From Chloroflexota bacterium (lineage in GTDB: Bacteria > Chloroflexota > Anaerolineae > Anaerolineales > Villigracilaceae), in the NCBI GenBank assembly GCA_019873655.1, contig JAIOAU010000020.1, positions 1 through 54,354 on the forward strand: a stretch of 54,354 nucleotides of DNA, in the 5' to 3' direction. The notes beneath the pieces were generated by a model. It was not told the origin of the DNA, made no database searches, and worked only from the letters and a program-made list of their open reading frames with translations. The position numbers and the translations under genes were made by a program. Below, in pieces: positions 1 to 54,354 of this stretch. Position 1 is the stretch's first letter. Each line of letters starts with the position of its first letter.

Positions 1-189
1 ATCCGCGCATTCAACGGCGCTTGGCGCTTGCAGTCACCTGGTGACCTTTGGCGATCTCCTCGCATCATGGAGAACGATTCAACTTTATACAATTACGCAA
101 CAAATCTTCTGTTGATAGCAATGATTATGTTCTGTGCCAGGTCGGTCAACTGCTGGTATGCATTGGCTATCTTGCTCTACGCGTTGTGA
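1..189 (+). CDS. possible C-terminal fragment of a membrane protein (cut by window edge)
   Basis: An open frame enters from the left edge in frame 1 and stops at the TGA at 187-189. Its last ~35 residues are mostly hydrophobic (NLLLIAMIMFCARSV, then WYALAILLYAL), which could be a terminal membrane segment. I do not recognise a family. It may equally be chance coding in a decayed region, because an insertion-sequence remnant follows and base use is more AT-rich than in the rest of the window. Confidence 0.2.
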   Translation: MRAFNGAWRLQSPGDLWRSPRIMENDSTLYNYATNLLLIAMIMFCARSVNCWYALAILLYAL

Positions 190-320
190 GCAGTCTCAAC
201 TTCCATGTGAAAAGTGGCAGCCTCGAGGGGATGTAGGGATGGGAACGATGAAATCATTATATAATGACACTTGAATCCAGTCAATTGAGGGAGCGCCTAA
301 AATTATGAGTAGAACAGGCT
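190..320. other. AT-rich spacer with a 14-bp palindrome
   Basis: No credible gene. It holds a perfect 14-bp palindrome, TCATTATATAATGA, at 252-265 that contains TATAAT-like hexamers on both strands. It could be an old promoter for the transposase remnant that follows. Confidence 0.35.
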
Positions 321-520
321 ATGAAATGTCCAAAATATGAGCGTACCGACTATCAACACAAGATTGGCAGAACTGCAGCGGGCAGTCAAAGGTATCGTTG
401 CTATTCATGTGGCTGCAGATATATTCCCATAAAGAAAATTCACGGTTAAATGCGGAAATTCGCCAAAAAGCGGTTCAAATGTACATGGATGGCATAAACC
501 TGAGGCGGGTGGTAGTCACA
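321..520 (+). pseudogene. IS1-like transposase remnant (frameshifted)
   Basis: From the ATG at 321 one frame reads MKCPKYERTDYQHK then GSQRYRCYSCGCRYIP and stops near 449. This resembles the zinc-ribbon N-terminus of IS1-type InsA proteins (CPxC, then GxQRYxCxxC), with the second Cys of the first pair replaced. In another frame the DNA continues with AEIRQKAVQMYMDGINLRR, the helix-turn-helix that normally follows the ribbon. The two halves are therefore one transposase start broken by a frameshift. Similarity is lost after about 520, before the kinase gene. No inverted repeats or target duplication were identified. Confidence 0.6.
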
Positions 521-586
521 AAGACAGAGAAAACTCGGTTATACTATCTTACAGACTCATCCTGTTTCGTCATGGTGGAGGACTTG

Positions 587-2080
587 ATGCCCAGTCTAAT
601 AGGACAATCCCTTGGCCGTTACCACATCCTGGAACAGCTTGGAGAAGGTGGAATGGCCATTGTCTATAAGGCCTTTGATACCCGCTTGGAAACGAATGTT
701 GCCATCAAGGTGATCCGCACTGAACAGTTGGCGCCCAGTCTGCTTGCCCATTCACGCAAGCGTTTTGAGCGCGAGGCAAAGTCACTGGCAGGCCTTACCC
801 ACCCGAACATCGCTAAGGTCACCGACTATGGCGAATATGATGGCCAGCCTTTCTTGGTGATGGAGTATATCCCCGGGGGAACGCTCAAGCGGCTCTTGAC
901 AGGTAGTCCCATGCCTTGGCAGGAAGCTGCCCGACTGTTGCTACCGGTAGCCCGCGCCTTGGAGTACGCTCATCAGCATGGCATCGTCCATCGGGATGTG
1001 AAACCCTCCAACATCCTAATCACGGAGTCTGGCGAGCCAATGCTTTCTGATTTTGGCGTTGCCAAGATCTTGGATGATGCGGCCACTGTTGACCTGACCG
1101 TAACAGGTGCCGCGGTGGGTACGCCGGAGTACATGGCCCCCGAGCAGGTAACCAGTAAACTGGTTGATCATCGCGCTGACATCTATTCACTGGGGATTAT
1201 CTTTTATGAAATGATTACCGGTCGTAAGCCGTACCGGGCGGATACTCCGCTGGCAGTACTGGTCAAACACGCCAGTGAACCTCTACCCCGTCCCAAACAG
1301 TTTGTCCCTGATTTGCCAGACCGGGTCGAAGAAGTGCTGCTCAAGGCGCTTACCAAACAACCCAATGACCGTTATCAGAACATGGGCGAACTGATCTTGG
1401 CTCTGGAGGACATCGCACATAATAAAGTCCTCCCGGTGAAGATGCGAAAAAAGCCAGTGCGTGACGTGTATCGCCCAGAAACTACCGTTGTGACAGGGCC
1501 GCCGGTCTCACAGCTATTTCCGTCCAAGGGCGTGAATGTCTATATACTGACTGCCATTATCATGTTCGGCTTGAGCGTGATCGGGGCGATTATTGTCGGC
1601 GCGTTTTTCCTTTTGCAGAAAATTGACACCCACCCGACGGTCAGCCAATCTCAGAGGCCAGAGGACAGGGGGGCGGTCTCTCCGTCGGCTCCAACAGACA
1701 CCCAATTGCCAACAGTGGAATTGCCCACAGAAACGCCCTATATTCCTCCCACGGCTGTGCCAACTGACACCCCCCGACCTCAGCCCACCAATCCGCCCCA
1801 GCCTCTCAGTCCCATGTTCACAGCGAGCGAGCCGATGTTCTGCCGGGAAGGGCCCGGAACTCAGTATGACCCACCCTGGCAGTTGAATGCGGGCGATCGG
1901 GTACCAGTGATTGGATACTGGTACAGGGATTCTTCCTGGTTACTGGTGGACATCAACGACTCTAGAACGCGCACTGACTGCTGCTGGGTTCGCGGGAATG
2001 GCAGCCTGAACGTCAACCGGGATCAGCTGAATCCCATCAGCACTATCCCAGACCGCATGAATTGTTCCTCGGTACGATGA
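587..2080 (+). CDS. membrane-anchored Ser/Thr protein kinase with C-terminal SH3-like domain
   Basis: 497 residues. An N-terminal PknB-type kinase domain (about 10-270) has the Gly-rich loop LGEGGMAIVYKA, invariant Lys41 in VAIKV, the catalytic loop HRDVKPSN (Asp137), DFG (Asp155) and APEQ. A juxtamembrane basic stretch leads to one transmembrane helix (about 318-345), then a Thr/Pro-rich outer linker, then a bacterial SH3-like module (about 407-490: REGPGTQYDPPWQLNAGD, WVRGNG). The kinase should face the cytoplasm and the SH3 domain the cell exterior, consistent with wall sensing. The start is set by GGAGG at 576-580 before the ATG at 587; longer in-frame starts run through transposase debris. 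It is a paralogue of the next gene, 45 bp downstream, but visibly more AT-rich. Confidence 0.9.
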   Translation: MPSLIGQSLGRYHILEQLGEGGMAIVYKAFDTRLETNVAIKVIRTEQLAPSLLAHSRKRFEREAKSLAGLTHPNIAKVTDYGEYDGQPFLVMEYIPGGTLKRLLTGSPMPWQEAARLLLPVARALEYAHQHGIVHRDVKPSNILITESGEPMLSDFGVAKILDDAATVDLTVTGAAVGTPEYMAPEQVTSKLVDHRADIYSLGIIFYEMITGRKPYRADTPLAVLVKHASEPLPRPKQFVPDLPDRVEEVLLKALTKQPNDRYQNMGELILALEDIAHNKVLPVKMRKKPVRDVYRPETTVVTGPPVSQLFPSKGVNVYILTAIIMFGLSVIGAIIVGAFFLLQKIDTHPTVSQSQRPEDRGAVSPSAPTDTQLPTVELPTETPYIPPTAVPTDTPRPQPTNPPQPLSPMFTASEPMFCREGPGTQYDPPWQLNAGDRVPVIGYWYRDSSWLLVDINDSRTRTDCCWVRGNGSLNVNRDQLNPISTIPDRMNCSSVR

Positions 2081-2125
2081 TCCGGCTTGGGTGCCTACCG
2101 GGATTAACCGTGCATGGAGGCTTGC

Positions 2126-3916
2126 ATGTCTGATCTGACCGGCCACTCCCTCGGACGCTACCAAATCCTCGAACAACTCGGCCAGGGCGGCATGGCGACC
2201 GTCTACAAAGCCTACGACACCCGCCTCGAACGCGACGTCGCCGTCAAAGTCCTGCGCACCGACCAGTTCGCGCCCGCAACGCTGGAGCGCATCCTCAAGC
2301 GTTTCGAGCGCGAAGCCCGCGCCCTGGCCAAACTGACCCACCCCAACATCGTCGGCGTGATTGACTACGGTGAGCATGAAGGCGCGCCCTATCTCGTCAT
2401 GGAATACCTCCCCGGCGGCACGCTCAAGCAGCGCCTGGGCAAACCGATGCCCTGGCAGGACGCCCTGCGCCTGCTCCTGCCGATTGCGGATGCCCTGAAT
2501 TATGCCCACCAGCATAACATTCTGCACCGCGACGTCAAGCCGTCGAATATCCTGCTGACCGAAAACGGCCAGCCCATGCTGACCGACTTCGGCATCGCCA
2601 AGATACTGGATTTGGAAGACGGGCAGACGCTGACGGCCACCGGCGTGGGTGTGGGCACGCCCGAATACATGTCCCCGGAGCAGGGGTTGGGCAAGCCGGT
2701 GGACGCCCGCACCGACGTCTATTCGCTTGGCATCGTGCTGTATGAACTGGTCACCGGCCGCAAGCCCTTCCAGGCCGATACCCCGATGGCGGTGGTGCTG
2801 ATGCAGGCGACCGAGCCTTTGCCGCGCCCCACCCATTTCGTCCCTGACCTGCCCGAAGCGGTGGAAAAACTCCTGCTCAAAGCCCTGGCGAAGCAGCCGC
2901 AAGACCGCTACGCGAGCATGGCCGAGATGGCCGCGGCGATGGAAAGGATAGTTGTCAGTGTTCAGTCATCAGTGTTCAGTGGACAGTCGTCCGTGGTCGG
3001 TTCTGCAATCTCCATCTCTCAATCCCCAATAACCAATCAACAATCTGCAATCCTCAATCAACAATCCGACGCCGCCACCATTGACCAGGGCGCCACCGGC
3101 GAGACCTTCGACAGCGGGGCGACCGTCCTGCAGGAAGAAACGATCGGCGAGCATTTGGCGCGCGCTGCTGCCGGGAACGAACTCACCCTGACGCTCGCCC
3201 CTGGCGTCACCATGACCTTCGTGCGCATCCCCGCCGGCCCCTTCCAGATGGGCAGCCCGAAAGGCGAAGGCGACAGCGATGAACACCCCCAGCATGAAGT
3301 CTATCTGGACGAGTACTGGATGGGCAAGACGCCGGTGACCAACCGGCAGTACGAAGCCTTCGTGCGCGCCACGGGCCGGGAAGCGCCAGGACATTGGAAA
3401 AAAGGCTTCATTCCAGAAGGAAAGGAAGAACATCCGGTCGTGTATGTCTCCTGGCACGATGCGGTTGCCTTCTGCGAGTGGTTGAGCCGGGTGAGCGGGG
3501 AAACGATACGCCTACCAAGCGAAGCGGAGTGGGAGAAAGCAGCGCGTGGGACGGATGGGCGGCGGTATCCCTGGGGGAACGAGAAACCGTCCAAGGCGTT
3601 GTGCAATTACGCAAGCGGCTGGTTTAGCGCGGGCACAACGCCGGTGGGGAAGTACAGTCCGCAGGGCGACAGTCCGTATGGCTGTGTGGACATGGCGGGG
3701 AACGTGTGGGAGTGGATGAATGATTGGTATGATGATGACTATTACAGCCAATCGTCCACCCGCAACCCGCCGGGCCCGGCAAGCGGCGAGGGCCGAGTGC
3801 TGCGCGGCGGCGCGTGGAGCAGCTACGAGAACTACGTCCGCGCCGCCTACCGCGGCAGGAGCGAACCCGGCTACCGCGACGTCTACATCGGTTTTCGTTG
3901 CTCCCGCTCGCCTTGA
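2126..3916 (+). CDS. Ser/Thr protein kinase fused to FGE-sulfatase-like domain
   Basis: 596 residues. The kinase domain (1-270) is very like the upstream kinase: LGQGGMATVYKAYD, Lys41, HRDVKPSN, DFG, SPEQ. A Ser/Gln-rich linker (about 275-315) follows, encoded by degenerate tandem repeats, then an FGE-sulfatase (SUMF1/EgtB-like) domain to the C-terminus: FVRIPAGPFQMGS, PVTNRQYEAF, RLPSEAEWEKAARG, WGNE, DMAGNVWEW, RVLRGGAW, GFRC. The catalytic Cys pair of true formylglycine-generating enzymes is not evident, so this is more likely a ligand- or protein-binding version, as in Pkn1-type kinases. No membrane segment was seen. ATG at 2126 is preferred over 2114 because GGAGG lies at 2116-2120. Confidence 0.9.
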   Translation: MSDLTGHSLGRYQILEQLGQGGMATVYKAYDTRLERDVAVKVLRTDQFAPATLERILKRFEREARALAKLTHPNIVGVIDYGEHEGAPYLVMEYLPGGTLKQRLGKPMPWQDALRLLLPIADALNYAHQHNILHRDVKPSNILLTENGQPMLTDFGIAKILDLEDGQTLTATGVGVGTPEYMSPEQGLGKPVDARTDVYSLGIVLYELVTGRKPFQADTPMAVVLMQATEPLPRPTHFVPDLPEAVEKLLLKALAKQPQDRYASMAEMAAAMERIVVSVQSSVFSGQSSVVGSAISISQSPITNQQSAILNQQSDAATIDQGATGETFDSGATVLQEETIGEHLARAAAGNELTLTLAPGVTMTFVRIPAGPFQMGSPKGEGDSDEHPQHEVYLDEYWMGKTPVTNRQYEAFVRATGREAPGHWKKGFIPEGKEEHPVVYVSWHDAVAFCEWLSRVSGETIRLPSEAEWEKAARGTDGRRYPWGNEKPSKALCNYASGWFSAGTTPVGKYSPQGDSPYGCVDMAGNVWEWMNDWYDDDYYSQSSTRNPPGPASGEGRVLRGGAWSSYENYVRAAYRGRSEPGYRDVYIGFRCSRSP

Positions 3917-3924
3917 TTCTGGGG

Positions 3925-4090
3925 TTCTGGTTTCTGGAGTTCTGGAATTCTGACTTGGGGGGTCTGGGGGGCTTTGCCCCCCAGCGGAATCGATTTTTAA
4001 AAAACAGACTTTTTCGCTCCGAATTTAGCCATGGCCCTCTCTCTCGGACTATATGACTATCCGACCATTCGACTACCTGACTTTCATGGG
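3925..4090. repeat. degenerate short tandem repeats and a GC hairpin downstream of the kinase
   Basis: Three blocks fill the space after the kinase. At 3925-3960 a TTCTGG-type motif repeats. At 3964-3984 is a perfect hairpin, CTGGGGGGC-TTT-GCCCCCCAG, possibly a terminator although the T-run is 10 nt away. At 4047-4086 five tandem octamers begin GAC (GACTATAT, GACTATCC, GACCATTC, GACTACCT, GACTTTCA). No gene is supported between 3917 and 4178. Confidence 0.6.
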
Positions 4091-4178
4091 CAAGACCTGC
4101 GATCCCTTCTCCCCGCCAACCTGTGCCCTGTTGAACCTGTAGCAGGTATTCGTCTTTCGGTTGTCGAACTTCACAAAA

Positions 4179-4595
4179 TCAATCGAAATACTTCGCTAAC
4201 AGTGTGCGGATAGCCTCCGCCACCTGCTTGCGTGTGCCGGGATCTTTGATTCTGGCAAGGTCGAGCGCCACGGCTGCCGCCTCCGGCGGCAGGTTCTGCA
4301 AATCCGGATTGCCCAGGCTGAAGGCTTCCATCGCCGGCCAGCCGGCCAGTTCGAGAAGTTCGTTGGGATTGATGTCGAAATGGCGCGCAATCAATACACA
4401 GGATGTGATGTTCGGGCGCTGGCCGGTCATGATGCGCCGGACGGCCTGATGGTCCAGCCCGGAACGCAGCGAGGCTTCCCGCATGCTTTCATTTTTCCGC
4501 GCGAGCAGTTCGCGCAGGCGGTTTCGGATGGGTTCCGGGTCGTAGGGTTTTTCGTAACTGCTGCGGCGGGTGCGGGCGACCGGGTCAACTGGCAT
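4179..4595 (-). CDS. XRE/Cro-type helix-turn-helix regulator
   Basis: 138 residues. After a basic N-terminus, residues about 21-80 read as an HTH_3-type domain: IRNRLRELLARKNESMREASLRSGL then AVRRIMTGQ, with ARHFDINPNELLELAGW after it. The C-terminal third is helical and of unknown function. It is transcribed divergently from the serine recombinase across a 76-bp AT-rich gap, the classic arrangement for a regulator of a small mobile element. GGAGAAGG precedes the ATG. I infer that it controls the recombinase promoter; no other function is visible. Confidence 0.8.
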   Translation of the reverse strand: MPVDPVARTRRSSYEKPYDPEPIRNRLRELLARKNESMREASLRSGLDHQAVRRIMTGQRPNITSCVLIARHFDINPNELLELAGWPAMEAFSLGNPDLQNLPPEAAAVALDLARIKDPGTRKQVAEAIRTLLAKYFD

Positions 4596-4671
4596 ACCTT
4601 CTCCGGATGGAATACAATTCGATTCGATGATTTCTCATTGAATTATATCCCGATTGATAAAGGAGGCAGGT

Positions 4672-6270
4672 ATGCCTAAAGCAGATGGTTCGCCGCCGTT
4701 GCGGGCGGTGGGATACCGCAGAGTCTCGATGCGAGAGCAGGTGGATGGGTTCAGCCTGGATGCCCAGGAAAACAACATCGCCCATTACGCCGAGGAACAC
4801 GGCTGGGCCTTACTCGAAATCTACATGGATGCAGGCCTCTCGGCCAAGAAGGGCAGCCGCCGCCCGGCCTTCGAGCGGCTCCTGCAGGACGCCCAGGCGC
4901 GCAAGTTCGATGTTGTGATTGTGGACAAGGTGGATCGTTTCTACCGCCACTTGAGCGGTCTGCTCTCCACGCTCGACCTGCTCAACAGTTACGGCATCTC
5001 CTTCGTCTCTGTGCAGGAACATCTCGATTTCACAACGCCTTGGGGAAAGTTGATGCTGACTGTGCTTGGCACCCTGGCCGAGATTTATATTGATAATCTG
5101 CGCCAGGAAGTCCGCAAGGGCAAGCGCCAACGCGCCCGCCAGGGCTTATGGCTGGGCGCCATCCCATTCGGATATTGCAACGGATTGTGCTCGAAATGCA
5201 CCGACCCGAACGGCAGAGGATATTGCCCGAACTTTGGCCAGGCAGACCGGGGGGACGGGAAAGTCATGTTGCCGCATCCGATCGAGAGCGGAATCGTCCA
5301 GCAGGTCTTCGAGTGGTATCTCACCGGAGAGATGTCCGACCGTACAATCGCCGACCGGCTGAATGGGATGCAAATCACCCTGCCAGATGGCTCCCGTGTG
5401 CCCGCCAGACAGAAAGGCGCCCCTGGCCGCACCGGGCCGCGTCCCTTTAGCCGGGACGTGATTCGCGACATGCTCAATCGGGTGGCCTACACCGGCAAAG
5501 TTCCGTACCAGGGAGTAGCGGATGACGGCCGGCACCGCAAACGCAAGGCTCCGCTCGACTTGTTTCCGGCCAATCACGCCGCGCTGATCGACGATGCCAC
5601 GTTTGAACGAGCGCGCGCCATCCGCGAATTGAAAGGCCTGACCCCCTTGAGCGATGTTCACCCGGCGCGCATTTATCCGCTGACGGGGATTCTGCGCTGC
5701 GGTTTTTGCGGCGGCAAAATGCGCGGGGTTTCGAAAGACCATGGCTACCGTTATTACAAGGACAGCAACCAGCAAGACCGCGTCTGCAAGTGCCAGCAAA
5801 ACGTGGTCCGAGCAGATTGGATCGAAAAACAAGTGGTGGATTGGTTGAAATCTGTCATAGAATCCGGCATCAATGATGTTGCCCGACGGGCTATCGAGGA
5901 GTTCGAGCAAATCGAGTCCCGTTTCGAGCGCGCCAGAAAACTCTACCTGGCTGGCGAGATTTCCGGGCAAGTATTCGAAGCCGAGCGAGAAAGGTACGAC
6001 GGATTAAAAAACGGCTTGCAGATTGATGGATGGCGTGCTACAATAGCAGTAGCAAATGCTATTGCGCCGCAATTGGCGCGCTGGCCGGAACTTTCCCAGT
6101 ATGAACGCAAAAGCCTGCTCCGACTCGCCATCGGAACAGGCTACTTGCGGAAAAACGCATTCGCGGCGGTCGAGCCAACGCTTGCGTTTTTGCCTTTAAC
6201 GAGGTCTGACGATACCAGACCTGGTAAAGGGGGTAACTGCGGGGAGGGCGGGATTCGAACCCGCGACTGA
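4672..6270 (+). CDS. large serine recombinase (site-specific integrase)
   Basis: 532 residues. The N-terminal resolvase catalytic domain reads AVGYRRVSMREQVDGFSLDAQ, with nucleophile Ser19, and later VDRFYRHLSGLLSTLDLLN. A Recombinase domain (about 150-330) contains an unusual Cys cluster (CSKCTDPNGRGYC). A zinc beta-ribbon (GILRCGFCGGKMRG, then CKCQQN) and a C-terminal coiled region follow. Family role: DNA integration and excision by two-strand cleavage through Ser. AGGAGG at 4661-4666 fixes the ATG at 4672. The last residues (GEGGIRTRD) are encoded by the 3' end of tRNA-Ser(GCT) read antisense, so the gene runs into the tRNA, as expected if the element integrated there. Confidence 0.92.
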   Translation: MPKADGSPPLRAVGYRRVSMREQVDGFSLDAQENNIAHYAEEHGWALLEIYMDAGLSAKKGSRRPAFERLLQDAQARKFDVVIVDKVDRFYRHLSGLLSTLDLLNSYGISFVSVQEHLDFTTPWGKLMLTVLGTLAEIYIDNLRQEVRKGKRQRARQGLWLGAIPFGYCNGLCSKCTDPNGRGYCPNFGQADRGDGKVMLPHPIESGIVQQVFEWYLTGEMSDRTIADRLNGMQITLPDGSRVPARQKGAPGRTGPRPFSRDVIRDMLNRVAYTGKVPYQGVADDGRHRKRKAPLDLFPANHAALIDDATFERARAIRELKGLTPLSDVHPARIYPLTGILRCGFCGGKMRGVSKDHGYRYYKDSNQQDRVCKCQQNVVRADWIEKQVVDWLKSVIESGINDVARRAIEEFEQIESRFERARKLYLAGEISGQVFEAERERYDGLKNGLQIDGWRATIAVANAIAPQLARWPELSQYERKSLLRLAIGTGYLRKNAFAAVEPTLAFLPLTRSDDTRPGKGGNCGEGGIRTRD

Positions 6271-6330
6271 GGTTCAAGCCCCAGTACTCACTTAGCAGGC
6301 GAGCCCAATCGGCCTCTCTGGCACCTCCCC
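6240..6330 (-). tRNA. tRNA-Ser(GCT)
   Basis: Class II cloverleaf read on the minus strand. The 7-bp acceptor GGGGAGG/CCTCCCC, anticodon stem CTCGC/GTGAG with loop CTGCTAA (anticodon GCT), a long variable arm and T-loop GGTTCGAATCC are all present. The discriminator is G and no CCA is encoded. The recombinase frame overlaps its 3' end by about 30 bp. Confidence 0.95.
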
Positions 6331-6461
6331 AGGAATTGCAGATTGAGGATTGTAGATTGAGGATTGTAGATTGAAAATTGTTGACTGTCAAATCGCCGAT
6401 CCTCAATCAACAATCCTCAATCAACAATCAACAATCAACAATCCAACAATCGGCAATCCAG
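6331..6461. repeat. short tandem repeat block, inverted about its centre, between two tRNA-Ser genes
   Basis: The left half repeats GATTGAGGATTGTA; the right half repeats the complementary CAATCAACAATC/CCTCAATC units. The two halves could fold into one long imperfect hairpin. The same CAATC-type units occur inside the kinase gene near 3010-3067. There is no gene here. Confidence 0.75.
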
Positions 6462-6548
6462 CGGAGGGAGTGGGATTCGAACCCACGGCGGCTTTGCAGC
6501 CGCGACGGTTTTCAAGACCGTTGCCTTCAACCGCTCGGCCATCCCTCC
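6462..6548 (-). tRNA. tRNA-Ser(TGA)
   Basis: Class II tRNA on the minus strand: acceptor GGAGGGA/TCCCTCC, anticodon stem ACGGT/ACCGT with loop CTTGAAA (anticodon TGA), long variable arm CGCGGCTGCAAAGCCGC, T-arm GGTTCGAATCC, discriminator G, no encoded CCA. Confidence 0.95.
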
Positions 6549-6615
6549 GGGCGGGGGAGATTTTACCATAGATTTACCGGTCTATCTCTGCGCCGGGGAA
6601 AATCCTGGCCCGCGT

Positions 6616-7362
6616 TCAAATCCCTTTGCCGCGCTTCTGCCCAGCCCGGTACACGCCCACCTGACGGGCATACTTCAGCAGATCCCGCCGCCGGGCCAGC
6701 GTCTTCTTCGTCCAGGTCAGGGCAATTTGCGCGCCGGTCGGCGAGAAACGCGCGATAGGGGTTACCTGACGATTGAGGAGCGCCTTGCGCAGGTCGGCTG
6801 CGCTGAGGCCGTTGAAGCGCACAACCCCGCTGCCAATCAGTTCGCGCACATGCGCATCGCTGCCCGCCACCTCGCACAGATGCAACTGGTGCGCCAAACC
6901 ACGCAGGGGCGCGGTCTGGCTGTTGACCAGTAAACAGCCCGTGAAAATCTCGATCCCCACCAGCACTTTCGAGGCCTCCGGATGGGCGGCCACGCGGCGG
7001 ATATCGTCGTGGGTCAGGCTGTGCGCCAGCCGCGTGTTCGGGTGGGGAATCACAGCCAGGCCGCCCGCCTCGCCGATGCGGAGAATCGCCTCGATCAGCG
7101 GACGGTGCGAGGGAATCGGCCGCTCGATGAACAGGGCCAGAACATGCCCTTCCAGGGTCGTCAATTCCACGGCCGGCACCACGTCGATGCCATACTTCCC
7201 ACAAATCTCGCGCGCCTCGAGCGAACCGCGCAAATCATCATGGTCGGCAATGCCGATGACATCCAGATTGGCGTGATAGGCGGCGTATTCGAGAATCTCC
7301 GCCACCGTGTCGGTGCCGTCGATGCTGTAAAGAGAATGTACGTGAAGGTCTGCTCTGCCCAT
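6616..7362 (-). CDS. PHP-domain metal-dependent phosphoesterase
   Basis: 248 residues. PHP-family metal ligands are visible: HVHSLYSIDGT at the N-terminus, IADHDDLRG, the Glu in VPAVELTT, IPHPN and GSDAHVRELIGSG. Members are trinuclear-metal phosphoesterases acting on phosphorylated small molecules or nucleic-acid ends; the substrate cannot be told here. The C-terminal ~40 residues are basic (KKTLARRRDLLKYARQ). It is a stand-alone minus-strand gene in a tRNA-rich stretch with about 100 bp to the upstream thioesterase gene. Confidence 0.85.
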   Translation of the reverse strand: MGRADLHVHSLYSIDGTDTVAEILEYAAYHANLDVIGIADHDDLRGSLEAREICGKYGIDVVPAVELTTLEGHVLALFIERPIPSHRPLIEAILRIGEAGGLAVIPHPNTRLAHSLTHDDIRRVAAHPEASKVLVGIEIFTGCLLVNSQTAPLRGLAHQLHLCEVAGSDAHVRELIGSGVVRFNGLSAADLRKALLNRQVTPIARFSPTGAQIALTWTKKTLARRRDLLKYARQVGVYRAGQKRGKGI

Positions 7363-7462
7363 AGCCCCCCTTTTTCAATCGGGGTCATGCGGTCGAGAAA
7401 AACGACGTTGTCAGAAACGGTCTCCTGTGTGAAATGCGTCATCCATCAAGCCGGGTGAGCCT

Positions 7463-7855
7463 TTATTTTTGCTTGGCCTGCACCTTGCTCATAAAGCGCG
7501 CTTCATCTACAATGAAACGCTCGTGGATGGCCTGTCCGATGGTTTCGACTTCATCCCGCGCCTGAACGTGAAACGTCAACTGACGCCCCTGCACTTCGAC
7601 CAACTCGGCGCGCGCCCAGACCTTCATCCCAACCGGCGTGGGCGCCAGGTGGTGGACGTCAATCCGCCCGCCGACGGTGGTCTGCCCCTCGCCCAGACGA
7701 CCGGCCAACGCTTGGACGGCCGCCGATTCCATCAGCCCGACCAGCGCCGGGGTGGAATACACCGGCACCAGCCCGCTGCCCCAACGGGCGGCGGTATCGG
7801 CTTCGGTCACGATGATCTCGACTTCGGCACTCAGGCCAGGGGATAGGTCGCTCAT
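7463..7855 (-). CDS. FlK-like hot-dog thioesterase
   Basis: 130 residues, the usual size for the fluoroacetyl-CoA-thioesterase-like family. The triad motifs are recognisable: Thr in YSTPALVGLMESAA with Glu in LMES, and His in VHHLAPTPVGM. The family hydrolyses acyl-CoA thioesters. Most homologues are not known to act on fluoroacetyl-CoA, so the natural substrate is unknown. AGGAGG lies 6 bp before the ATG. It stands alone between the PHP gene and a small membrane-protein gene. Confidence 0.85.
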   Translation of the reverse strand: MSDLSPGLSAEVEIIVTEADTAARWGSGLVPVYSTPALVGLMESAAVQALAGRLGEGQTTVGGRIDVHHLAPTPVGMKVWARAELVEVQGRQLTFHVQARDEVETIGQAIHERFIVDEARFMSKVQAKQK

Positions 7856-7941
7856 GGATTCCTCCTGAGTTTTTCTCGGAATCGACCGGCCAAATCATAC
7901 CACAAATAAAGACCGCGCCCGGACCGTTTTCTCGAAAAAGG

Positions 7942-8337
7942 TCACTTTCGTCTGGCAGGCCGTTCCTTTTTCGGCGGGGAAGGCTTGCGCTTGCCAAGCG
8001 GTCTCGGCCTGGCCCATAATACCCCAAAGATGACGATCATCACCATCAGCGCCGCAAAAGCGACGATTCCCGCCGTATCTGCTGAGCGGAGATCTTCGGG
8101 GCCGGGCGCGGTGGGAGTAGCCGTCGGGGTCAAAGACGGAGACGGGGTCACAGAACGCGGCGCGCAGGTCGTCTGCGGCGTGGCGGTGGGGCTGGCCGCG
8201 CCCAGCAGAGCCGCCGACCGGACGACGGGCGCCGCCCGGACGGACGAAAAGGCTTGCAGGCCCCCGATCAACGAGGTCAGCAGAATCAGGGCCACGATGG
8301 CCGCGATAAAGGGGCGGGGGGAGACGGTTCTATGCAT
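7942..8337 (-). CDS. small secreted/membrane protein with Thr/Pro linker and Lys/Arg tail
   Basis: 131 residues, no known family. The order is an N-terminal signal or anchor helix (about 10-30), a short exported segment with the repeat PSPSLTPTATPTAPG, a second transmembrane helix (about 88-110, GIVAFAALMVMIVIFGVLW), then a highly basic cytoplasmic tail (KRKPSPPKKERPARRK). The topology is a small exported loop with a positively charged inside tail. The ribosome-binding site is weak, so the exact start is uncertain. Confidence 0.6.
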   Translation of the reverse strand: MHRTVSPRPFIAAIVALILLTSLIGGLQAFSSVRAAPVVRSAALLGAASPTATPQTTCAPRSVTPSPSLTPTATPTAPGPEDLRSADTAGIVAFAALMVMIVIFGVLWARPRPLGKRKPSPPKKERPARRK

Positions 8338-8395
8338 GCGATGTCTCTGAGTATATCACGAGAATCAAAACACCCCTCGCGGGATGTTTCTCAGG

Positions 8396-8482
8396 CGGAG
8401 AGGGCGGGATTTGAACCCGCGTCCCCTTGCGGGGAACACGCTCTCCAGGCGTGCGCGCTAGGCCAGACTACGCGACCTCTCC
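8396..8482 (-). tRNA. tRNA-Ser(GGA)
   Basis: Class II tRNA on the minus strand: acceptor GGAGAGG/CCTCTCC, anticodon stem CACGC/GCGTG with loop CTGGAGA (anticodon GGA), long variable arm, T-arm GGTTCAAATCC, discriminator G, no encoded CCA. Confidence 0.95.
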
Positions 8483-8505
8483 AGGATGCCTTTTGGGCGC
8501 GGCGA

Positions 8506-8528
8506 ATTATACCATGACACGGTATAAT
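8506..8528. promoter_or_regulatory. inverted repeat carrying back-to-back -10 elements
   Basis: ATTATACC-N7-GGTATAAT is a perfect 8-bp inverted repeat. It places TATAAT at 8523-8528 for the plus-strand isomerase gene and a mirror TATAAT at 8506-8511 on the minus strand, 24 bp before the 5' end of tRNA-Ser(GGA). I see no clear -35 boxes, so the promoter assignment is tentative. Confidence 0.5.
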
Positions 8529-8599
8529 GGCGTCGGCTGCGAGGCGGCATTCACGTCCCGCCTCTTCGCCGCCTATCTCTACACGCAATCAGGGAAACT

Positions 8600-9661
8600 A
8601 TGAACCTCGACGATCTTTCACTCATCCGTCAGATCGACACCCAGAACATGCTGGCCGAAATCGACGGCCTGCCCGACCAACTGGCGCGCGCCTGGGCGTT
8701 GGGCGCTACGCAACCGCTGCCTGAAACCGGCCTTCTGCAGCGCGTGGTCATCGCCGGGATGGGCGGTTCAGCCATCGGCGCCGACCTGCTGGCCGCCTAC
8801 GCCCTCGATTCTTGCCCCCTGCCGGTCATCGTCCACCGCGACTACGGACTGCCCGCCTTCGCCGACGGCCCCTCCACGCTGGTGATTGCTTCCTCGCACT
8901 CCGGCAACACCGAAGAAACCCTGGACGCTTTCGAAGCCGCCGTCGAGGCCGGCTGCAGCCTGATGGCCGTCTGCACCGGCGGCGAACTGGAACGGCGCGC
9001 CGCCGCCCGCGGCGTCCCGCTCTGGAAATTCGACCACGCCGGACAGCCGCGCGCCGCCGTCGGATTCTCCTTCGGACTGCTGCTGGCCGCCTTTGCCCGT
9101 CTGGGTCTCCTCCCCGACCCGGCCGACGAGTTGAGCCAGGCCGTGGCGGCGATGAAGGAACAACAGGAAACCCTGCGGGCCGAGACGCCGGTGGCGCGCA
9201 ACCCCGCCAAGCGTCTGGCCGGGCAACTGGTCGGGCGCTGGGTGAACGTGTACGGGGCCGGAATCCTGGCCCCGGTGGCGCGTCGCTGGAAGGGGCAAAT
9301 CAACGAACTGGCCAAGGCCGGCGCCGGCTTCGAGGTCCTGCCCGAGGCCGATCACAACGCTTTGGCGGGCATCGTCCATCCGCAGGAGACGCTGGCGCGC
9401 ACCATCACCCTTTTCCTGCATTCCCCCTCCGACCACCCGCGCAACGCCCTGCGCCTCGACCTGACCCGCCAGAGCTTCCTGGTCGAGGGTCTGAACACCG
9501 ATTTCTATCGAGCGCGCGGCCAGACCCCGCTGGCGCACATCTGGACGGCGCTGCACTTTGGCGATTACACCGCCTTTTATCTGGCCATGGCCTACGGCGT
9601 CGACCCGACGCCCGTGGAAGCGCTGCAAAATTTCAAGGCCGCGATGAAGGCCCGCGATTGA
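8600..9661 (+). CDS. bifunctional phosphoglucose/phosphomannose isomerase
   Basis: 353 residues, the typical length for this SIS-fold family. It has GMGGSAIGADLLAAY near residue 53, SSHSGNTEETL, a central substrate-binding region (ERRAAARGVPLW) and the C-terminal helix ending in VEALQNFKAAM. The family interconverts glucose-6-P or mannose-6-P with fructose-6-P, linking glycolysis to mannose-containing precursors. It is monocistronic on the plus strand and ends in a strong hairpin shared with the convergent PAP2 gene. Confidence 0.9.
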   Translation: MNLDDLSLIRQIDTQNMLAEIDGLPDQLARAWALGATQPLPETGLLQRVVIAGMGGSAIGADLLAAYALDSCPLPVIVHRDYGLPAFADGPSTLVIASSHSGNTEETLDAFEAAVEAGCSLMAVCTGGELERRAAARGVPLWKFDHAGQPRAAVGFSFGLLLAAFARLGLLPDPADELSQAVAAMKEQQETLRAETPVARNPAKRLAGQLVGRWVNVYGAGILAPVARRWKGQINELAKAGAGFEVLPEADHNALAGIVHPQETLARTITLFLHSPSDHPRNALRLDLTRQSFLVEGLNTDFYRARGQTPLAHIWTALHFGDYTAFYLAMAYGVDPTPVEALQNFKAAMKARD

Positions 9662-9686
9662 AAGAACCCCCCCAGAGACCCTTGCT

Positions 9687-9721
9687 CAGAGACCTGATCT
9701 CTCGAAGAGACCAGGTCTCTG
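9687..9721. terminator. bidirectional terminator-like hairpin
   Basis: A 16-bp stem with a single mismatch (CAGAGACCTG at 9687, its complement ending at 9721) and a 3-nt loop lies exactly between the convergent isomerase and PAP2 stop codons. No strong T-run is present on either side. Confidence 0.5.
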
Positions 9722-9725
9722 AAGT

Positions 9726-10238
9726 TTAAGACACAGCCAGGACCACCCCTCCGGCCAGGGCGCCGAGCAGCATCCCGGCCAGGATGTCCGACAGGTAATG
9801 CACGCCCATCGCCACCCGCGCCAGGCAGACCAGCGGCGCCCACAGGCACAGAATCAGCGCCAGCCATCCCGGCCCCAGCCCCAGCGCGAGAACCGCGATC
9901 AGGATGGCGCGCGCCGCGTGGCCGGATGGAAAAGAATGCGGGTCGGTGCTGCGGTAGAACCGGCCCCACTCCCCCTCCGGCCGGCGGCGGCGGATGGAGA
10001 ACTTGATCGCCATCACCAGGACGGCCAGAGCCAGGATGCTGATCAACACCGTCAGCGCCCACGAACGCCAGAAGGGGTCTCCCCGCCAAATCAACAACCC
10101 CAGCCCGGCCCACCAGAACCACGAATCCCCCGAATGAGCCAGGAGGATGGCCATCGTACGTAAGACGCCCGGACGCTCGGCCACCCGCAGGCGCGCGGAG
10201 AGTCGAGCGTCCAGGTCGAGAAGACGTTGCAGGTTCAC
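9726..10238 (-). CDS. PAP2-family membrane phosphatase
   Basis: 170 residues with several membrane helices. The three PAP2 motifs are present: IKFSIRRRRPEGEW (KX6RP), HSFPSGHAAR (PSGH) and RVAMGVHYLSD (RX5HX3D). Likely substrates are phosphatidic acid, undecaprenyl pyrophosphate or a related lipid phosphate. It starts with GTG at 10238, overlapping the stop of the upstream nucleotidyltransferase gene by 4 bp (GTGA), so the two are translationally coupled. Confidence 0.85.
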   Translation of the reverse strand: MNLQRLLDLDARLSARLRVAERPGVLRTMAILLAHSGDSWFWWAGLGLLIWRGDPFWRSWALTVLISILALAVLVMAIKFSIRRRRPEGEWGRFYRSTDPHSFPSGHAARAILIAVLALGLGPGWLALILCLWAPLVCLARVAMGVHYLSDILAGMLLGALAGGVVLAVS

Positions 10239-11122
10239 TTCTTGACGGGTTTCTTCGCCGCCCCGCGCTTGGCCGCCGGGGTAGGGGCTTTGGTTCCCGG
10301 CCGAGCCGGTTTGGCCTTGACGGCTGCTTTCTGCTGGGCTTCGGCCTTGCGCAGGCGCTTCTTGAAATCCTTGCGCAAAATCTCCAGGTGGACGGGCTTG
10401 TCCACGTCCATGCCGACCTCGGCGTACGGGCAGACGATGACCCGCCCGCGGATGCCGAGTTTCTGCTCGACGCGCGCCTCCGCTTCTTCGAGAGTCAATT
10501 GGTGGAGGGCAAATTTAAGCGCCGTCCCCAGGCCAATCAAACTCGCCTGCTTGAGCGGACTCTTGCGCGCATCGGAAATCTTGCGCCAGAGGGGATCTTC
10601 CTCGTCCAAGACCTTATCGGCGCGCACCACATTCATGTCGCCGCCGCAGACTTCGATATCCTTGAGCTTCGTCCAGGTGCGTTTGCAATCGGGGAAACGT
10701 TTCTCCATGACCGAGCGCTCGATGACGTTGTAATAGAGATCGTCATCGGTCTCCATGGCCGTCTCGACCACCCAGTCCACCATTTCGGGCGTGATGGCCG
10801 GAATATCGGACGAAACGAAGAGGACGTGACTCGCCTTGGGGTTGACCTCCTGCGACTTCCGCACGCCGGCGCGGAAATTGTCCAGCATCTTGCCCTGGTT
10901 GGGGACGAAGTACATCGGCTTGTCGCAGGTCAGGCCCAGTTTGGGCGTCAACCCGACGACGATGACATTTTCGATCGTCCTGGCTTTGGAGAGGGCATCC
11001 AGAACCCATTGGACCATGGGCTTGCCGGCGATATCGAGCAGGGCTTTGGCGTCCCCGCGAGTTTCGGAGTACAGCGGTTCATTCACCAGCGGCACGCCGC
11101 CGGCTGTTACGATTGCATCCAT
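10235..11122 (-). CDS. MobA-like NTP transferase with Lys/Ala/Pro-rich tail
   Basis: 295 residues. The N-terminal ~200 residues form a nucleotidyltransferase fold: MDAIVTAGGVPL, GDAKALLDIAGKPMVQWVLDAL, and the metal-binding FVSSDIPAITPEMVD. The GG signature and the DIP aspartate fit MobA/IspD/GlmU-type enzymes that transfer NMP to a phosphorylated acceptor; the acceptor is unknown. After residue ~245 the protein turns into a disordered basic tail (KAEAQQKAAVKAKPARPG and on) like histone H1 or a nucleic-acid-binding tail, which is unusual for the family. GAGGAGG precedes the ATG. Confidence 0.75.
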   Translation of the reverse strand: MDAIVTAGGVPLVNEPLYSETRGDAKALLDIAGKPMVQWVLDALSKARTIENVIVVGLTPKLGLTCDKPMYFVPNQGKMLDNFRAGVRKSQEVNPKASHVLFVSSDIPAITPEMVDWVVETAMETDDDLYYNVIERSVMEKRFPDCKRTWTKLKDIEVCGGDMNVVRADKVLDEEDPLWRKISDARKSPLKQASLIGLGTALKFALHQLTLEEAEARVEQKLGIRGRVIVCPYAEVGMDVDKPVHLEILRKDFKKRLRKAEAQQKAAVKAKPARPGTKAPTPAAKRGAAKKPVKK

Positions 11123-11156
11123 GGATCTTCCTCCTCGAATAGTTTTGCAGAATGGA

Positions 11157-12062
11157 TTAGTTCAGTTCTTGCAATTGCGGTTCGAAGCCGAGTTTCTCGA
11201 GCAACTCTTCGTATTCGGCGTGGGTCAGGACGCGGCCCTTGCCCGAGACGGCAATCAGCGCCGCCTCCATCATATTCGTGCCGAACGAACGGCCCTCGAT
11301 GACAGGGGTGGCCGTGACGAGATATTTTACTCCACAACGGCGGAAGAATTCCACATCCTCGGTTGTGGTCGTATTGGTGACCACCACTTTGCCCTGCATG
11401 TCATCGGGCATGTAGCGTTTGATGTAATGGCAATCGCCCGCGACAACCGTAGCCCAGTGGAAATACTTGGCATGTTTCGGCTTGCGTTCCTCTTGCTTCT
11501 CGCCGACCGGATAGACCCACTCGAAGGGCAGCCGCCCGGCGATCGGCATCAGAATCGCCGCCAGAATCTTCAGGGCGCGGTCGGTGCGGACGGGGATGGG
11601 GATGCCCAGCGAGAACATCATGTCGCCGAAGACGCATTCGTAGCCGGCGTCGAGGAAACTGCGCGTCAAACCCCAGCGGTCGGCGCCAGTCATAATGAAG
11701 GCTTTTCGGCCATGCTGATCGATGTAATCCTTGATGTGGGCGTCCAGGAAGGGAGCGGCCTTCTTTTCCAGCGTGATTTTAAGGCCGGTCCCGTCCACGA
11801 TGGGCGTCTTCTTGACGAAGCGCACCATGCGGTTGACCGAGTAGAGCGGATACCATTTGGTATCCACCAGCAGGCCGAGGTCCGCGCCGCCGACGCCGAA
11901 GGCATCCACCTGCCCATCGAGCTCCTTGTACTTGAGGGCCGCGGCTTCCATGTCCCCGTCGGTGCCGATGCGCTCGATGCTGACCTGTTCGCCCAGCAGG
12001 GTGACCACGACCGCCTTGTTGCGCTTAGACGAGCCCAAACTGATGCTGACTGCACGCTTCAT
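11157..12062 (-). CDS. conserved protein of unknown function
   Basis: 301 residues. It begins MKRAVSISLGSSKRNKAVVVTLLGE, then GTDGDMEAA, DAFGVGGADLGL, FIMTGADRWGLTRSFLDAG and ITATP-like repeats of a Rossmann-type pattern near the C-terminus (KVVVTNTTTTEDVEFFRRCGVKYLV). I recall similar proteins in Clostridia and Chloroflexota labelled quinate 5-dehydrogenase, but I cannot see support for that reaction. ATG at 12062 is chosen because GGAGGTG lies just upstream; a longer in-frame start at 12104 has no such signal. It sits 34 bp upstream of the nucleotidyltransferase gene, with PAP2 following in the same direction. Confidence 0.7.
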   Translation of the reverse strand: MKRAVSISLGSSKRNKAVVVTLLGEQVSIERIGTDGDMEAAALKYKELDGQVDAFGVGGADLGLLVDTKWYPLYSVNRMVRFVKKTPIVDGTGLKITLEKKAAPFLDAHIKDYIDQHGRKAFIMTGADRWGLTRSFLDAGYECVFGDMMFSLGIPIPVRTDRALKILAAILMPIAGRLPFEWVYPVGEKQEERKPKHAKYFHWATVVAGDCHYIKRYMPDDMQGKVVVTNTTTTEDVEFFRRCGVKYLVTATPVIEGRSFGTNMMEAALIAVSGKGRVLTHAEYEELLEKLGFEPQLQELN

Positions 12063-12233
12063 ACGCACCTCCACAACAAAAATTCGGAATGAGTATACAC
12101 CCAACCGATGTTTCTGAAAATGGAGAACACCTCAAGAGACCAAACCAACGGATACCCTTGCTTTTTCATGCAATTTTCAGCGATTTCGGGTATCATCTAG
12201 GAGAAGTTCTATCCTTTGACATCAGGAGGCAAC

Positions 12234-13106
12234 ATGCGCGACCTCACCCAGGAAATCTTGGAACTCATCCGCCGCACCTCCTCGGACCTGCCGGCCGACG
12301 TGGAAGAACGTCTGCGGGCCGCCATCGAGAAGGAAGCCCCCGGCTCGGCGGCGCGCGGCGCGCTGGAAACCATTCTCAAGAACGTCGAACTCTCCCGCCA
12401 GAACTCCTCCCCGATCTGTCAGGACACCGGCACGCCTATCTTCTATGTCAGGCATCCGGAGGGCTGGAGCACCCGCAAACTGCGCGAGCAGATTCGCGCC
12501 GCCCTGGCCGAGGCGACCGCCCGCTCCTACATGCGCCCGAACGCGGTGGACGCCGTCTACGACAAGAACAGCGGCAATAACTTGGGCGGCGACGATTTCC
12601 CCTACATTCATTTCGAGGAAGTCGAAGGCGACGAACTGACCATCGAACTGATGCTCAAGGGCGGCGGCTGCGAGAATGTCGGGGCGCAGTACTCGCTGCC
12701 CGACAACCGTCTGGGCGCCGGCCGCGACCTCGAAGGGGTGCGCAAAGCCGTCCTGGACGCGGTTCACAAGGCCCAGGGTCAGGGCTGCGCGCCGGGCATC
12801 CTGGGAGTCGCCATCGGCGGCGACCGCGGCAGCGGGTATATCAAATCCAAAGAGGTGCTGTTCGAGAAACTCGGCCAGCGCAATCCGGACCCCAAACTGG
12901 CCGAACTGGAAGAGCGGTTGACGCGCGAGGCCAATCAACTCGGCATCGGGCCGATGGGCTTCGGCGGAAACACAACGGTCATCGACACCAAAATCACCGG
13001 CCTGCACCGTCTGCCGGCTTCGTATTTCGTGACGGTCTCCTACATGTGCTGGGCCTACCGCCGCCGCAAAATGACCGTCAAGGGCGAAGAGGTCCTCTAC
13101 GATTAA
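12234..13106 (+). CDS. class I fumarate hydratase, alpha subunit
   Basis: 290 residues, N-terminal domain of iron-sulfur hydro-lyases. Three conserved Cys that can bind a 4Fe-4S cluster are visible: SPICQDTGTPIFYV, LKGGGCENVGAQ and GQGCAPGILGVAIGG. It pairs with the beta subunit 64 bp downstream. Reaction: reversible hydration of fumarate to malate in the TCA cycle; L(+)-tartrate dehydratase is the main alternative. AGGAGG at 12224-12229 fixes the ATG at 12234 over an earlier in-frame start at 12216. Confidence 0.9.
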   Translation: MRDLTQEILELIRRTSSDLPADVEERLRAAIEKEAPGSAARGALETILKNVELSRQNSSPICQDTGTPIFYVRHPEGWSTRKLREQIRAALAEATARSYMRPNAVDAVYDKNSGNNLGGDDFPYIHFEEVEGDELTIELMLKGGGCENVGAQYSLPDNRLGAGRDLEGVRKAVLDAVHKAQGQGCAPGILGVAIGGDRGSGYIKSKEVLFEKLGQRNPDPKLAELEERLTREANQLGIGPMGFGGNTTVIDTKITGLHRLPASYFVTVSYMCWAYRRRKMTVKGEEVLYD

Positions 13107-13170
13107 CGGCTGCGGCAGACCGCCAACAGCGCGTCAGAGATTTGGTAGTCATCGAAATCAGGAGGAACGC

Positions 13171-13788
13171 ATGCGTTCAGTCAACATTCCCATCAGCGAC
13201 GAGGTCATCCGCAGTCTGAAGGTCGGCGAGCCGGTCAATTTGAACGGCGTGATGATCACCGCCCGCGACGCCGCCCACAAGTGGATGGTCGAGACGTTCA
13301 TCAAGAAAACCCGCCCGCCGCAGGGCGATGATTTGGACGTGTATGAGGCGCTCAAGCCGATTCTGAACGGCGGCGTCATCTACCATTGTGGGCCGGTCGT
13401 CTCCGGCCTGGCGACGAAGGATTACAAATTCGTCGCCGCCGGTCCGACCACGTCCATCCGCGAGGAGCCCTATCAGGCCGATGTGATGCGGCATTTCAAC
13501 GCCAAAGGCGTGATCGGCAAGGGCGGCATGGGCGCCAAAACGTTGAAGGGATGCCAGGAAGTGCCCTTCGTTTACTTCCACGCCATCGGCGGGGCCGCCA
13601 CGTACATTGCCCAGTCGGTCGAAAAGGTGCTGGGCGTTTATAAATATGAGTTCGGCGTCCCAGAGGCCATTTGGGTCATCCAGGTGCGCGACTTCCCGGT
13701 GGTGGTCACGATGGACGCGCACGGCCAGTCGCTGCACGAGGTGGTCGAGAAGGATTCGGGCAAGGTGCTGGCCGAACTCATCGCATAA
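13171..13788 (+). CDS. class I fumarate hydratase, beta subunit
   Basis: 205 residues, the C-terminal swivelling domain of class I fumarases. It contains ITARDAAHKWMVE, YHCGPVVSG, AAGPTTSIREEPYQ, GKGGMGAKTLKGC and the C-terminal IWVIQVRDFPVVVTMDAHGQ. It combines with the alpha subunit to form the active site. AGGAGG lies 6 bp before the ATG. Two hairpins follow the stop. Confidence 0.9.
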   Translation: MRSVNIPISDEVIRSLKVGEPVNLNGVMITARDAAHKWMVETFIKKTRPPQGDDLDVYEALKPILNGGVIYHCGPVVSGLATKDYKFVAAGPTTSIREEPYQADVMRHFNAKGVIGKGGMGAKTLKGCQEVPFVYFHAIGGAATYIAQSVEKVLGVYKYEFGVPEAIWVIQVRDFPVVVTMDAHGQSLHEVVEKDSGKVLAELIA

Positions 13789-13792
13789 TTCC

Positions 13793-13867
13793 CCGAAGTC
13801 TGGAGACTTCGGACTCCAGATACTGGAGAGAAAATCAAAAACCCCGCCTCCGTCCTGGACGGCGGGG
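13793..13867. terminator. double hairpin between convergent genes
   Basis: The first hairpin is CCGAAGTC-TGGA-GACTTCGG at 13793-13812. The second, CCCCGCC-N12-GGCGGGG at 13842-13867, has an A-rich left flank (AAAATCAAAAA) and a T-rich right flank (CTTGTTTG), so it can end both the fumarase operon and the opposing minus-strand operon. Confidence 0.75.
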
Positions 13868-13898
13868 CTTGTTTGTCCCTGTTGCGCCAATTGCACCC

Positions 13899-14669
13899 CT
13901 ACCCCTCAGCCAGGCGCAGCCAGGCAGCCACAACCCACGGCGTCATGGCGAAGAATCCAATCAAAGCCAGGGCTCCCGCCCCGGCAATCCAGGCGACCAG
14001 GACGATGCCCAGCGCGGTGATCAGGTAACTGGCCAGCGCCAGGCGGTCGAAAGCCGGAGCGCCCCTGGATTGCGACCGGCCCGCGAATAGCAAGAAGAGA
14101 GCAAAGGTCGTGAAGACGGTCAGCCACCAGCCCCAAAAATTCTGCAGCGGGATGCCAAAGTAAGCGCCTTCCACCTCCCAGACCCAGTGTCCGCCGGCGA
14201 CCATGATCGGGTCCATGACCAGGTCCCAGGCGGTCATCACCAACCCGCCCAGCGCGGCGACCGTCAGCAGGCGGCGTCCGCGCTTCCAATCCGCCGGGAC
14301 CAGGCAGTCGGCGATCACAAAGGAAGGATAACTCATCATGAACCAGGCGGCCGGGATCAAATAGGGGACCAGCCCCAGGAAACGCGGCCCCAGTTTATCC
14401 GTGTAATGATAAGGGCCATAGACCAGGCCGGTCGCGACGCCCACCGTCTCGAACAGCAGACTGACGCCGAAGACCAGGCCCAACAGCAAGAGAGCGCGCC
14501 GCCAGCCGAGGCGCTGTCCGGCATGGAGGATGGCAAAAGTCAACCCCACCAGGGTCGTGATGGGGGTCATGAAACCCATCGGCCCGGTTTGCAAAGCCAG
14601 GCCGACGAGCGGCAAAGCCGTCAACAGGGCGTATAACACCAGAAGAGCAAGAGTGACTTTTCGAAGCAT
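13899..14669 (-). CDS. carotenoid biosynthesis membrane protein (CruF-like)
   Basis: 256 residues with about seven hydrophobic helices. Family hallmarks (DUF422/Caroten_synth) are FETVGVATGLVYGPYHYTDKLG, VPYLIPAAWFMMSY, AWDLVMDPIM and the pair WVWEVEGAYFGIP plus NFWGWW. Characterised members hydrate the 1,1' ends of acyclic carotenoids. The ATG at 14669 begins with a signal-like helix (MLRKVTLALLVLYALL); an ATG at 14747 in the same frame would overlap the upstream gene and has no better ribosome-binding site. It ends the minus-strand group that begins near 18964. Confidence 0.8.
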   Translation of the reverse strand: MLRKVTLALLVLYALLTALPLVGLALQTGPMGFMTPITTLVGLTFAILHAGQRLGWRRALLLLGLVFGVSLLFETVGVATGLVYGPYHYTDKLGPRFLGLVPYLIPAAWFMMSYPSFVIADCLVPADWKRGRRLLTVAALGGLVMTAWDLVMDPIMVAGGHWVWEVEGAYFGIPLQNFWGWWLTVFTTFALFLLFAGRSQSRGAPAFDRLALASYLITALGIVLVAWIAGAGALALIGFFAMTPWVVAAWLRLAEG

Positions 14670-14721
14670 GCGCGCCAGCCTTTCAAAAATGGGTCGTCTG
14701 GTTCTCTCGTGGACGAAAACA

Positions 14722-15609
14722 TCATCTGCCGCCGTCCCCGCCGGCATACTCGACGGGAGGCAGGCCGGTCACCCCCGGCCGGATTCGGAACAGACCGCCC
14801 GACAGCGGATAACGGACCAACTGCTCGGCGGTCATCCCCTTGCGGGCGGTGGTCACATACAGGTCGTCCAGCGCTTCGCCGCCAAAGGCGCACGAGGTGA
14901 CGTTGAGCGCCGGCAAAGGGACGGTTTGCAGCAAACGGCCGGTGACGGGATTCCAGCGCGTCAGGCGCGCCCCGCCCCACAGCGCTACCCAGAGCATTCC
15001 CTCGGCGTCCACCGTCATGCCGTCCGGCCAGCCCATCTCTTTGGGGATGCGCACTGCCGGCCGAGGTCGGCTCAGCCGGGCGTTCTCCAGATCGTAATCA
15101 TAGGCCATCACCACGCGGGTGGGCGTGTCGATAAAATAGAAAGTGCGCCCATCCGGACTCCAGCCCAGGCCGTTTGAAATCCGCAGACCGGTCAGGAGGG
15201 CCTTCACGCTTCGGTCGGCGTCCAGGACATAGAGCGAACCGGTGGCCGCCTGTTCGGCGTCGTCCATCGTCCCGGCCAGGAAGCGCCCGGCCGGATCGCA
15301 CTTGCCGTCGTTGAAGCGGTTGCCGGGCAGATGCGGTTCCAGGCAAGCAAAGATGGCTAGCGTTTGACTCGACAAGTCAAAGCGGGCAAATCCGCTCTGC
15401 AAAGCAAGGATCAGGCTGCCGTCCCGCGCCGGGGTCAGACATCCCAGCGGTTCGCCGAGGTGGACGACGCTGTGGACGCCGGAGCGGGGATCGAACGTAT
15501 GGAGCCCGCCGGCGTGGATATCCACAAAACGCAATACGCCGCGGCGGGCATCCCAGACGGGGCCTTCGCCGAGCGGCAGGCGCAGGTCGAGAATGAGTTC
15601 GGCGTCCAT
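14722..15609 (-). CDS. SMP-30/gluconolactonase-family hydrolase
   Basis: 295 residues forming a six-bladed beta-propeller of the SMP-30/LRE family. Markers are GEGPVWDARRGVLRFVDI, NRFNDGKCDPAGRFLAGTM, SNGLGWSPDG.TFYFIDT and GWPDGMTVDAEGMLWVALWGG. Glu14 and the Asn/Asp of NGLGWSPD and PDGM are the expected divalent-metal ligands. Characterised members open sugar lactones. With the MFS transporter and the TIM-barrel sugar-isomerase-like gene upstream it suggests import and oxidation of a sugar or sugar acid. Confidence 0.88.
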   Translation of the reverse strand: MDAELILDLRLPLGEGPVWDARRGVLRFVDIHAGGLHTFDPRSGVHSVVHLGEPLGCLTPARDGSLILALQSGFARFDLSSQTLAIFACLEPHLPGNRFNDGKCDPAGRFLAGTMDDAEQAATGSLYVLDADRSVKALLTGLRISNGLGWSPDGRTFYFIDTPTRVVMAYDYDLENARLSRPRPAVRIPKEMGWPDGMTVDAEGMLWVALWGGARLTRWNPVTGRLLQTVPLPALNVTSCAFGGEALDDLYVTTARKGMTAEQLVRYPLSGGLFRIRPGVTGLPPVEYAGGDGGR

Positions 15610-15646
15610 GCTCGGGAGGGTCGAATCGCGGAGCGTCCGGTTCGGG

Positions 15647-16915
15647 TCAGGTTTTCTTCGGCAGGGGCAGAATCGTCAGCGCGCTGACCAGGAAGGCCAG
15701 CGCCGCCAGGGCGTAGAGCAGCAGATAGCCCGAAGAACTCGACCCCAGCGCCCGGTTGATCGGGTCAATCAGCACGCCGCCGAGCAAGCGCGCCATCCCC
15801 GAGCCGATGCAGGTGGCGATGTTGGCAATCCCCAGGTAGCGGGCGGCCTCCTCGCCCGGCACGATGTCGGTCGCCAGCGCCCAGGAGGCGGTGATGAACG
15901 TCCCGACGCCCATGCCGACGATCGCGCCGGCGACCGTCAGCATGGTCTGGTCGCGGACGAAGAGGAACAGCGCCGCCCCGGCAAACGCGACCAGCCCGGC
16001 GGTCAGCACGACCGGTTTGCGCCCGAAGCGGTCCGAGACCCAGCCGGCCGCCAGCGCCAGGATCATCAGCGCGCCCCCCAGGATGACCTTCAAGCGGCCG
16101 TAGAATCCCTGCGCGCCGGCCTCGCTCATCCCGATCACATCCACCAGATAGTTAATGAGGAACGAGTTGATGGCGATGAACGCGCCCCAGAAGAGAATCC
16201 GGTTGGCAAACCACCAGCCGAAGACGGGACGTTCGCGGAAGTTGACGTAGAAGGTCCTGCGCAGCGCCTCGCCGATGGAGCGCGACGCCACCTCCTCGGA
16301 GGTCGCACCCTCCCTTTCGCGCGCCCAGATGGCGGTCAGGACGACAAAGACGAAGAACACAGCCGTCGGGGCAGCGGCGGCCACGTAGACAGCGTCCGCG
16401 CCCCAGCGAGCGACGCCGCTCTCGCCCAGAATCATGCCGGCGGCCATCCCGCCGAGGACCAGCGCCAGGATGTCCATCACCGCCTTCAGGCTGGAGGCCT
16501 GGCCTCGCTGGCCTGCCGGCACCAGGTCGGGGATGAGTGCCTGCCAGGGTCCCTGCAGGATGTTGGACGAGAATTGAATCAAGATGACGCCCAGAAGCAG
16601 CACCCACAAGACCGGGGCGGCGGCCAGCAGGAAAAGAGAGGCCGCAATCAGCACCGCGCCGCCGATGATGAACGGCAAACGGCGGCCGAGTTTGGTCCGC
16701 GCCCGGTCGGAAAAGACGCCGACGATCGGCTGGACGACCATCGCCACCAGCAGACCGATGAAGCCCAGGATGCCCAGGGCCGTATTGGGCAAATCGGGCG
16801 CCAGTTGGCGGACTTTGAAGGTCATCAACGGCGGATCTTGCACATTGGAAGAGAAGGTCAGGGCGAAGCCCAGCAGGCTGATGACGAGCAGCCGCAGGAA
16901 GGGGATTTTCTTCAT
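15647..16915 (-). CDS. MFS transporter (sugar-type)
   Basis: 422 residues with about twelve hydrophobic helices. It has the MFS loop motif between helices 2 and 3 (GVFSDRARTKLGRRLP) and its copy in the second half (GWVSDRFGRKPV). The N-terminus (MKKIPFLRLLVISLLGFALTFSSNVQDPPLMTF) resembles the glycoside-pentoside-hexuronide-like MFS proteins of Chloroflexota. It is a paralogue of the transporter at 21271-22515: the same MKKI start, SNI-GP-Q-L-PD loop and DRFGRK/DRIGAK loop. AGGAG lies 8 bp before the ATG. It is likely co-transcribed with the SMP-30 gene downstream; the solute is unknown. Confidence 0.88.
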   Translation of the reverse strand: MKKIPFLRLLVISLLGFALTFSSNVQDPPLMTFKVRQLAPDLPNTALGILGFIGLLVAMVVQPIVGVFSDRARTKLGRRLPFIIGGAVLIAASLFLLAAAPVLWVLLLGVILIQFSSNILQGPWQALIPDLVPAGQRGQASSLKAVMDILALVLGGMAAGMILGESGVARWGADAVYVAAAAPTAVFFVFVVLTAIWAREREGATSEEVASRSIGEALRRTFYVNFRERPVFGWWFANRILFWGAFIAINSFLINYLVDVIGMSEAGAQGFYGRLKVILGGALMILALAAGWVSDRFGRKPVVLTAGLVAFAGAALFLFVRDQTMLTVAGAIVGMGVGTFITASWALATDIVPGEEAARYLGIANIATCIGSGMARLLGGVLIDPINRALGSSSSGYLLLYALAALAFLVSALTILPLPKKT

Positions 16916-16937
16916 GGCATCTCCTTTTTGCAGGGCG

Positions 16938-17822
16938 TTAGAGCAGGCCGGGCCGAACAGCGCGGACGGTTTCCAGCGAGGCCAGCGCCTCTTCGACGGT
17001 CAATTCGAACACCAGCGGTCCGGCGAAGCGCGCCTCGGCCAGCCGGTCGAGGAGGCGGCCCAGGTCCAGGTCGCCGCGGCCGAGCGGCTTGTGGTCTTCG
17101 CCGTAGCCGCGCGCGCCCGCGGGCATGCGTTTGCTATCGTGCAGGTGGACTTCCGCCAGGCGCGGCAGAACCCTCTCCACCACGTCGAAGAAGTCGAACC
17201 AGCCGGGGAAGCCGGCCAGCACATGGCCGGTGTCCAGGCAAATCGAGAGGTCGAATTCCTCGGCCAGTTCGAGGGTCATCTCGAGGGGAAACTCGATCGT
17301 CTCGACCGCCAGGCGGCGCGCGGGGATGCCGGTCTCGGCCAGCAGGGTCTGGATGCTCTCCCGCGCCCCGTTCTGGAACTGGCGCAGGATGAGGGCGCGC
17401 GCCGTCTCGGAAATCTTCATATTATAGAACTCGGCGGCCAGCGCGCCAGTGGCGTGCAGCACATAGACTTCCGGTTCGAGGGGCAGGGCAGCCCGGACGG
17501 CGTGAATCAGCGCTTCGACCGAGCCGCGCCGCACGGGCGTCAGGGGCGTCGAGGGTTCCACCGACCAGAGCGGCAGGTGCAGGGTGTAGGTCACGCCCTC
17601 GGCTTTGAGCGCCCGCAGCCGTTCGACCGCCTCCGGGCTGTAGGCGTGGGGCAGGAACATACCCAGGTCGCCGCCCAGTTCGATGGGATTGAAGCCCTTC
17701 TCGTACAGGCGGCGCGCCAGAGCGGCGTGGTCAAAGTTGACGAGGCTGGCCATCACCTGCTCGGCAGGCACGCCAGGCGGGACGAGCGCCTCCAGTTGCA
17801 TCGCCATGATTCCGAAACGCAT
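16938..17822 (-). CDS. sugar-phosphate isomerase/epimerase-like TIM-barrel protein
   Basis: 294 residues of the AP-endonuclease-2/xylose-isomerase-like family. Metal-ligand positions are visible: the Glu in RRLAVETIEFP, the Asp and His in LSICLDTGHVLAGF, the His in LAEVHLHDSKR and a C-terminal Glu in LVFELTVEEAL. Members are sugar epimerases/isomerases, endonucleases, or the cobamide-remodelling phosphodiesterase CbiR, and sequence reading alone does not choose between them. AGGAGG 8 bp upstream supports the ATG at 17822 rather than the longer frame. It sits between the C45-like gene and the MFS transporter gene. Confidence 0.75.
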   Translation of the reverse strand: MRFGIMAMQLEALVPPGVPAEQVMASLVNFDHAALARRLYEKGFNPIELGGDLGMFLPHAYSPEAVERLRALKAEGVTYTLHLPLWSVEPSTPLTPVRRGSVEALIHAVRAALPLEPEVYVLHATGALAAEFYNMKISETARALILRQFQNGARESIQTLLAETGIPARRLAVETIEFPLEMTLELAEEFDLSICLDTGHVLAGFPGWFDFFDVVERVLPRLAEVHLHDSKRMPAGARGYGEDHKPLGRGDLDLGRLLDRLAEARFAGPLVFELTVEEALASLETVRAVRPGLL

Positions 17823-17866
17823 AGGGCGGCCTCCTTTGCGATGGAGAGGCGTTGCAGGCTCCCCGC

Positions 17867-18964
17867 TCACGCCTGCAACGAGTAGGTATGATAGGGATTC
17901 TCGCACGGATTGCCCCAGGCGATGTGCATCTGGCGCGCCGTCAGGTCGATCACCAGGGCGTTGATGGTCTTCTCCCGGTCGAGCGGGTCGTTGACGTCCA
18001 CGGCGTGGTTGCAGATCGAGTTGGAGTAATTGACGTGGTCGCGCTGGATCGCCTGCAGGGTCTTGATGGTGTGCCGTTCCTCACGCTTGATCAGCCGCAG
18101 GGCGCGAAAATAACGGATGCGCGAGGCCACCAGGTCTTCCGGTTCGCGCTCGATCTCCTGCATGCGCGGCGTAAGATAGTGATTGGTGTGGACGATGTAC
18201 CCGTCCTCTCCATACAGGATGGCAAAGCGCCGCGCCGAGACTTCCACCGAATACAACTCGCCGCTCTCATGGACCAGGACGTGATTGTATCCGGCCGCCC
18301 GCTGCGCCGACAGCATGTGCCGGATGGCCTCGTCGGGCGTGCGCGCCGCCAGCACCGCCCGCGAGACGACGATGCGCGGCGTGCCGATGCGCGAATCGTT
18401 CGGATAGACCGAGTCGCACATTTGGGCGATTCCGTAAGCGTTGAAGCCGATATTCGGCAGCAGCCCGCCGTAGGTCATGGCCAGAAAGGGCGGTTCGTGC
18501 TTCGGCGTGGCGTGGACGACGAAGACATCGTCCTCATCTTCGGGCACCCAGTCTTCGTTGTGCGCCAGCAGGACGTGACCGTCGGCCGTGCGCTCGTCGT
18601 TGACCGCCATGCTGGTGCAGCGCGTCAGGTGCAGGGCGTCCATCGTCACCGCTTCCATGGCGTTGATGACGGACAAGTCGTCGAAATCCACGTTCGCGCC
18701 TTCGGCGATGCCCTGCATTTCTTCCACGTATTGCGGGTAACGTTCCTGGGCAAAGGGGATGTACTTGCGAGCCTGGATTTGAGCGCCTTCCCAGGTCAGT
18801 TCCAGTTGCTGATACGCGCTGGCCAGCAGGATATGGCCATTCTCGATGCTGTGCTGAACCTGTTTTCGGCAGGCCTCGCCGATCTGGCGGCCCATCTCAC
18901 GATGAGTCCCTTTGACGTAAATCAGCGGCGGCGGATTGGGATGAACCGGGGTTTTGGCAGACAT
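17867..18964 (-). CDS. C45-family acyltransferase/peptidase-like Ntn hydrolase
   Basis: 365 residues. The N-terminal motif YVKGTHREMGRQIGEACR and the putative nucleophile Cys in LTRCTSMAVNDERTADGHVLLAHNEDW match the acyl-coenzyme A:6-aminopenicillanic-acid acyltransferase (C45) family. These are Ntn hydrolases whose precursors cleave before the Cys to expose it. Members hydrolyse amide bonds of N-acyl amino acids or lactams. Later motifs (GLLPNIGFNAYGIAQ, VHTNHYLTP) are also typical. GAGGAA precedes the ATG. The substrate is unknown. Confidence 0.85.
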   Translation of the reverse strand: MSAKTPVHPNPPPLIYVKGTHREMGRQIGEACRKQVQHSIENGHILLASAYQQLELTWEGAQIQARKYIPFAQERYPQYVEEMQGIAEGANVDFDDLSVINAMEAVTMDALHLTRCTSMAVNDERTADGHVLLAHNEDWVPEDEDDVFVVHATPKHEPPFLAMTYGGLLPNIGFNAYGIAQMCDSVYPNDSRIGTPRIVVSRAVLAARTPDEAIRHMLSAQRAAGYNHVLVHESGELYSVEVSARRFAILYGEDGYIVHTNHYLTPRMQEIEREPEDLVASRIRYFRALRLIKREERHTIKTLQAIQRDHVNYSNSICNHAVDVNDPLDREKTINALVIDLTARQMHIAWGNPCENPYHTYSLQA

Positions 18965-19046
18965 CTGTTCCTCGACTTTGAGAGATGCCGCGAAAGGAGC
19001 GGCAAAGGAAACAAAGATCTGCCTGTAATTCTATCATTGCCCTGGG

Positions 19047-19080
19047 AAAAAAGGAAACCCGCCGCAGCGGGCGGCGGGTT
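19047..19080 (-). terminator. rho-independent terminator of the sigma/anti-sigma operon
   Basis: Read on the minus strand, a perfect 9-bp stem (ACCCGCCGC with its complement, 5-nt loop, 19058-19080) is followed by TTTCCTTTTTT. It lies just after the stop of the bactofilin-like gene. Confidence 0.85.
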
Positions 19081-19086
19081 CAAGCG

Positions 19087-20091
19087 TCAACCGGTTTGCT
19101 CGCCGGGGGGCGGGGGAGCGGCCAGCGGACCTCCGGCCTGCTCCACTCCAGCGACCGGACGCGTCCCGAAGCGGGTCATGATCGTCGCGCCGAAGGCGGC
19201 CAGGCCGAGCAAAGTCGGGGCCAGCCAGCCGACGCAGTTCAGCACCGGCACCGAGGTCAGCATGGCGCTGACCAGCGTCAGGACGAACGTCCCCAGGCCG
19301 GCGGCGAAGGAGGGATGCCATTGCCGGCGAATGGCCTGGGTGAACCGCTGGCCGATCTCATAACCGAGCGAAATCCAGCCAAAGGCGGCCATCACCAGCA
19401 GGGCCACCGCCAGCAGGAAAGCGATCGGGAAGAGCACCAACAACAGAATCAACGCCAGAGGGGTCAGGAACGCGACGAGCAGTCCAACGCCGCCCGAAAT
19501 CAGCGGTTGATGGACGAGGGCGCGCCCGACGCGCTCGGCCTGCGGGGCCAGGAAGAGCATGGCCAGCATGGCCAGGAACGCCCAGACCAGGCTGTTCCAC
19601 AGGCTCGTCCACGGGCGAAAATCCAGGTTCAGGTCGGAAAAATGCCATCGCGGGAAGGCGCGATTCGGGACGACGATCTGCGGCCCTTCGACGGTCAGGC
19701 CGGCGTCGGTGTTGATTTGCCCGCTGATGCGCGCCCCGGCGGCGCGCTCCAGGGTGCACTTCACCATGTTCAAATTGCCGTCCAAATAGGCGCTGTCTTC
19801 CAGGGTCAGCGCGCTGAAGACGGCGGCCACATCGCCGCGCACCTCGCCGGCGACCGTCATGCTGGAGCCGACCAGCACAACCGAGCCGGTGACCACCGCC
19901 CCCTCCTCGATGAAAACCGAGCCGCCGACCACAACCAGGTCGCCGTTCAGCGTCTGACCGCTTTCGAGGGTGAAACTGCGGCCGAAAATGACCGTGCCTT
20001 CGAGCGCGCCGGCGGCCGCGACCGGCTGCGGCGCGGCAAACAACAACGAGAGGCTCAGGATGAGCAGCAGAAATTTGAGAGAGGGTTTCAT
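19087..20091 (-). CDS. bactofilin-like (polymer-forming) membrane protein
   Basis: 334 residues. A signal peptide (MKPSLKFLLLILSLSLLFAAPQ) leads to a repeated beta-solenoid region (about 30-150) with rungs such as GQTLNGDLVVVGGSVFIEEGAVVTGSVVLVGSSM, the pattern of bactofilin/polymer-forming domains. A cluster of four to five transmembrane helices (about 165-310) and a Pro-rich tail follow. The repeat domain should lie outside the membrane. It is the last gene of the ECF sigma/anti-sigma operon, 4 bp after the anti-sigma stop, so it may be an envelope sensor or target of that system. Confidence 0.8.
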   Translation of the reverse strand: MKPSLKFLLLILSLSLLFAAPQPVAAAGALEGTVIFGRSFTLESGQTLNGDLVVVGGSVFIEEGAVVTGSVVLVGSSMTVAGEVRGDVAAVFSALTLEDSAYLDGNLNMVKCTLERAAGARISGQINTDAGLTVEGPQIVVPNRAFPRWHFSDLNLDFRPWTSLWNSLVWAFLAMLAMLFLAPQAERVGRALVHQPLISGGVGLLVAFLTPLALILLLVLFPIAFLLAVALLVMAAFGWISLGYEIGQRFTQAIRRQWHPSFAAGLGTFVLTLVSAMLTSVPVLNCVGWLAPTLLGLAAFGATIMTRFGTRPVAGVEQAGGPLAAPPPPGEQTG

Positions 20092-20095
20092 GACA

Positions 20096-20620
20096 TTAAA
20101 CTCCTTGCGGGACCCTGGCCGCTTTCTTCAGCGAAACGAACCAAAGCAAACCGCCGCCAAGCGTCAGCAGGGTCGCCAGCGTGCGCACATGCGCCGGAAT
20201 CAGCCCGTCGAGCACGTGCAGAAAGGTGGTCAGTGTATCGCGATACACCTGGAACGAGATCCAAATCTCGACCAATCTCGAGAACAGCGAGGAGAGCGAA
20301 AGCGAAGGCGAGGCGAAGAAAGCCTGCGCAGTCGGCCAAATTAGGAGGGCCAGAATTGCAAGCACCCCCGCCGAAAGGACGAGCACTCCCGACGCCATCC
20401 GCCGCCGCTGAGCGGCCTTGTACGCCGCCAGCCGGACCTGGAAGCGGGCGCGAAACCCCCGCGCCGGCGCGACCGGACGCGCCGCCGCCAACGCCAGGTC
20501 CACCTCCCGAAGCGCAGCGCAGGCCAGGCAGGCGCGCAGATGCGCCTGGAGTTGTCCTTGCTGTTCGTCCGTCAGGGGCTGCTCTTTCAGCAGCCAATCT
20601 TCAAATGGCTGGTGATTCAT
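20096..20620 (-). CDS. anti-sigma factor, zinc-finger type, membrane-anchored
   Basis: 174 residues. The cytoplasmic N-terminus has HLRACLACAALREVD, the HxxxCxxC core of zf-HC2 anti-sigma domains. A membrane helix (about 75-95, VLVLSAGVLAILALLIW) and a second near 145-165 follow. It overlaps the ECF sigma gene by 20 bp, the usual sigma/anti-sigma coupling. It should hold the sigma factor inactive at the membrane until an envelope signal releases it. Confidence 0.82.
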   Translation of the reverse strand: MNHQPFEDWLLKEQPLTDEQQGQLQAHLRACLACAALREVDLALAAARPVAPARGFRARFQVRLAAYKAAQRRRMASGVLVLSAGVLAILALLIWPTAQAFFASPSLSLSSLFSRLVEIWISFQVYRDTLTTFLHVLDGLIPAHVRTLATLLTLGGGLLWFVSLKKAARVPQGV

Positions 20621-21203
20621 AGAGAATCCTTTCGGCCTGTGTTCCGGATTCGAGTTCTTTTTCCTGCCAGAGGACGGCCAGGGCTTTGCGGGCGCGGTGC
20701 AGGCGGCTCTTGACGGCCGGGACGGTCAAGTGGAGGCTCTGGGCGATTTCGACTTCCGAGGCGTCGTGCCAGTAGCGCAGGACGATCGCCGCCCGGTCGA
20801 GCGGTTCGAGTTCCTGGAGCAGGCGCTGCAAGCGGCGCTGCTGTTCGCGGCGGGCGGCCTCGGCCTCCGGGTCAGGGGCATGCTGGTCGGGAAGTTCGAA
20901 GGGCGTTTCCTCGTCCTCGTCGATCGAAAAGGTCGAGAAACGCCGCCGGCGGAGTTTGTCGATGCAATGATGCGCGGCGATCGACAGCAGCCAGGTCGCG
21001 AAGGAACGCTCGGCGTCGTAGCGGGACAGGTTTTGATAGACCTTGAGAAAGGTCTCCTGCGCGGCGTCCTCGGCGGCTTCTGGTTCGCCCAGCATGCGAT
21101 AACACAGGTTATAGACCGGCGTCTGATAGGTTTCGACCAGGATGGCGAAGGCCTCGTCGTCGCCGTTGCGGGCCTGGAGCACCCAGACCTTTTCCTCGTT
21201 CAC
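20601..21203 (-). CDS. ECF RNA polymerase sigma factor
   Basis: 200 residues with both ECF regions. Sigma-2: AFAILVETYQTPVYNLCYRMLGEPEAAEDAAQETFLKVYQNL and FATWLLSIAAHHCIDKLRRRR. Sigma-4: LEPLDRAAIVLRYWHDASEVEIAQSLHLTVPAVKSRLHRARKAL. An acidic linker separates them. It starts at GTG (21203) with AGGAG five bases upstream. It leads a three-gene operon with its anti-sigma factor and a bactofilin-like protein, so it probably controls an envelope-stress regulon. Confidence 0.93.
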   Translation of the reverse strand: MNEEKVWVLQARNGDDEAFAILVETYQTPVYNLCYRMLGEPEAAEDAAQETFLKVYQNLSRYDAERSFATWLLSIAAHHCIDKLRRRRFSTFSIDEDEETPFELPDQHAPDPEAEAARREQQRRLQRLLQELEPLDRAAIVLRYWHDASEVEIAQSLHLTVPAVKSRLHRARKALAVLWQEKELESGTQAERILYESPAI

Positions 21204-21270
21204 ACAGGCTCCTGAATGAGTGTTCTGCTAGAGTATACGGATAGGGCCGCGGCGGGTTGCGGCGGAGCGA

Positions 21271-22515
21271 TCAGGCTTTCACTTTTGTAAGCAGCAGGGC
21301 GCTGGCGGCAGTGCAAATCGCCCCGACGATGAACATGGTCGTGTAGCCGGTCCACAGGCCGGCGGCGGGCTGGTTGAGCAGATCCAGCACCGGCCCCCAC
21401 AGACGGCCGACGGCCCCCGAACCTGCGGTGGCGATGTTGGTCAGGCCGACGAACAGGCCAGCGTCCTCGGCCGGGGCGAGGCGATTCGCCAGCGCCCAGT
21501 TGGCGGTCAGGAAGAGGCCGACCCCCGCGCCGACCACACTGCCGTAGATGGTCAACATCCCGACCGTATCGGCCAGCAGGAGCAGGAGACAACCCAGGCC
21601 GGTGAGCAGGCTGGCGGCCACCAGGACACGCTTGGCGCCGATGCGGTCGGACAGCCAGCCGCCGGTCAGGGCCAGTATCAGCAGGCCGACGGTCAGGGCG
21701 GCCATCAGGTTGCCGGTCGCCTGGACGGGGTTCTCCGCTTTCAGCACATCCCTGATGTAGTATTGGGCGAACTGTTGGATGCCATAGATGCCGAACAGGA
21801 AGACAAAACGCTCGGCAATCAGCCACCAATAAGAGGCGTGGGCTTTGAAATCCAGGCGCGGCTGTCCGGCCCGCGCCTGCAGGGCGGCCAGGCGTTCGCG
21901 GCGAATCGACTCGGCGGTGGTCGGCTCCTCGGGCGTGAACAGGACGGTGACGAGAGTCGAGACGAACATGACCGCCATGACGACCATCAGCACCCGCGAC
22001 GGGTCGCGGCCGGAGGGGTCGAGCAGATTCCCCGCCGCCAGCGAGGCGACGATCAGGGCGGCCATGTCCACGACGGTCTTGATGGCGCTGGCCAGGCCGA
22101 GTTTTTCCAGGGCGACGCGATCGGGCAGCAGGCCCTGGGCCGGGCCGTGGGCGATGTTGGAACTGAATTGCAGGCCGATGTAGCCGATGAACAGCCAGGT
22201 CAGGCCGCCGGCCCAGCCGAGGATGGCGAGGAAAACGAAATCGAACAGCGTGCCGATGACGATCAGCGGCCGCCGCCGCCCGAAGCGCGAGACCCAGCGG
22301 TCGCTCAGCCAGCCAGAGACCGGCTGGACGATCATGGCGATGATCAGCCCGACGAAGGTCAGCAGGCCGAGGGTGGTGTTCTTCTGCTCGTCGGGGACAT
22401 AATTGAGCAGCACGGCCGGCAGGACGATGGGATGCAGGGCGTTCCATTTGAACGACAGCCCGATCCAATAGGCGTTCAGGAGCAGCATTTTCCAGACGGA
22501 GGTGATTTTCTTCAT
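21271..22515 (-). CDS. MFS transporter
   Basis: 414 residues with about twelve membrane helices. Loop motifs are GWLSDRWVSRFGRRRP in the first half and GGWLSDRIGAKRV in the second. It is a paralogue of the transporter at 15647-16915. The ATG at 22515 has GAGGAG upstream and overlaps the stop of the acyltransferase gene by 4 bp (ATGA), so translation is coupled. A much longer frame continues upstream antisense of nothing sensible and is ignored. The substrate is unknown; the family resembles sugar or glycoside carriers. Confidence 0.85.
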   Translation of the reverse strand: MKKITSVWKMLLLNAYWIGLSFKWNALHPIVLPAVLLNYVPDEQKNTTLGLLTFVGLIIAMIVQPVSGWLSDRWVSRFGRRRPLIVIGTLFDFVFLAILGWAGGLTWLFIGYIGLQFSSNIAHGPAQGLLPDRVALEKLGLASAIKTVVDMAALIVASLAAGNLLDPSGRDPSRVLMVVMAVMFVSTLVTVLFTPEEPTTAESIRRERLAALQARAGQPRLDFKAHASYWWLIAERFVFLFGIYGIQQFAQYYIRDVLKAENPVQATGNLMAALTVGLLILALTGGWLSDRIGAKRVLVAASLLTGLGCLLLLLADTVGMLTIYGSVVGAGVGLFLTANWALANRLAPAEDAGLFVGLTNIATAGSGAVGRLWGPVLDLLNQPAAGLWTGYTTMFIVGAICTAASALLLTKVKA

Positions 22516-23264
22516 GCGAAGTCTCCTCGAAGGGGGTCCGGCAGCAGGCGGGCAATGGCCTGCATGATTCTTTCGGCGGCCAGGCGGTCTTTCTGCTCGG
22601 CGCTCAGGTCGGGCGGCAGGGATAATCGATACGCCTGCCCGAAGCGCAGGCAGAGCGCGCCCTGGCTCTCGTAGACGCCCACCGGCGTGATGGGATGCTC
22701 GCCGGCCAGCAGGGCGACGAAGCGCCCGGCGCCGGGCGGCGGCCAGGCGAGGACGCCGTCGGGAGGGTTGTCGCCGCCTTCGGGCGCCAGGCCGAGGATG
22801 GCCTGCGGATGCGACCGGCGGTAGGCCAGCGCGCTGCGCACGGCGCGGGCGCGCGCCTCGACCTCCCAGGGGCGGGGCGGCATGGGCGGCATGAGCGTGA
22901 ATCCGTACACCTTCGCCAGCCGCCGCAGGAGGAGGCGCGAACCCGTCCGCCCCAGCGGGGCGTACCAGCGGCCGGGAAAGGTCAACTCGCCCGTCATGAT
23001 GAAATGAATCTCGGCCGGGACGACCGCCGCCAGCGCCAGCGCCATCCACCAGGCGCGGAAGCCGGGGCGGTAGTAGTGATTGAAGGTGAGCAGGCAGGGG
23101 CCGCGGCCGGGAATGTTTTCCTCGCCGAGGACGGACAGCGGCGGCTGCAAACGGCGGACGCAGGCCAGACCGTCGCGGCGGAAGGAACGCCGCCCGCCGA
23201 AGAAGACCCGCCCGGCGAGGCCGAAGAGGTTGGCAGGAGGGTAAGAGTAGCGGGGATAAGTCAC
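22512..23264 (-). CDS. PlsC-like acyltransferase
   Basis: 250 residues. LLTFNHYYRPGF matches the acyltransferase NHX4D block with the Asp replaced, and ILGLAPEGGDNP matches the EGTR block, so it belongs to the lysophospholipid/1-acyl-glycerol-3-phosphate acyltransferase superfamily in a divergent form. ITPVGVYESQGALCLRFGQAYRL is the usual C-terminal block. The apparent start is GTG at 23264 without a clear ribosome-binding site, and it lies just after a strong hairpin, so the start is uncertain. A lipid-modification role is inferred. Confidence 0.7.
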   Translation of the reverse strand: MTYPRYSYPPANLFGLAGRVFFGGRRSFRRDGLACVRRLQPPLSVLGEENIPGRGPCLLTFNHYYRPGFRAWWMALALAAVVPAEIHFIMTGELTFPGRWYAPLGRTGSRLLLRRLAKVYGFTLMPPMPPRPWEVEARARAVRSALAYRRSHPQAILGLAPEGGDNPPDGVLAWPPPGAGRFVALLAGEHPITPVGVYESQGALCLRFGQAYRLSLPPDLSAEQKDRLAAERIMQAIARLLPDPLRGDFA

Positions 23265-23276
23265 AGAAGTACAGAC

Positions 23277-23307
23277 CCGACCCGTTCCCTGACTGGGAAC
23301 GGGTCGG
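23277..23307. terminator. 13-bp perfect hairpin after the aldo/keto reductase gene
   Basis: CCGACCCGTTCCC-TGACT-GGGAACGGGTCGG lies between the AKR stop (23322) and the acyltransferase start (23264). It is probably a terminator for the AKR transcript; the T-tract on the minus strand is weak. Confidence 0.6.
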
Positions 23308-23321
23308 CAGCAATGAAGGGG

Positions 23322-24293
23322 TTACCAGGCGTAGGCTTCCGGGGCGGGGCCGCCGGGGCCGGGGAAGATTTCGTCGAGTTTCTTGAGCGCCGCCTCGTCC
23401 AGTTTGATTTCGAGGGCGCGCAGCGAACCGGTCAGTTGGTCGAGGGTGCGCGGGCCGATGATCGGGGCGGTGACGGCCGGGTTGTGCAGCAGCCAGGCCA
23501 GGGCCACGTCGGCGGGCTGCTCGCCCAGGTCGCGGCAGAAGGCCTCCCACTGTTCCAGTTTGGGACGTTTCTCCTCGATGCGCTTCTGCATGTCCTCCGA
23601 GGCGCGGCGGCCCTTCTCGATCTTCTCCAGCACGCCGCCCAGCAGGCCGCCCGCCAGCGGACTCCAGGGGATGACGCCCAGCCCGTAGGCCTGGCAGGCC
23701 GGCAGGACTTCCAGTTCGATCATGCGGGCGTCCAGGTTGTAGAGGCTCTGTTCGCTGACCAGGCCGAGGAAGTGGCGCGCCCGCGCTGTCTCCTGCGCCT
23801 GGACGATGTGCTAGCCGGCAAAGTTGGAGGAGCCGACGTAGAGCACCTTGCCCTGCTGGACGAGCACTTCCATCGCCTGCCAGATTTCGTCCCAGGGGGT
23901 CAGGCGGTCGATGTGGTGCATTTGATAGAGGTCGATGTGGTCGGTTTGCAAACGGCGGAGCGATTCCTCGCAGGCCTGGCGGATGTGCAGGGCCGAGAGG
24001 CGCGACTGGTTGGGCCAATCGCCCATGCGCCCGTAGACTTTGGTGGCGATGACGGTCTTCTCGCGCCGCCCGCCGCCCTGGGCGAACCAGCGGCCGATGA
24101 TCTGCTCGGTGACGCCCTCGCCGAGTTTCCAGCCGTAAACGTTGGCCGTGTCGAAGAAGTTGATGCCCAACTCGAGGGCCTTGTCCATGATGGCGAAGGA
24201 CTCTTTCTCCTCCGTCTGCGGGCCGAAGTTCATCGTCCCCAGGCACAGGCGGGAGACTTTGAGGCCGGTGCGGCCGAGTTGCGTGTATTCCAT
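23322..24293 (-). pseudogene. aldo/keto reductase interrupted by an in-frame amber codon
   Basis: Full-length AKR of 324 codons with one internal TAG at codon 161 (plus-strand 23811-23813). Upstream: FFDTANVYGWKLGEGVTEQIIG, VIATKVYG and LYQMHHID carry the Asp, Tyr, Lys and His of the AKR tetrad. The stop falls in SSNFAG(*)HIVQAQE, where homologues have Trp, so TGG to TAG is the simplest change. Downstream the same frame continues (LVSEQSLYNLD, VIPWSPLAGGLLGG, IIGPRTLDQL) with no decay. It is therefore a very recent nonsense mutation, a sequencing error, or a suppressed stop. AGGAGG precedes the ATG. Confidence 0.88.
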
Positions 24294-24312
24294 GATCTAC
24301 CTCCTTGAAACA

Positions 24313-24540
24313 TCAATGCCCGCAGTGCGAGCAGTTGCCGCCGCTGCAGGTGCTGCAAGAGGCGGCCGAAGCGCCGGCCACGGCCTTGCCGCCGCTCTCG
24401 GCGAAGAAGAGCGACAGTTTGCGCCGGGTGTGCTTGCCGCCGCAGACCGCGCAGGGGATGGGTTCATCCGCCTGACTCATCGGACGGATGGTCTCGAAGA
24501 CCTGATGACAATCCTGACATTCATACTCATAAATGGGCAT
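24313..24540 (-). CDS. FmdB-family zinc-ribbon protein
   Basis: 75 residues. MPIYEYECQDCHQVFE and CAVCGGKHTRRKLSLFF are the diagnostic FmdB/CxxC_CxxC_SSSS ribbon. A Gly/Ala stretch leads to a Cys-rich tail (CSTCSGGNCSHCGH) that could bind a second metal. It was named for a putative regulator next to formamidase; the function is unproven. ATG at 24540 is favoured, with GAGGTG just upstream. It lies 19 bp upstream of the AKR gene, probably in one transcript. Confidence 0.85.
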   Translation of the reverse strand: MPIYEYECQDCHQVFETIRPMSQADEPIPCAVCGGKHTRRKLSLFFAESGGKAVAGASAASCSTCSGGNCSHCGH

Positions 24541-24601
24541 AGGCACCTCGCTTTTCGTTGGCGTTTTCGGACGCGATGATCGCCATGGATTGATTCAAGA
24601 C

Positions 24602-24617
24602 GGGGGCAAAGCCCCCC
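24602..24617. terminator. GGGGGC-AAA-GCCCCC hairpin
   Basis: This short GC hairpin lies downstream of the RNase HI stop on the minus strand. It shares GGGGGGCTTTGCCCCC (complement) with the hairpin at 3964-3984 behind the kinase gene, so it is either a reused terminator type or a small dispersed repeat. Confidence 0.5.
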
Positions 24618-24651
24618 TCGAGAACATCATCGGAAACTCTTTTATTTTACT

Positions 24652-25275
24652 TCACTTGCGGTTGAAATCAGCGGGAATCTCGCCCCAGGCCTGGGTATCC
24701 CACTTCAGGACGGGGTTGGGGTAGTCGTTTTCTGCCAGCCAGCGCTCGGCGCGGGCGATGAGATCGAAGAGCGGGGCATTCTTCTCGTCGGGCAGGAGGT
24801 CGGTCCTGCACTTTTTCTGCCGCACCCAGGCCAGGGCGGTTTCGGAATCCGAATAGACGGGGGCGGGACTGCCGCGCTGCTTGAGCCAGGCCAGGGCGTG
24901 GACAATGGCCAGGAATTCGCCGATGTTGTTCGTCCCGTTCTCGAACGGCCCCTGGCGGAAGACCTCGCGGCCGGTGTCGGTCTCGACACCGCGGTATTCG
25001 AGGCGGCCCGGGCTGCCCGAACAGGCCGCGTCCACGCAGTAACTGCCGGGGAGCGGCGGCTGGGGGGCAAAGAGCCACTCGCCGTCCGATTCCGGTTTGC
25101 CTATGTAATCGAAGTACTGGCCTTGCAGGGCCTTTTCGGCGGCTTTGCGGCTGGCGAAGGCCTTGTACTGCGCCCCCTCGAAACCCTTGACCTGGGCCTC
25201 GCACGCCTCCCAGGTAGTGAAGATTCCCGTCTGGCGGCCTTTCCAGACGACGTAGAATTTGGGCTTGCCGGCCAT
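24652..25275 (-). CDS. rnhA: RNase HI with N-terminal viroplasmin domain
   Basis: 207 residues. Residues 1-50 (KFYVVWKGRQTGIFTTWEACEAQVKGF, YKAFASRKAAEKAL) form the caulimovirus viroplasmin / RNase H1 N-terminal hybrid-binding domain. Residues about 75-205 are the catalytic domain, with Asp in YCVDAACSGSPG, Glu in NNIGEFLAIVHAL and Asp in VYSDSETALAWV. It cleaves the RNA strand of RNA-DNA hybrids, removing primers and R-loops. GAGG lies 4 bp before the ATG. It is 9 bp downstream of the solute-binding-protein gene, so it may be co-transcribed with an unrelated gene. Confidence 0.9.
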   Translation of the reverse strand: MAGKPKFYVVWKGRQTGIFTTWEACEAQVKGFEGAQYKAFASRKAAEKALQGQYFDYIGKPESDGEWLFAPQPPLPGSYCVDAACSGSPGRLEYRGVETDTGREVFRQGPFENGTNNIGEFLAIVHALAWLKQRGSPAPVYSDSETALAWVRQKKCRTDLLPDEKNAPLFDLIARAERWLAENDYPNPVLKWDTQAWGEIPADFNRK

Positions 25276-25284
25276 GCCGCCTCT

Positions 25285-26670
25285 TCAATCGCCGTCAGCC
25301 AATTCCTCGGCCGTGGCGTCCATTTCGGTCAGAACGGAGGGGATGTCCTGAACCGCCACGTTCATCCGGAAGATAGAAAACGTCCCATCTTCCAGCACGT
25401 AGCGGACCGTGCGCCAGGAGGCCAGGTGGGGGACGCCGGTCATCTGGGGAATCAGATCCACGGCCGCGCTCCACTGGGGATTTTCGCGCCGATAAGCGGT
25501 CAGCGAGGCGAGCGAGGAGGTCCGCAGCGGCAGCAGACCGGTGGCCTGCACCCACTCGGTCTGGTTGGTGGGCAAGAGCATCCAGCGCGCAAACAGCCAG
25601 GCGGCCAATTGTTCTCTCTCGGAGGACGCGATGATTGTGAAGGACGGCCCATAAGCGATCACCGCGCTGCCCTGAGGGCCGGGGAAGGGCAAGACCGTCC
25701 AGGTGTCGTGGTTGTTTTGCAGAGACATGGCGCGGTTCACCGCCTCGACCTCGGCCAGGTCGCCGCCGATGGCGAGGGTCAAACGGCGGGCGAAGGCCTG
25801 GTAGGCGGTCGGTTCGGTGGAAAGCCAGGCGCAATTCTGGTCATAGAGTCCTTTGAGGAATTGCAGCGCTTCCAGGTTGGGGTCTTGCTGGAAGAGATAG
25901 GCTTCCTCCCCCAAAACGCCGCCGCCGAAAGTCTGCAGCCAGGCATAGGTGGTTTGCCAATGCGCATCTATGACCCAGCCGCCGAAGCCGTCGTTGAGCA
26001 GGTCGTCGTCGGCGCGGAAGGAGGCGTTGGCGGCGCAAACCTGACGGCGGAACTCATCGGCGTCGCGCGGCGGGCGCTCGAAGCCCAGTTCGTAGGCCCA
26101 GGTGGCGTTGTAAAAGAGGAAACGCGCCGAGCGTTGGGCCGGGATTCCCAGCCGCCTGCCGTCCGTCTCGTCCTGGCTCCAGAAGACGGCGGGGATGTCG
26201 GCGATGTCGGCGGCGGAGAGTCCGTAGCGGGCGTCGTGGACATAGGGCTGGAGGTCCACGACCGCGCCGGCGGCGTCCCAGGCCAGGGCCTGCTCGGGGA
26301 GCGCGATCACCAGGTCGGGGGTCGCGCCCGACTGGAGGGCGTTCTGCATGGCGGCGTAGAGGGTGGAATAGTCGCCCAGGGCCACCGGCAGGACACTGAT
26401 TCCCCATTCATTCCCGGTATTGAAACGTTGTACTTGCTCGGCGAGCAATTCTGCCGCCGGGCCGTAGAGGGCATGCCAGACCATGACCGATACGCCGGCC
26501 AGGTCTTCGGGGTCGACGCGGATGTGGATGGCGGGCGAAGGCGTGGGAGAGGGGCGCGGGACAACCGTCGGCGTACGGGAGGCGGCGAGGGGAGTCGAGG
26601 CGGGGGGTTCGCCGCAAGCCGATAGAGCCGAAATCAGCAGGATGAGCAAAAGGAGCAGAGAGCGGCGCAT
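25285..26670 (-). CDS. extracellular solute-binding lipoprotein (ABC sugar type)
   Basis: 461 residues. The signal peptide ends in a lipobox (LLILLISALSAC), followed by a Thr/Pro-rich tether (TPTVVPRPSPTPSPA) and a periplasmic-binding-protein fold of the family-1 sugar-binding type (MVWHALYGPAAELL, FFYNATWAYELGF, GGDLAEVEAVNR). No permease genes are adjacent, so it may serve an ABC transporter encoded elsewhere. It begins 1 bp after the stop of the upstream site-2 protease gene, which suggests coupled expression. Confidence 0.85.
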   Translation of the reverse strand: MRRSLLLLLILLISALSACGEPPASTPLAASRTPTVVPRPSPTPSPAIHIRVDPEDLAGVSVMVWHALYGPAAELLAEQVQRFNTGNEWGISVLPVALGDYSTLYAAMQNALQSGATPDLVIALPEQALAWDAAGAVVDLQPYVHDARYGLSAADIADIPAVFWSQDETDGRRLGIPAQRSARFLFYNATWAYELGFERPPRDADEFRRQVCAANASFRADDDLLNDGFGGWVIDAHWQTTYAWLQTFGGGVLGEEAYLFQQDPNLEALQFLKGLYDQNCAWLSTEPTAYQAFARRLTLAIGGDLAEVEAVNRAMSLQNNHDTWTVLPFPGPQGSAVIAYGPSFTIIASSEREQLAAWLFARWMLLPTNQTEWVQATGLLPLRTSSLASLTAYRRENPQWSAAVDLIPQMTGVPHLASWRTVRYVLEDGTFSIFRMNVAVQDIPSVLTEMDATAEELADGD

Positions 26671-26671
26671 G

Positions 26672-27928
26672 TCAGAAGACGATGAAAGGCACGGGGGTCA
26701 TCACGAGCAGGAAGACGAGCAACATGAGCGCGCCGACCGCCTTGCGGCGCGGGTCGAGGGCCGTAATTTGGTCGAGGGGTTCGGCGTGGGCGCGGCCCAG
26801 CAGGAAAATCAATCCCGCCCACAGCCACCAGCCGCTCCAGACGAAGCCCATCAGGACGGTCGCGCCCAGGATGAAGGGCAAGAGCAGACGCGCGCGCTTG
26901 CCGAACAGGGCGTACAGGATGTGGCCGCCGTCCAACTGGCCTGCCGGAATCAGGTTCAAGAAAGTGACCAGCAAACCGGCCCAGGCGGCCATGGCAACCG
27001 GGTGAAGCATCACGTCCTGGCCGCCAACGGGGATGGGATGGCTGGTGAACAGATACTCCGCCCAATAGATGGCTGCCGGCCTGTCGTAGACGGGCGGGGC
27101 GGGCAAGAGTTCTCCTTTGGCAAGATATTTCATGCCGAGGTAGAGGAGCGAATTGCCCTCCAGCAGATTGTCGCCGGGGCAGGTGTAGGAACCGCCTGGC
27201 GGGGCGTTCGTGGGACAGATTTCGCAGGCTCCCGGCTCCCGGACATAGACCGTATTCTCCACCATGCCGGTCGTCGAGAGGCGCAATCCCAGATAGAGCA
27301 GCGGCAGGGTGACGATCAGGCCGGCCAGCGGCCCGGCGACGCCGATGTCGAACAGGACGCGTTTGTTGCGCGGCCGTTCTCTCAGTTGGATGAACGCGCC
27401 CATCGTCCCCAGCAGGCTGATGGGGAAGGGAATGAAATAAGGCAGGGTCACGGCGGTTTTGTTCAGGCGGCCGGCGAAGTAGTGGCCGAACTCATGCGCC
27501 AGCAAAATGCCCAGCAGGGTAAGGGCGAAGGGCCAGCCAGTCCACAGGTTGAGCAGCAATGTCTTGATGCTGCCCCAGGTGTCGCAAGGCATGGGGCCGG
27601 TATAGGTGTACATGGCCCCGGCAAACAGCACAGAAAACAGGGTCAGGACGAACAAAATCACATTGGTCGTAATCTTGGGCATCACAAAGCGGTGGACATC
27701 GCGCATCAGGATGATGACCTGACGCCCCCGTTCGATGCGGAAGAGCGGCACGAGGTCATAGGGGCGCAAGGCTTCTGCCAGCCGGTCGTAGGCGACGGCG
27801 GAATCGAGCAACAGCTCGCCCTCGTAGCGGGCGACGTAGGTCTTGAGCGGATCGCCAAAGGCGAACGAATCGTAGCGGAAAACGCTCGCAACCAGGCGGT
27901 GGATGATCTCAGGGTCGGGGAAAGTCAT
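26672..27928 (-). CDS. M50 site-2 metalloprotease
   Basis: 418 residues, polytopic. The zinc site HEFGHYFAGR (HExxH) lies in a membrane helix, and the second motif NLIPAGQLDGGHILY supplies the third ligand Asp. A large luminal insertion (about 220-275) with Cys residues (GACEICPTNAPPGG) is odd and may bind a metal or form disulfides. The N-terminal ~95 residues are a soluble domain before the first helix. Members cut membrane-embedded substrates such as anti-sigma factors, and a membrane-anchored anti-sigma factor is encoded at 20096-20620 in this window. Confidence 0.88.
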   Translation of the reverse strand: MTFPDPEIIHRLVASVFRYDSFAFGDPLKTYVARYEGELLLDSAVAYDRLAEALRPYDLVPLFRIERGRQVIILMRDVHRFVMPKITTNVILFVLTLFSVLFAGAMYTYTGPMPCDTWGSIKTLLLNLWTGWPFALTLLGILLAHEFGHYFAGRLNKTAVTLPYFIPFPISLLGTMGAFIQLRERPRNKRVLFDIGVAGPLAGLIVTLPLLYLGLRLSTTGMVENTVYVREPGACEICPTNAPPGGSYTCPGDNLLEGNSLLYLGMKYLAKGELLPAPPVYDRPAAIYWAEYLFTSHPIPVGGQDVMLHPVAMAAWAGLLVTFLNLIPAGQLDGGHILYALFGKRARLLLPFILGATVLMGFVWSGWWLWAGLIFLLGRAHAEPLDQITALDPRRKAVGALMLLVFLLVMTPVPFIVF

Positions 27929-27988
27929 GGTTCACCTTCTAACCTTCGAAAGGAGCAGCAGGGGGCGTCATAGCCGTCAAAAGGAAGG

Positions 27989-28082
27989 CGGGAGTGGATG
28001 GGGGTCGAACCCACCGCGGCCCGCAACGCGGCCCGCCACCGGTTTTGAAGACCGGGAAGCCCTCCGGGACTTAACCACTCCC
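27989..28082 (-). tRNA. selC: tRNA-Sec(TCA)
   Basis: A 94-nt class II tRNA on the minus strand. The 8-bp acceptor stem GGGAGTGG/CCACTCCC, one pair longer than usual, the anticodon stem CCGGT/ACCGG with loop CTTCAAA (anticodon TCA), an extended D-arm stem (TCCCGG..CCGGGA type) and a very long GC-rich variable arm are all selenocysteine-tRNA features. The discriminator is G; CCA is not encoded. It implies that SelA, SelB and SelD are encoded elsewhere in this genome; none is in the window. Confidence 0.93.
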
Positions 28083-28147
28083 GGCAATAAGGATACCCGA
28101 AGGGGAAAGGTTTGGCAAGATGGTTTTTCCGGCGCTTCCCTATCTTG

Positions 28148-28912
28148 CTACCAATTCCATTTCTTGAGCGTCTCCATCGCCTGCCAGGCGGTCAAATCCA
28201 GTTGCAGCGGGGTGATGGAGACATACCCCGCCTGGATGGCCCCGTAGTCGGTGCCTTCCTCGACCACGCCGATGGGCGAATCGCCGCCGATCCAGTAGTA
28301 GGGGCGGCCGCGCGGATCGCGGCGGGCGTCGAGCGCATCGCGGTAGACGCGCAGGCCCTGGCGCGTGACCTGAAAGCCTTTGATCTCTTCGAGCGGCAGA
28401 TAGGGGACGTTGACGTTGAGCAGCACGCCTTCGGGCAGTCCGGCCTCGAGCGCTTTCGCGGCTACCCGCCGCCCAACGACGGCCGCAGCATGATAATCGG
28501 GGTTGAAGGAGGGGCGAGAAGGCGCATGCAACGAGACGGCAATGCCCGGCACGCCGGCAATGACCGCCTCCATCGCCGCGGTCACCGTGCCGGAGTAGGT
28601 CACGTCATAGCCGATGTTTTCGTGCGGGTTGATGCCCGAAACGACCAGATCGATCTTATCTTGTACGACTCCCAGCAGGGCCAGGGCCACGCTATCGGAC
28701 GGCGCGCCGTCGGTGGACAGGGCGGGGGAACCGTCGGCCAGGACGACTTCGCGGACGCGCAGCGGCCGGTCCATCGTCTTGACGTGGCCGGAGGCGCTCC
28801 AGTTGCGATCCGGCGCGAAGACGGTCACTTTGCCGAGGGCGCGCATTTCCTGCGCCAGAGCCAGCAGTCCCGGCGCGTGGACGCCGTCGTCGTTGGTTAC
28901 GAGAATGTGCAT
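28148..28912 (-). CDS. surE: SurE 5'-nucleotidase
   Basis: 254 residues. MHILVTNDDGVHAPG is the SurE N-terminal metal site (Asp8-Asp9). DRNWSASGH, GAPSDSVALALLG and SGINPHENIGYDVTYSGTVTAAMEA follow in order. The family removes phosphate from nucleoside 5'-monophosphates and short polyphosphates in the cytoplasm. The start at 28912 is the canonical one; an in-frame extension upstream reads through the intergenic repeat. It lies downstream of the sugar operon but is separated from it by a strong hairpin. Confidence 0.92.
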   Translation of the reverse strand: MHILVTNDDGVHAPGLLALAQEMRALGKVTVFAPDRNWSASGHVKTMDRPLRVREVVLADGSPALSTDGAPSDSVALALLGVVQDKIDLVVSGINPHENIGYDVTYSGTVTAAMEAVIAGVPGIAVSLHAPSRPSFNPDYHAAAVVGRRVAAKALEAGLPEGVLLNVNVPYLPLEEIKGFQVTRQGLRVYRDALDARRDPRGRPYYWIGGDSPIGVVEEGTDYGAIQAGYVSITPLQLDLTAWQAMETLKKWNW

Positions 28913-29008
28913 AGAGAACCTCGGGGTGGGGATTTCCGGCAAGGCCAGCCAGATGATCGAGAGGATGTTTGGAGGAATTATATCGCACCGCCGGGGCGGG
29001 CAGACGAT

Positions 29009-29079
29009 GGGTCTGTTGCAAAAGTCTTTCAAGAGCATCATGACCGCCCACTCTGACGGTCATGATGCTCTTACAACAG
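29009..29079. repeat. two-step hairpin after the sugar operon (terminator or MITE-like)
   Basis: A perfect 16-bp stem (AAGAGCATCATGACCG at 29031-29046, complement at 29057-29072) with a 10-nt loop is flanked by a second pair, CTGTTG (29013-29018) and CAACAG (29074-29079). The left flank TTGCAAAAGTCTTT recurs at 54169-54182. It could end the operon at 29108 or be a small transposon-derived element. Confidence 0.6.
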
Positions 29080-29107
29080 CACTTGTCGCGGCGAGATACG
29101 TCCCGCT

Positions 29108-30439
29108 CTACACTTTGTGAACTTTGAACTGCGGCAGGTAGTCCTTGTGGACAGCGAAGAGTTCGTTGGTCATGGCGCGAATCTCGGCCAGCGAGAGGAC
29201 GGCGGCGGTCAGCGGGTCGTGGCAGATGGCGCGGTAGACCATGACCGGGTCGCCGGTCAGGGAGGCCTGAATCGCCATCTCTTCGATGCCGCTGGAGAGG
29301 CCGGTCAGCAGAGCGCATTCGGGCGGCAGCGCGCCGACGTGGAAGGGGTGGAATCCGGCGCGGTCCACCAGCACGGGGACCTCGACGCAGGCGTCCTCCG
29401 GCAGGTTGGTGATGAGGTGGGTGTTGCGGACGTTGCCGTTGAACTTGAACGGCTCGCCGCCTTTGAGAGCGTTGATGATATAGGCGGCGTACTCGTGGCC
29501 GCGCTGCAAATCTTCGGGCGTGAGCGGACGCGCCAGCCGTTCCCTGACCTGGTCTTTCCAGGTGGCTTCGTTGTGCTGGTATTCTTTGAGGATGTAGGCG
29601 TACTCGCCGGGATTCCAGTTCGTGCCGTGCGTGCAGTACTTTTCGATGAGGTCGGGGCGTTTGCGGAACCACCAGTTGTACTCGGAGTTGTGGCCGCTCG
29701 ATTCGGTGACGTACTTGCCCAGCGCCAGGAACATCTCGTTGCGCACCGGCTCGGCGTTGTAGATTTCGGGGCGGGTGGTGACGGCTTCGTAAATGAGCGG
29801 ATAGGCGTCGCGGCCGCGCCAGCGGAAGTCGAGATACCAGGCCTGGTGGTTGATTCCAGCGCAGAGGTAATCAATCTCCTCGTACGGCGCGCCAATCCAC
29901 TCGGCCAGCATCATCGCCGTCCCCTGCACCGAATGGCACAGGCCGGTGACGGTGATGAAAGATTGCTTCTGGATGGCCGAGACGAGCATGGCCATCGGGT
30001 TGGTGTAGTTGAGCAGGACGGCGTCCGGGCAATATTTTTCCATATCGCGGACGATGTCCATCATCGGGTTGATGGTGCGCAGGAAGCGGAAGATGCCACT
30101 GGGGCCGCGCGTATCGCCGACGTTGATGTCCACGCCGTATTTCTTGGGGATTTCGATGTCGTGCCGCCAGACCTCGGTGGAGCCGGCCAGGATGGTGGTC
30201 AGGACGACGTCCGCGCCCTGGAGGGCTTCGGCGCGGTCGAGCGTGGCCGAGACGGTGGCCGGGCGTTTTCCGGCGGCAATGAGTTTCTCGACGCCCACTT
30301 TGGCCCATTCGAGCCGCTCGGCGTTGATGTCCATCAGGGCGATGTGGGCGTCTTCGAGCAGGGGGAAGGTGAGAATGTCGCGCACGAGTTCGTGGGTGAA
30401 GCCGAGCGAACCGGCGCCGATGAAAGCAATCTTGGTCAT
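29108..30439 (-). CDS. GH4 glycosidase, alpha-galactosidase type
   Basis: 443 residues. The Rossmann start [15 protein letters not shown] binds NAD+. [25 protein letters not shown] (Asn147), GLCHSVQGT (Cys168-His169, Mn2+ site) and GINHQAW (His198) are GH4 signatures, closest in pattern to MelA-type alpha-galactosidases. GH4 enzymes use NAD+ oxidation/elimination rather than classical hydrolysis and act in the cytoplasm, often on phosphorylated or alpha-linked oligomers. It ends the sugar operon, 19 bp after the GH114 gene. GGAGA precedes the ATG at 30439. Alpha-N-acetylgalactosaminidase activity is possible and would fit the operon. Confidence 0.88.
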
Positions 30440-30458
30440 AATGATCTTCTCCTTGACA

Positions 30459-31400
30459 TTAAGGGTTGGCAGCCGGGCAGGGCCACTGGCTGGGGTCGAG
30501 ATTCGGCTCGAAGCCGGGGTTGATGCGCAGGCGTCCGAGCGAGCGGTCGGTGACGTAGGGGATGTAGCCGCGCGCCCGGGCGCGGCAGTAGGCGTCGGCG
30601 ATTTGCTCGGGGCGGGCGGTGTAGTCAATCGTCAGGACGAGTTTGCCCGCCGCCACCCACTGGTCGAGGATGGCCTCGCGTTCGGCGGTCCACTCCGGCG
30701 GGCTGGGTTCGTGGTCGCGCGGGTAGCCGTAGTACAGGTCTTCGACGCCGACGCCGGTCATGGCCTCCATGTAGTCGGGGAAGAGGACGCCCAATTCCTC
30801 GGCGTTCTGCGGGAAGACGCCGAAGCCGGGATGACGCCGGCGGGCGTACTCGGTGAAGTCGAGGATGAAATCCACCATCTCGCGGGCGGCGGTCTCGCGG
30901 CCCTGCTCCTGATAATACCAGTAGGCGTCCACCCGATCGAGGTAGACGCCGTCGAAGCCGAGGGCGAGGATTTGGTCGAGGTACGATTCGGGCGTCCCGT
31001 AGATGATGCGCTGCCAGTCGGGGTCCCAGTAGCGCACCCAGTAGTCGCCGGCCCAGACGCCGTCGGGCGCGTCGAGCCAGGCGGGCGGGTTGTTCACCCA
31101 GTCCGGATCCCAGTACCAGCGGTAGTTTTCGGTCTGGCCGATGCTCATGTAACACAGGACGAGTTTGGGGCCGCCGGGACTTTCCTTCAGCGCCGGGATG
31201 ACGCGCGGCGAGTTGCCGGCGGCGGAGATGGGGACGACCACGAGGTCGAAGGCGGTCTCGCCGATGCGGTCGGGGTCGGCGCGCTGCAACTGGTAGAGAA
31301 AGTCGTTCACGGCACGCCAGTCCGGCTCCTGGGGGGCTGGGCGGCAACCCCCCAGGAGAACGGCCAGGAGGAGAAGAAATCCTGCGAGACGGCGGGACAT
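30459..31400 (-). CDS. GH114-like endo-alpha-1,4-polygalactosaminidase lipoprotein
   Basis: 313 residues. The signal peptide with lipobox [10 protein letters not shown] predicts a lipid anchor at Cys19. The rest matches the TM1410/GH114 barrel: [78 protein letters not shown] and [15 protein letters not shown]. Characterised GH114 members cut alpha-1,4-linked galactosamine polymers. It lies 8 bp after the ABC permease gene and 19 bp before the GH4 gene, so it is part of the same transcript and probably trims the polymer at the cell surface before import. Confidence 0.82.
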
Positions 31401-31408
31401 GCGGCCTC

Positions 31409-32287
31409 CTATTTGAAGCCGGTCATGGTGAAGCCCTGGACAATCCAGCGCTGGAAGAACATGAACACAATCAGGATGGGCACAACAATCAGGACGGTTG
31501 CCGCCATGACGACAGCCGGCTGGCCGGTGTGCGTGGAGTTGAACCAGGTCAGGATGACGGGCAAGGTGCGTACTTCGATTTTCTGCAGGACGATCATCGG
31601 CCACAGGTAGGCGTTCCAGTTGCCCATGAAGCCCAGGATGCCCAGCGTGGCGAGCGGCGCGCCGAGTTGCGGCAGGACGATGCGCCAGTAGATTTGCCAT
31701 TCGCTTGCGCCGTCGATGCGGGCGGCGTCGAGTAGTTCGGTCGGCAGCGTTTCGCAGAACTGACGCATCATGAAGATGCCGAAGGCGTCCACCGCGCTGA
31801 AGATGACCAGTCCCCACAGCGAGTTGATGAGTCCCAGTTTGGCGAGGATGAGGTAACTGGGAATCATCGTGATTTGAGTGGGAATCATCATCAGGGTCAA
31901 GAACCAGCCGAAGAGGATCTTCTTGCCCGGGAACTCGAACTTGGCGAACATGTAGCCGATCAGCGAACTGGTGAACAGCGTCGAACAGACATTGAAAATC
32001 GCGACAAAGGCGCTGTTGCCATAGAAGCGCAGGAGCGGCAGTTGAGGGTCATTGAAAATCTTGAGATAGTTTTCGAGGGTGAAGTTTTCGGGCCAGAAAG
32101 TGGGCGGGACGCGCAAGGCCTCGACGTTGGTCTTGAACGAACTGAGAATCATCATCACGAAGGGCAGGAGCGTGAACGACAGGCCGAGGGTCAGGACGAA
32201 GTAGATCAAGAAGCGGCCCAGGAAGCGGCCCCAGCCGAAGGACTTGCGGGGTTGGACGACGGAGGCGGAAAGCGTGTTGACGGCCAT
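31409..32287 (-). CDS. ABC sugar permease, MalG type
   Basis: 292 residues with six membrane helices. The EAA loop for ATPase contact reads EASEWQIYWRIVLPQLGAPLA-type (DGASEWQIYWRIVLPQ). The C-terminus ends near a membrane helix, as in MalG homologues. It begins 1 bp after its partner permease. No ATP-binding subunit is encoded nearby, so a shared MsmX-like ATPase is likely. Confidence 0.9.
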   Translation of the reverse strand: MAVNTLSASVVQPRKSFGWGRFLGRFLIYFVLTLGLSFTLLPFVMMILSSFKTNVEALRVPPTFWPENFTLENYLKIFNDPQLPLLRFYGNSAFVAIFNVCSTLFTSSLIGYMFAKFEFPGKKILFGWFLTLMMIPTQITMIPSYLILAKLGLINSLWGLVIFSAVDAFGIFMMRQFCETLPTELLDAARIDGASEWQIYWRIVLPQLGAPLATLGILGFMGNWNAYLWPMIVLQKIEVRTLPVILTWFNSTHTGQPAVVMAATVLIVVPILIVFMFFQRWIVQGFTMTGFK

Positions 32288-32288
32288 G

Positions 32289-33263
32289 TCAATACTCCCA
32301 ATCGGTGCGCAGGACGCGCATCTGGAAAAGAGTGACTCCCATGACGATCAGGAACAGGACGAAGGACTCGGCGGCCGCCCAGCCCATGTTCTGGTAGCGG
32401 AAGGCGCTCTTGTAGATGTCGAGCATCAGCACCTGGGTCTGGTTGTTGGGGCCGCCGTTGGTCATCACCTGGATGATGTCGAAGACCTGGAACGAGGAAA
32501 GCATGGTCATCACGCAGACGAAGAGCATGGTCGGGCGGATGAGCGGCAGGGTAATGCGGGTGAAGGCCTGCCAGGAGTTGGCGCCGTCAATCAGAGCCGC
32601 CTCGCGCAGTTCCTGCGGCACGCCCTGCAGGGCGGCGATGAAGATGACCATGTTGTAGCCGTAATCCTGCCAGAGGTAAGCAATGATGACCGCCCACATC
32701 GCCACCGAGACGCCGGCGAAACCGGCGCGCGGGTCGGAGAGCCAGGCAACCGGTGTACCGCCGAAAGCGCGGATGATGGCGTTGATCCATCCGGCTTGCG
32801 GATCGTACATGCTCATCCAGATCAGCGCCACGCCGACCGAGGAGGTCAGCACCGGCAGGAAATAAATCGTCCGGTAGAGCGCCTTGAAGCGGTTGCCGAT
32901 GCTTTCCAAGAGCCAGGCCAGCGGCAGGGTGATCGCCAGGTTGAGCGGCAGGACGGCAACGGCAAAGATGAGCGTGTTGCGGAGGCTGGCGCGGAACAGG
33001 CCGGCCTGCACCGAATCGCCGCTGAACATCTCGATGAAATTGCCCAGCCCAACGAAGGGGTTGCTGCCGCCCAATCCCAGAATCGGCCCGCCCAGCCGTC
33101 CCGGGCTGTAATCGAAGAACATCAAGACGAAGGCCCAGGCCAGCACAAAGATGCCCAGCGCTTCATAGAGCAGCAAGGGGACGGTCACGCTGGCGACGAA
33201 ACGCCGCTTGGAGATGACCAGCCCGCTGTGTCGTCTTCGGGAACGGTCCAGCGTTTGTTTCAT
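32289..33263 (-). CDS. ABC sugar permease, MalF type
   Basis: 324 residues with six membrane helices. The EAA motif is [27 protein letters not shown] at 33263 is preferred, with AGGCGGTG just upstream; a GTG two codons earlier is possible. It forms the transmembrane pore with the MalG-type protein and receives sugar from the lipoprotein encoded 63 bp upstream. Confidence 0.9.
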
Positions 33264-33296
33264 AATCACCGCCTGAAAAGTCCAAATAAGTGCAGA

Positions 33297-33317
33297 GGGG
33301 CGCGCCGGGCGCGCCCC
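33297..33317 (-). terminator. intra-operon hairpin after the solute-binding-protein gene
   Basis: GGGGCGCG-CCGGG-CGCGCCCC is a perfect 8-bp stem between the binding-protein stop and the first permease. Hairpins here typically protect the upstream message and lower permease expression; that role is inferred. Confidence 0.55.
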
Positions 33318-33326
33318 AGAGAGGAA

Positions 33327-34613
33327 TTACCGGAACGTGGAATTGGCCTCGGTATCGATCGCCTGAAGAGCCTGGTCAACCGTTTCGACGCCTTGCAGCG
33401 TGTTCAGGATATGCGGGTAGATGATCTCATAGACGACCAGGTCGCGGTCGGGCATGTTGCCCAGGTACTGGCCGTAGGGCAGAATTTCGAGCGCCTTCGG
33501 GACCCAGGGCATGGCCGCCGCAATCTCGGGCGACTCGGCCACGACCGGCATGGCCGGGATGGTGCCGCTGGCAATGTTCCACTGCGTGGCAATTTGGGGA
33601 TTGGTGGTGACGAACTTCACGAAGTCCCAGGCGATGTCTTGGTGCGGACTGTTTGGCGAGACGGTCAGGCCCCAGCCCGAGTCGGCCACGAAGACCGGGT
33701 CGCCCTGGAAAGGCGGCAGGTAGCAGTAGTCCCACTCATCGGCGAAATCGGGGAAGTTGGCCTGACCTTCAGCAATCGCCCAGGAGCCGATGTAGCCGAT
33801 GCCCACTTTGCCCTGGAAGAACGCGTCAATGACGAAATTGGTTTCATCGTTGAAGACAACCGGATCGACCACCCCGGCATTGACGGCATCCACCATCCAC
33901 TGGAGTTGGGCGCGCGCTTCGGGCGTGTTGAAGGTGAAGCCGGTGCGGTCGGCGTTCCAGTAATCGCCGCCGCGCTGCTTGATGCCCGCCAGGAACGAGA
34001 AGGCGGTCGGGTCGGCGGAGGTGAAGTGGAAGCCGGCGACCGTCATCATGCCACTCGCATCGGTCTGGACGAGGGCGCGGGCGTCGGCCAGGACGTCATC
34101 CATCGTCTGCCACTGCGGCGGGTAGGTCAGTCCGGCGGCCTCGTAGAGGCTCTTGTTGACCAACACGCCGCCGTATTCCATGTTGAACTCCTGCGGCATG
34201 CCGTAGAGGACGCCATTCACGATGAAGCCGCCGATCGGCGCGGCGTAGAAGGTCTGCTGGGCCTCCTCGACGGTCATCACCTCGGGCGGGACGGGCGCCA
34301 GGCGCTCGTAATACTGCGAGGTCCAGGTGCCGAACAGTTGCAGGATGTCGGCTTCCTCGCCGGCCGGCATAGCCGTTTGGAGCGTCTGCAGATAGAGTTC
34401 GTAGTCGAAGTTCTCCAACTGGATGTCCACATTGGGGTGCTCGGCTTCGTAGGCGGCAATGGCGGCTTCGTAACCGGCGATGAAGGCGTTGTTGGTGTGG
34501 ACCCACATCCGCAGGACGATGACGCCCTCGTCCCCGGCCTGTTCGGTTCTCCCGCCGCAGGCGGTCAACGCCAGGGCCAGTACCATCAGCAAGGCGAGAA
34601 TCTTGTGTTTCAT
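33327..34613 (-). CDS. extracellular sugar-binding lipoprotein
   Basis: 428 residues. The lipobox MVLALALTAC gives a lipid-anchored binding protein of the family-1 sugar type: VDIQLENFDYELYLQTLQTAMPAGEEADILQLF, then MPQEFNMEYGGVLVNKSLYEAAGL, GYIGSWAIAEGQ and GWGLTVSPNSPHQDIAWDFVKFV. It captures an oligosaccharide and passes it to the two permeases downstream. AAGGAGAAGG precedes the ATG. The ligand is inferred from the operon to be an alpha-linked (amino) sugar oligomer. Confidence 0.9.
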   Translation of the reverse strand: MKHKILALLMVLALALTACGGRTEQAGDEGVIVLRMWVHTNNAFIAGYEAAIAAYEAEHPNVDIQLENFDYELYLQTLQTAMPAGEEADILQLFGTWTSQYYERLAPVPPEVMTVEEAQQTFYAAPIGGFIVNGVLYGMPQEFNMEYGGVLVNKSLYEAAGLTYPPQWQTMDDVLADARALVQTDASGMMTVAGFHFTSADPTAFSFLAGIKQRGGDYWNADRTGFTFNTPEARAQLQWMVDAVNAGVVDPVVFNDETNFVIDAFFQGKVGIGYIGSWAIAEGQANFPDFADEWDYCYLPPFQGDPVFVADSGWGLTVSPNSPHQDIAWDFVKFVTTNPQIATQWNIASGTIPAMPVVAESPEIAAAMPWVPKALEILPYGQYLGNMPDRDLVVYEIIYPHILNTLQGVETVDQALQAIDTEANSTFR

Positions 34614-34690
34614 CTTCCTTCTCCTTTTGTAAAAAATTATGAATATGAAATGGTCGAAGAACGCGCGCTCTTTCTTGCCGTTTCACCTCC

Positions 34691-35743
34691 TTACAATCGG
34701 ACTACGGTATCGAGATGGTTCGGCCGGTCGGGGTTCAGCCCCTTGGCCAGCGCCCGCTCGAAGGCGATCAACTGCCCGGCAGGCAGGTAGAGAATGCTGC
34801 TGAGGGCCTCGTCGAGGCCCGATTCGAAGCGGACCTCGGACTCGGTCTCGGCCAGGACGAGGACGCGGCCGCCCAGGGCGCGCATGTCCGCCAGCACCGC
34901 CGCCTCGTGCGCCCCGTTGACGGTGGAGCGAAGGCCGACGACCAGAGTCGAATCGGTCACCATGCTTTTCGGCCCGTGCCGGAACTCCAGAAAATGGAAC
35001 GGCTCGCTGTGGCTGAGGGACATCTCTTTCATCTTCAGGCTGAGTTCGCCGGCCAGACCGTAGCGCGGCCCGGAGCCGAGCCAGTAGAAGCGGTCGAGCG
35101 AGGGGTCGGGGCCGAGGTCGGCGGCCAGGGGCGCGGCCTGGGCCAGGACGCGGCGGCCAGCCTCGGGCAGACGGGCGAGCGAGTCGAACAGGTCGGCGCG
35201 GCCGGCCCAGAGGGCGGCCAGCGCCAGCGCGCCGAGGTAGAGCGTGGAAAAGGCGCGCGTCTGCGCCACCGACTGCTCCTGGCCCGAAGGCAGAACGAGG
35301 TTCAGCGCGCCCATCTTGGCCAGCGGCATCTCCGCGTAGCAGGAGAGGGTGACCAGGTCGCCGCGCCCGGCCTCGAGGAAGGCCTCGCAGGCGCGCAGGG
35401 TCTCGGTCGTCTCGCCGGAGCGGGAGACGGCCACGAGCAGGGTTTTATAGGACAGGTTTTCAACCTGTCCATAGGAGGCGCGCGGATTCAGCCACAGTTC
35501 GGAGGCCGGAAAGGCGCGGCAGGTCAGGCCGGTCAGTTCCTGGGTCAGCGCGGCGGCGGCCAGCGACAGGTAGTAGGTGGAGCCGCAGCCGGTGAAGAGA
35601 ATCTGTCCATAACGGCGAGCAGGCGCGAGGTCCAGCGCGCTGCGGCGGGCGGCGGCGAGGACCTCCAGCGCGGCGGCCCAGGCTTCGGGCTGGGAGAGAA
35701 TCTCCTGGCGGGTAAACTTTCCTTTGTCAGTATCTGTGTTCAT
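34691..35743 (-). CDS. SIS-domain sugar-phosphate isomerase/deaminase (AgaS/GlmS-C type)
   Basis: 350 residues with two SIS domains. The first holds ILFTGCGSTYYLSLAAA and TLLVAVSRSGETTETLRACE; the second YWLGSGPRYGLAGELSLKMKEMSLSHSEPFHFLEFRHGPKS. The family isomerises and often deaminates hexosamine-6-phosphates; AgaS acts on galactosamine-6-phosphate. Residues 91-99 (YGQVENLSY) are encoded by a palindromic repeat, and the first codons (MNTDTD) by short tandem repeats shared with the end of the upstream gene. It overlaps that gene by 4 bp. Confidence 0.85.
   Translation of the reverse strand: MNTDTDKGKFTRQEILSQPEAWAAALEVLAAARRSALDLAPARRYGQILFTGCGSTYYLSLAAAALTQELTGLTCRAFPASELWLNPRASYGQVENLSYKTLLVAVSRSGETTETLRACEAFLEAGRGDLVTLSCYAEMPLAKMGALNLVLPSGQEQSVAQTRAFSTLYLGALALAALWAGRADLFDSLARLPEAGRRVLAQAAPLAADLGPDPSLDRFYWLGSGPRYGLAGELSLKMKEMSLSHSEPFHFLEFRHGPKSMVTDSTLVVGLRSTVNGAHEAAVLADMRALGGRVLVLAETESEVRFESGLDEALSSILYLPAGQLIAFERALAKGLNPDRPNHLDTVVRL
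35450..35470. repeat. palindromic repeat embedded in the SIS gene
   Basis: GGACAGGTT-TTC-AACCTGTCC is a 9-bp perfect palindrome within an AT-flanked block. It encodes a short loop just before TLLVAVSRSGET, at a position where family members usually have no insertion. It looks like an in-frame insertion of a small repeat. Confidence 0.65.
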
Positions 35744-35760
35744 CTGTGTCCATCTGTGGC
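35728..35760. repeat. short tandem repeat across the SIS/amidohydrolase junction
   Basis: On the minus strand ACAGATGGACACAGATGAACACAGATA repeats a CACAGAT unit. It encodes the last codons of the amidohydrolase (ATDGHR) and the first of the SIS protein (MNTDTD). A related CACAGATTACACAGATT block lies at 54187-54230. Confidence 0.7.
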
Positions 35761-36783
35761 AAAAATTCGCGCCGCGTTCTCGAAATAGACCTTGCGCAGC
35801 ACGTCGTCGGGCAGGAAGATGCCGTAGGCGTACCAGCGCCCCTGCATGGGGATGGGCGCGGCGTTGTAGTTGAAGTACTCGTCGTCGGTCTCCAGGAAGC
35901 GGTAGATGACGCGGTAGGCCTCCGGGTAGGGGCCCATGTCGGAGCCGAAGAGGATGCGGTCGGCGTATTGCAGGAAGAAACGCCGGGCGGTGTAGGGCTG
36001 GCGGCCCAGTTCGCCGATGCGGGCGCTGATGTCCACGAAGTAGTTCGGGCAGTCGTCGAGCATTTCCCCCACCCAGGCCAAGTTCTCGGCGTAACAGCCC
36101 ACGTGCGCGCCGATGAAGGTGGTGCGCGGGTGACGCTTCACCAGGCGGCGGAGGCCCTCCAGGATGTGCAGGAAGGGCGGGAAGGGCGGGCTGGTGAAGG
36201 CCCAGTCGGGGTGCTGGCCGAGTTCCTCCCAGCGCTCGTTGGTCTCGTCAATCGGGTCGAAGAAAGCCACCGGGTCGGCGACGTGGATGACGACCGGCAG
36301 GCCGAGTTCGCCGGCCGTCTCCCAGAGCGGGACGAGGCGCGGGTCGTCCACGTCCACCAGACGGCCGTGCTGGTCTTTGACGTGCAGACCGAAGCCCTTC
36401 CAGATTTTCAGCCCCTCCGCGCCGCGCTCCTTCTGGACCCGCAGCCGGCGCGCGGCCCATTCGGGGAAGGCGTCGCCCAGTTCGGGCCACTTCGACCAGT
36501 CCACGCCGCCGAAGACGAGGAAGCGGTCGGGCGCGGGCTGTTTGAAATGGTCGAGGTGGGCGTCGAGGATATGTTCGCCCCAGCCGCCGTCCAGGTCCAC
36601 GTAGCGGACGATGCCGGCTTCATCGAGCAGGTCGAGCAGTTGGGCGAGGGGTTTCTTGTCCCAGCCGCCGCCGAAGTCCTCGCCGAGGTGGTTGTGGGCG
36701 TCGAAGGCCGGGAAGCGCGGTTTTTCGACCAGGGTGGTCTTGGTGACGAGTTTGGATTGGGGGCGGAAGTTTTCCAGCAACAT
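35740..36783 (-). CDS. amidohydrolase-2-family TIM-barrel hydrolase
   Basis: 347 residues. FPAFDAHNHLGEDFGGG carries the first metal His pair (HxH variant HNH), and GLPVVIHVADP, TFIGAHVGCYAENLAWV and ILFGSDMGPYPEAYRV carry the later His and catalytic Asp of the amidohydrolase_2 (ACMSD-like) family. The chemistry could be deacetylation, decarboxylation or lactone opening; the substrate is unknown. It lies between DeoR and the SIS gene in the sugar operon and could supply the de-N-acetylation step, but this is not the NagA family. There is no good ribosome-binding site before the ATG. Confidence 0.82.
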   Translation of the reverse strand: MLLENFRPQSKLVTKTTLVEKPRFPAFDAHNHLGEDFGGGWDKKPLAQLLDLLDEAGIVRYVDLDGGWGEHILDAHLDHFKQPAPDRFLVFGGVDWSKWPELGDAFPEWAARRLRVQKERGAEGLKIWKGFGLHVKDQHGRLVDVDDPRLVPLWETAGELGLPVVIHVADPVAFFDPIDETNERWEELGQHPDWAFTSPPFPPFLHILEGLRRLVKRHPRTTFIGAHVGCYAENLAWVGEMLDDCPNYFVDISARIGELGRQPYTARRFFLQYADRILFGSDMGPYPEAYRVIYRFLETDDEYFNYNAAPIPMQGRWYAYGIFLPDDVLRKVYFENAARIFATDGHR

Positions 36784-36824
36784 TTTTGCAAATGGAACGA
36801 AAGAGGTTGAAGTGTAAGAGGAAG

Positions 36825-36880
36825 AGATAAGCAGGTAAGCAGGTAAACAGGTAACAGGTAAACAGGTAGTGGGAGGTCAG
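36825..36880. repeat. AGGTAAACAGGTAA short tandem repeats
   Basis: Five to six degenerate copies of CAGGTAA(A) lie between the DeoR stop and the amidohydrolase start. This is another member of the short tandem repeat class seen elsewhere in the window. No gene here. Confidence 0.7.
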
Positions 36881-37647
36881 GCAACAATCACACGAAGGCC
36901 GCGTTCGCGGGCCGCGTCGAGGAAGTCGGGCGGGGTTTCGCTGTCGGTGACGAGGGTGTGGACGCTTTCGAGCGGGGCCAGGCGGGCGGCGGCAACGCGC
37001 CCGAACTTGGTGTGGTCGGCGAGCAGGATGACCTCCCGCCCGGCTTGCAGGATGGCACGGTCGGTCATCGTTTCGGGCAGGTAGTCGTTGGTCAGGCCGT
37101 GCTCCAGGCTGACGGCGCGGATTCCCAGCAACACTTTGTCGGCGCGCACCTCGGCCAGGGCCTGCTCGGTGATGTGGCCGATGAAGGACAGTTCGCTGTC
37201 GCGCAGCATCCCGCCCAAGCAGATGACCTGGATGTTCTCCAGCCCGGCCAGGACGTTGATGACCGGCAGGGAGTTGGTGATGACGGTCAGGGAGCGAGTC
37301 CGCAGGGCGCGGGCCGCCTCCAGCACGGTGCTGCCGGAGCCGAGGAAGACCGTCTCGCCGTCCTGGACGAGGGCGGCGGCGGCCAGTCCGATGCGGATTT
37401 TTTCGGCAGCCTGTTCGCGCTCGCGCTGGAGGATGGGTGCTTCGGGCGGAGCCTCGCTCAGGGCAATCGCGCCGCCGTGGACGCGTTGCAACCTGCCTTG
37501 TTCGGCCAGCGCTTCCAGGTCGCGGCGAGCGGTCGCCTCGCTGACGTCGAACAGCTCGCAGACCTCGGCGACGCTGATGCGCTGGTTGCGGGCCAGGATT
37601 TGCAGAATCTGGTTCTGGCGTTCGGGGCTGGAGAAAATGTTGTTCAT
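36877..37647 (-). CDS. DeoR/GlpR-family transcriptional regulator
   Basis: 256 residues. The N-terminal winged helix reads ERQNQILQILARNQRISVAEVCELFDVSEATARRDLEALAEQGRLQRVHGGA. The C-terminal sensor domain has TVFLGSGSTVLEAARAL and DKVLLGIRAVSLEHGLTNDYLPETMTDRAIL and ADHTKFGR, the phospho-sugar-binding fold. It heads the minus-strand sugar operon, and an operator-like array lies directly upstream. The likely effector is a phosphorylated intermediate of the pathway, for example an amino-sugar phosphate. Confidence 0.92.
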   Translation of the reverse strand: MNNIFSSPERQNQILQILARNQRISVAEVCELFDVSEATARRDLEALAEQGRLQRVHGGAIALSEAPPEAPILQREREQAAEKIRIGLAAAALVQDGETVFLGSGSTVLEAARALRTRSLTVITNSLPVINVLAGLENIQVICLGGMLRDSELSFIGHITEQALAEVRADKVLLGIRAVSLEHGLTNDYLPETMTDRAILQAGREVILLADHTKFGRVAAARLAPLESVHTLVTDSETPPDFLDAARERGLRVIVA

Positions 37648-37663
37648 CACAAACGCTCGAAAG

Positions 37664-37690
37664 CAATCATAATCAATCAAATTCAATCAT
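37664..37690. promoter_or_regulatory. three 10-bp-phased CAATCA repeats, probable DeoR operator
   Basis: CAATCA occurs at 37664, 37674 and 37684, exactly one helical turn apart, 17-43 bp upstream of the DeoR start codon. Phased direct repeats on one face of the helix fit cooperative binding by a DeoR-family repressor. No copy was found before the other operon genes, so control probably acts on the whole transcript from here. Confidence 0.65.
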
Positions 37691-37843
37691 ATTTTTGCAC
37701 GTATGATGAGCGATTTCAAGTGACAAATGTCATGAATCGAGGGCAAATCAGGAAACTCGCCCTCCCGGCCGGGAAGGAGCGGCATCGAACAAACACTATC
37801 TTCCTTGGGACAAGTTGAGTAAAATGTTCGGCAGGAGAGAACC

Positions 37844-38530
37844 ATGATTCCCATTCGAGATGAAAACCCCACCCGCCGCGTGCCGTTCGTCAATTACACC
37901 CTGATTGCCCTCAATGTGCTGGTCTTCCTCTGGCAAGTCAGCCTAGGGCCTTCCGGCGAGCAGACGCTGTATTGGATGGCGCTCATTCCGCGCAACGTCA
38001 CCAGCGGCCTCGACCTGGGCGACGTGCGCGCCCTGTTTACCAGCATGTTCATGCACGCCGGGCTGATGCACCTGCTCGGCAACATGCTCTATCTGTGGAT
38101 CTTCGGCGACAACGTGGAAGACGCCCTCGGCCACGCCCGCTACCTGTTCTTCTACCTGGCCGGGGGCGCGGCGGCCTCGCTGACCCACGTCCTGCTCTAC
38201 CCCACCTCGACCGTCCCGACGGTCGGCGCGAGCGGGGCGATTGCAGCCACGCTGGGAGCGTATCTGTTCCTGTTCCCGCACCGCCGCGTGGTGACCATCA
38301 TCCCGTTCGGTTTTTTCATCCAGGTGGCGCGCATCCCGGCCGCGATCGTGTTGGGGATATGGTTTCTGTTCCAACTGTGGGAGGGAGCGCTGGCGCTGGG
38401 CATGGCCGCATTGGGCGGCGTGGCCTTCTGGGCGCACATCGGCGGCTTCGTCTTCGGCGCGGTCTTCGGGCCGCTCCTGCGCCGCCCCGAGCCGCCGGTC
38501 ATTTACCTGGACGGCTGGAGCAAGTGGTGA
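37844..38530 (+). CDS. rhomboid-family intramembrane serine protease
   Basis: 228 residues with about six membrane helices. HAGLMHLLGNMLYLWIFGDNVE carries the conserved His and Asn, TVGASGAIAATLGAY the catalytic Ser (GASG), and VAFWAHIGGFVFGAVFG the catalytic His. It cuts substrates inside the membrane. AGGAGAG precedes the ATG. It is a stand-alone gene divergent from the DeoR operon; the partner substrate is unknown. Confidence 0.93.
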   Translation: MIPIRDENPTRRVPFVNYTLIALNVLVFLWQVSLGPSGEQTLYWMALIPRNVTSGLDLGDVRALFTSMFMHAGLMHLLGNMLYLWIFGDNVEDALGHARYLFFYLAGGAAASLTHVLLYPTSTVPTVGASGAIAATLGAYLFLFPHRRVVTIIPFGFFIQVARIPAAIVLGIWFLFQLWEGALALGMAALGGVAFWAHIGGFVFGAVFGPLLRRPEPPVIYLDGWSKW

Positions 38531-38624
38531 GCGTCATTCTGCGTCCAGCCTCAGACGGCCAATCGTCGGGATTCCGACCGGAAGCAGGGCTTTACAAGCG
38601 CCCAAAAGTGAGATATGTTTGACC

Positions 38625-38659
38625 TTCGGGCAGCGGAATCATCCGCCAAACTGCCCGAA
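38625..38659 (+). promoter_or_regulatory. leader hairpin abutting the ribosome-binding site
   Basis: TTCGGGCAG at 38625-38633 pairs with CTGCCCGAA at 38651-38659, enclosing a smaller CGGA/TCCG stem. The hairpin ends directly against AAGGAG, so it could modulate translation of the following lipoprotein. It might also be a terminator of the rhomboid gene, but no T-run follows. Confidence 0.5.
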
Positions 38660-38670
38660 AGGAGACCCTC

Positions 38671-39303
38671 ATGAATCCACTTCACCGTTTGCATTTGCCG
38701 TTTCTGCTGCTCGCCTTGCTGCTCAGCGCCTGCGGCGGCAGCCCGGCAGAAACCACGCCTACCGTTGACATTGCAATGATCCAGACCCAGGCGGTCGAGA
38801 CCTTCGCTTTCGGCCTGACTCAGACCACCCTGGCCATGCCGACCGACACCCCCACCCCCACGCCCTCCCCCACCGCGACCCCCACCCTCACCCCGCCCGC
38901 TCCCACCCCCGGCGCGCCGGCCGGCGGCGGGACGGCGGCCACGGCCACCTGCTACGGCCTGACCTTCGCCTCCGACGTCACCATCCCCGACAACACCCCC
39001 ATGAATCCGGGCGAAGCCTTCACCAAGACCTGGCAGGTGCTGAACAGCGGAACCTGCACCTGGGAGGTGGGCTTCCGGCTCAACTTCGTCAGCGGGAACG
39101 CCATGAGCGGCGCCAACCTGACCCTGACGCAACCCGTCCCGCCCGGCGCGGTGGTCGAACTCTCGGTGCCGATGGTGGCCCCCAACGCATCCGGCAGCGT
39201 GCGCGGCGACTGGCGCATGTCCACCTCGACCGGCACCTTCTTCGGCGACGTGCTCTACGTCATCATCACGGTCAACGGCCCCACCAGCACCCCCACACCC
39301 TAA
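38671..39303 (+). CDS. NBR1-Ig-like domain lipoprotein
   Basis: 210 residues. The lipobox LLALLLSAC and a Thr/Pro-rich tether (TPTPSPTATPTLTPPAPTP) precede an immunoglobulin-like NBR1-type domain: FASDVTIPDNTPMNPGEAFTKTWQVLNSGTCTWEVGF, then VVELSVPMVAPNASGSVRGDWRM. Such lipoproteins are common in Chloroflexota; the function is unknown but probably adhesive or carbohydrate/protein-binding at the cell surface. It stands alone, with a hairpin before its ribosome-binding site and another after the stop. Confidence 0.85.
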   Translation: MNPLHRLHLPFLLLALLLSACGGSPAETTPTVDIAMIQTQAVETFAFGLTQTTLAMPTDTPTPTPSPTATPTLTPPAPTPGAPAGGGTAATATCYGLTFASDVTIPDNTPMNPGEAFTKTWQVLNSGTCTWEVGFRLNFVSGNAMSGANLTLTQPVPPGAVVELSVPMVAPNASGSVRGDWRMSTSTGTFFGDVLYVIITVNGPTSTPTP

Positions 39304-39326
39304 GACATATCGGCCAGCAGAAAACA

Positions 39327-39356
39327 CGTGAGGGCGGTCCCCGGATCGCCCTCACG
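39327..39356. terminator. terminator-like hairpin
   Basis: CGTGAGGGCG at 39327-39336 pairs with CGCCCTCACG at 39347-39356 around a 10-nt loop, 24 bp after the lipoprotein stop. The A-run lies on the left side, so it would work better as a minus-strand terminator. Confidence 0.55.
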
Positions 39357-39441
39357 CGCGAAGTTATGGTAAACTCGATTCTGCGCCCGGCGCACGATGT
39401 TATGGATGAGCCCCCATTTATTCGTGAAAGGAGCAGCCCCG

Positions 39442-39876
39442 ATGAACAAAGTCAAACACATGCTCAAAATCAAAGGCAGCCGCGTCTGGAAAGTGTCCAG
39501 CGACGCGACCGTCCTGGATGCCCTGAAACTGATGGCCGAGAAACAGATCGGCGCAGTGATCGTGATGGACGGCGACCGGGTCGCCGGCATCTTCTCCGAG
39601 CGAGATTTCGCCCGTAAAGTCGGCCTGCGCGAACAATCTCCCCACTCTGTGCGCGTCAGCGAAGTGATGACCACCGACCTGATCACCGTCAGCCCAGACA
39701 GCAGCGTCAACGACTGCATGGCGCTGATGACCGAAAAGCGCATCCGCCACTTGCCTGTCATCGAGGATGGACGCCTGGTTGGGGTCATCTCTATCGGAGA
39801 TGTGGTCAAAGACATCATCGAAGAATTGCAGTTCATGGTGAAGCAACTCGAAAATTACATCACCGGCCTCCGCTAA
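39442..39876 (+). CDS. paired-CBS-domain protein
   Basis: 144 residues, two CBS motifs and little else: VSSDATVLDALKLMAEKQIGAVIVMDGDRVAGIFSERDFARKV and TVSPDSSVNDCMALMTEKRIRHLPVIEDGRLVGVISIGDVVK. Such stand-alone modules bind adenine nucleotides (AMP, ATP or SAM) and regulate partners by contact. AAAGGAG precedes the ATG at 39442. It lies 22 bp upstream of the ferric-reductase-like gene, which may be its partner. Confidence 0.9.
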   Translation: MNKVKHMLKIKGSRVWKVSSDATVLDALKLMAEKQIGAVIVMDGDRVAGIFSERDFARKVGLREQSPHSVRVSEVMTTDLITVSPDSSVNDCMALMTEKRIRHLPVIEDGRLVGVISIGDVVKDIIEELQFMVKQLENYITGLR

Positions 39877-39898
39877 AAACCTGCCGCGGGGTTCAATC

Positions 39899-41233
39899 AT
39901 GGTAAGAACAAAGATACTTTTGCAGGGCATTTTCTGGCTCCTGGTTTACGTCTTGCTCGCCGCCGCGCCGCTTCTTCTCCTGAAAATCGGCGAGGCGCCG
40001 GAGGGACGTGAATTCTGGCGGGAATTGTCGGTGGCGCTCGGCTTCGCCGGCCTGTCGATGATGACCCTGCAATTCGTCCTGACCGCTCGGTTCAAGACCA
40101 TCAAAGCGCCCTACGGGGCCGACGTGGTCTACCATTTCCACCGCCAGATTTCCCTGGTCGCCTTCGCCCTGATTCTGGCTCATCCTCTCCTGTTGTTCAT
40201 CAACGCCCCCCAGACCCTGGCGCTGCTGAACCTGGTCTCGGCCCCCTGGCGGGCGCGGATGGGGGTGACCGCCGTCGTCCTCCTGCTCGTCCTGATTGGC
40301 GCATCTCTCTGGAGAAAACAACTCAAGATCGAATACACCGCCTGGCGCATCTGGCACGGAATCCTGGCGACGGTCGTCGTGGCCCTTTCCATGGGACACA
40401 TCATCCTGGCCCGCCACTATCTCAACCTGCCCTGGAAGCAGGCCTTGTGGATCGCCTACGGGGCCTTCTGGGTAGGCTTGCTGGCCTACGTGCGCGTCGT
40501 CAAGCCGCTGCTCCTGCTACGCCGTCCCTATGTGGTCGAAAAGGTGACCCCCGAGCGCGGCAACGCCTGGACGCTGACCGTCCGTCCGCAGGGCCACGCC
40601 GGCATGAAGTTCATGCCCGGTCAATTCGCCTGGCTGACGGCCTGGAAAACGCCCTTCGCCGATGCCGAACATCCCTTCTCCATCTCCTCCAGCGCCTGCC
40701 GGACCGACCGCCTGGATTTCACCATCAAGGAACTGGGCGATTTCACCCGCACCATCAAGGACCTCCAACCTGGTCAGAAAGTCTACCTGGACGGGCCGTT
40801 CGGCGCGTTCAGCATTGACCGTCACCCGCACGCCCCCCAGTTCGCCTTCATTGCGGGCGGTGTGGGAATCACCCCCATCATGAGCATGCTGCGCACCCTG
40901 GCCGACCGCGGCGACCGGCGGCCCCTGCTCCTTCTCTACGCCAGCAGGGACTGGGAAAGCGTCATCTTCCGCGAAGAACTCGAGGAACTGAAGAACAAAC
41001 TGAACCTGACCCTCGTTCACGTGCTGGAAAAGCCGCCCGCCGGCTGGACCGGTGAGAGCGGTTTCATCAACCAGACCCTGCTCGAGCGCTACCTGCCGAA
41101 AGAAAAAGAACGCAACGCCATTGAAATCTTCATTTGCGGGCCGCCTCCCATGATGAACGCCGTCGAAGCCGCGCTGGTCAGGATCGGCGTCCCGTTGGGC
41201 GATTTCCATTCCGAGCGATTCAACCTGGTCTGA
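39899..41233 (+). CDS. ferric-reductase-like transmembrane flavocytochrome
   Basis: 444 residues. The N-terminal half has about six helices with paired His positions (VYHFHRQISLVAFALILAHPLL, WRIWHGILATVVVALSMGHIILARHYL) that could bind two b-hemes. The C-terminal half is a ferredoxin-NADP-reductase module: FAD site HPFSISSS, NAD(P) site FIAGGVGITPIMSML, LYASRDWE, and C-terminal FICGPPPMMNAVEAAL. It probably moves electrons from NAD(P)H across the membrane to an extracellular acceptor such as ferric iron or a quinone. It is followed at once by a tiny membrane-peptide gene. Confidence 0.9.
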   Translation: MVRTKILLQGIFWLLVYVLLAAAPLLLLKIGEAPEGREFWRELSVALGFAGLSMMTLQFVLTARFKTIKAPYGADVVYHFHRQISLVAFALILAHPLLLFINAPQTLALLNLVSAPWRARMGVTAVVLLLVLIGASLWRKQLKIEYTAWRIWHGILATVVVALSMGHIILARHYLNLPWKQALWIAYGAFWVGLLAYVRVVKPLLLLRRPYVVEKVTPERGNAWTLTVRPQGHAGMKFMPGQFAWLTAWKTPFADAEHPFSISSSACRTDRLDFTIKELGDFTRTIKDLQPGQKVYLDGPFGAFSIDRHPHAPQFAFIAGGVGITPIMSMLRTLADRGDRRPLLLLYASRDWESVIFREELEELKNKLNLTLVHVLEKPPAGWTGESGFINQTLLERYLPKEKERNAIEIFICGPPPMMNAVEAALVRIGVPLGDFHSERFNLV

Positions 41234-41243
41234 GGAGGCTCGG

Positions 41244-41339
41244 ATGCGACAGAAAGTTTCCACCTTCCTGGCGATCGTCATCGGAGTCGTCATCTTCTTG
41301 TTGGCGCTCCTCTTCGCCTTCATACAAAGCGCAAGTTGA
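41244..41339 (+). CDS. 31-residue single-helix membrane peptide
   Basis: The frame encodes 31 residues, beginning MRQKVSTFLAIVIGVV and ending AFIQSAS, with a basic N-terminus and one hydrophobic helix. AGGAGG follows the ferric-reductase stop, 5 bp before the ATG, so it is well placed to be translated in that operon. A role as a small subunit or stabiliser of the flavocytochrome is inference. Confidence 0.6.
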   Translation: MRQKVSTFLAIVIGVVIFLLALLFAFIQSAS

Positions 41340-41460
41340 CCGGCGGGGGATGAGATTTCATTCGCTTTTCCAGCGCTCTCCTTCAGCGTTGGAACGCGGC
41401 GCGTCCTGAAAGCCGGCCGCAGGCCGCCGCCGCATCCATCCACGAAAACAGTGAGGCCCT

Positions 41461-42702
41461 ATGAACAACAAACCAGCCATCCATAAATTGCCGCGCAACG
41501 TCTGGGTGGTCACGGCCACCTCCTTTCTGACCGACATCTCCACCGAGATGATCGTCAACCTGATCCCCCTCTTCCTGGCCAACGTCCTGGGGGCCAAGAC
41601 GGCCATCATCGGCCTGATCGAGGGCATCGCCGAGACGACCGCCAGCCTGACGAAAATCTACTCCGGCTGGCTTTCGGACAAACTCGGCAGGCGCAAATGG
41701 CTGACCGTGATCGGCTACGGCCTTTCGGCGGTCGCCAAACCGTTCCTCTACTTCGCCAGCCTGTGGGGTCACGTGCTGGGCGTACGCTTTGCCGACCGGC
41801 TCGGCAAGGGCATCCGCACCGCCCCGCGTGACGCCCTGGTGGCCGAATCGATCGACGAGAAGCAGCGCGGCCTGGCCTTCGGCCTGCACCGCGCCGGCGA
41901 CACCGCCGGAGCCTTCTTCGGACTGGTCATTGCCGCGTTCATCGTCTGGGCCACCCAGACGGACGCCAGCCTGCTGACCCGCCGCACCTTCCAGACCGCC
42001 GTCCTGGTCAGCATCGTCCCGGCGGTGCTGGCCGTGATCGTGCTGGCCGTTGGGGCGCGCGAGGTCCGGCGGGAGGGCGCGGCCCAGGCGCCCGCTCTCC
42101 ACTTCAGGGGCTTGGACAAGCGCTTCAAAATCTTCCTCCTGGTGGTCGTCCTGTTCACGCTGGGCAACTCCTCGGATGCTTTCATCATCCTGCGCGGCCA
42201 GGAACGCGGCCTGAGCGTTCTGCAGGTCATGGGCATGCTGATCGCCTTCAACGCCATCTATGCCGCCCTGGCCGGCCCGCTCGGCGCGCTCTCCGACCGC
42301 GTCGGACGCCGCCGTCTCATCATCGGCGGCTGGGCCGCCTACGGCCTGGTCTATCTGGGATTTGCCCTCTCACGGACCGGCTGGCAGGTCTGGCTGCTCT
42401 ACGCCCTCTACGGCGTCTACTACGCCGCGGCGGAGGGGGCCGCCCGCGCCCTGGTCGCCGACCTGGTGCCAGCCGAACAACGCGGCACCGCCTACGGCCT
42501 GTACAACGCCGCCGTCGGGCTGACGGCCTTCCCCGCCTCGCTGATCGCCGGCCTGCTCTGGCAGGGCGCCTTCGGCTGGCAGGGTTTTGGCGCTTCCGCG
42601 CCCTTCTTCTTCGGCGCCGGGCTCGCCCTGCTGGCCAGCCTCTTGTTCTGGAGAACCGTGCCCGTCAGAACCGCCGCCCAACCCACCACCGGGCAATCGT
42701 GA
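41461..42702 (+). CDS. MFS transporter
   Basis: 413 residues with about twelve membrane helices. It carries DISTEMIVNLIPLFLANVLGA, the loop GWLSDKLGRRKW, RFADRLGKGIRTAPRDALVAES and second-half GALSDRVGRRRL. The RLGKGIRTAPRDAL block is typical of a widespread subfamily of uncharacterised efflux-type MFS proteins. GAGG lies 4 bp before the ATG. It is the last gene before a MITE-like cassette; no substrate can be assigned. Confidence 0.88.
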   Translation: MNNKPAIHKLPRNVWVVTATSFLTDISTEMIVNLIPLFLANVLGAKTAIIGLIEGIAETTASLTKIYSGWLSDKLGRRKWLTVIGYGLSAVAKPFLYFASLWGHVLGVRFADRLGKGIRTAPRDALVAESIDEKQRGLAFGLHRAGDTAGAFFGLVIAAFIVWATQTDASLLTRRTFQTAVLVSIVPAVLAVIVLAVGAREVRREGAAQAPALHFRGLDKRFKIFLLVVVLFTLGNSSDAFIILRGQERGLSVLQVMGMLIAFNAIYAALAGPLGALSDRVGRRRLIIGGWAAYGLVYLGFALSRTGWQVWLLYALYGVYYAAAEGAARALVADLVPAEQRGTAYGLYNAAVGLTAFPASLIAGLLWQGAFGWQGFGASAPFFFGAGLALLASLLFWRTVPVRTAAQPTTGQS

Positions 42703-42768
42703 AAGACCGATTTTCCCCAGCACGAGCCCTGGCTGTTTTAACACGCAAATTTCGTTACAGGACTGTTT

Positions 42769-42968
42769 TGTAAGGGGCTGTCTCAGAAATGAGACAGCCC
42801 TACTTTTTGGACAGTCCCTTGCTTCTTCGGGGGCTAAACCCCCGAAGAAGCGGGTTAAGCAGGTTGCCCCTCCCCCCGAATGCGCTGGACAAAATCAAAG
42901 AGCCCCGATTCAGGCTTCTGGCCCCCCGCAAAATAGTATCCTGCTCTACTTTTTGGACAGCCCCTACA
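42769..42968. mobile_element. 200-bp MITE-like cassette with terminal inverted repeats and two strong hairpins
   Basis: The ends match as inverted repeats with one gap: TGTAAGGGGCTGTC at 42769-42782 and GACAGCCCCTACA at 42956-42968. Inside are GGGCTGTCTCA-GAAA-TGAGACAGCCC (42775-42801) and a perfect 13-bp hairpin, GCTTCTTCGGGGG-CTAAA-CCCCCGAAGAAGC (42821-42851). CTACTTTTTGGACAG occurs twice, at the first hairpin and at the right end. No protein is encoded. It is probably a non-autonomous transposon; the first hairpin plus TACTTTTT may also terminate the MFS transcript. Confidence 0.6.
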
Positions 42969-42973
42969 ATTTT

Positions 42974-43032
42974 CGCAACGGGAAACCCGTTGCGTATCTG
43001 GTATAATTCTTATTGATAATTTTTGCAATAAG
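42974..43032 (+). promoter_or_regulatory. promoter and probable operator of the Fur-family gene
   Basis: A -10 box TATAAT lies at 43002-43007. Overlapping it downstream is an inverted repeat, CTTATTG-N10-CAATAAG (43009-43032), in the size range of Fur/Zur boxes. Just upstream is a separate perfect 9-bp palindrome, CGCAACGGG-AAA-CCCGTTGCG (42974-42994). Autoregulation by the encoded metalloregulator is the likely reading. Confidence 0.6.
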
Positions 43033-43042
43033 GAATATTCTC

Positions 43043-43471
43043 ATGTCCTGTCTTCCCCGCCTCAGCCAGAGTTTGCGCGCCCGCGGCTACCGCGTCACCC
43101 CCCAGCGGTTGGCCATCCTCGAAGCCCTGCATCACGATGGGCATCTCTCCCCTGCTCAGGTGTACGAGCGCGTCCGCCAGACCGGCATGACCGAGGCGAC
43201 CGTCTACCGCACGCTGGAATTTCTGCGCGCCAACGGCATCGTTTTCGCAGCCCAAAGAGAAGGCGGCCGCCTGACCTACGAACTGGCCGGCGCCAGCCAC
43301 CATCATCTCGTCTGCCGCGCCTGCGGCGCGCAGGTGGACCTGGAAGCGGCGGCGTTCCAGGAACTGATTGCTTCGCTCGAACAGCAGAGCGGTTACCGCC
43401 TGGAGGCCAGTCATCTGACTCTGTTCGGTCTCTGTCCGGCCTGTCAAAAGGATTCAAAGGCGCAAGCCTGA
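43043..43471 (+). CDS. Fur-family metalloregulator
   Basis: 142 residues. The winged helix reads RLSQSLRARGYRVTPQRLAILEALHHDGHLSPAQVYERV then TEATVYRTLEFLRANGIV. The dimerisation domain has SHHHLVCRACGAQVDLE and CPACQKD, two CxxC pairs for a structural zinc. The metal sensed cannot be fixed; Zn, Ni or Co is plausible since a Cbi uptake operon follows 40 bp downstream. ATG at 43043 is preceded by AAGGA. Confidence 0.92.
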   Translation: MSCLPRLSQSLRARGYRVTPQRLAILEALHHDGHLSPAQVYERVRQTGMTEATVYRTLEFLRANGIVFAAQREGGRLTYELAGASHHHLVCRACGAQVDLEAAAFQELIASLEQQSGYRLEASHLTLFGLCPACQKDSKAQA

Positions 43472-43511
43472 GGGCTTGCTCCACAAAATCTCATTTCACG
43501 GAGGTGGATTC

Positions 43512-44465
43512 ATGTTGTATTCCCCTGCTCCCATGCACATCCCCGATGGTTTTCTCTCGACGCTGGTTGCAGTCGTCCTGTGGATTCTGTCGGCGGGCGT
43601 CATCGCCTACGCCCTGCGGCGGGTGGGCAAGGACCTGGGCGAGCGCCAGGTGCCGCTGATGGGCGTGCTGGCGGCGGCCATCTTCGCCGGGCAGATGCTC
43701 AACTTCACCGTGGCAGGCGGCACGTCCGGCCACCTGCTCGGCGCGGCGCTGGCGGCCATCCTGCTCGGACCCTGGGCGGCGATCATCGTCATGACCACCG
43801 TGGTCAGCATCCAGGCGCTCATCTTCCAGGACGGCGGACTGCTGGCGCTGGGCGGCAATCTCTTCAACATGGCGGTCATCGGCGTGGCGGTCTCGTATTT
43901 CGTTTATACCTCGGTGCAGAAGATTGCCCGCGGCCAGAAGTGGGGTGTCTTCGTCGGCGGGTTTGCCGCCGCCTGGCTCTCGATCGTGGTCGCCGCGCTG
44001 GCCTGCGCCCTGGAACTGGCCCTGTCCGGCACTTCGCCAGCCAACGTGGCCGTGCCGGCCATGGGCGGCATCCACATGCTGATCGGCGTGGGCGAGGGAC
44101 TGATCACCCTCGGCGCGCTGGCCTTCCTCTACGCGGCGCGGCGCGACCTGCTCCACATCGGCGAGGCAGCCCCGGCAGGCGGACGCGCCGTCTGGGTCGG
44201 CGGGCTGCTCATCGCCCTCCTGCTGGCCGTCCTCTCGCCCCTCGCCTCGGCGCATCCCGACGGGCTGGAGTGGGTGGCCGAGCAGAAAGGCTTCCTCGAC
44301 GCCGCCCAGGAGCCGCTCTACAACATTATCCCCGATTACCTCTTTCCCGGCGTCTCGAACGATGCCCTGGCGACCATCCTGGCGGGCATCCTCGGCGTGC
44401 TGATCGTCTTCGGCGTGGCGCTGGGCGTGGCCTACCTGCGCCGCAAGCAGATGACAGACCGTTGA
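43512..44465 (+). CDS. cbiM: CbiM-type ECF substrate-capture permease with fused CbiN-like tail
   Basis: 317 residues. MHIPDGFLS is the hallmark metal-binding N-terminus of CbiM/NikM, but here it begins at residue 8, after MLYSPAP, because the ribosome-binding site GGAGGTGG points to the ATG at 43512. Membrane helices carry MLNFTVAGGTSGHLLGAALAAILLGPWAA and MGGIHMLIGVGEGLITLGA. After residue ~230 an additional helix and PDGLEWVAEQKGF, then a final helix, match the CbiN-like PDGLE domain fused in frame. It binds Co2+ or Ni2+ and passes it through the CbiQ/CbiO engine. Confidence 0.9.
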   Translation: MLYSPAPMHIPDGFLSTLVAVVLWILSAGVIAYALRRVGKDLGERQVPLMGVLAAAIFAGQMLNFTVAGGTSGHLLGAALAAILLGPWAAIIVMTTVVSIQALIFQDGGLLALGGNLFNMAVIGVAVSYFVYTSVQKIARGQKWGVFVGGFAAAWLSIVVAALACALELALSGTSPANVAVPAMGGIHMLIGVGEGLITLGALAFLYAARRDLLHIGEAAPAGGRAVWVGGLLIALLLAVLSPLASAHPDGLEWVAEQKGFLDAAQEPLYNIIPDYLFPGVSNDALATILAGILGVLIVFGVALGVAYLRRKQMTDR

Positions 44466-44520
44466 CAACAGACAGCGGACGACGGACGGCAGACGACTAG
44501 CGGCTGACGACTGAAGACTC
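44461..44520. repeat. short tandem repeats of ACGGACGAC/CTGACGACTGA type
   Basis: Between cbiM and cbiQ the DNA is made of degenerate GAC-containing units (ACAGCGGACGACGGACGG, then CGGCTGACGACTGAAGAC). The complement of this pattern recurs inside the kinase gene at 2950-3000. No gene. Confidence 0.65.
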
Positions 44521-44522
44521 CC

Positions 44523-45341
44523 ATGCACATCCACTTCCTCGACCCCTACCGCTCGGGCAGCAGCCCCGTTCACGCCGCGGACGCGCGCCTGAAGTTCGTC
44601 CTGACGCTGGCCTTCATTCTGACGGCTTCGCTGACGCCGCCGGGGGCCTGGCCGGTCTACATCCTGCTCTTTGCCCTGATTCTCTCGGTCGAGATTCTCT
44701 CCGGTCTGGGAGTCGGCTACGTGCTGAAACGCTCCCTGCTGGCCCTGCCGTTCGTGCTGGCAGCCCTGCCGCTTCCGTTCACCGTCGAGGGGCGGACGCT
44801 CTTCTCCCTGCCCCTCGGCGGCTGGATGCTGACCGCCTCCCTCGAGGGGCTGGCGCGCTTCGTCAGCGTGGCGCTCAAATCCTGGCTCTCGGTGCAGGCG
44901 GCGGTCGTCCTGGCGGCCTGCACGCCGTTCCCCGATCTGCTGATGGCGATGCGCGCCATCCGCATTCCCCGCCTGCTGACAGCCATGTTCGGCCTGACCT
45001 GGCGCTACCTGTTCGTGCTGGCCGACGAGGCCCTGCGGCTGATGCGCGCCCGGGCGGCGCGCTCCGGCGCGGAAACGGGAGCCGCCCCTTCGGCTTCGCT
45101 CAGGGCGGGGGGAAGCGTAGCCTGGCGGGCGCGCGTCGCCGGCGGGATGGCGGGCAGCCTCTTCCTGCGCGCCTTCGAGCGCTCCGACCGCATCTACGCC
45201 GCCATGCTCTCACGCGGCTACGACGGCGAAGTCCGCGCCCTGCCGCCGCCGACGTTCACCGCCGCCCACTGGCTGACCCTGACCCTCGGCCTGACGCTGC
45301 TGGCGCTCCTGCTCGGCTTCGGCCTGCTCTTTTGGGGTTGA
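44523..45341 (+). CDS. cbiQ: CbiQ-type ECF transmembrane subunit
   Basis: 272 residues. It has the CbiQ pattern DPYRSGSSPVHAADARLKFVLTL, four to five helices, and the coupling motif ERSDRIYAAMLSRGYDGE (Ala-Arg-Gly-like box) near the C-terminus that contacts CbiO. A second coupling region is AMRAIRIPRLLTAMF. Residues about 187-196 (APSASLRAGG) lie in a cytoplasmic loop and are encoded by a palindromic repeat-like block at 45082-45110. It lies 1 bp upstream of cbiO. Confidence 0.92.
   Translation: MHIHFLDPYRSGSSPVHAADARLKFVLTLAFILTASLTPPGAWPVYILLFALILSVEILSGLGVGYVLKRSLLALPFVLAALPLPFTVEGRTLFSLPLGGWMLTASLEGLARFVSVALKSWLSVQAAVVLAACTPFPDLLMAMRAIRIPRLLTAMFGLTWRYLFVLADEALRLMRARAARSGAETGAAPSASLRAGGSVAWRARVAGGMAGSLFLRAFERSDRIYAAMLSRGYDGEVRALPPPTFTAAHWLTLTLGLTLLALLLGFGLLFWG
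45082..45110. repeat. repeat-like palindrome CCCCTTCGGCTTCGCTCAGGGCGGGG inside cbiQ
   Basis: CCGCCC and GGGCGG flank CTTCGGCTTCGCTCA. Sequences of the form CTTCGxCTTCGCTCAGG are, from memory, common dispersed repeats in Chloroflexota and some other genomes. Here it is carried in frame in a cytoplasmic loop of CbiQ. Confidence 0.5.
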
Positions 45342-45342
45342 C

Positions 45343-46053
45343 ATGCATCATTCCATCGAAATCAAAGACCTGTCTTTCACGTACCCGGACGGCCACCCGG
45401 CCCTGCAGAACGTCTCGCTGACCATCGCGCCGGGCGAGAAAGTGGCCCTCGTCGGGCCGAACGGGGCGGGCAAGTCCACGCTGCTGCTGCACCTGAACGG
45501 GATTCTTTCCGGTCAGGGCAGCGTGCGCGTCTGCGGGCTGTCGGTGGCCAAAGAGAACCTGGCGCGGGTGCGGGCGGCGGTCGGCCTGGTCTTCCAGAAC
45601 CCGGACGACCAGTTGTTCTCGCCGACCGTCTTCGATGACGTGGCCTACGGGCCGATCTATCAAGGGCTGGAGCGGGAAGAGGTCGAGCGGCGCGTGACCT
45701 CGGCGCTGGCAGCGGTGGGAATGAGTGGCTATGCGCAACGCGTCTCGCACCACCTGAGCGCCGGCGAGAAGAAACGCATCGCCATTGCCACCGTACTCTC
45801 GATGAACCCCGAAGTGCTTGTCCTGGACGAACCGACGGCAGGACTCGACCCGCGCGCCCGCCGCGGCCTGATCCGCTTGCTGGGCGGCCTGCCGATGACC
45901 ATGCTCGTCTCGACCCACGACCTGGCGATGGCGCGCGAACTCTTACCGCGCACGGTCATCCTGGACGAGGGCCGCGTCGTCGCCGACGGCCCGACCGAAG
46001 CCCTGCTGGCCAACGCGGCGCTGCTCGAAGCGCACGGGCTGGAAATGCCATAA
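45343..46053 (+). CDS. cbiO: CbiO-type ECF ATPase
   Basis: 236 residues. Walker A GPNGAGKST, Q-loop LVFQNPDDQLFSPTVFDDVAYGP, signature LSAGEKKRIAIATVL, Walker B VLVLDEPTAGLDP and the switch His in MLVSTHDLAMA are all intact. FQNPDDQLFSPTV is typical of cobalt/nickel ECF ATPases. It powers CbiM/CbiQ metal uptake for cobamide or nickel enzymes. Confidence 0.94.
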   Translation: MHHSIEIKDLSFTYPDGHPALQNVSLTIAPGEKVALVGPNGAGKSTLLLHLNGILSGQGSVRVCGLSVAKENLARVRAAVGLVFQNPDDQLFSPTVFDDVAYGPIYQGLEREEVERRVTSALAAVGMSGYAQRVSHHLSAGEKKRIAIATVLSMNPEVLVLDEPTAGLDPRARRGLIRLLGGLPMTMLVSTHDLAMARELLPRTVILDEGRVVADGPTEALLANAALLEAHGLEMP

Positions 46054-46060
46054 AAAACAA

Positions 46061-46090
46061 GTGCGGCGCGCTTTCGAAAGCGCGCCGCAC
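46061..46090. terminator. perfect 30-bp palindromic terminator, bidirectional
   Basis: GTGCGGCGCGCTTTC and its exact complement meet with no extra loop. On the minus strand it is followed by TTGTTTTTT, so it is a strong terminator for metK; on the plus strand it follows cbiO. Confidence 0.85.
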
Positions 46091-46111
46091 TGATTCAATC
46101 CCGCTTCTGAT

Positions 46112-47317
46112 TCACAAACCGGCTGCTTTGCGCAGCGCCTCGGCTTTGTCGGTCCGCTCCCAGGGGAACTCGACGTCGTCGCGGCCGAAGTGGCCGTAGG
46201 CGGCCGTCTTGCGGTAGATGGGGCGGCGCAAGTCGAGGTCGCGGATGATGGCGCCGGGGCGCAGATCGAAGTATTCCAGGACGAGTTGAGCGATCTTCTC
46301 GTCCGGAATCTTGCCGGTGCCGAAGGTCTCGATGTTGACCGAGAGCGGATGCGCCACGCCGATGGCGTAAGCGACCTGAATCTCGCAGCGATCGGCGAGG
46401 CCCGCGGCGACCACGTTCTTGGCGGCCCAGCGGGCGGCGTAGGCAGCCGAGCGGTCCACCTTGGTCGGGTCCTTGCCCGAGAAAGCGCCGCCGCCGTGAC
46501 GGCCCATCCCGCCGTAGGTGTCGGCGATGATCTTGCGGCCGGTGACGCCGGCGTCGCCCATCGGCCCGCCGATGACGAAGCGGCCGGTGGGGTTGACGTA
46601 GATCTTCGGTCCGCCGTCCCACATGTGGTCGGGAATCACCGGTCGGATGATGTGCTCGATGACGCCCTCGCGGATCTCGGCGTGCGAGACATCCGGGGCG
46701 TGCTGGGTGGAGACCAGGACTGTGTCGACGCGCTTCGGCTTGCCGTAGGCGTATTCGACCGTGACCTGGCTCTTTCCGTCGGGGCGCAGCCAGGGCAAGG
46801 TTCCGGCGCGGCGCACCTCGGCCAGGCGGCGGGTCAGTTTGTGGGCCAGGTAGATAGGCATCGGCATCAGTTGCGGCGTCTCGTTGCAGGCGTAGCCGAA
46901 CATCATGCCCTGATCGCCAGCGCCGATCTTGTCCAGGTCCTCATTGTCGCCGCTCTTGGCCTCCAGCGATTTGCTGACGCCCATGTCGATGTCGCTCGAC
47001 TGCTTGGCGATGGCGACCAGCACGCCGCAGGAATTGCCGTCGAAGCCCTTCTCGCTCGAGTCGTAGCCGATCTCGGTGATGACCTTGCGGGCCAGTTCAT
47101 CGAAGTTGATGTGGGCGTTGGTGGTGATTTCGCCCAGGAGCATCACGTAACCGGTCTTGGTAGCCGTTTCGCAGGCCACCCGACTCATCGGGTCCTGCTC
47201 GAAGCAGGCGTCCAGGACGGCGTCCGAGATCTGGTCGCAGATTTTGTCGGGATGGCCTTCGGTGACCGATTCGGACGTGAACATCAGGCTGGGCGAAGTC
47301 ATGAAAGTGGTACTCAT
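46112..47317 (-). CDS. metK: S-adenosylmethionine synthetase
   Basis: 401 residues. [26 protein letters not shown], the hexapeptide region [55 protein letters not shown] (glycine loop) and AYGHFGRDD near the C-terminus are all typical. It makes S-adenosylmethionine from methionine and ATP in the cytoplasm. A SAM-I riboswitch and terminator precede it, so product feedback controls transcription. Confidence 0.97.
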
Positions 47318-47340
47318 AGATTTTCACCTCGTTGAAAATG

Positions 47341-47370
47341 AAATTGCCCCTTCGGACGAAAGGGCAATTG
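47341..47370 (-). terminator. riboswitch expression-platform terminator
   Basis: On the minus strand CAATTGCCCTTTCG-TC-CGAAGGGGCAATT forms a strong stem followed by TTTCATTTTC, 22 bp before the metK start and 20 bp after the SAM-I aptamer. SAM binding should favour this terminator. Confidence 0.85.
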
Positions 47371-47389
47371 CGCAGGATGCACGGCTGCC

Positions 47390-47514
47390 CTCTCATCTTC
47401 CAGATACCGGGCGACCACGAGGGTCTCCCCTACTGCCGGAATTGGCACCTTCCACGCGCTCGTGGGGTTGCCGAGGCTTCATCGGGCCGGTCCCTCCGCC
47501 TCTCTGGATAAGAG
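47390..47514 (-). ncRNA. SAM-I (S-box) riboswitch
   Basis: The minus-strand sequence has P1 CTCTTATC/GATGAGAG, then CAGAGAGGCGGAGGGACCGGCCC, GATGAAGCCTCGGCAACC and GGAAGGTGCCAATTCCGGCAG, which are the conserved S-box core, kink-turn and SAM-binding segments. About 125 nt. It sits directly upstream of metK with a terminator between. Confidence 0.95.
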
Positions 47515-47604
47515 TGCCGCTAGGGGCTATCGAATTGTGGGCGGGATGATACCACAGGTTGGAAGAGGCGTCAAATTTAATTTACCGGCGTCCAAAAGAG
47601 CCGA

Positions 47605-47623
47605 CCGCCGGGGAAACCGGCGG
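47605..47623 (-). terminator. hairpin downstream of the FGE lipoprotein gene
   Basis: CCGCCGG-GGAAA-CCGGCGG; on the minus strand a GGCTCTTTTGG tail follows. It probably ends the lipoprotein transcript. Confidence 0.55.
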
Positions 47624-47651
47624 CCGGGAAAAAATCGGGCGTACGGCGCGT

Positions 47652-48614
47652 CTAGTTATCAGAGACGCAGCGGAAGCCGGTCTTTTGATTGGCCTCGCCG
47701 AGGTAGCGCTCAGAGCCAGGCTGGGCGTTGTGATCAGGGGCTGCTGAGAAGCCGCGGTTGGAAACGCGCAATTCCTCGCGCGGATCCTGCCACGAGCCGC
47801 CGCGCACAACGCGCAGTTCGCCAGCCTGCGCCGAGGCAGGCGCCAGCGGGCCCATCGGGTCCTGGTTGCCAGCGATTTCATAGAAGTTCTGGACGTAGTA
47901 ATCCTGAACCCACTCCCAGACGTTGCCGGCCATATCCAGCACGCCCCACGGGCTGGCGCCCAGCGGATAGGAGCCAACCGGCATGGTGTCGCGCACCAGG
48001 AAGTTGAAGTTGGCGTGCTGGGCAGTGGGATGATCGCTGCCCCACGGGTAGATGCGGAAATCGGTGCCGCGGGCGGCGTATTCCCACTCAGCCTCGGTGG
48101 GCAGACGGCGGCCCGCCCAGGTGCAGTAAGCCACGGCGTCGTCCCAGGTTACGGAGACAACCGGATAGTTATTGTATTGAGGATCATTGAAATACGATGG
48201 CCGCGAGGCAGACGAGAAGGTGCGCGGCGGGTTGCAAGCCCCGGCTTGCACACAGAGCATGTACATGCCGTTGGTGACCTCGACCTTGTCGATCCAGAAG
48301 CCGCGCGTCATGGTGACCTGGCGATCGGGTTCCTCGTCAGGGCCGCCGCCCTCGTCCAGGCCGCCCATGCGAAAGGAGCCCGGCGGGATGTAAATCTGCG
48401 TCATGCCGTCAATCGGATAGACGCGCTCATCGCCCGCGTTGGCCGTCTGGTTCTGCGGCTCCGGCGTGGGGTTGACGACGATCGGCGTGACCGTCGGCGC
48501 GGCGGTCGGGAAGGTCATCGCCGTGGGCTGTTCCTGCTGACCGCCTCCTCCGCCCACCGAACAGGCTGCTAAGAAGATGACGGCTGCAAGAAAGATGGGA
48601 AATGATTTTTTCAT
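47652..48614 (-). CDS. FGE-sulfatase-domain lipoprotein
   Basis: 320 residues. The lipobox FLAAVIFLAAC and a Thr/Pro-rich tether precede an FGE-sulfatase fold: MTQIYIPPGSFRMGG, EVTNGMYMLCV, PVVSVTWDDAVAYCTWAGRRLPTEAEWEYAARGTD, GVLDMAGNVWEWVQDYY, LRVVRGGSW and TGFRCV. It is related to the C-terminal domain of the kinase at 2126-3916. The active-site Cys pair of true FGE is not evident, so it is probably a binding or scaffold lipoprotein. ATG at 48614 has GGAG upstream. It is divergent from the response regulator across a promoter-rich gap. Confidence 0.88.
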   Translation of the reverse strand: MKKSFPIFLAAVIFLAACSVGGGGGQQEQPTAMTFPTAAPTVTPIVVNPTPEPQNQTANAGDERVYPIDGMTQIYIPPGSFRMGGLDEGGGPDEEPDRQVTMTRGFWIDKVEVTNGMYMLCVQAGACNPPRTFSSASRPSYFNDPQYNNYPVVSVTWDDAVAYCTWAGRRLPTEAEWEYAARGTDFRIYPWGSDHPTAQHANFNFLVRDTMPVGSYPLGASPWGVLDMAGNVWEWVQDYYVQNFYEIAGNQDPMGPLAPASAQAGELRVVRGGSWQDPREELRVSNRGFSAAPDHNAQPGSERYLGEANQKTGFRCVSDN

Positions 48615-48677
48615 CTTCACACTCCTTTTCTAGTTTGATTTCAGTATACTGCAAGGACGGGCTGGGCATATCACCCA

Positions 48678-48730
48678 TTGGTCACATTTTGGTCATTTTT
48701 TGAGATTTTTGTGACCATTGGGGGTATAAT
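48678..48730 (+). promoter_or_regulatory. response-regulator promoter with 11-bp-spaced TTGGTCA direct repeats
   Basis: TTGGTCA occurs at 48678 and 48689, exactly 11 bp apart, the usual spacing of OmpR/PhoB-type half sites. An inverted partner, TGTGACC, lies at 48710-48716. TATAAT at 48725-48730 is the likely -10 of the response-regulator gene, with TTGAGA at 48700 as a poorly spaced -35. The gap also serves the divergent FGE lipoprotein gene. Confidence 0.6.
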
Positions 48731-48784
48731 AACAGAAAAGCCCAATTTTGCATAGACTTCTATCGCCCCCAGAACGAGGTGATT

Positions 48785-49504
48785 ATGAGTCCCGATATTC
48801 CCACCGAACCGGTCAACCCCCTACGCGTCTTCATCTTGTGCGACCAAAATGACACTGCTCCCATCTGGGGTTACATCATCCGCGAAAAGGGACTGATTGC
48901 CCTGCTGGAAACGTCGGTCGCCAAAGCCATGACCCGCTCTTCGGAGATCACGTCCGATCTCATCGTCATCGACGTCAACGTCCCCCACGCCGAACGAATG
49001 AACCTCTGCCGCCAATTCCGCGCCCTGAGCGACAGCCCCATCCTGCTCTTCCTGCCCACCAACAACGAGGCCGAGATTCTGGAGGCGTATCAGGCTGGCG
49101 TGGACGAATGCGTCATCAAGCCCATCAGCCCGGCCATCTTCATGGCCAAGATCACCGCCTGGGCGCGGCGCGGACGGGCAGTGCCGGTGACGCGCCTGGC
49201 TCCGGTAGGAGCAGGCGGGATGCGCCTCGACCCGGCCCGCCGGGCGGTCGTCGACCCGCAACGGGGAGAGATTCGCCTGACGAACCTCGAATTCCGCCTC
49301 CTGCACCTGCTGATGAGCCGGCCCGGCCATATCTTCTCGACCGAGGAAATCATCCAGAGTGTATGGGGCCTCTATGAGCAAAGCGATCCGGCGTTGTTGA
49401 AAAACGTGGTCTACCGACTGCGCAAGAAATTGGGCACCGAGACCAACGAGACCCAGTTGATTCAGACCTGGCCGGGAGGGTACAGTTATCAAGAAGGCGA
49501 GTAA
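48785..49504 (+). CDS. OmpR-type response regulator (orphan)
   Basis: 239 residues. The receiver domain has the phospho-acceptor Asp in SDLIVIDVNVPHAE and the Lys in ECVIKPISPAIF. The N-terminal acidic cluster is reduced (LCDQND). The C-terminal winged helix (FRLLHLLMSRPGHIFSTEEIIQSVWGLYEQSDPALLKNVVYRLRKKLG) is of the OmpR/PhoB type. No histidine kinase is adjacent, so it is an orphan. ATG at 48785 has GAGGTG upstream. Confidence 0.92.
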   Translation: MSPDIPTEPVNPLRVFILCDQNDTAPIWGYIIREKGLIALLETSVAKAMTRSSEITSDLIVIDVNVPHAERMNLCRQFRALSDSPILLFLPTNNEAEILEAYQAGVDECVIKPISPAIFMAKITAWARRGRAVPVTRLAPVGAGGMRLDPARRAVVDPQRGEIRLTNLEFRLLHLLMSRPGHIFSTEEIIQSVWGLYEQSDPALLKNVVYRLRKKLGTETNETQLIQTWPGGYSYQEGE

Positions 49505-49520
49505 ATCCTTCGGCTCGCGG

Positions 49521-50522
49521 CTATCCCCCGCTCCAGCCTCTTTGCTCCCAGGCTTTCACCTTCTCCAGCAACGTTGACAGCGGTTGCAATTCCCGCATCG
49601 GAACCGCCAGGTTCTTCGTCTGCGTGCGGGCGTACTGGAACGTCGACGCGCCGGCGCTGAGGACAGACGACCGGCGGCGGAACTCCTCATGGGTCAGCCA
49701 GCCGACCAGAAGGATTTCCATGCCGTACACCCAGATATTCCCCCACTCGTGCGGCTGGATGAGATAGACTTCCCCTTGCTGCGGGCTGTACAATCCAACC
49801 CGCGCCTCGGGCTGACGAAACGCCCGCACGTAGGCCAGGCTGTAAAAGATGTCCTCGACGGAGAGACGCCGCCGCGGCGACAACTCGAATCGACGGGCGA
49901 CGAAGCCGCGGTCGGCATCCTGTCCGCCGATCTCGACCGTCAGCGGATCGCGGCATTCGCTCTTCAAGGCCAACGCTCCGAGAGGCGCCCAGACAGCCGG
50001 CCGCGCCCAGGCTTTGGGCAGAGGATGAATCAGAAAGAACGGCTGGCCAGCCGCGGCGGCCCGCGTCAGGTCGGCGCGGGAGGCGGCCGTCAGGCCGAGC
50101 AGGAAGGCAAAGAGGTAGATGTCATCGGGCTTGTGGCCCTCGGCGAGGAACTGGTCGAGAGGGACGAGCGCCGGGGCGTCCAGCGCAGCGACGGGGGCGC
50201 GGCGGAGGCGCGCGATCTGGGCGCGGCGGGAGATGAAGTAACTCTTCAGGTCGCAGCGGTGGCCGCCCAGGGCCACGTCGTAACGGTCGGGGTCGGTAAA
50301 GGGCGTCGCCCCCAAGACATCGAAGGGGACGGCCTGCTGAGCCAAAAAACGGCGGAAGGCCAGTTCCACCGCCACGCCCGCCGCAATGCGCCGCAGCCGG
50401 TCAAACGGCGAGCCGCCCATGCGGTTGTAGGTGTAGGCCAGCGAGCGGCAGGCGTAGGCGATGCCCGCCTCGCTCAGGTCGGGCGTGTAGGGCAGGCGGA
50501 TGAGGTCGGACGGTTGAATCAT
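49521..50522 (-). CDS. putative PD-(D/E)xK nuclease, candidate restriction subunit
   Basis: 333 residues, no family recognised. Residues 46-93 show a nuclease-like pattern: Glu53 in VAVELAFRRFL, Asp82 in DRYDVALGG and DLK at 91-93 (CDLKSYF), the E..D..DxK spacing of PD-(D/E)xK enzymes. The rest has no clear motif. It starts 44 bp after the stop of a DNA methyltransferase gene, in the same direction, with GGGAGG before the ATG at 50522. The pairing suggests a restriction-modification system; the nuclease role is inference. Confidence 0.55.
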   Translation of the reverse strand: MIQPSDLIRLPYTPDLSEAGIAYACRSLAYTYNRMGGSPFDRLRRIAAGVAVELAFRRFLAQQAVPFDVLGATPFTDPDRYDVALGGHRCDLKSYFISRRAQIARLRRAPVAALDAPALVPLDQFLAEGHKPDDIYLFAFLLGLTAASRADLTRAAAAGQPFFLIHPLPKAWARPAVWAPLGALALKSECRDPLTVEIGGQDADRGFVARRFELSPRRRLSVEDIFYSLAYVRAFRQPEARVGLYSPQQGEVYLIQPHEWGNIWVYGMEILLVGWLTHEEFRRRSSVLSAGASTFQYARTQTKNLAVPMRELQPLSTLLEKVKAWEQRGWSGG

Positions 50523-50566
50523 GGATTTCCTCCCTGAACTTTCCACACTGCTAATGTTCCCGCAAA

Positions 50567-51376
50567 CTATCCTTCATTCCTAAATTGCAAACAATAGTGG
50601 TGAAAAGTGTTGCTGACCCAGGCCGAGCCGAGGCCGTAGGGGGCGAGCGGCTGATTGTCCTGGCACCAGATTTTCTCGTCTTTGAGGGCATACACCTTGC
50701 CCAGTTCGCGGCCCAGATCCCAGGCCAGCGGGTAGATTTTGCCGCCCTTCTTGACGTTCTTGACGATGATGGTCAGATAGGCTTTCGGGCGCAGGAGAGG
50801 TTTCAGCCTGGCGTAGATGGCGACCAGTCTTTCCAGAAAGGCCTGGTAGTCGTGGATGTTGCCCAGGTCGTCCGGGTCGTCCGAGTAGAAGACGTCCAGG
50901 TCGGCGGCGGCGCGGCGCTTCTTTTGCGTCTCGGCCCCTTTTGCGTGGAGCATGTCCCAGTACGGAGGAGAAGTCAGAACGTAGTCAATGGTCGGAAGCC
51001 CAAAGTCGAGGGCGTGAGCCGCGTTCCCGGTGATGACGCTCGACGTCAGGCCCTCGGCTTGCTGACCGAGCAATCGGCGCTCTTCGCCGATCATCTGGCG
51101 GGCGATCTCGGCATACCTGGGATTCAACTCGATGCCGTAGGCATGCCGGCCGGCGCGCAGGGCGGCCACGAGCGTCGAACCGGTGCCGGCCATCGGGTCG
51201 AGCACGGTCTGGCCGCGCTTGGTGAAGAACTCGATGAATTCCTGGGCCATCGTCTCGGGGAACTTGGCCGGGTGGACCAGCACGCCCTTCTTGCGCGGCG
51301 GCGGGTTGTGCACGAACCAGGATTTCTGGAACTTGAGCCACTGCTTCGGGTCGAGGTCATTGAGTTTGTTGGACAT
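50567..51376 (-). CDS. site-specific DNA methyltransferase (N4-cytosine/N6-adenine type)
   Basis: 269 residues. HPAKFPETMAQEFIEFF is motif X, TVLDPMAGTGSTLVAALRAG motif I (SAM binding), GIELNPRYAEIA motif II and DYVLTSPPYWDML the catalytic SPPYW motif IV, which favours N4-cytosine or N6-adenine amino methylation. It is probably the modification partner of the gene at 49521-50522. Solitary epigenetic methylation is the alternative. Confidence 0.88.
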   Translation of the reverse strand: MSNKLNDLDPKQWLKFQKSWFVHNPPPRKKGVLVHPAKFPETMAQEFIEFFTKRGQTVLDPMAGTGSTLVAALRAGRHAYGIELNPRYAEIARQMIGEERRLLGQQAEGLTSSVITGNAAHALDFGLPTIDYVLTSPPYWDMLHAKGAETQKKRRAAADLDVFYSDDPDDLGNIHDYQAFLERLVAIYARLKPLLRPKAYLTIIVKNVKKGGKIYPLAWDLGRELGKVYALKDEKIWCQDNQPLAPYGLGSAWVSNTFHHYCLQFRNEG

Positions 51377-51395
51377 AGGCGCGCAGAAAAGGGAA

Positions 51396-52244
51396 TCAGG
51401 GAGTAGGCGTGCGCGTCGGCGTAGGAGTGAGGGTGGGAGTCGGCGAGGGCGTGGGGGTCGAGTAAACGACCCGGTAGACGCGCAAATCGGAGAAACTGAC
51501 CGTCAGGGGCGAACCGCTGCTGGAGAGAATGAACACCCCCAGCGCGCCCTGGGCGAAGACGGGATCGCGGACGGTGAACTGGTAGTGGTCGTCGAGGAAG
51601 AAACGCAGTTCCGGGCCGGCCGCCCAGACGCCGAGCCGCACCTGGGTGGGCGCGCCGAGGGGCGCGTCGCCGCTGGGCTGCCAGTTCTGCAACGGGATGG
51701 CCGCGCCGCCCTGGACGCGCTCCAGGCGCGTCTCGCCCTGACAGTTGACGGCGTAGCGGTAGTAATCCTGGTAGGACATCAGGCGCACCAGCAGGCCGTA
51801 CTGATCGCGGCCGCGGCACAGACTCAGGGTGGCGTCGATCTCGGCGTAGAAATCGCGCAGCAGCGGCTCGCTGCGCGGACTGAAGAGCAGCCGCCCGGCC
51901 GGGCCGCCCTCCATCGAGAGAGTCAGGCGCTGACGGGCGATTCGAATCTCGGCGCTGGCCGTTGAGGTCGTCAGCCAGAACTGCGGCTGGTCGAAGGAAT
52001 CCTCCAGGAGCAGGTCGCCCACGCCGGGCCGCGGCTCGAGGCTCGGCTGGACGGGCGGACGCGGCAGGGGCGTGGGCGTGTTCGTCGGCGGGAACCAGAC
52101 GATGGTCGCGGTGGCGGTGGCAGCGGCCGTCGGGGTCGGGGGAGGCGTCGGCGCGGGCAGGCAGGCGGTCAGCAGGCCGAGGGTCAGGAGCAGGCCGCCG
52201 ATCGTCAGTCCAATCGTCTGCCAATGTCGTCCGGCGAGAAGCAT
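51396..52244 (-). CDS. lipoprotein with a LamG/DUF1080-like beta-sandwich
   Basis: 282 residues. The lipobox LLTLGLLTAC and a Thr/Pro-rich tether lead to a beta-rich domain: LLLEDSFDQPQFWLTT, AEIDATLSLCRGRDQYGLLVRL, YYRYAVNCQGETRLERV, VRLGVWAAGPELRFFLDD and GALGVFILSSSGSPLTVSFSDLRVYRV. This pattern resembles concanavalin-like (DUF1080/LamG) carbohydrate-binding folds. The C-terminus is another Thr/Pro repeat (TPTPSPTPTLTPTPTRTPTP). The start at 52244 has only a weak ribosome-binding site. Confidence 0.72.
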   Translation of the reverse strand: MLLAGRHWQTIGLTIGGLLLTLGLLTACLPAPTPPPTPTAAATATATIVWFPPTNTPTPLPRPPVQPSLEPRPGVGDLLLEDSFDQPQFWLTTSTASAEIRIARQRLTLSMEGGPAGRLLFSPRSEPLLRDFYAEIDATLSLCRGRDQYGLLVRLMSYQDYYRYAVNCQGETRLERVQGGAAIPLQNWQPSGDAPLGAPTQVRLGVWAAGPELRFFLDDHYQFTVRDPVFAQGALGVFILSSSGSPLTVSFSDLRVYRVVYSTPTPSPTPTLTPTPTRTPTP

Positions 52245-52375
52245 GTGAGTTTCATCCCTCAAGGCGGTTGCAAATATCGCAGCCCGTTTCGGTCCGCCTG
52301 TTGTACAATACAAGTGTAGATGGCGCCCTGCGGGGCGCTTCATCCACCTCATTCTAGCATAGAAGGAGAGAAAAT

Positions 52376-53410
52376 ATGAGCGAAAAAACCGTCCTGGTGA
52401 CCGGCGCGTGCGGCGAGATCGGTCAGGCGCTGGTGCAGGGGCTGGCAAAGAGGGGCGGATACCGCATCGTGACCACCGACCTGCTTCCGCCCGCCGAGGC
52501 GATTCAGCCGCTGACGTCCGAACACGTCCAGGGCGACCTGGTCTACCGGGTCAAGCAGTTCTACGACTACGATTTCGACATCATCTTCCACCTGGCGGCC
52601 TCGCTCTCGTCCAAGGCGGAGGTGGCCACCGAGGAGGCCCACCGCATCAACGTCGAGGGGACGATGCAACTGCTGATGCTGGCGGCCTACAAATCGGCCA
52701 AGCGCGGGCGGGCGGTGCAGTTCCTCTTCCCCAGTTCGATTGCCGCCTATGGGTTCTCCAGTTTGGAGGAAAAGCATCGCGCCGGACGCGTGAAGGAGGA
52801 CGACTACAACACGCCGCACACCATGTACGGCTGCAACAAACTGTACTGCGAGAAACTGGGCATCTACTACAGCCGCTACTACGGTCAGCGCCACCTCGAC
52901 CCCGACCCGCCGGTGATGTGCGACTTCCGCGCCATCCGCTTCCCCGGCCTGATCAGCGCCTACACCGTGCCGAGCGGCGGGACGAGCGACTACGGGCCGG
53001 AGATGCTGCACCACGCCGCCCAGGGCCTGCCCTACGCCTGCTTCGTGCGCGAGGACACCCAGATTTCGTTCATGGCCATGCCCGATGCCATCAAGGCCAT
53101 CTTCATGCTGATGGACGCCCCGCGCGAGCAGTTGACCCGCCAGGTGTACAACATCACCGCTTTCAGCCTGACCGCCGCCGACTTCCGCAAGCGGGCGCTG
53201 GCGGCCTTCCCCTCGGCGCAGATTACCTTCCAGCCGAATCCGCGCCGCCAGGGCATCGTCGACTCGTGGCCGGAGGATGTGGACGACTCGGCCGCCCGCC
53301 GCGACTGGGGCTGGCAGCCCGATTACGATGTGGATCGCTTCTTCGAGGAGTATTTCCTGCCCGAAATCCGCAAACGCTACAAGAACGTCCGCGCCCGGAC
53401 GAACGAGTAG
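52376..53410 (+). CDS. L-threonine 3-dehydrogenase-like SDR
   Basis: 344 residues of the extended short-chain dehydrogenase family. VLVTGACGEIGQALV is the NAD-binding TGxxGxxG; IIFHLAASLSS, FPSSIAAYG and YGCNKLYCE give the catalytic Ser and YxxxK. IRFPGLISAYTVPSGGTSDYGPEMLHHA is the distinctive substrate block of SDR-type threonine dehydrogenases, which oxidise L-threonine to 2-amino-3-ketobutyrate. AAGGAGAG precedes the ATG. UDP-sugar epimerase activity is less likely given that block. Confidence 0.82.
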   Translation: MSEKTVLVTGACGEIGQALVQGLAKRGGYRIVTTDLLPPAEAIQPLTSEHVQGDLVYRVKQFYDYDFDIIFHLAASLSSKAEVATEEAHRINVEGTMQLLMLAAYKSAKRGRAVQFLFPSSIAAYGFSSLEEKHRAGRVKEDDYNTPHTMYGCNKLYCEKLGIYYSRYYGQRHLDPDPPVMCDFRAIRFPGLISAYTVPSGGTSDYGPEMLHHAAQGLPYACFVREDTQISFMAMPDAIKAIFMLMDAPREQLTRQVYNITAFSLTAADFRKRALAAFPSAQITFQPNPRRQGIVDSWPEDVDDSAARRDWGWQPDYDVDRFFEEYFLPEIRKRYKNVRARTNE

Positions 53411-53463
53411 AACCCTTCGCGTCGAATTCCACCCAAGATGTCTGCAAGATTTGCCGCTTCAAA

Positions 53464-54162
53464 ATGAACAAGGCTTTGTTGCGCGCCTTCAAACGTCTGC
53501 TGACCGCGCTGGGGGCGGCCCTGCCCGATCGCGCCCTACACAACCTGGGCATGGTGCTGAACTACATGCGCCTGGGCCGCTGGATGCGGCGGATGGGATT
53601 TCGCTTCCCCGTCCGCCTGCCGCAGCGCGAGCAGGTGTTCGAAGTCGCGGCCGCTCGCATCAGCGACAAGCAAGTGGTGTACCTCGAATTCGGCGTTTAC
53701 CAGGGCAAGAGCATGCGCTGGTGGTCGCAGGCGCTCAAGCATCCCGACTCGCAACTGCACGGTTTCGACTCCTTTGAGGGCTTGCCAGAGGCGTATGACG
53801 ACGCCGGCGGAAAATACGTCAAGGGATGGTTTTCCACCGGGGGGCAGATTCCACAAATCGAGGACCGGCGCGTTCAGTTCCACAAGGGCTGGTTCGAGGA
53901 GACGCTGCCGGCCTTCGAAATGCCCTCCCACGAAGTCTTATTCATCAATCTGGACGCCGACCTGTATTCCTCGACCATCTACGTGCTCAAACAACTGCGG
54001 CCGCACATCCGGCCGGGCGTGTACCTGTACTTCGACGACATGTCGCGCCCCGATCACGAACCGCGCGCCCTGGAAGAATTCCTGCGGGAGAGCGGGCTCC
54101 GTCTCCGCCCCCTAGCCGCCGACGTGACTTTGAACAACGCCTTGTTCGTGTGCGAAGAATAG
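53464..54162 (+). CDS. TylF/MycF-family O-methyltransferase
   Basis: 232 residues. VVYLEFGVYQGKSMRWWSQAL binds SAM. HGFDSFEGLPEAYDDAGGKYVKGWFSTGG, FHKGWFEETLP and FINLDADLYSSTIYVLKQL with YLYFDDM supply the metal and catalytic Asp positions of macrocin-O-methyltransferase-like enzymes. The family methylates sugar hydroxyls, for example in antibiotics or polysaccharides. It follows the threonine dehydrogenase gene by 53 bp. The ATG at 53464 has no strong ribosome-binding site. Confidence 0.85.
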   Translation: MNKALLRAFKRLLTALGAALPDRALHNLGMVLNYMRLGRWMRRMGFRFPVRLPQREQVFEVAAARISDKQVVYLEFGVYQGKSMRWWSQALKHPDSQLHGFDSFEGLPEAYDDAGGKYVKGWFSTGGQIPQIEDRRVQFHKGWFEETLPAFEMPSHEVLFINLDADLYSSTIYVLKQLRPHIRPGVYLYFDDMSRPDHEPRALEEFLRESGLRLRPLAADVTLNNALFVCEE

Positions 54163-54292
54163 GCGTCTTGCAAAAGTCTTTTCGGCCACAGATTACACCG
54201 GCCACAGATTACACAGATTAGCACGGATTAAAAAAACAATTTCTCTAGATTTGTTGCATAATTGATGAAAATCATCAAGGGAGAGTGCAAGC
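54163..54292. other. repeat-bearing spacer before a transposase start
   Basis: TTGCAAAAGTCTTT at 54169-54182 repeats a segment at 29016-29029. A CACAGATTACACAGATT short tandem repeat follows at 54187-54230, then AT-rich sequence and GGGAGAG. It is probably the left end of an insertion sequence; the exact border is not visible. Confidence 0.5.
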
Positions 54293-54354
54293 ATGGTCTT
54301 GAGTTATAAGCAACTTTGCGGTCGGGCAAGTTCATTCCGCAATTTGGTTGGCAT
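54293..54354 (+). CDS. transposase N-terminus (partial, cut by window edge)
   Basis: The 20 visible codons begin MVLSYKQLCGRASSFRNLVG, which matches the helix-turn-helix start of IS5-like DDE transposases (xxYxxLxxxPxxFRxLTG). GGGAGAG lies 9 bp before the ATG. The rest lies beyond the window. Confidence 0.6.
   Translation, partial: MVLSYKQLCGRASSFRNLVG

Follow-up and report, generated by a model that had tools for sequence, protein, structure and literature searches.

Restriction–modification (R-M) pairs, decayed R-M systems and conserved solitary DNA methyltransferases are all kinds of system that are already known. CcrM and Dam are conserved solitary methyltransferases. HVO_0794, the CTAG methyltransferase of Halobacteria, is described as an enzyme of the beta subtype with a different motif order and without a cognate nuclease (PMC5867850). 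R-M genes are usually described as patchy and as often transferred or lost, and degraded R-M systems leave an orphan methyltransferase next to a decayed nuclease gene (PMC6471742). For the Chloroflexi, a further study describes M.AbaBS3I from the CL500-11 lineage, an m4C methyltransferase specific for GCWGC with 22.9% identity to its best REBASE match and no recognised R-M partner (PMC6329791); this lineage is given as the GTDB family UBA11657 (PMC12143481). In this study, we analysed a methyltransferase gene (MT) and the neighbouring gene of a predicted PD-(D/E)xK-fold protein (NUC) from a member of the order Anaerolineales. We propose, with a probability of roughly two in three, that MT and NUC are the two partners of an ancient and divergent R-M system resembling Type II, which has been passed on mostly vertically at a fixed locus of one Chloroflexota order. 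No published account of this pair was found in a literature search that covers few subscription journals, and the part of PMC12772301 consulted does not mention it.

The arrangement resembles Type II R-M systems with PD-(D/E)xK enzymes such as EcoRV, PspGI and NhoI in that a methyltransferase adjoins, on the same strand, a protein of this predicted fold with E...D...D-x-K in the expected places of the core. However, NUC has no detectable sequence kinship to any family in the libraries searched, it carries a beta-sandwich insert, and the pair is order-restricted and syntenic rather than scattered. Like CcrM, Dam and HVO_0794, MT is kept in a large clade at high identity, and genomes that contain MT only resemble these cases; in contrast to the solitary enzymes, MT is still linked to a nuclease-fold partner in most of its own family. 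With M.AbaBS3I it shares the origin from an Anaerolineae lineage and little similarity to known enzymes, and M.AbaBS3I, compared here by description and not by sequence, is a lead only as an orthologue of MT.

Within the window, by which we mean the whole stretch of DNA analysed here (54,354 nt), both genes are located on the minus strand. MT (50567..51376) encodes 269 amino acids, as defined by its open reading frame and a match to PF01555, and its stop codon is followed by a gap of 44 bp (50523..50566), which contains a Shine–Dalgarno-like GGAGG a few bases 5' of the ATG of NUC; NUC itself (49521..50522) encodes 333 amino acids from the ATG at 50522. A sequence-only reading of this DNA had described a methyltransferase with the motifs DPMAGTGST and SPPYW, 44 bp ahead of a 333-residue protein, and its coordinates, motifs and residue numbers were all right. 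We infer from the 44-bp spacing that MT and NUC are probably co-transcribed. A promoter and terminator scan of positions 49400-52500 gave no promoter-like site on the minus strand and a single one on the opposite strand, together with four terminator-like sites where 2.4 would be expected. MT is preceded by a putative lipoprotein gene on the same strand (51396..52448), which matches no Pfam family, ends 19 bp before MT and is a recurrent upstream neighbour, and beyond this lies a divergent NAD-dependent epimerase gene on the plus strand (52376..53410) as a second recurrent marker of the locus. Judged from their sequences, both partners look intact, and the system is probably active in this organism. 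Elsewhere in the window, ARAGORN predicted a selenocysteine tRNA on the minus strand (27987-28082), and three different tRNA-Ser genes (gct, tga and gga) lie on the minus strand inside 2.3 kb (6239-8482).

MT is assigned to the N6_N4_Mtase family (PF01555) with an E value of 1.9e-23 and 84 bits against a gathering score of 26.7 in Pfam. Motif I (DPMAGTGST) precedes motif IV (SPPYW), and the AdoMet and catalytic motifs are intact, as is expected of a methyltransferase in a Type II R-M system. Both SPPYW and DPM-x-GTGS are invariant across 34 aligned homologues, which were picked by hand from 70 loci, and from the SPPYW motif we presume that the target is probably N4-cytosine or N6-adenine. The protein is small and its sequence contains no obvious separate recognition domain. 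Relatives of MT are present in plasmids, phages and one IMG/VR contig, and at the three plasmid, phage and viral sites inspected NUC was neither annotated nor detected beside them. The nearest full-length plasmid homologue comes from Haloferax (44% identity). On a Haloferax lucentense plasmid (NZ_CP104744.1; L198, 5911-10926), the 44% relative precedes genes for a UvrD helicase that contains a PD-(D/E)xK nuclease domain (PF12705) and for a 462-amino-acid protein without a Pfam family, and it is possible that these genes form another methyltransferase–nuclease operon. The viral contig IMGVR_UViG_3300033149_007104 encodes an MT relative with 53% identity (L240, 2490-3431) and no NUC on the 7.4 kb covered; a phage carrying a methylase of this type could be protected against the MT–NUC pair. 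In some relatives the methyltransferase gene contains suspected in-frame inteins (L030, 4724-5851, also seen in L022; L052, 4429-5499). These intein-like insertions start with C, end with HN or GN and are followed by C or S, and they occupy two different sites, one of which is directly before SPPYW.

Searches of Pfam, NCBIfam, PADLOC and PHROGs assigned NUC to no family at E<=1, and the sequence-only reading had likewise been unable to place it; matches to PDB sequences were at chance level (E 0.22 or worse). When 46 homologues were each compared with Pfam, five families were returned, each from one member only and at E 0.04 or worse. The 46 homologues were selected by hand from 70 loci; near-duplicates, truncated loci and sequences with an inner stop or a missing start were dropped, and some others were not taken. 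Their alignment shows E53 without exception, and D82, D91 and K93 each occur in at least 90% of the sequences; E-D-D-K is read in 39 of the 46. This conservation indicates that the residues E53, D82 and D91-x-K93, which are found at the positions at which they were first noticed, are more than a chance resemblance to a nuclease site.

An AlphaFold model of NUC computed with the 46 homologues reached a pLDDT of 90.9 and a pTM of 0.88. The core of PD-(D/E)xK enzymes has the order alpha-beta-beta-beta-alpha-beta, and residues 39-145 of the model follow this order with a helix, strands, helices and a strand; E53 is located in the helix 39-62, D82 starts the strand 82-85 and D91-x-K93 lies in the strand 88-97. 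A beta-sandwich of about residues 160-262 interrupts the core, and the chain continues beyond it with residues 263-327. This insert fills the PDB list obtained with the whole model (1nc7, Z 6.5, rmsd 4.1, 85 residues), and for this reason the first 155 residues were modelled separately; the whole model also aligns with EcoRV (Z 4.3, 139 residues) and with NhoI (Z 5.2, 113 residues), the latter tied with unrelated rows. The model of residues 1-155, which is without the C-terminal part of the core, has a pLDDT of 81.3. Of the 50 entries in its VIA list, nearly all of which we take to be of the PD-(D/E)xK fold class, 28 belong to a single protein, the influenza PA endonuclease (Z at most 5.2, over 111 residues with an rmsd of 4.0), and the others include Hjc (Z 4.0), McrBC (3.4), EcoRV (3.2), PspGI (3.0) and lambda exonuclease (2.9). 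Foldseek against the PDB gave nothing at E <0.001 for the whole or the 1-155 model; the best match of the latter was an arenavirus endonuclease at E 0.18, with unrelated Tdp2 rows close to it. Searching a viral structure library returned eight phage proteins (159-184 residues) that match NUC along almost its entire length with target-normalised TM scores of 0.66-0.74, and four of them are among the six matches with E <0.001. Two of the eight are named 'Restriction endonuclease' (A0A6J5NRJ2 and A0A6J7XSJ9 from BFVD); these match almost the whole model except the insert, both with a target TM of 0.74, but share 7-10% identity with NUC, have half its length and, in the case of A0A6J7XSJ9, reach an E value of just 0.026. 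The superfamily signal comes from the VIA list for the 1-155 model and from the viral library. We assign the core of NUC to the PD-(D/E)xK superfamily by prediction only, relying on the consistency of the VIA entries and on how well the four residues sit in this fold. The Z scores are modest (insert, at most 6.5; core, at most 5.2) and within the range that the tool calls common for unmatched models. The structure prediction that the sequence-only reading had proposed as a check hence shows a predicted nuclease core, and as far as the four profile libraries and the PDB show, NUC represents a new nuclease-fold family.

Within the window's order, a profile search at E<=0.001 detected NUC in 126 of the 301 genomes, with 68 of 69 genomes of its own family positive and 58 positive genomes in other families; the single genome of the own family without NUC belongs to the window's own genus and retains MT. 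A phylum sample of 400 genomes contained NUC in 23, all from the own family (23 of 24), and in none of 11 other members of the order or 365 genomes outside it, and a class sample of 298 genomes, which overlaps with the phylum sample, contained it in 14, all again from the own family, and in none of 278 outside the order. The titles of 46 named GTDB loci are all Chloroflexota, in a scan that reaches close relatives only. NUC was not found in PLSDB at E<=0.01 or by a pattern scan of IMG/VR, where none of 85 pattern matches was a relative. Among the 301 genomes of the order, 79 contain both genes, 47 NUC only, 47 MT only and 128 neither (Fisher 5e-10, uncorrected for kinship). Draft genomes may miss genes, the absence of MT from them is never certain, and some of the 47 genomes with NUC only are incomplete drafts. 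The list of MT-positive genomes comprises 126 of 137 candidates kept by hand, those with a best match weaker than about 1e-60 being judged individually; such weaker matches are mostly full-length paralogues and also short fragments (e.g. in G517). In loci with MT only, SPPYW is intact in all 20 that were read and the motif I pattern matched in 17 of the 20, and MT thus also persists without NUC.

MT is upstream of NUC and on the same strand in all 73 loci with both genes (MT score >200) among 146 loci examined (L025-L070 and L098-L197), with a median gap of 76 bp. The gap is larger in some loci, several of which contain other genes in it and one of which has an insert within MT itself. Among the 46 named loci, 40 contain MT next to NUC, and the prospect that homologues would never be found beside methyltransferases did not come true. 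In three of the others (L035, L045 and L050) MT is unseen where just 715, 251 and 75 bp are present upstream of NUC, and in L057, L061 and L066 there is no MT in 2.9-4.2 kb upstream. Among loci with at least 2.5 kb of upstream sequence, the lipoprotein gene lies on the same strand within 2.5 kb upstream in 54 of the 58 that contain the pair, in 28 of the 42 that contain NUC but lack MT locally, and in 17 of the 19 that contain MT alone, which indicates that the paired, NUC-only and MT-only states share one chromosomal place; these order and neighbour counts are partly non-independent, since some named loci are on the same contigs as other entries (e.g. L066 and L110). The clades of the NUC tree mostly track family and genus codes, with the exceptions of G583, which falls outside its family, f95, which is split in three places, and f100, which is scattered; judged by eye, the tree fits a mainly vertical descent. 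Unlike typical mobile R-M systems, the locus is old and fixed across one order. Side genes have entered it in some lineages: L163 and L164 have a second, different methyltransferase-like gene (448 aa, DPFCGTGTT, SPPY) between MT and NUC, and L026 and L039 have other genes there, so that the locus accepts insertions.

The state of the NUC active site is related to the presence of MT. The site was read in 113 of the 126 NUC genomes, corresponding to 114 copies (G457 has two); the remaining 13, whose copies were partial, weak or not retrieved, do not enter the count. For the most divergent copies (e.g. f99 and L195) the reading depends on the alignment. Overall 70 of the 114 copies have an intact site (E, D, D or E, K) and 44 a degenerate one. 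With MT in the genome, 60 of 75 copies are intact and 15 degenerate; without MT, 10 of 39 are intact (eight E-D-D-K and two E-D-E-K) and 29 degenerate (Fisher 2e-8). Glutamine occurs at the place equivalent to K93 in known enzymes such as BglII, and by this analogy K93Q may be functional in some MT-bearing relatives; allowing Q or E at this position, the intact fractions become 63 of 75 and 12 of 39. In the own family alone, 40 of 46 copies with MT and 10 of 21 without it are intact (Fisher 0.0016). A maximum-likelihood test of correlated evolution was run on a NUC tree from which the catalytic columns were left out and with the root fixed as paired and intact; its p values were 0.0016-0.0094 with the complete set of 114 copies (six settings) and 0.039-0.066 with the 67 copies of the own family (four settings). 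Such tests can be over-confident. Parsimony on the NUC tree gives 10 changes in MT state and 14 in the active site, and a pairwise sign test had only seven well-supported independent contrasts, with on average 3.4 concordant and 0.4 discordant (median p 0.25), and with so little power it did not reach significance. The link between MT presence and site integrity is supported by these sequence comparisons, at the strength that a limited number of events gives it. Where MT is missing, the NUC site tends to be degenerate and the protein is often kept.

With 267-335 amino acids matched, the 44 degenerate copies are close to full length, and they keep residues outside the site, for example G20, A55, R58, W172, G200, W260, N262 and G267. 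With the method of Nei and Gojobori, applied to 21 pairs with dS >1 in several, dN/dS was 0.12-0.29 for ten pairs of degenerate copies, 0.08-0.17 for ten intact pairs and 0.16 for one mixed pair. Some of the degenerate pairs have K93Q as their sole change and may be active, but clearly altered ones fall in the same range, with 0.18 (f101, EQER), 0.29 (f96, EAAC/EDTC), 0.18 (f95, g260, EAVA/EDVR) and 0.13 (own family, D91G/D91Q). By this measure the degenerate copies are under purifying selection, which together with the conserved outside positions suggests that those lineages benefit from a NUC that does not cut, and hints that it may have a non-catalytic role. As in degraded R-M systems, one partner has been lost and a catalytic site has decayed; however, the decayed NUC is no pseudogene but a near full-length open reading frame with a low dN/dS, often with the methyltransferase gone. 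It is conceivable, and we advance this tentatively, that a restriction-type NUC has, on several independent occasions, given rise to a conserved protein that binds DNA but does not cut it. The gene at this locus would then encode a restriction enzyme where MT is present and a catalytically dead but selected protein, such as a site reader, regulator or shield, where MT or the site has been lost.

A search for avoided k-mers pointed to no recognition site, as no palindrome was consistently avoided in the pair-bearing genomes (pooled loci; 0.98 Mb of sequence drawn from 40 genomes of the own family, of which 20 carry MT together with an intact site and 20 lack MT). AGCT, CTAG, GGCC, GCWGC and RTCGAY each stood out in one grouping or another. 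RTCGAY gave 0.42 against 0.74 in the own-family comparison, spans 0.11-0.83 among those MT-bearing genera of the own family for which over 10 sites are expected, and in other families is at 0.78 with an intact pair and 0.77 with a degenerate NUC without MT. In the own family, GCWGC shows a moderate deficit whether MT is present or not. The avoidance of words varies by genus and has no consistent relation to the pair. CTAG had been considered as the specificity of MT by analogy with the halobacterial methyltransferase, given the 44% homologue on the Haloferax plasmid, and was dropped, as the CTAG enzyme is described as being of the beta subtype with another motif order (PMC5867850). AGCT is strongly depleted across the whole window (10 observed, 120 expected) and not in some relatives; this may be caused by another restriction system of the same genome.

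In the R-M reading that we prefer, MT would methylate a short DNA motif and so mark the sites of the host, and NUC would bind a motif common to MT and cut where it is unmethylated, using a metal-dependent PD-(D/E)xK site formed by E53, D82, D91 and K93. In other lineages one partner is missing. Cleavage, the shared target, protection and the restriction of phage and plasmid DNA by the pair are all inferred. Since a nuclease core is predicted and the homologues do occur beside methyltransferases, a Type II-like pair with a divergent nuclease, as first suggested from the sequence, is the best reading. The sequence alone could not reveal that the pair occupies a fixed locus across one order and is not scattered, that either partner often occurs alone, or that 44 of the 114 homologues have a degenerate site. 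Vertical fixation is unusual for R-M systems and counts against this reading, as do the modest Z scores, the lack of a consistently avoided palindrome, the few independent contrasts, the 15 MT-bearing copies with a degenerate site, and the MT-less copies that keep an intact site, which an unguarded restriction enzyme would not be expected to permit. An intact NUC without MT needs an extra assumption, such as another protecting methyltransferase, a dependence of NUC on MT, or silence of the gene, and we therefore keep as a rival that NUC works solely in a complex with MT, in which MT or the complex would provide target recognition and the loss of MT would silence NUC while the cell survives. 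The 47 of 126 NUC genomes without MT (some of them incomplete drafts), the intact sites in a quarter of the MT-less copies, the fixed gene order and a small MT without an obvious recognition domain of its own would all suit such a complex; however, 47 of the 301 genomes have MT and no NUC, and SPPYW is intact wherever such an MT was read, which indicates that MT is kept without NUC, and we regard an obligate complex as quite unlikely.

It is also unlikely, in our estimation, that the conserved job of NUC is DNA binding or regulation, for example reading the site of MT, with restriction ancestral or occasional and the dead copies revealing the main function. The near full-length dead copies with their conserved outside residues and low dN/dS are what this explanation would predict, and so is family f96, in which all 11 copies are degenerate yet retained; on the other hand, 60 of the 75 MT-bearing copies, spread over seven families, retain all four residues, which points to selection for catalysis there, and the integrity of the site tracks the presence of MT. 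This last relation is the opposite of what would be expected if NUC attacked the mark made by MT, and it weighs against NUC being a modification-dependent (Type IV or IIM-like) nuclease directed at foreign methylated DNA with MT as an independent solitary methylase. NhoI, which was solved with methylated DNA, is among the best restriction-enzyme matches of the model, but at a Z score tied with unrelated rows, and the order and strand of the two genes are strict, so that we consider a modification-dependent enzyme very improbable. Equally improbable is that MT and NUC are unrelated chance neighbours. The locus is syntenic anyway and their adjacency could be inherited rather than selected; however, the presence of MT and the integrity of the site show correlated evolution, and the same-strand order is kept in 73 of 73 loci though other genes sometimes intervene.

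As far as the four profile libraries and the PDB show, what is new here is the nuclease-fold family of NUC, the order-wide fixed locus and the catalytically degenerate descendants that appear to be selected. A single locus that occurs in all four states, with both genes, the methyltransferase only, the nuclease only or neither, provides a natural series on why restriction systems stay in genomes, and with it one may ask how cells survive when the methylase is the first partner to go and whether a restriction enzyme that no longer cuts can acquire a cellular function.
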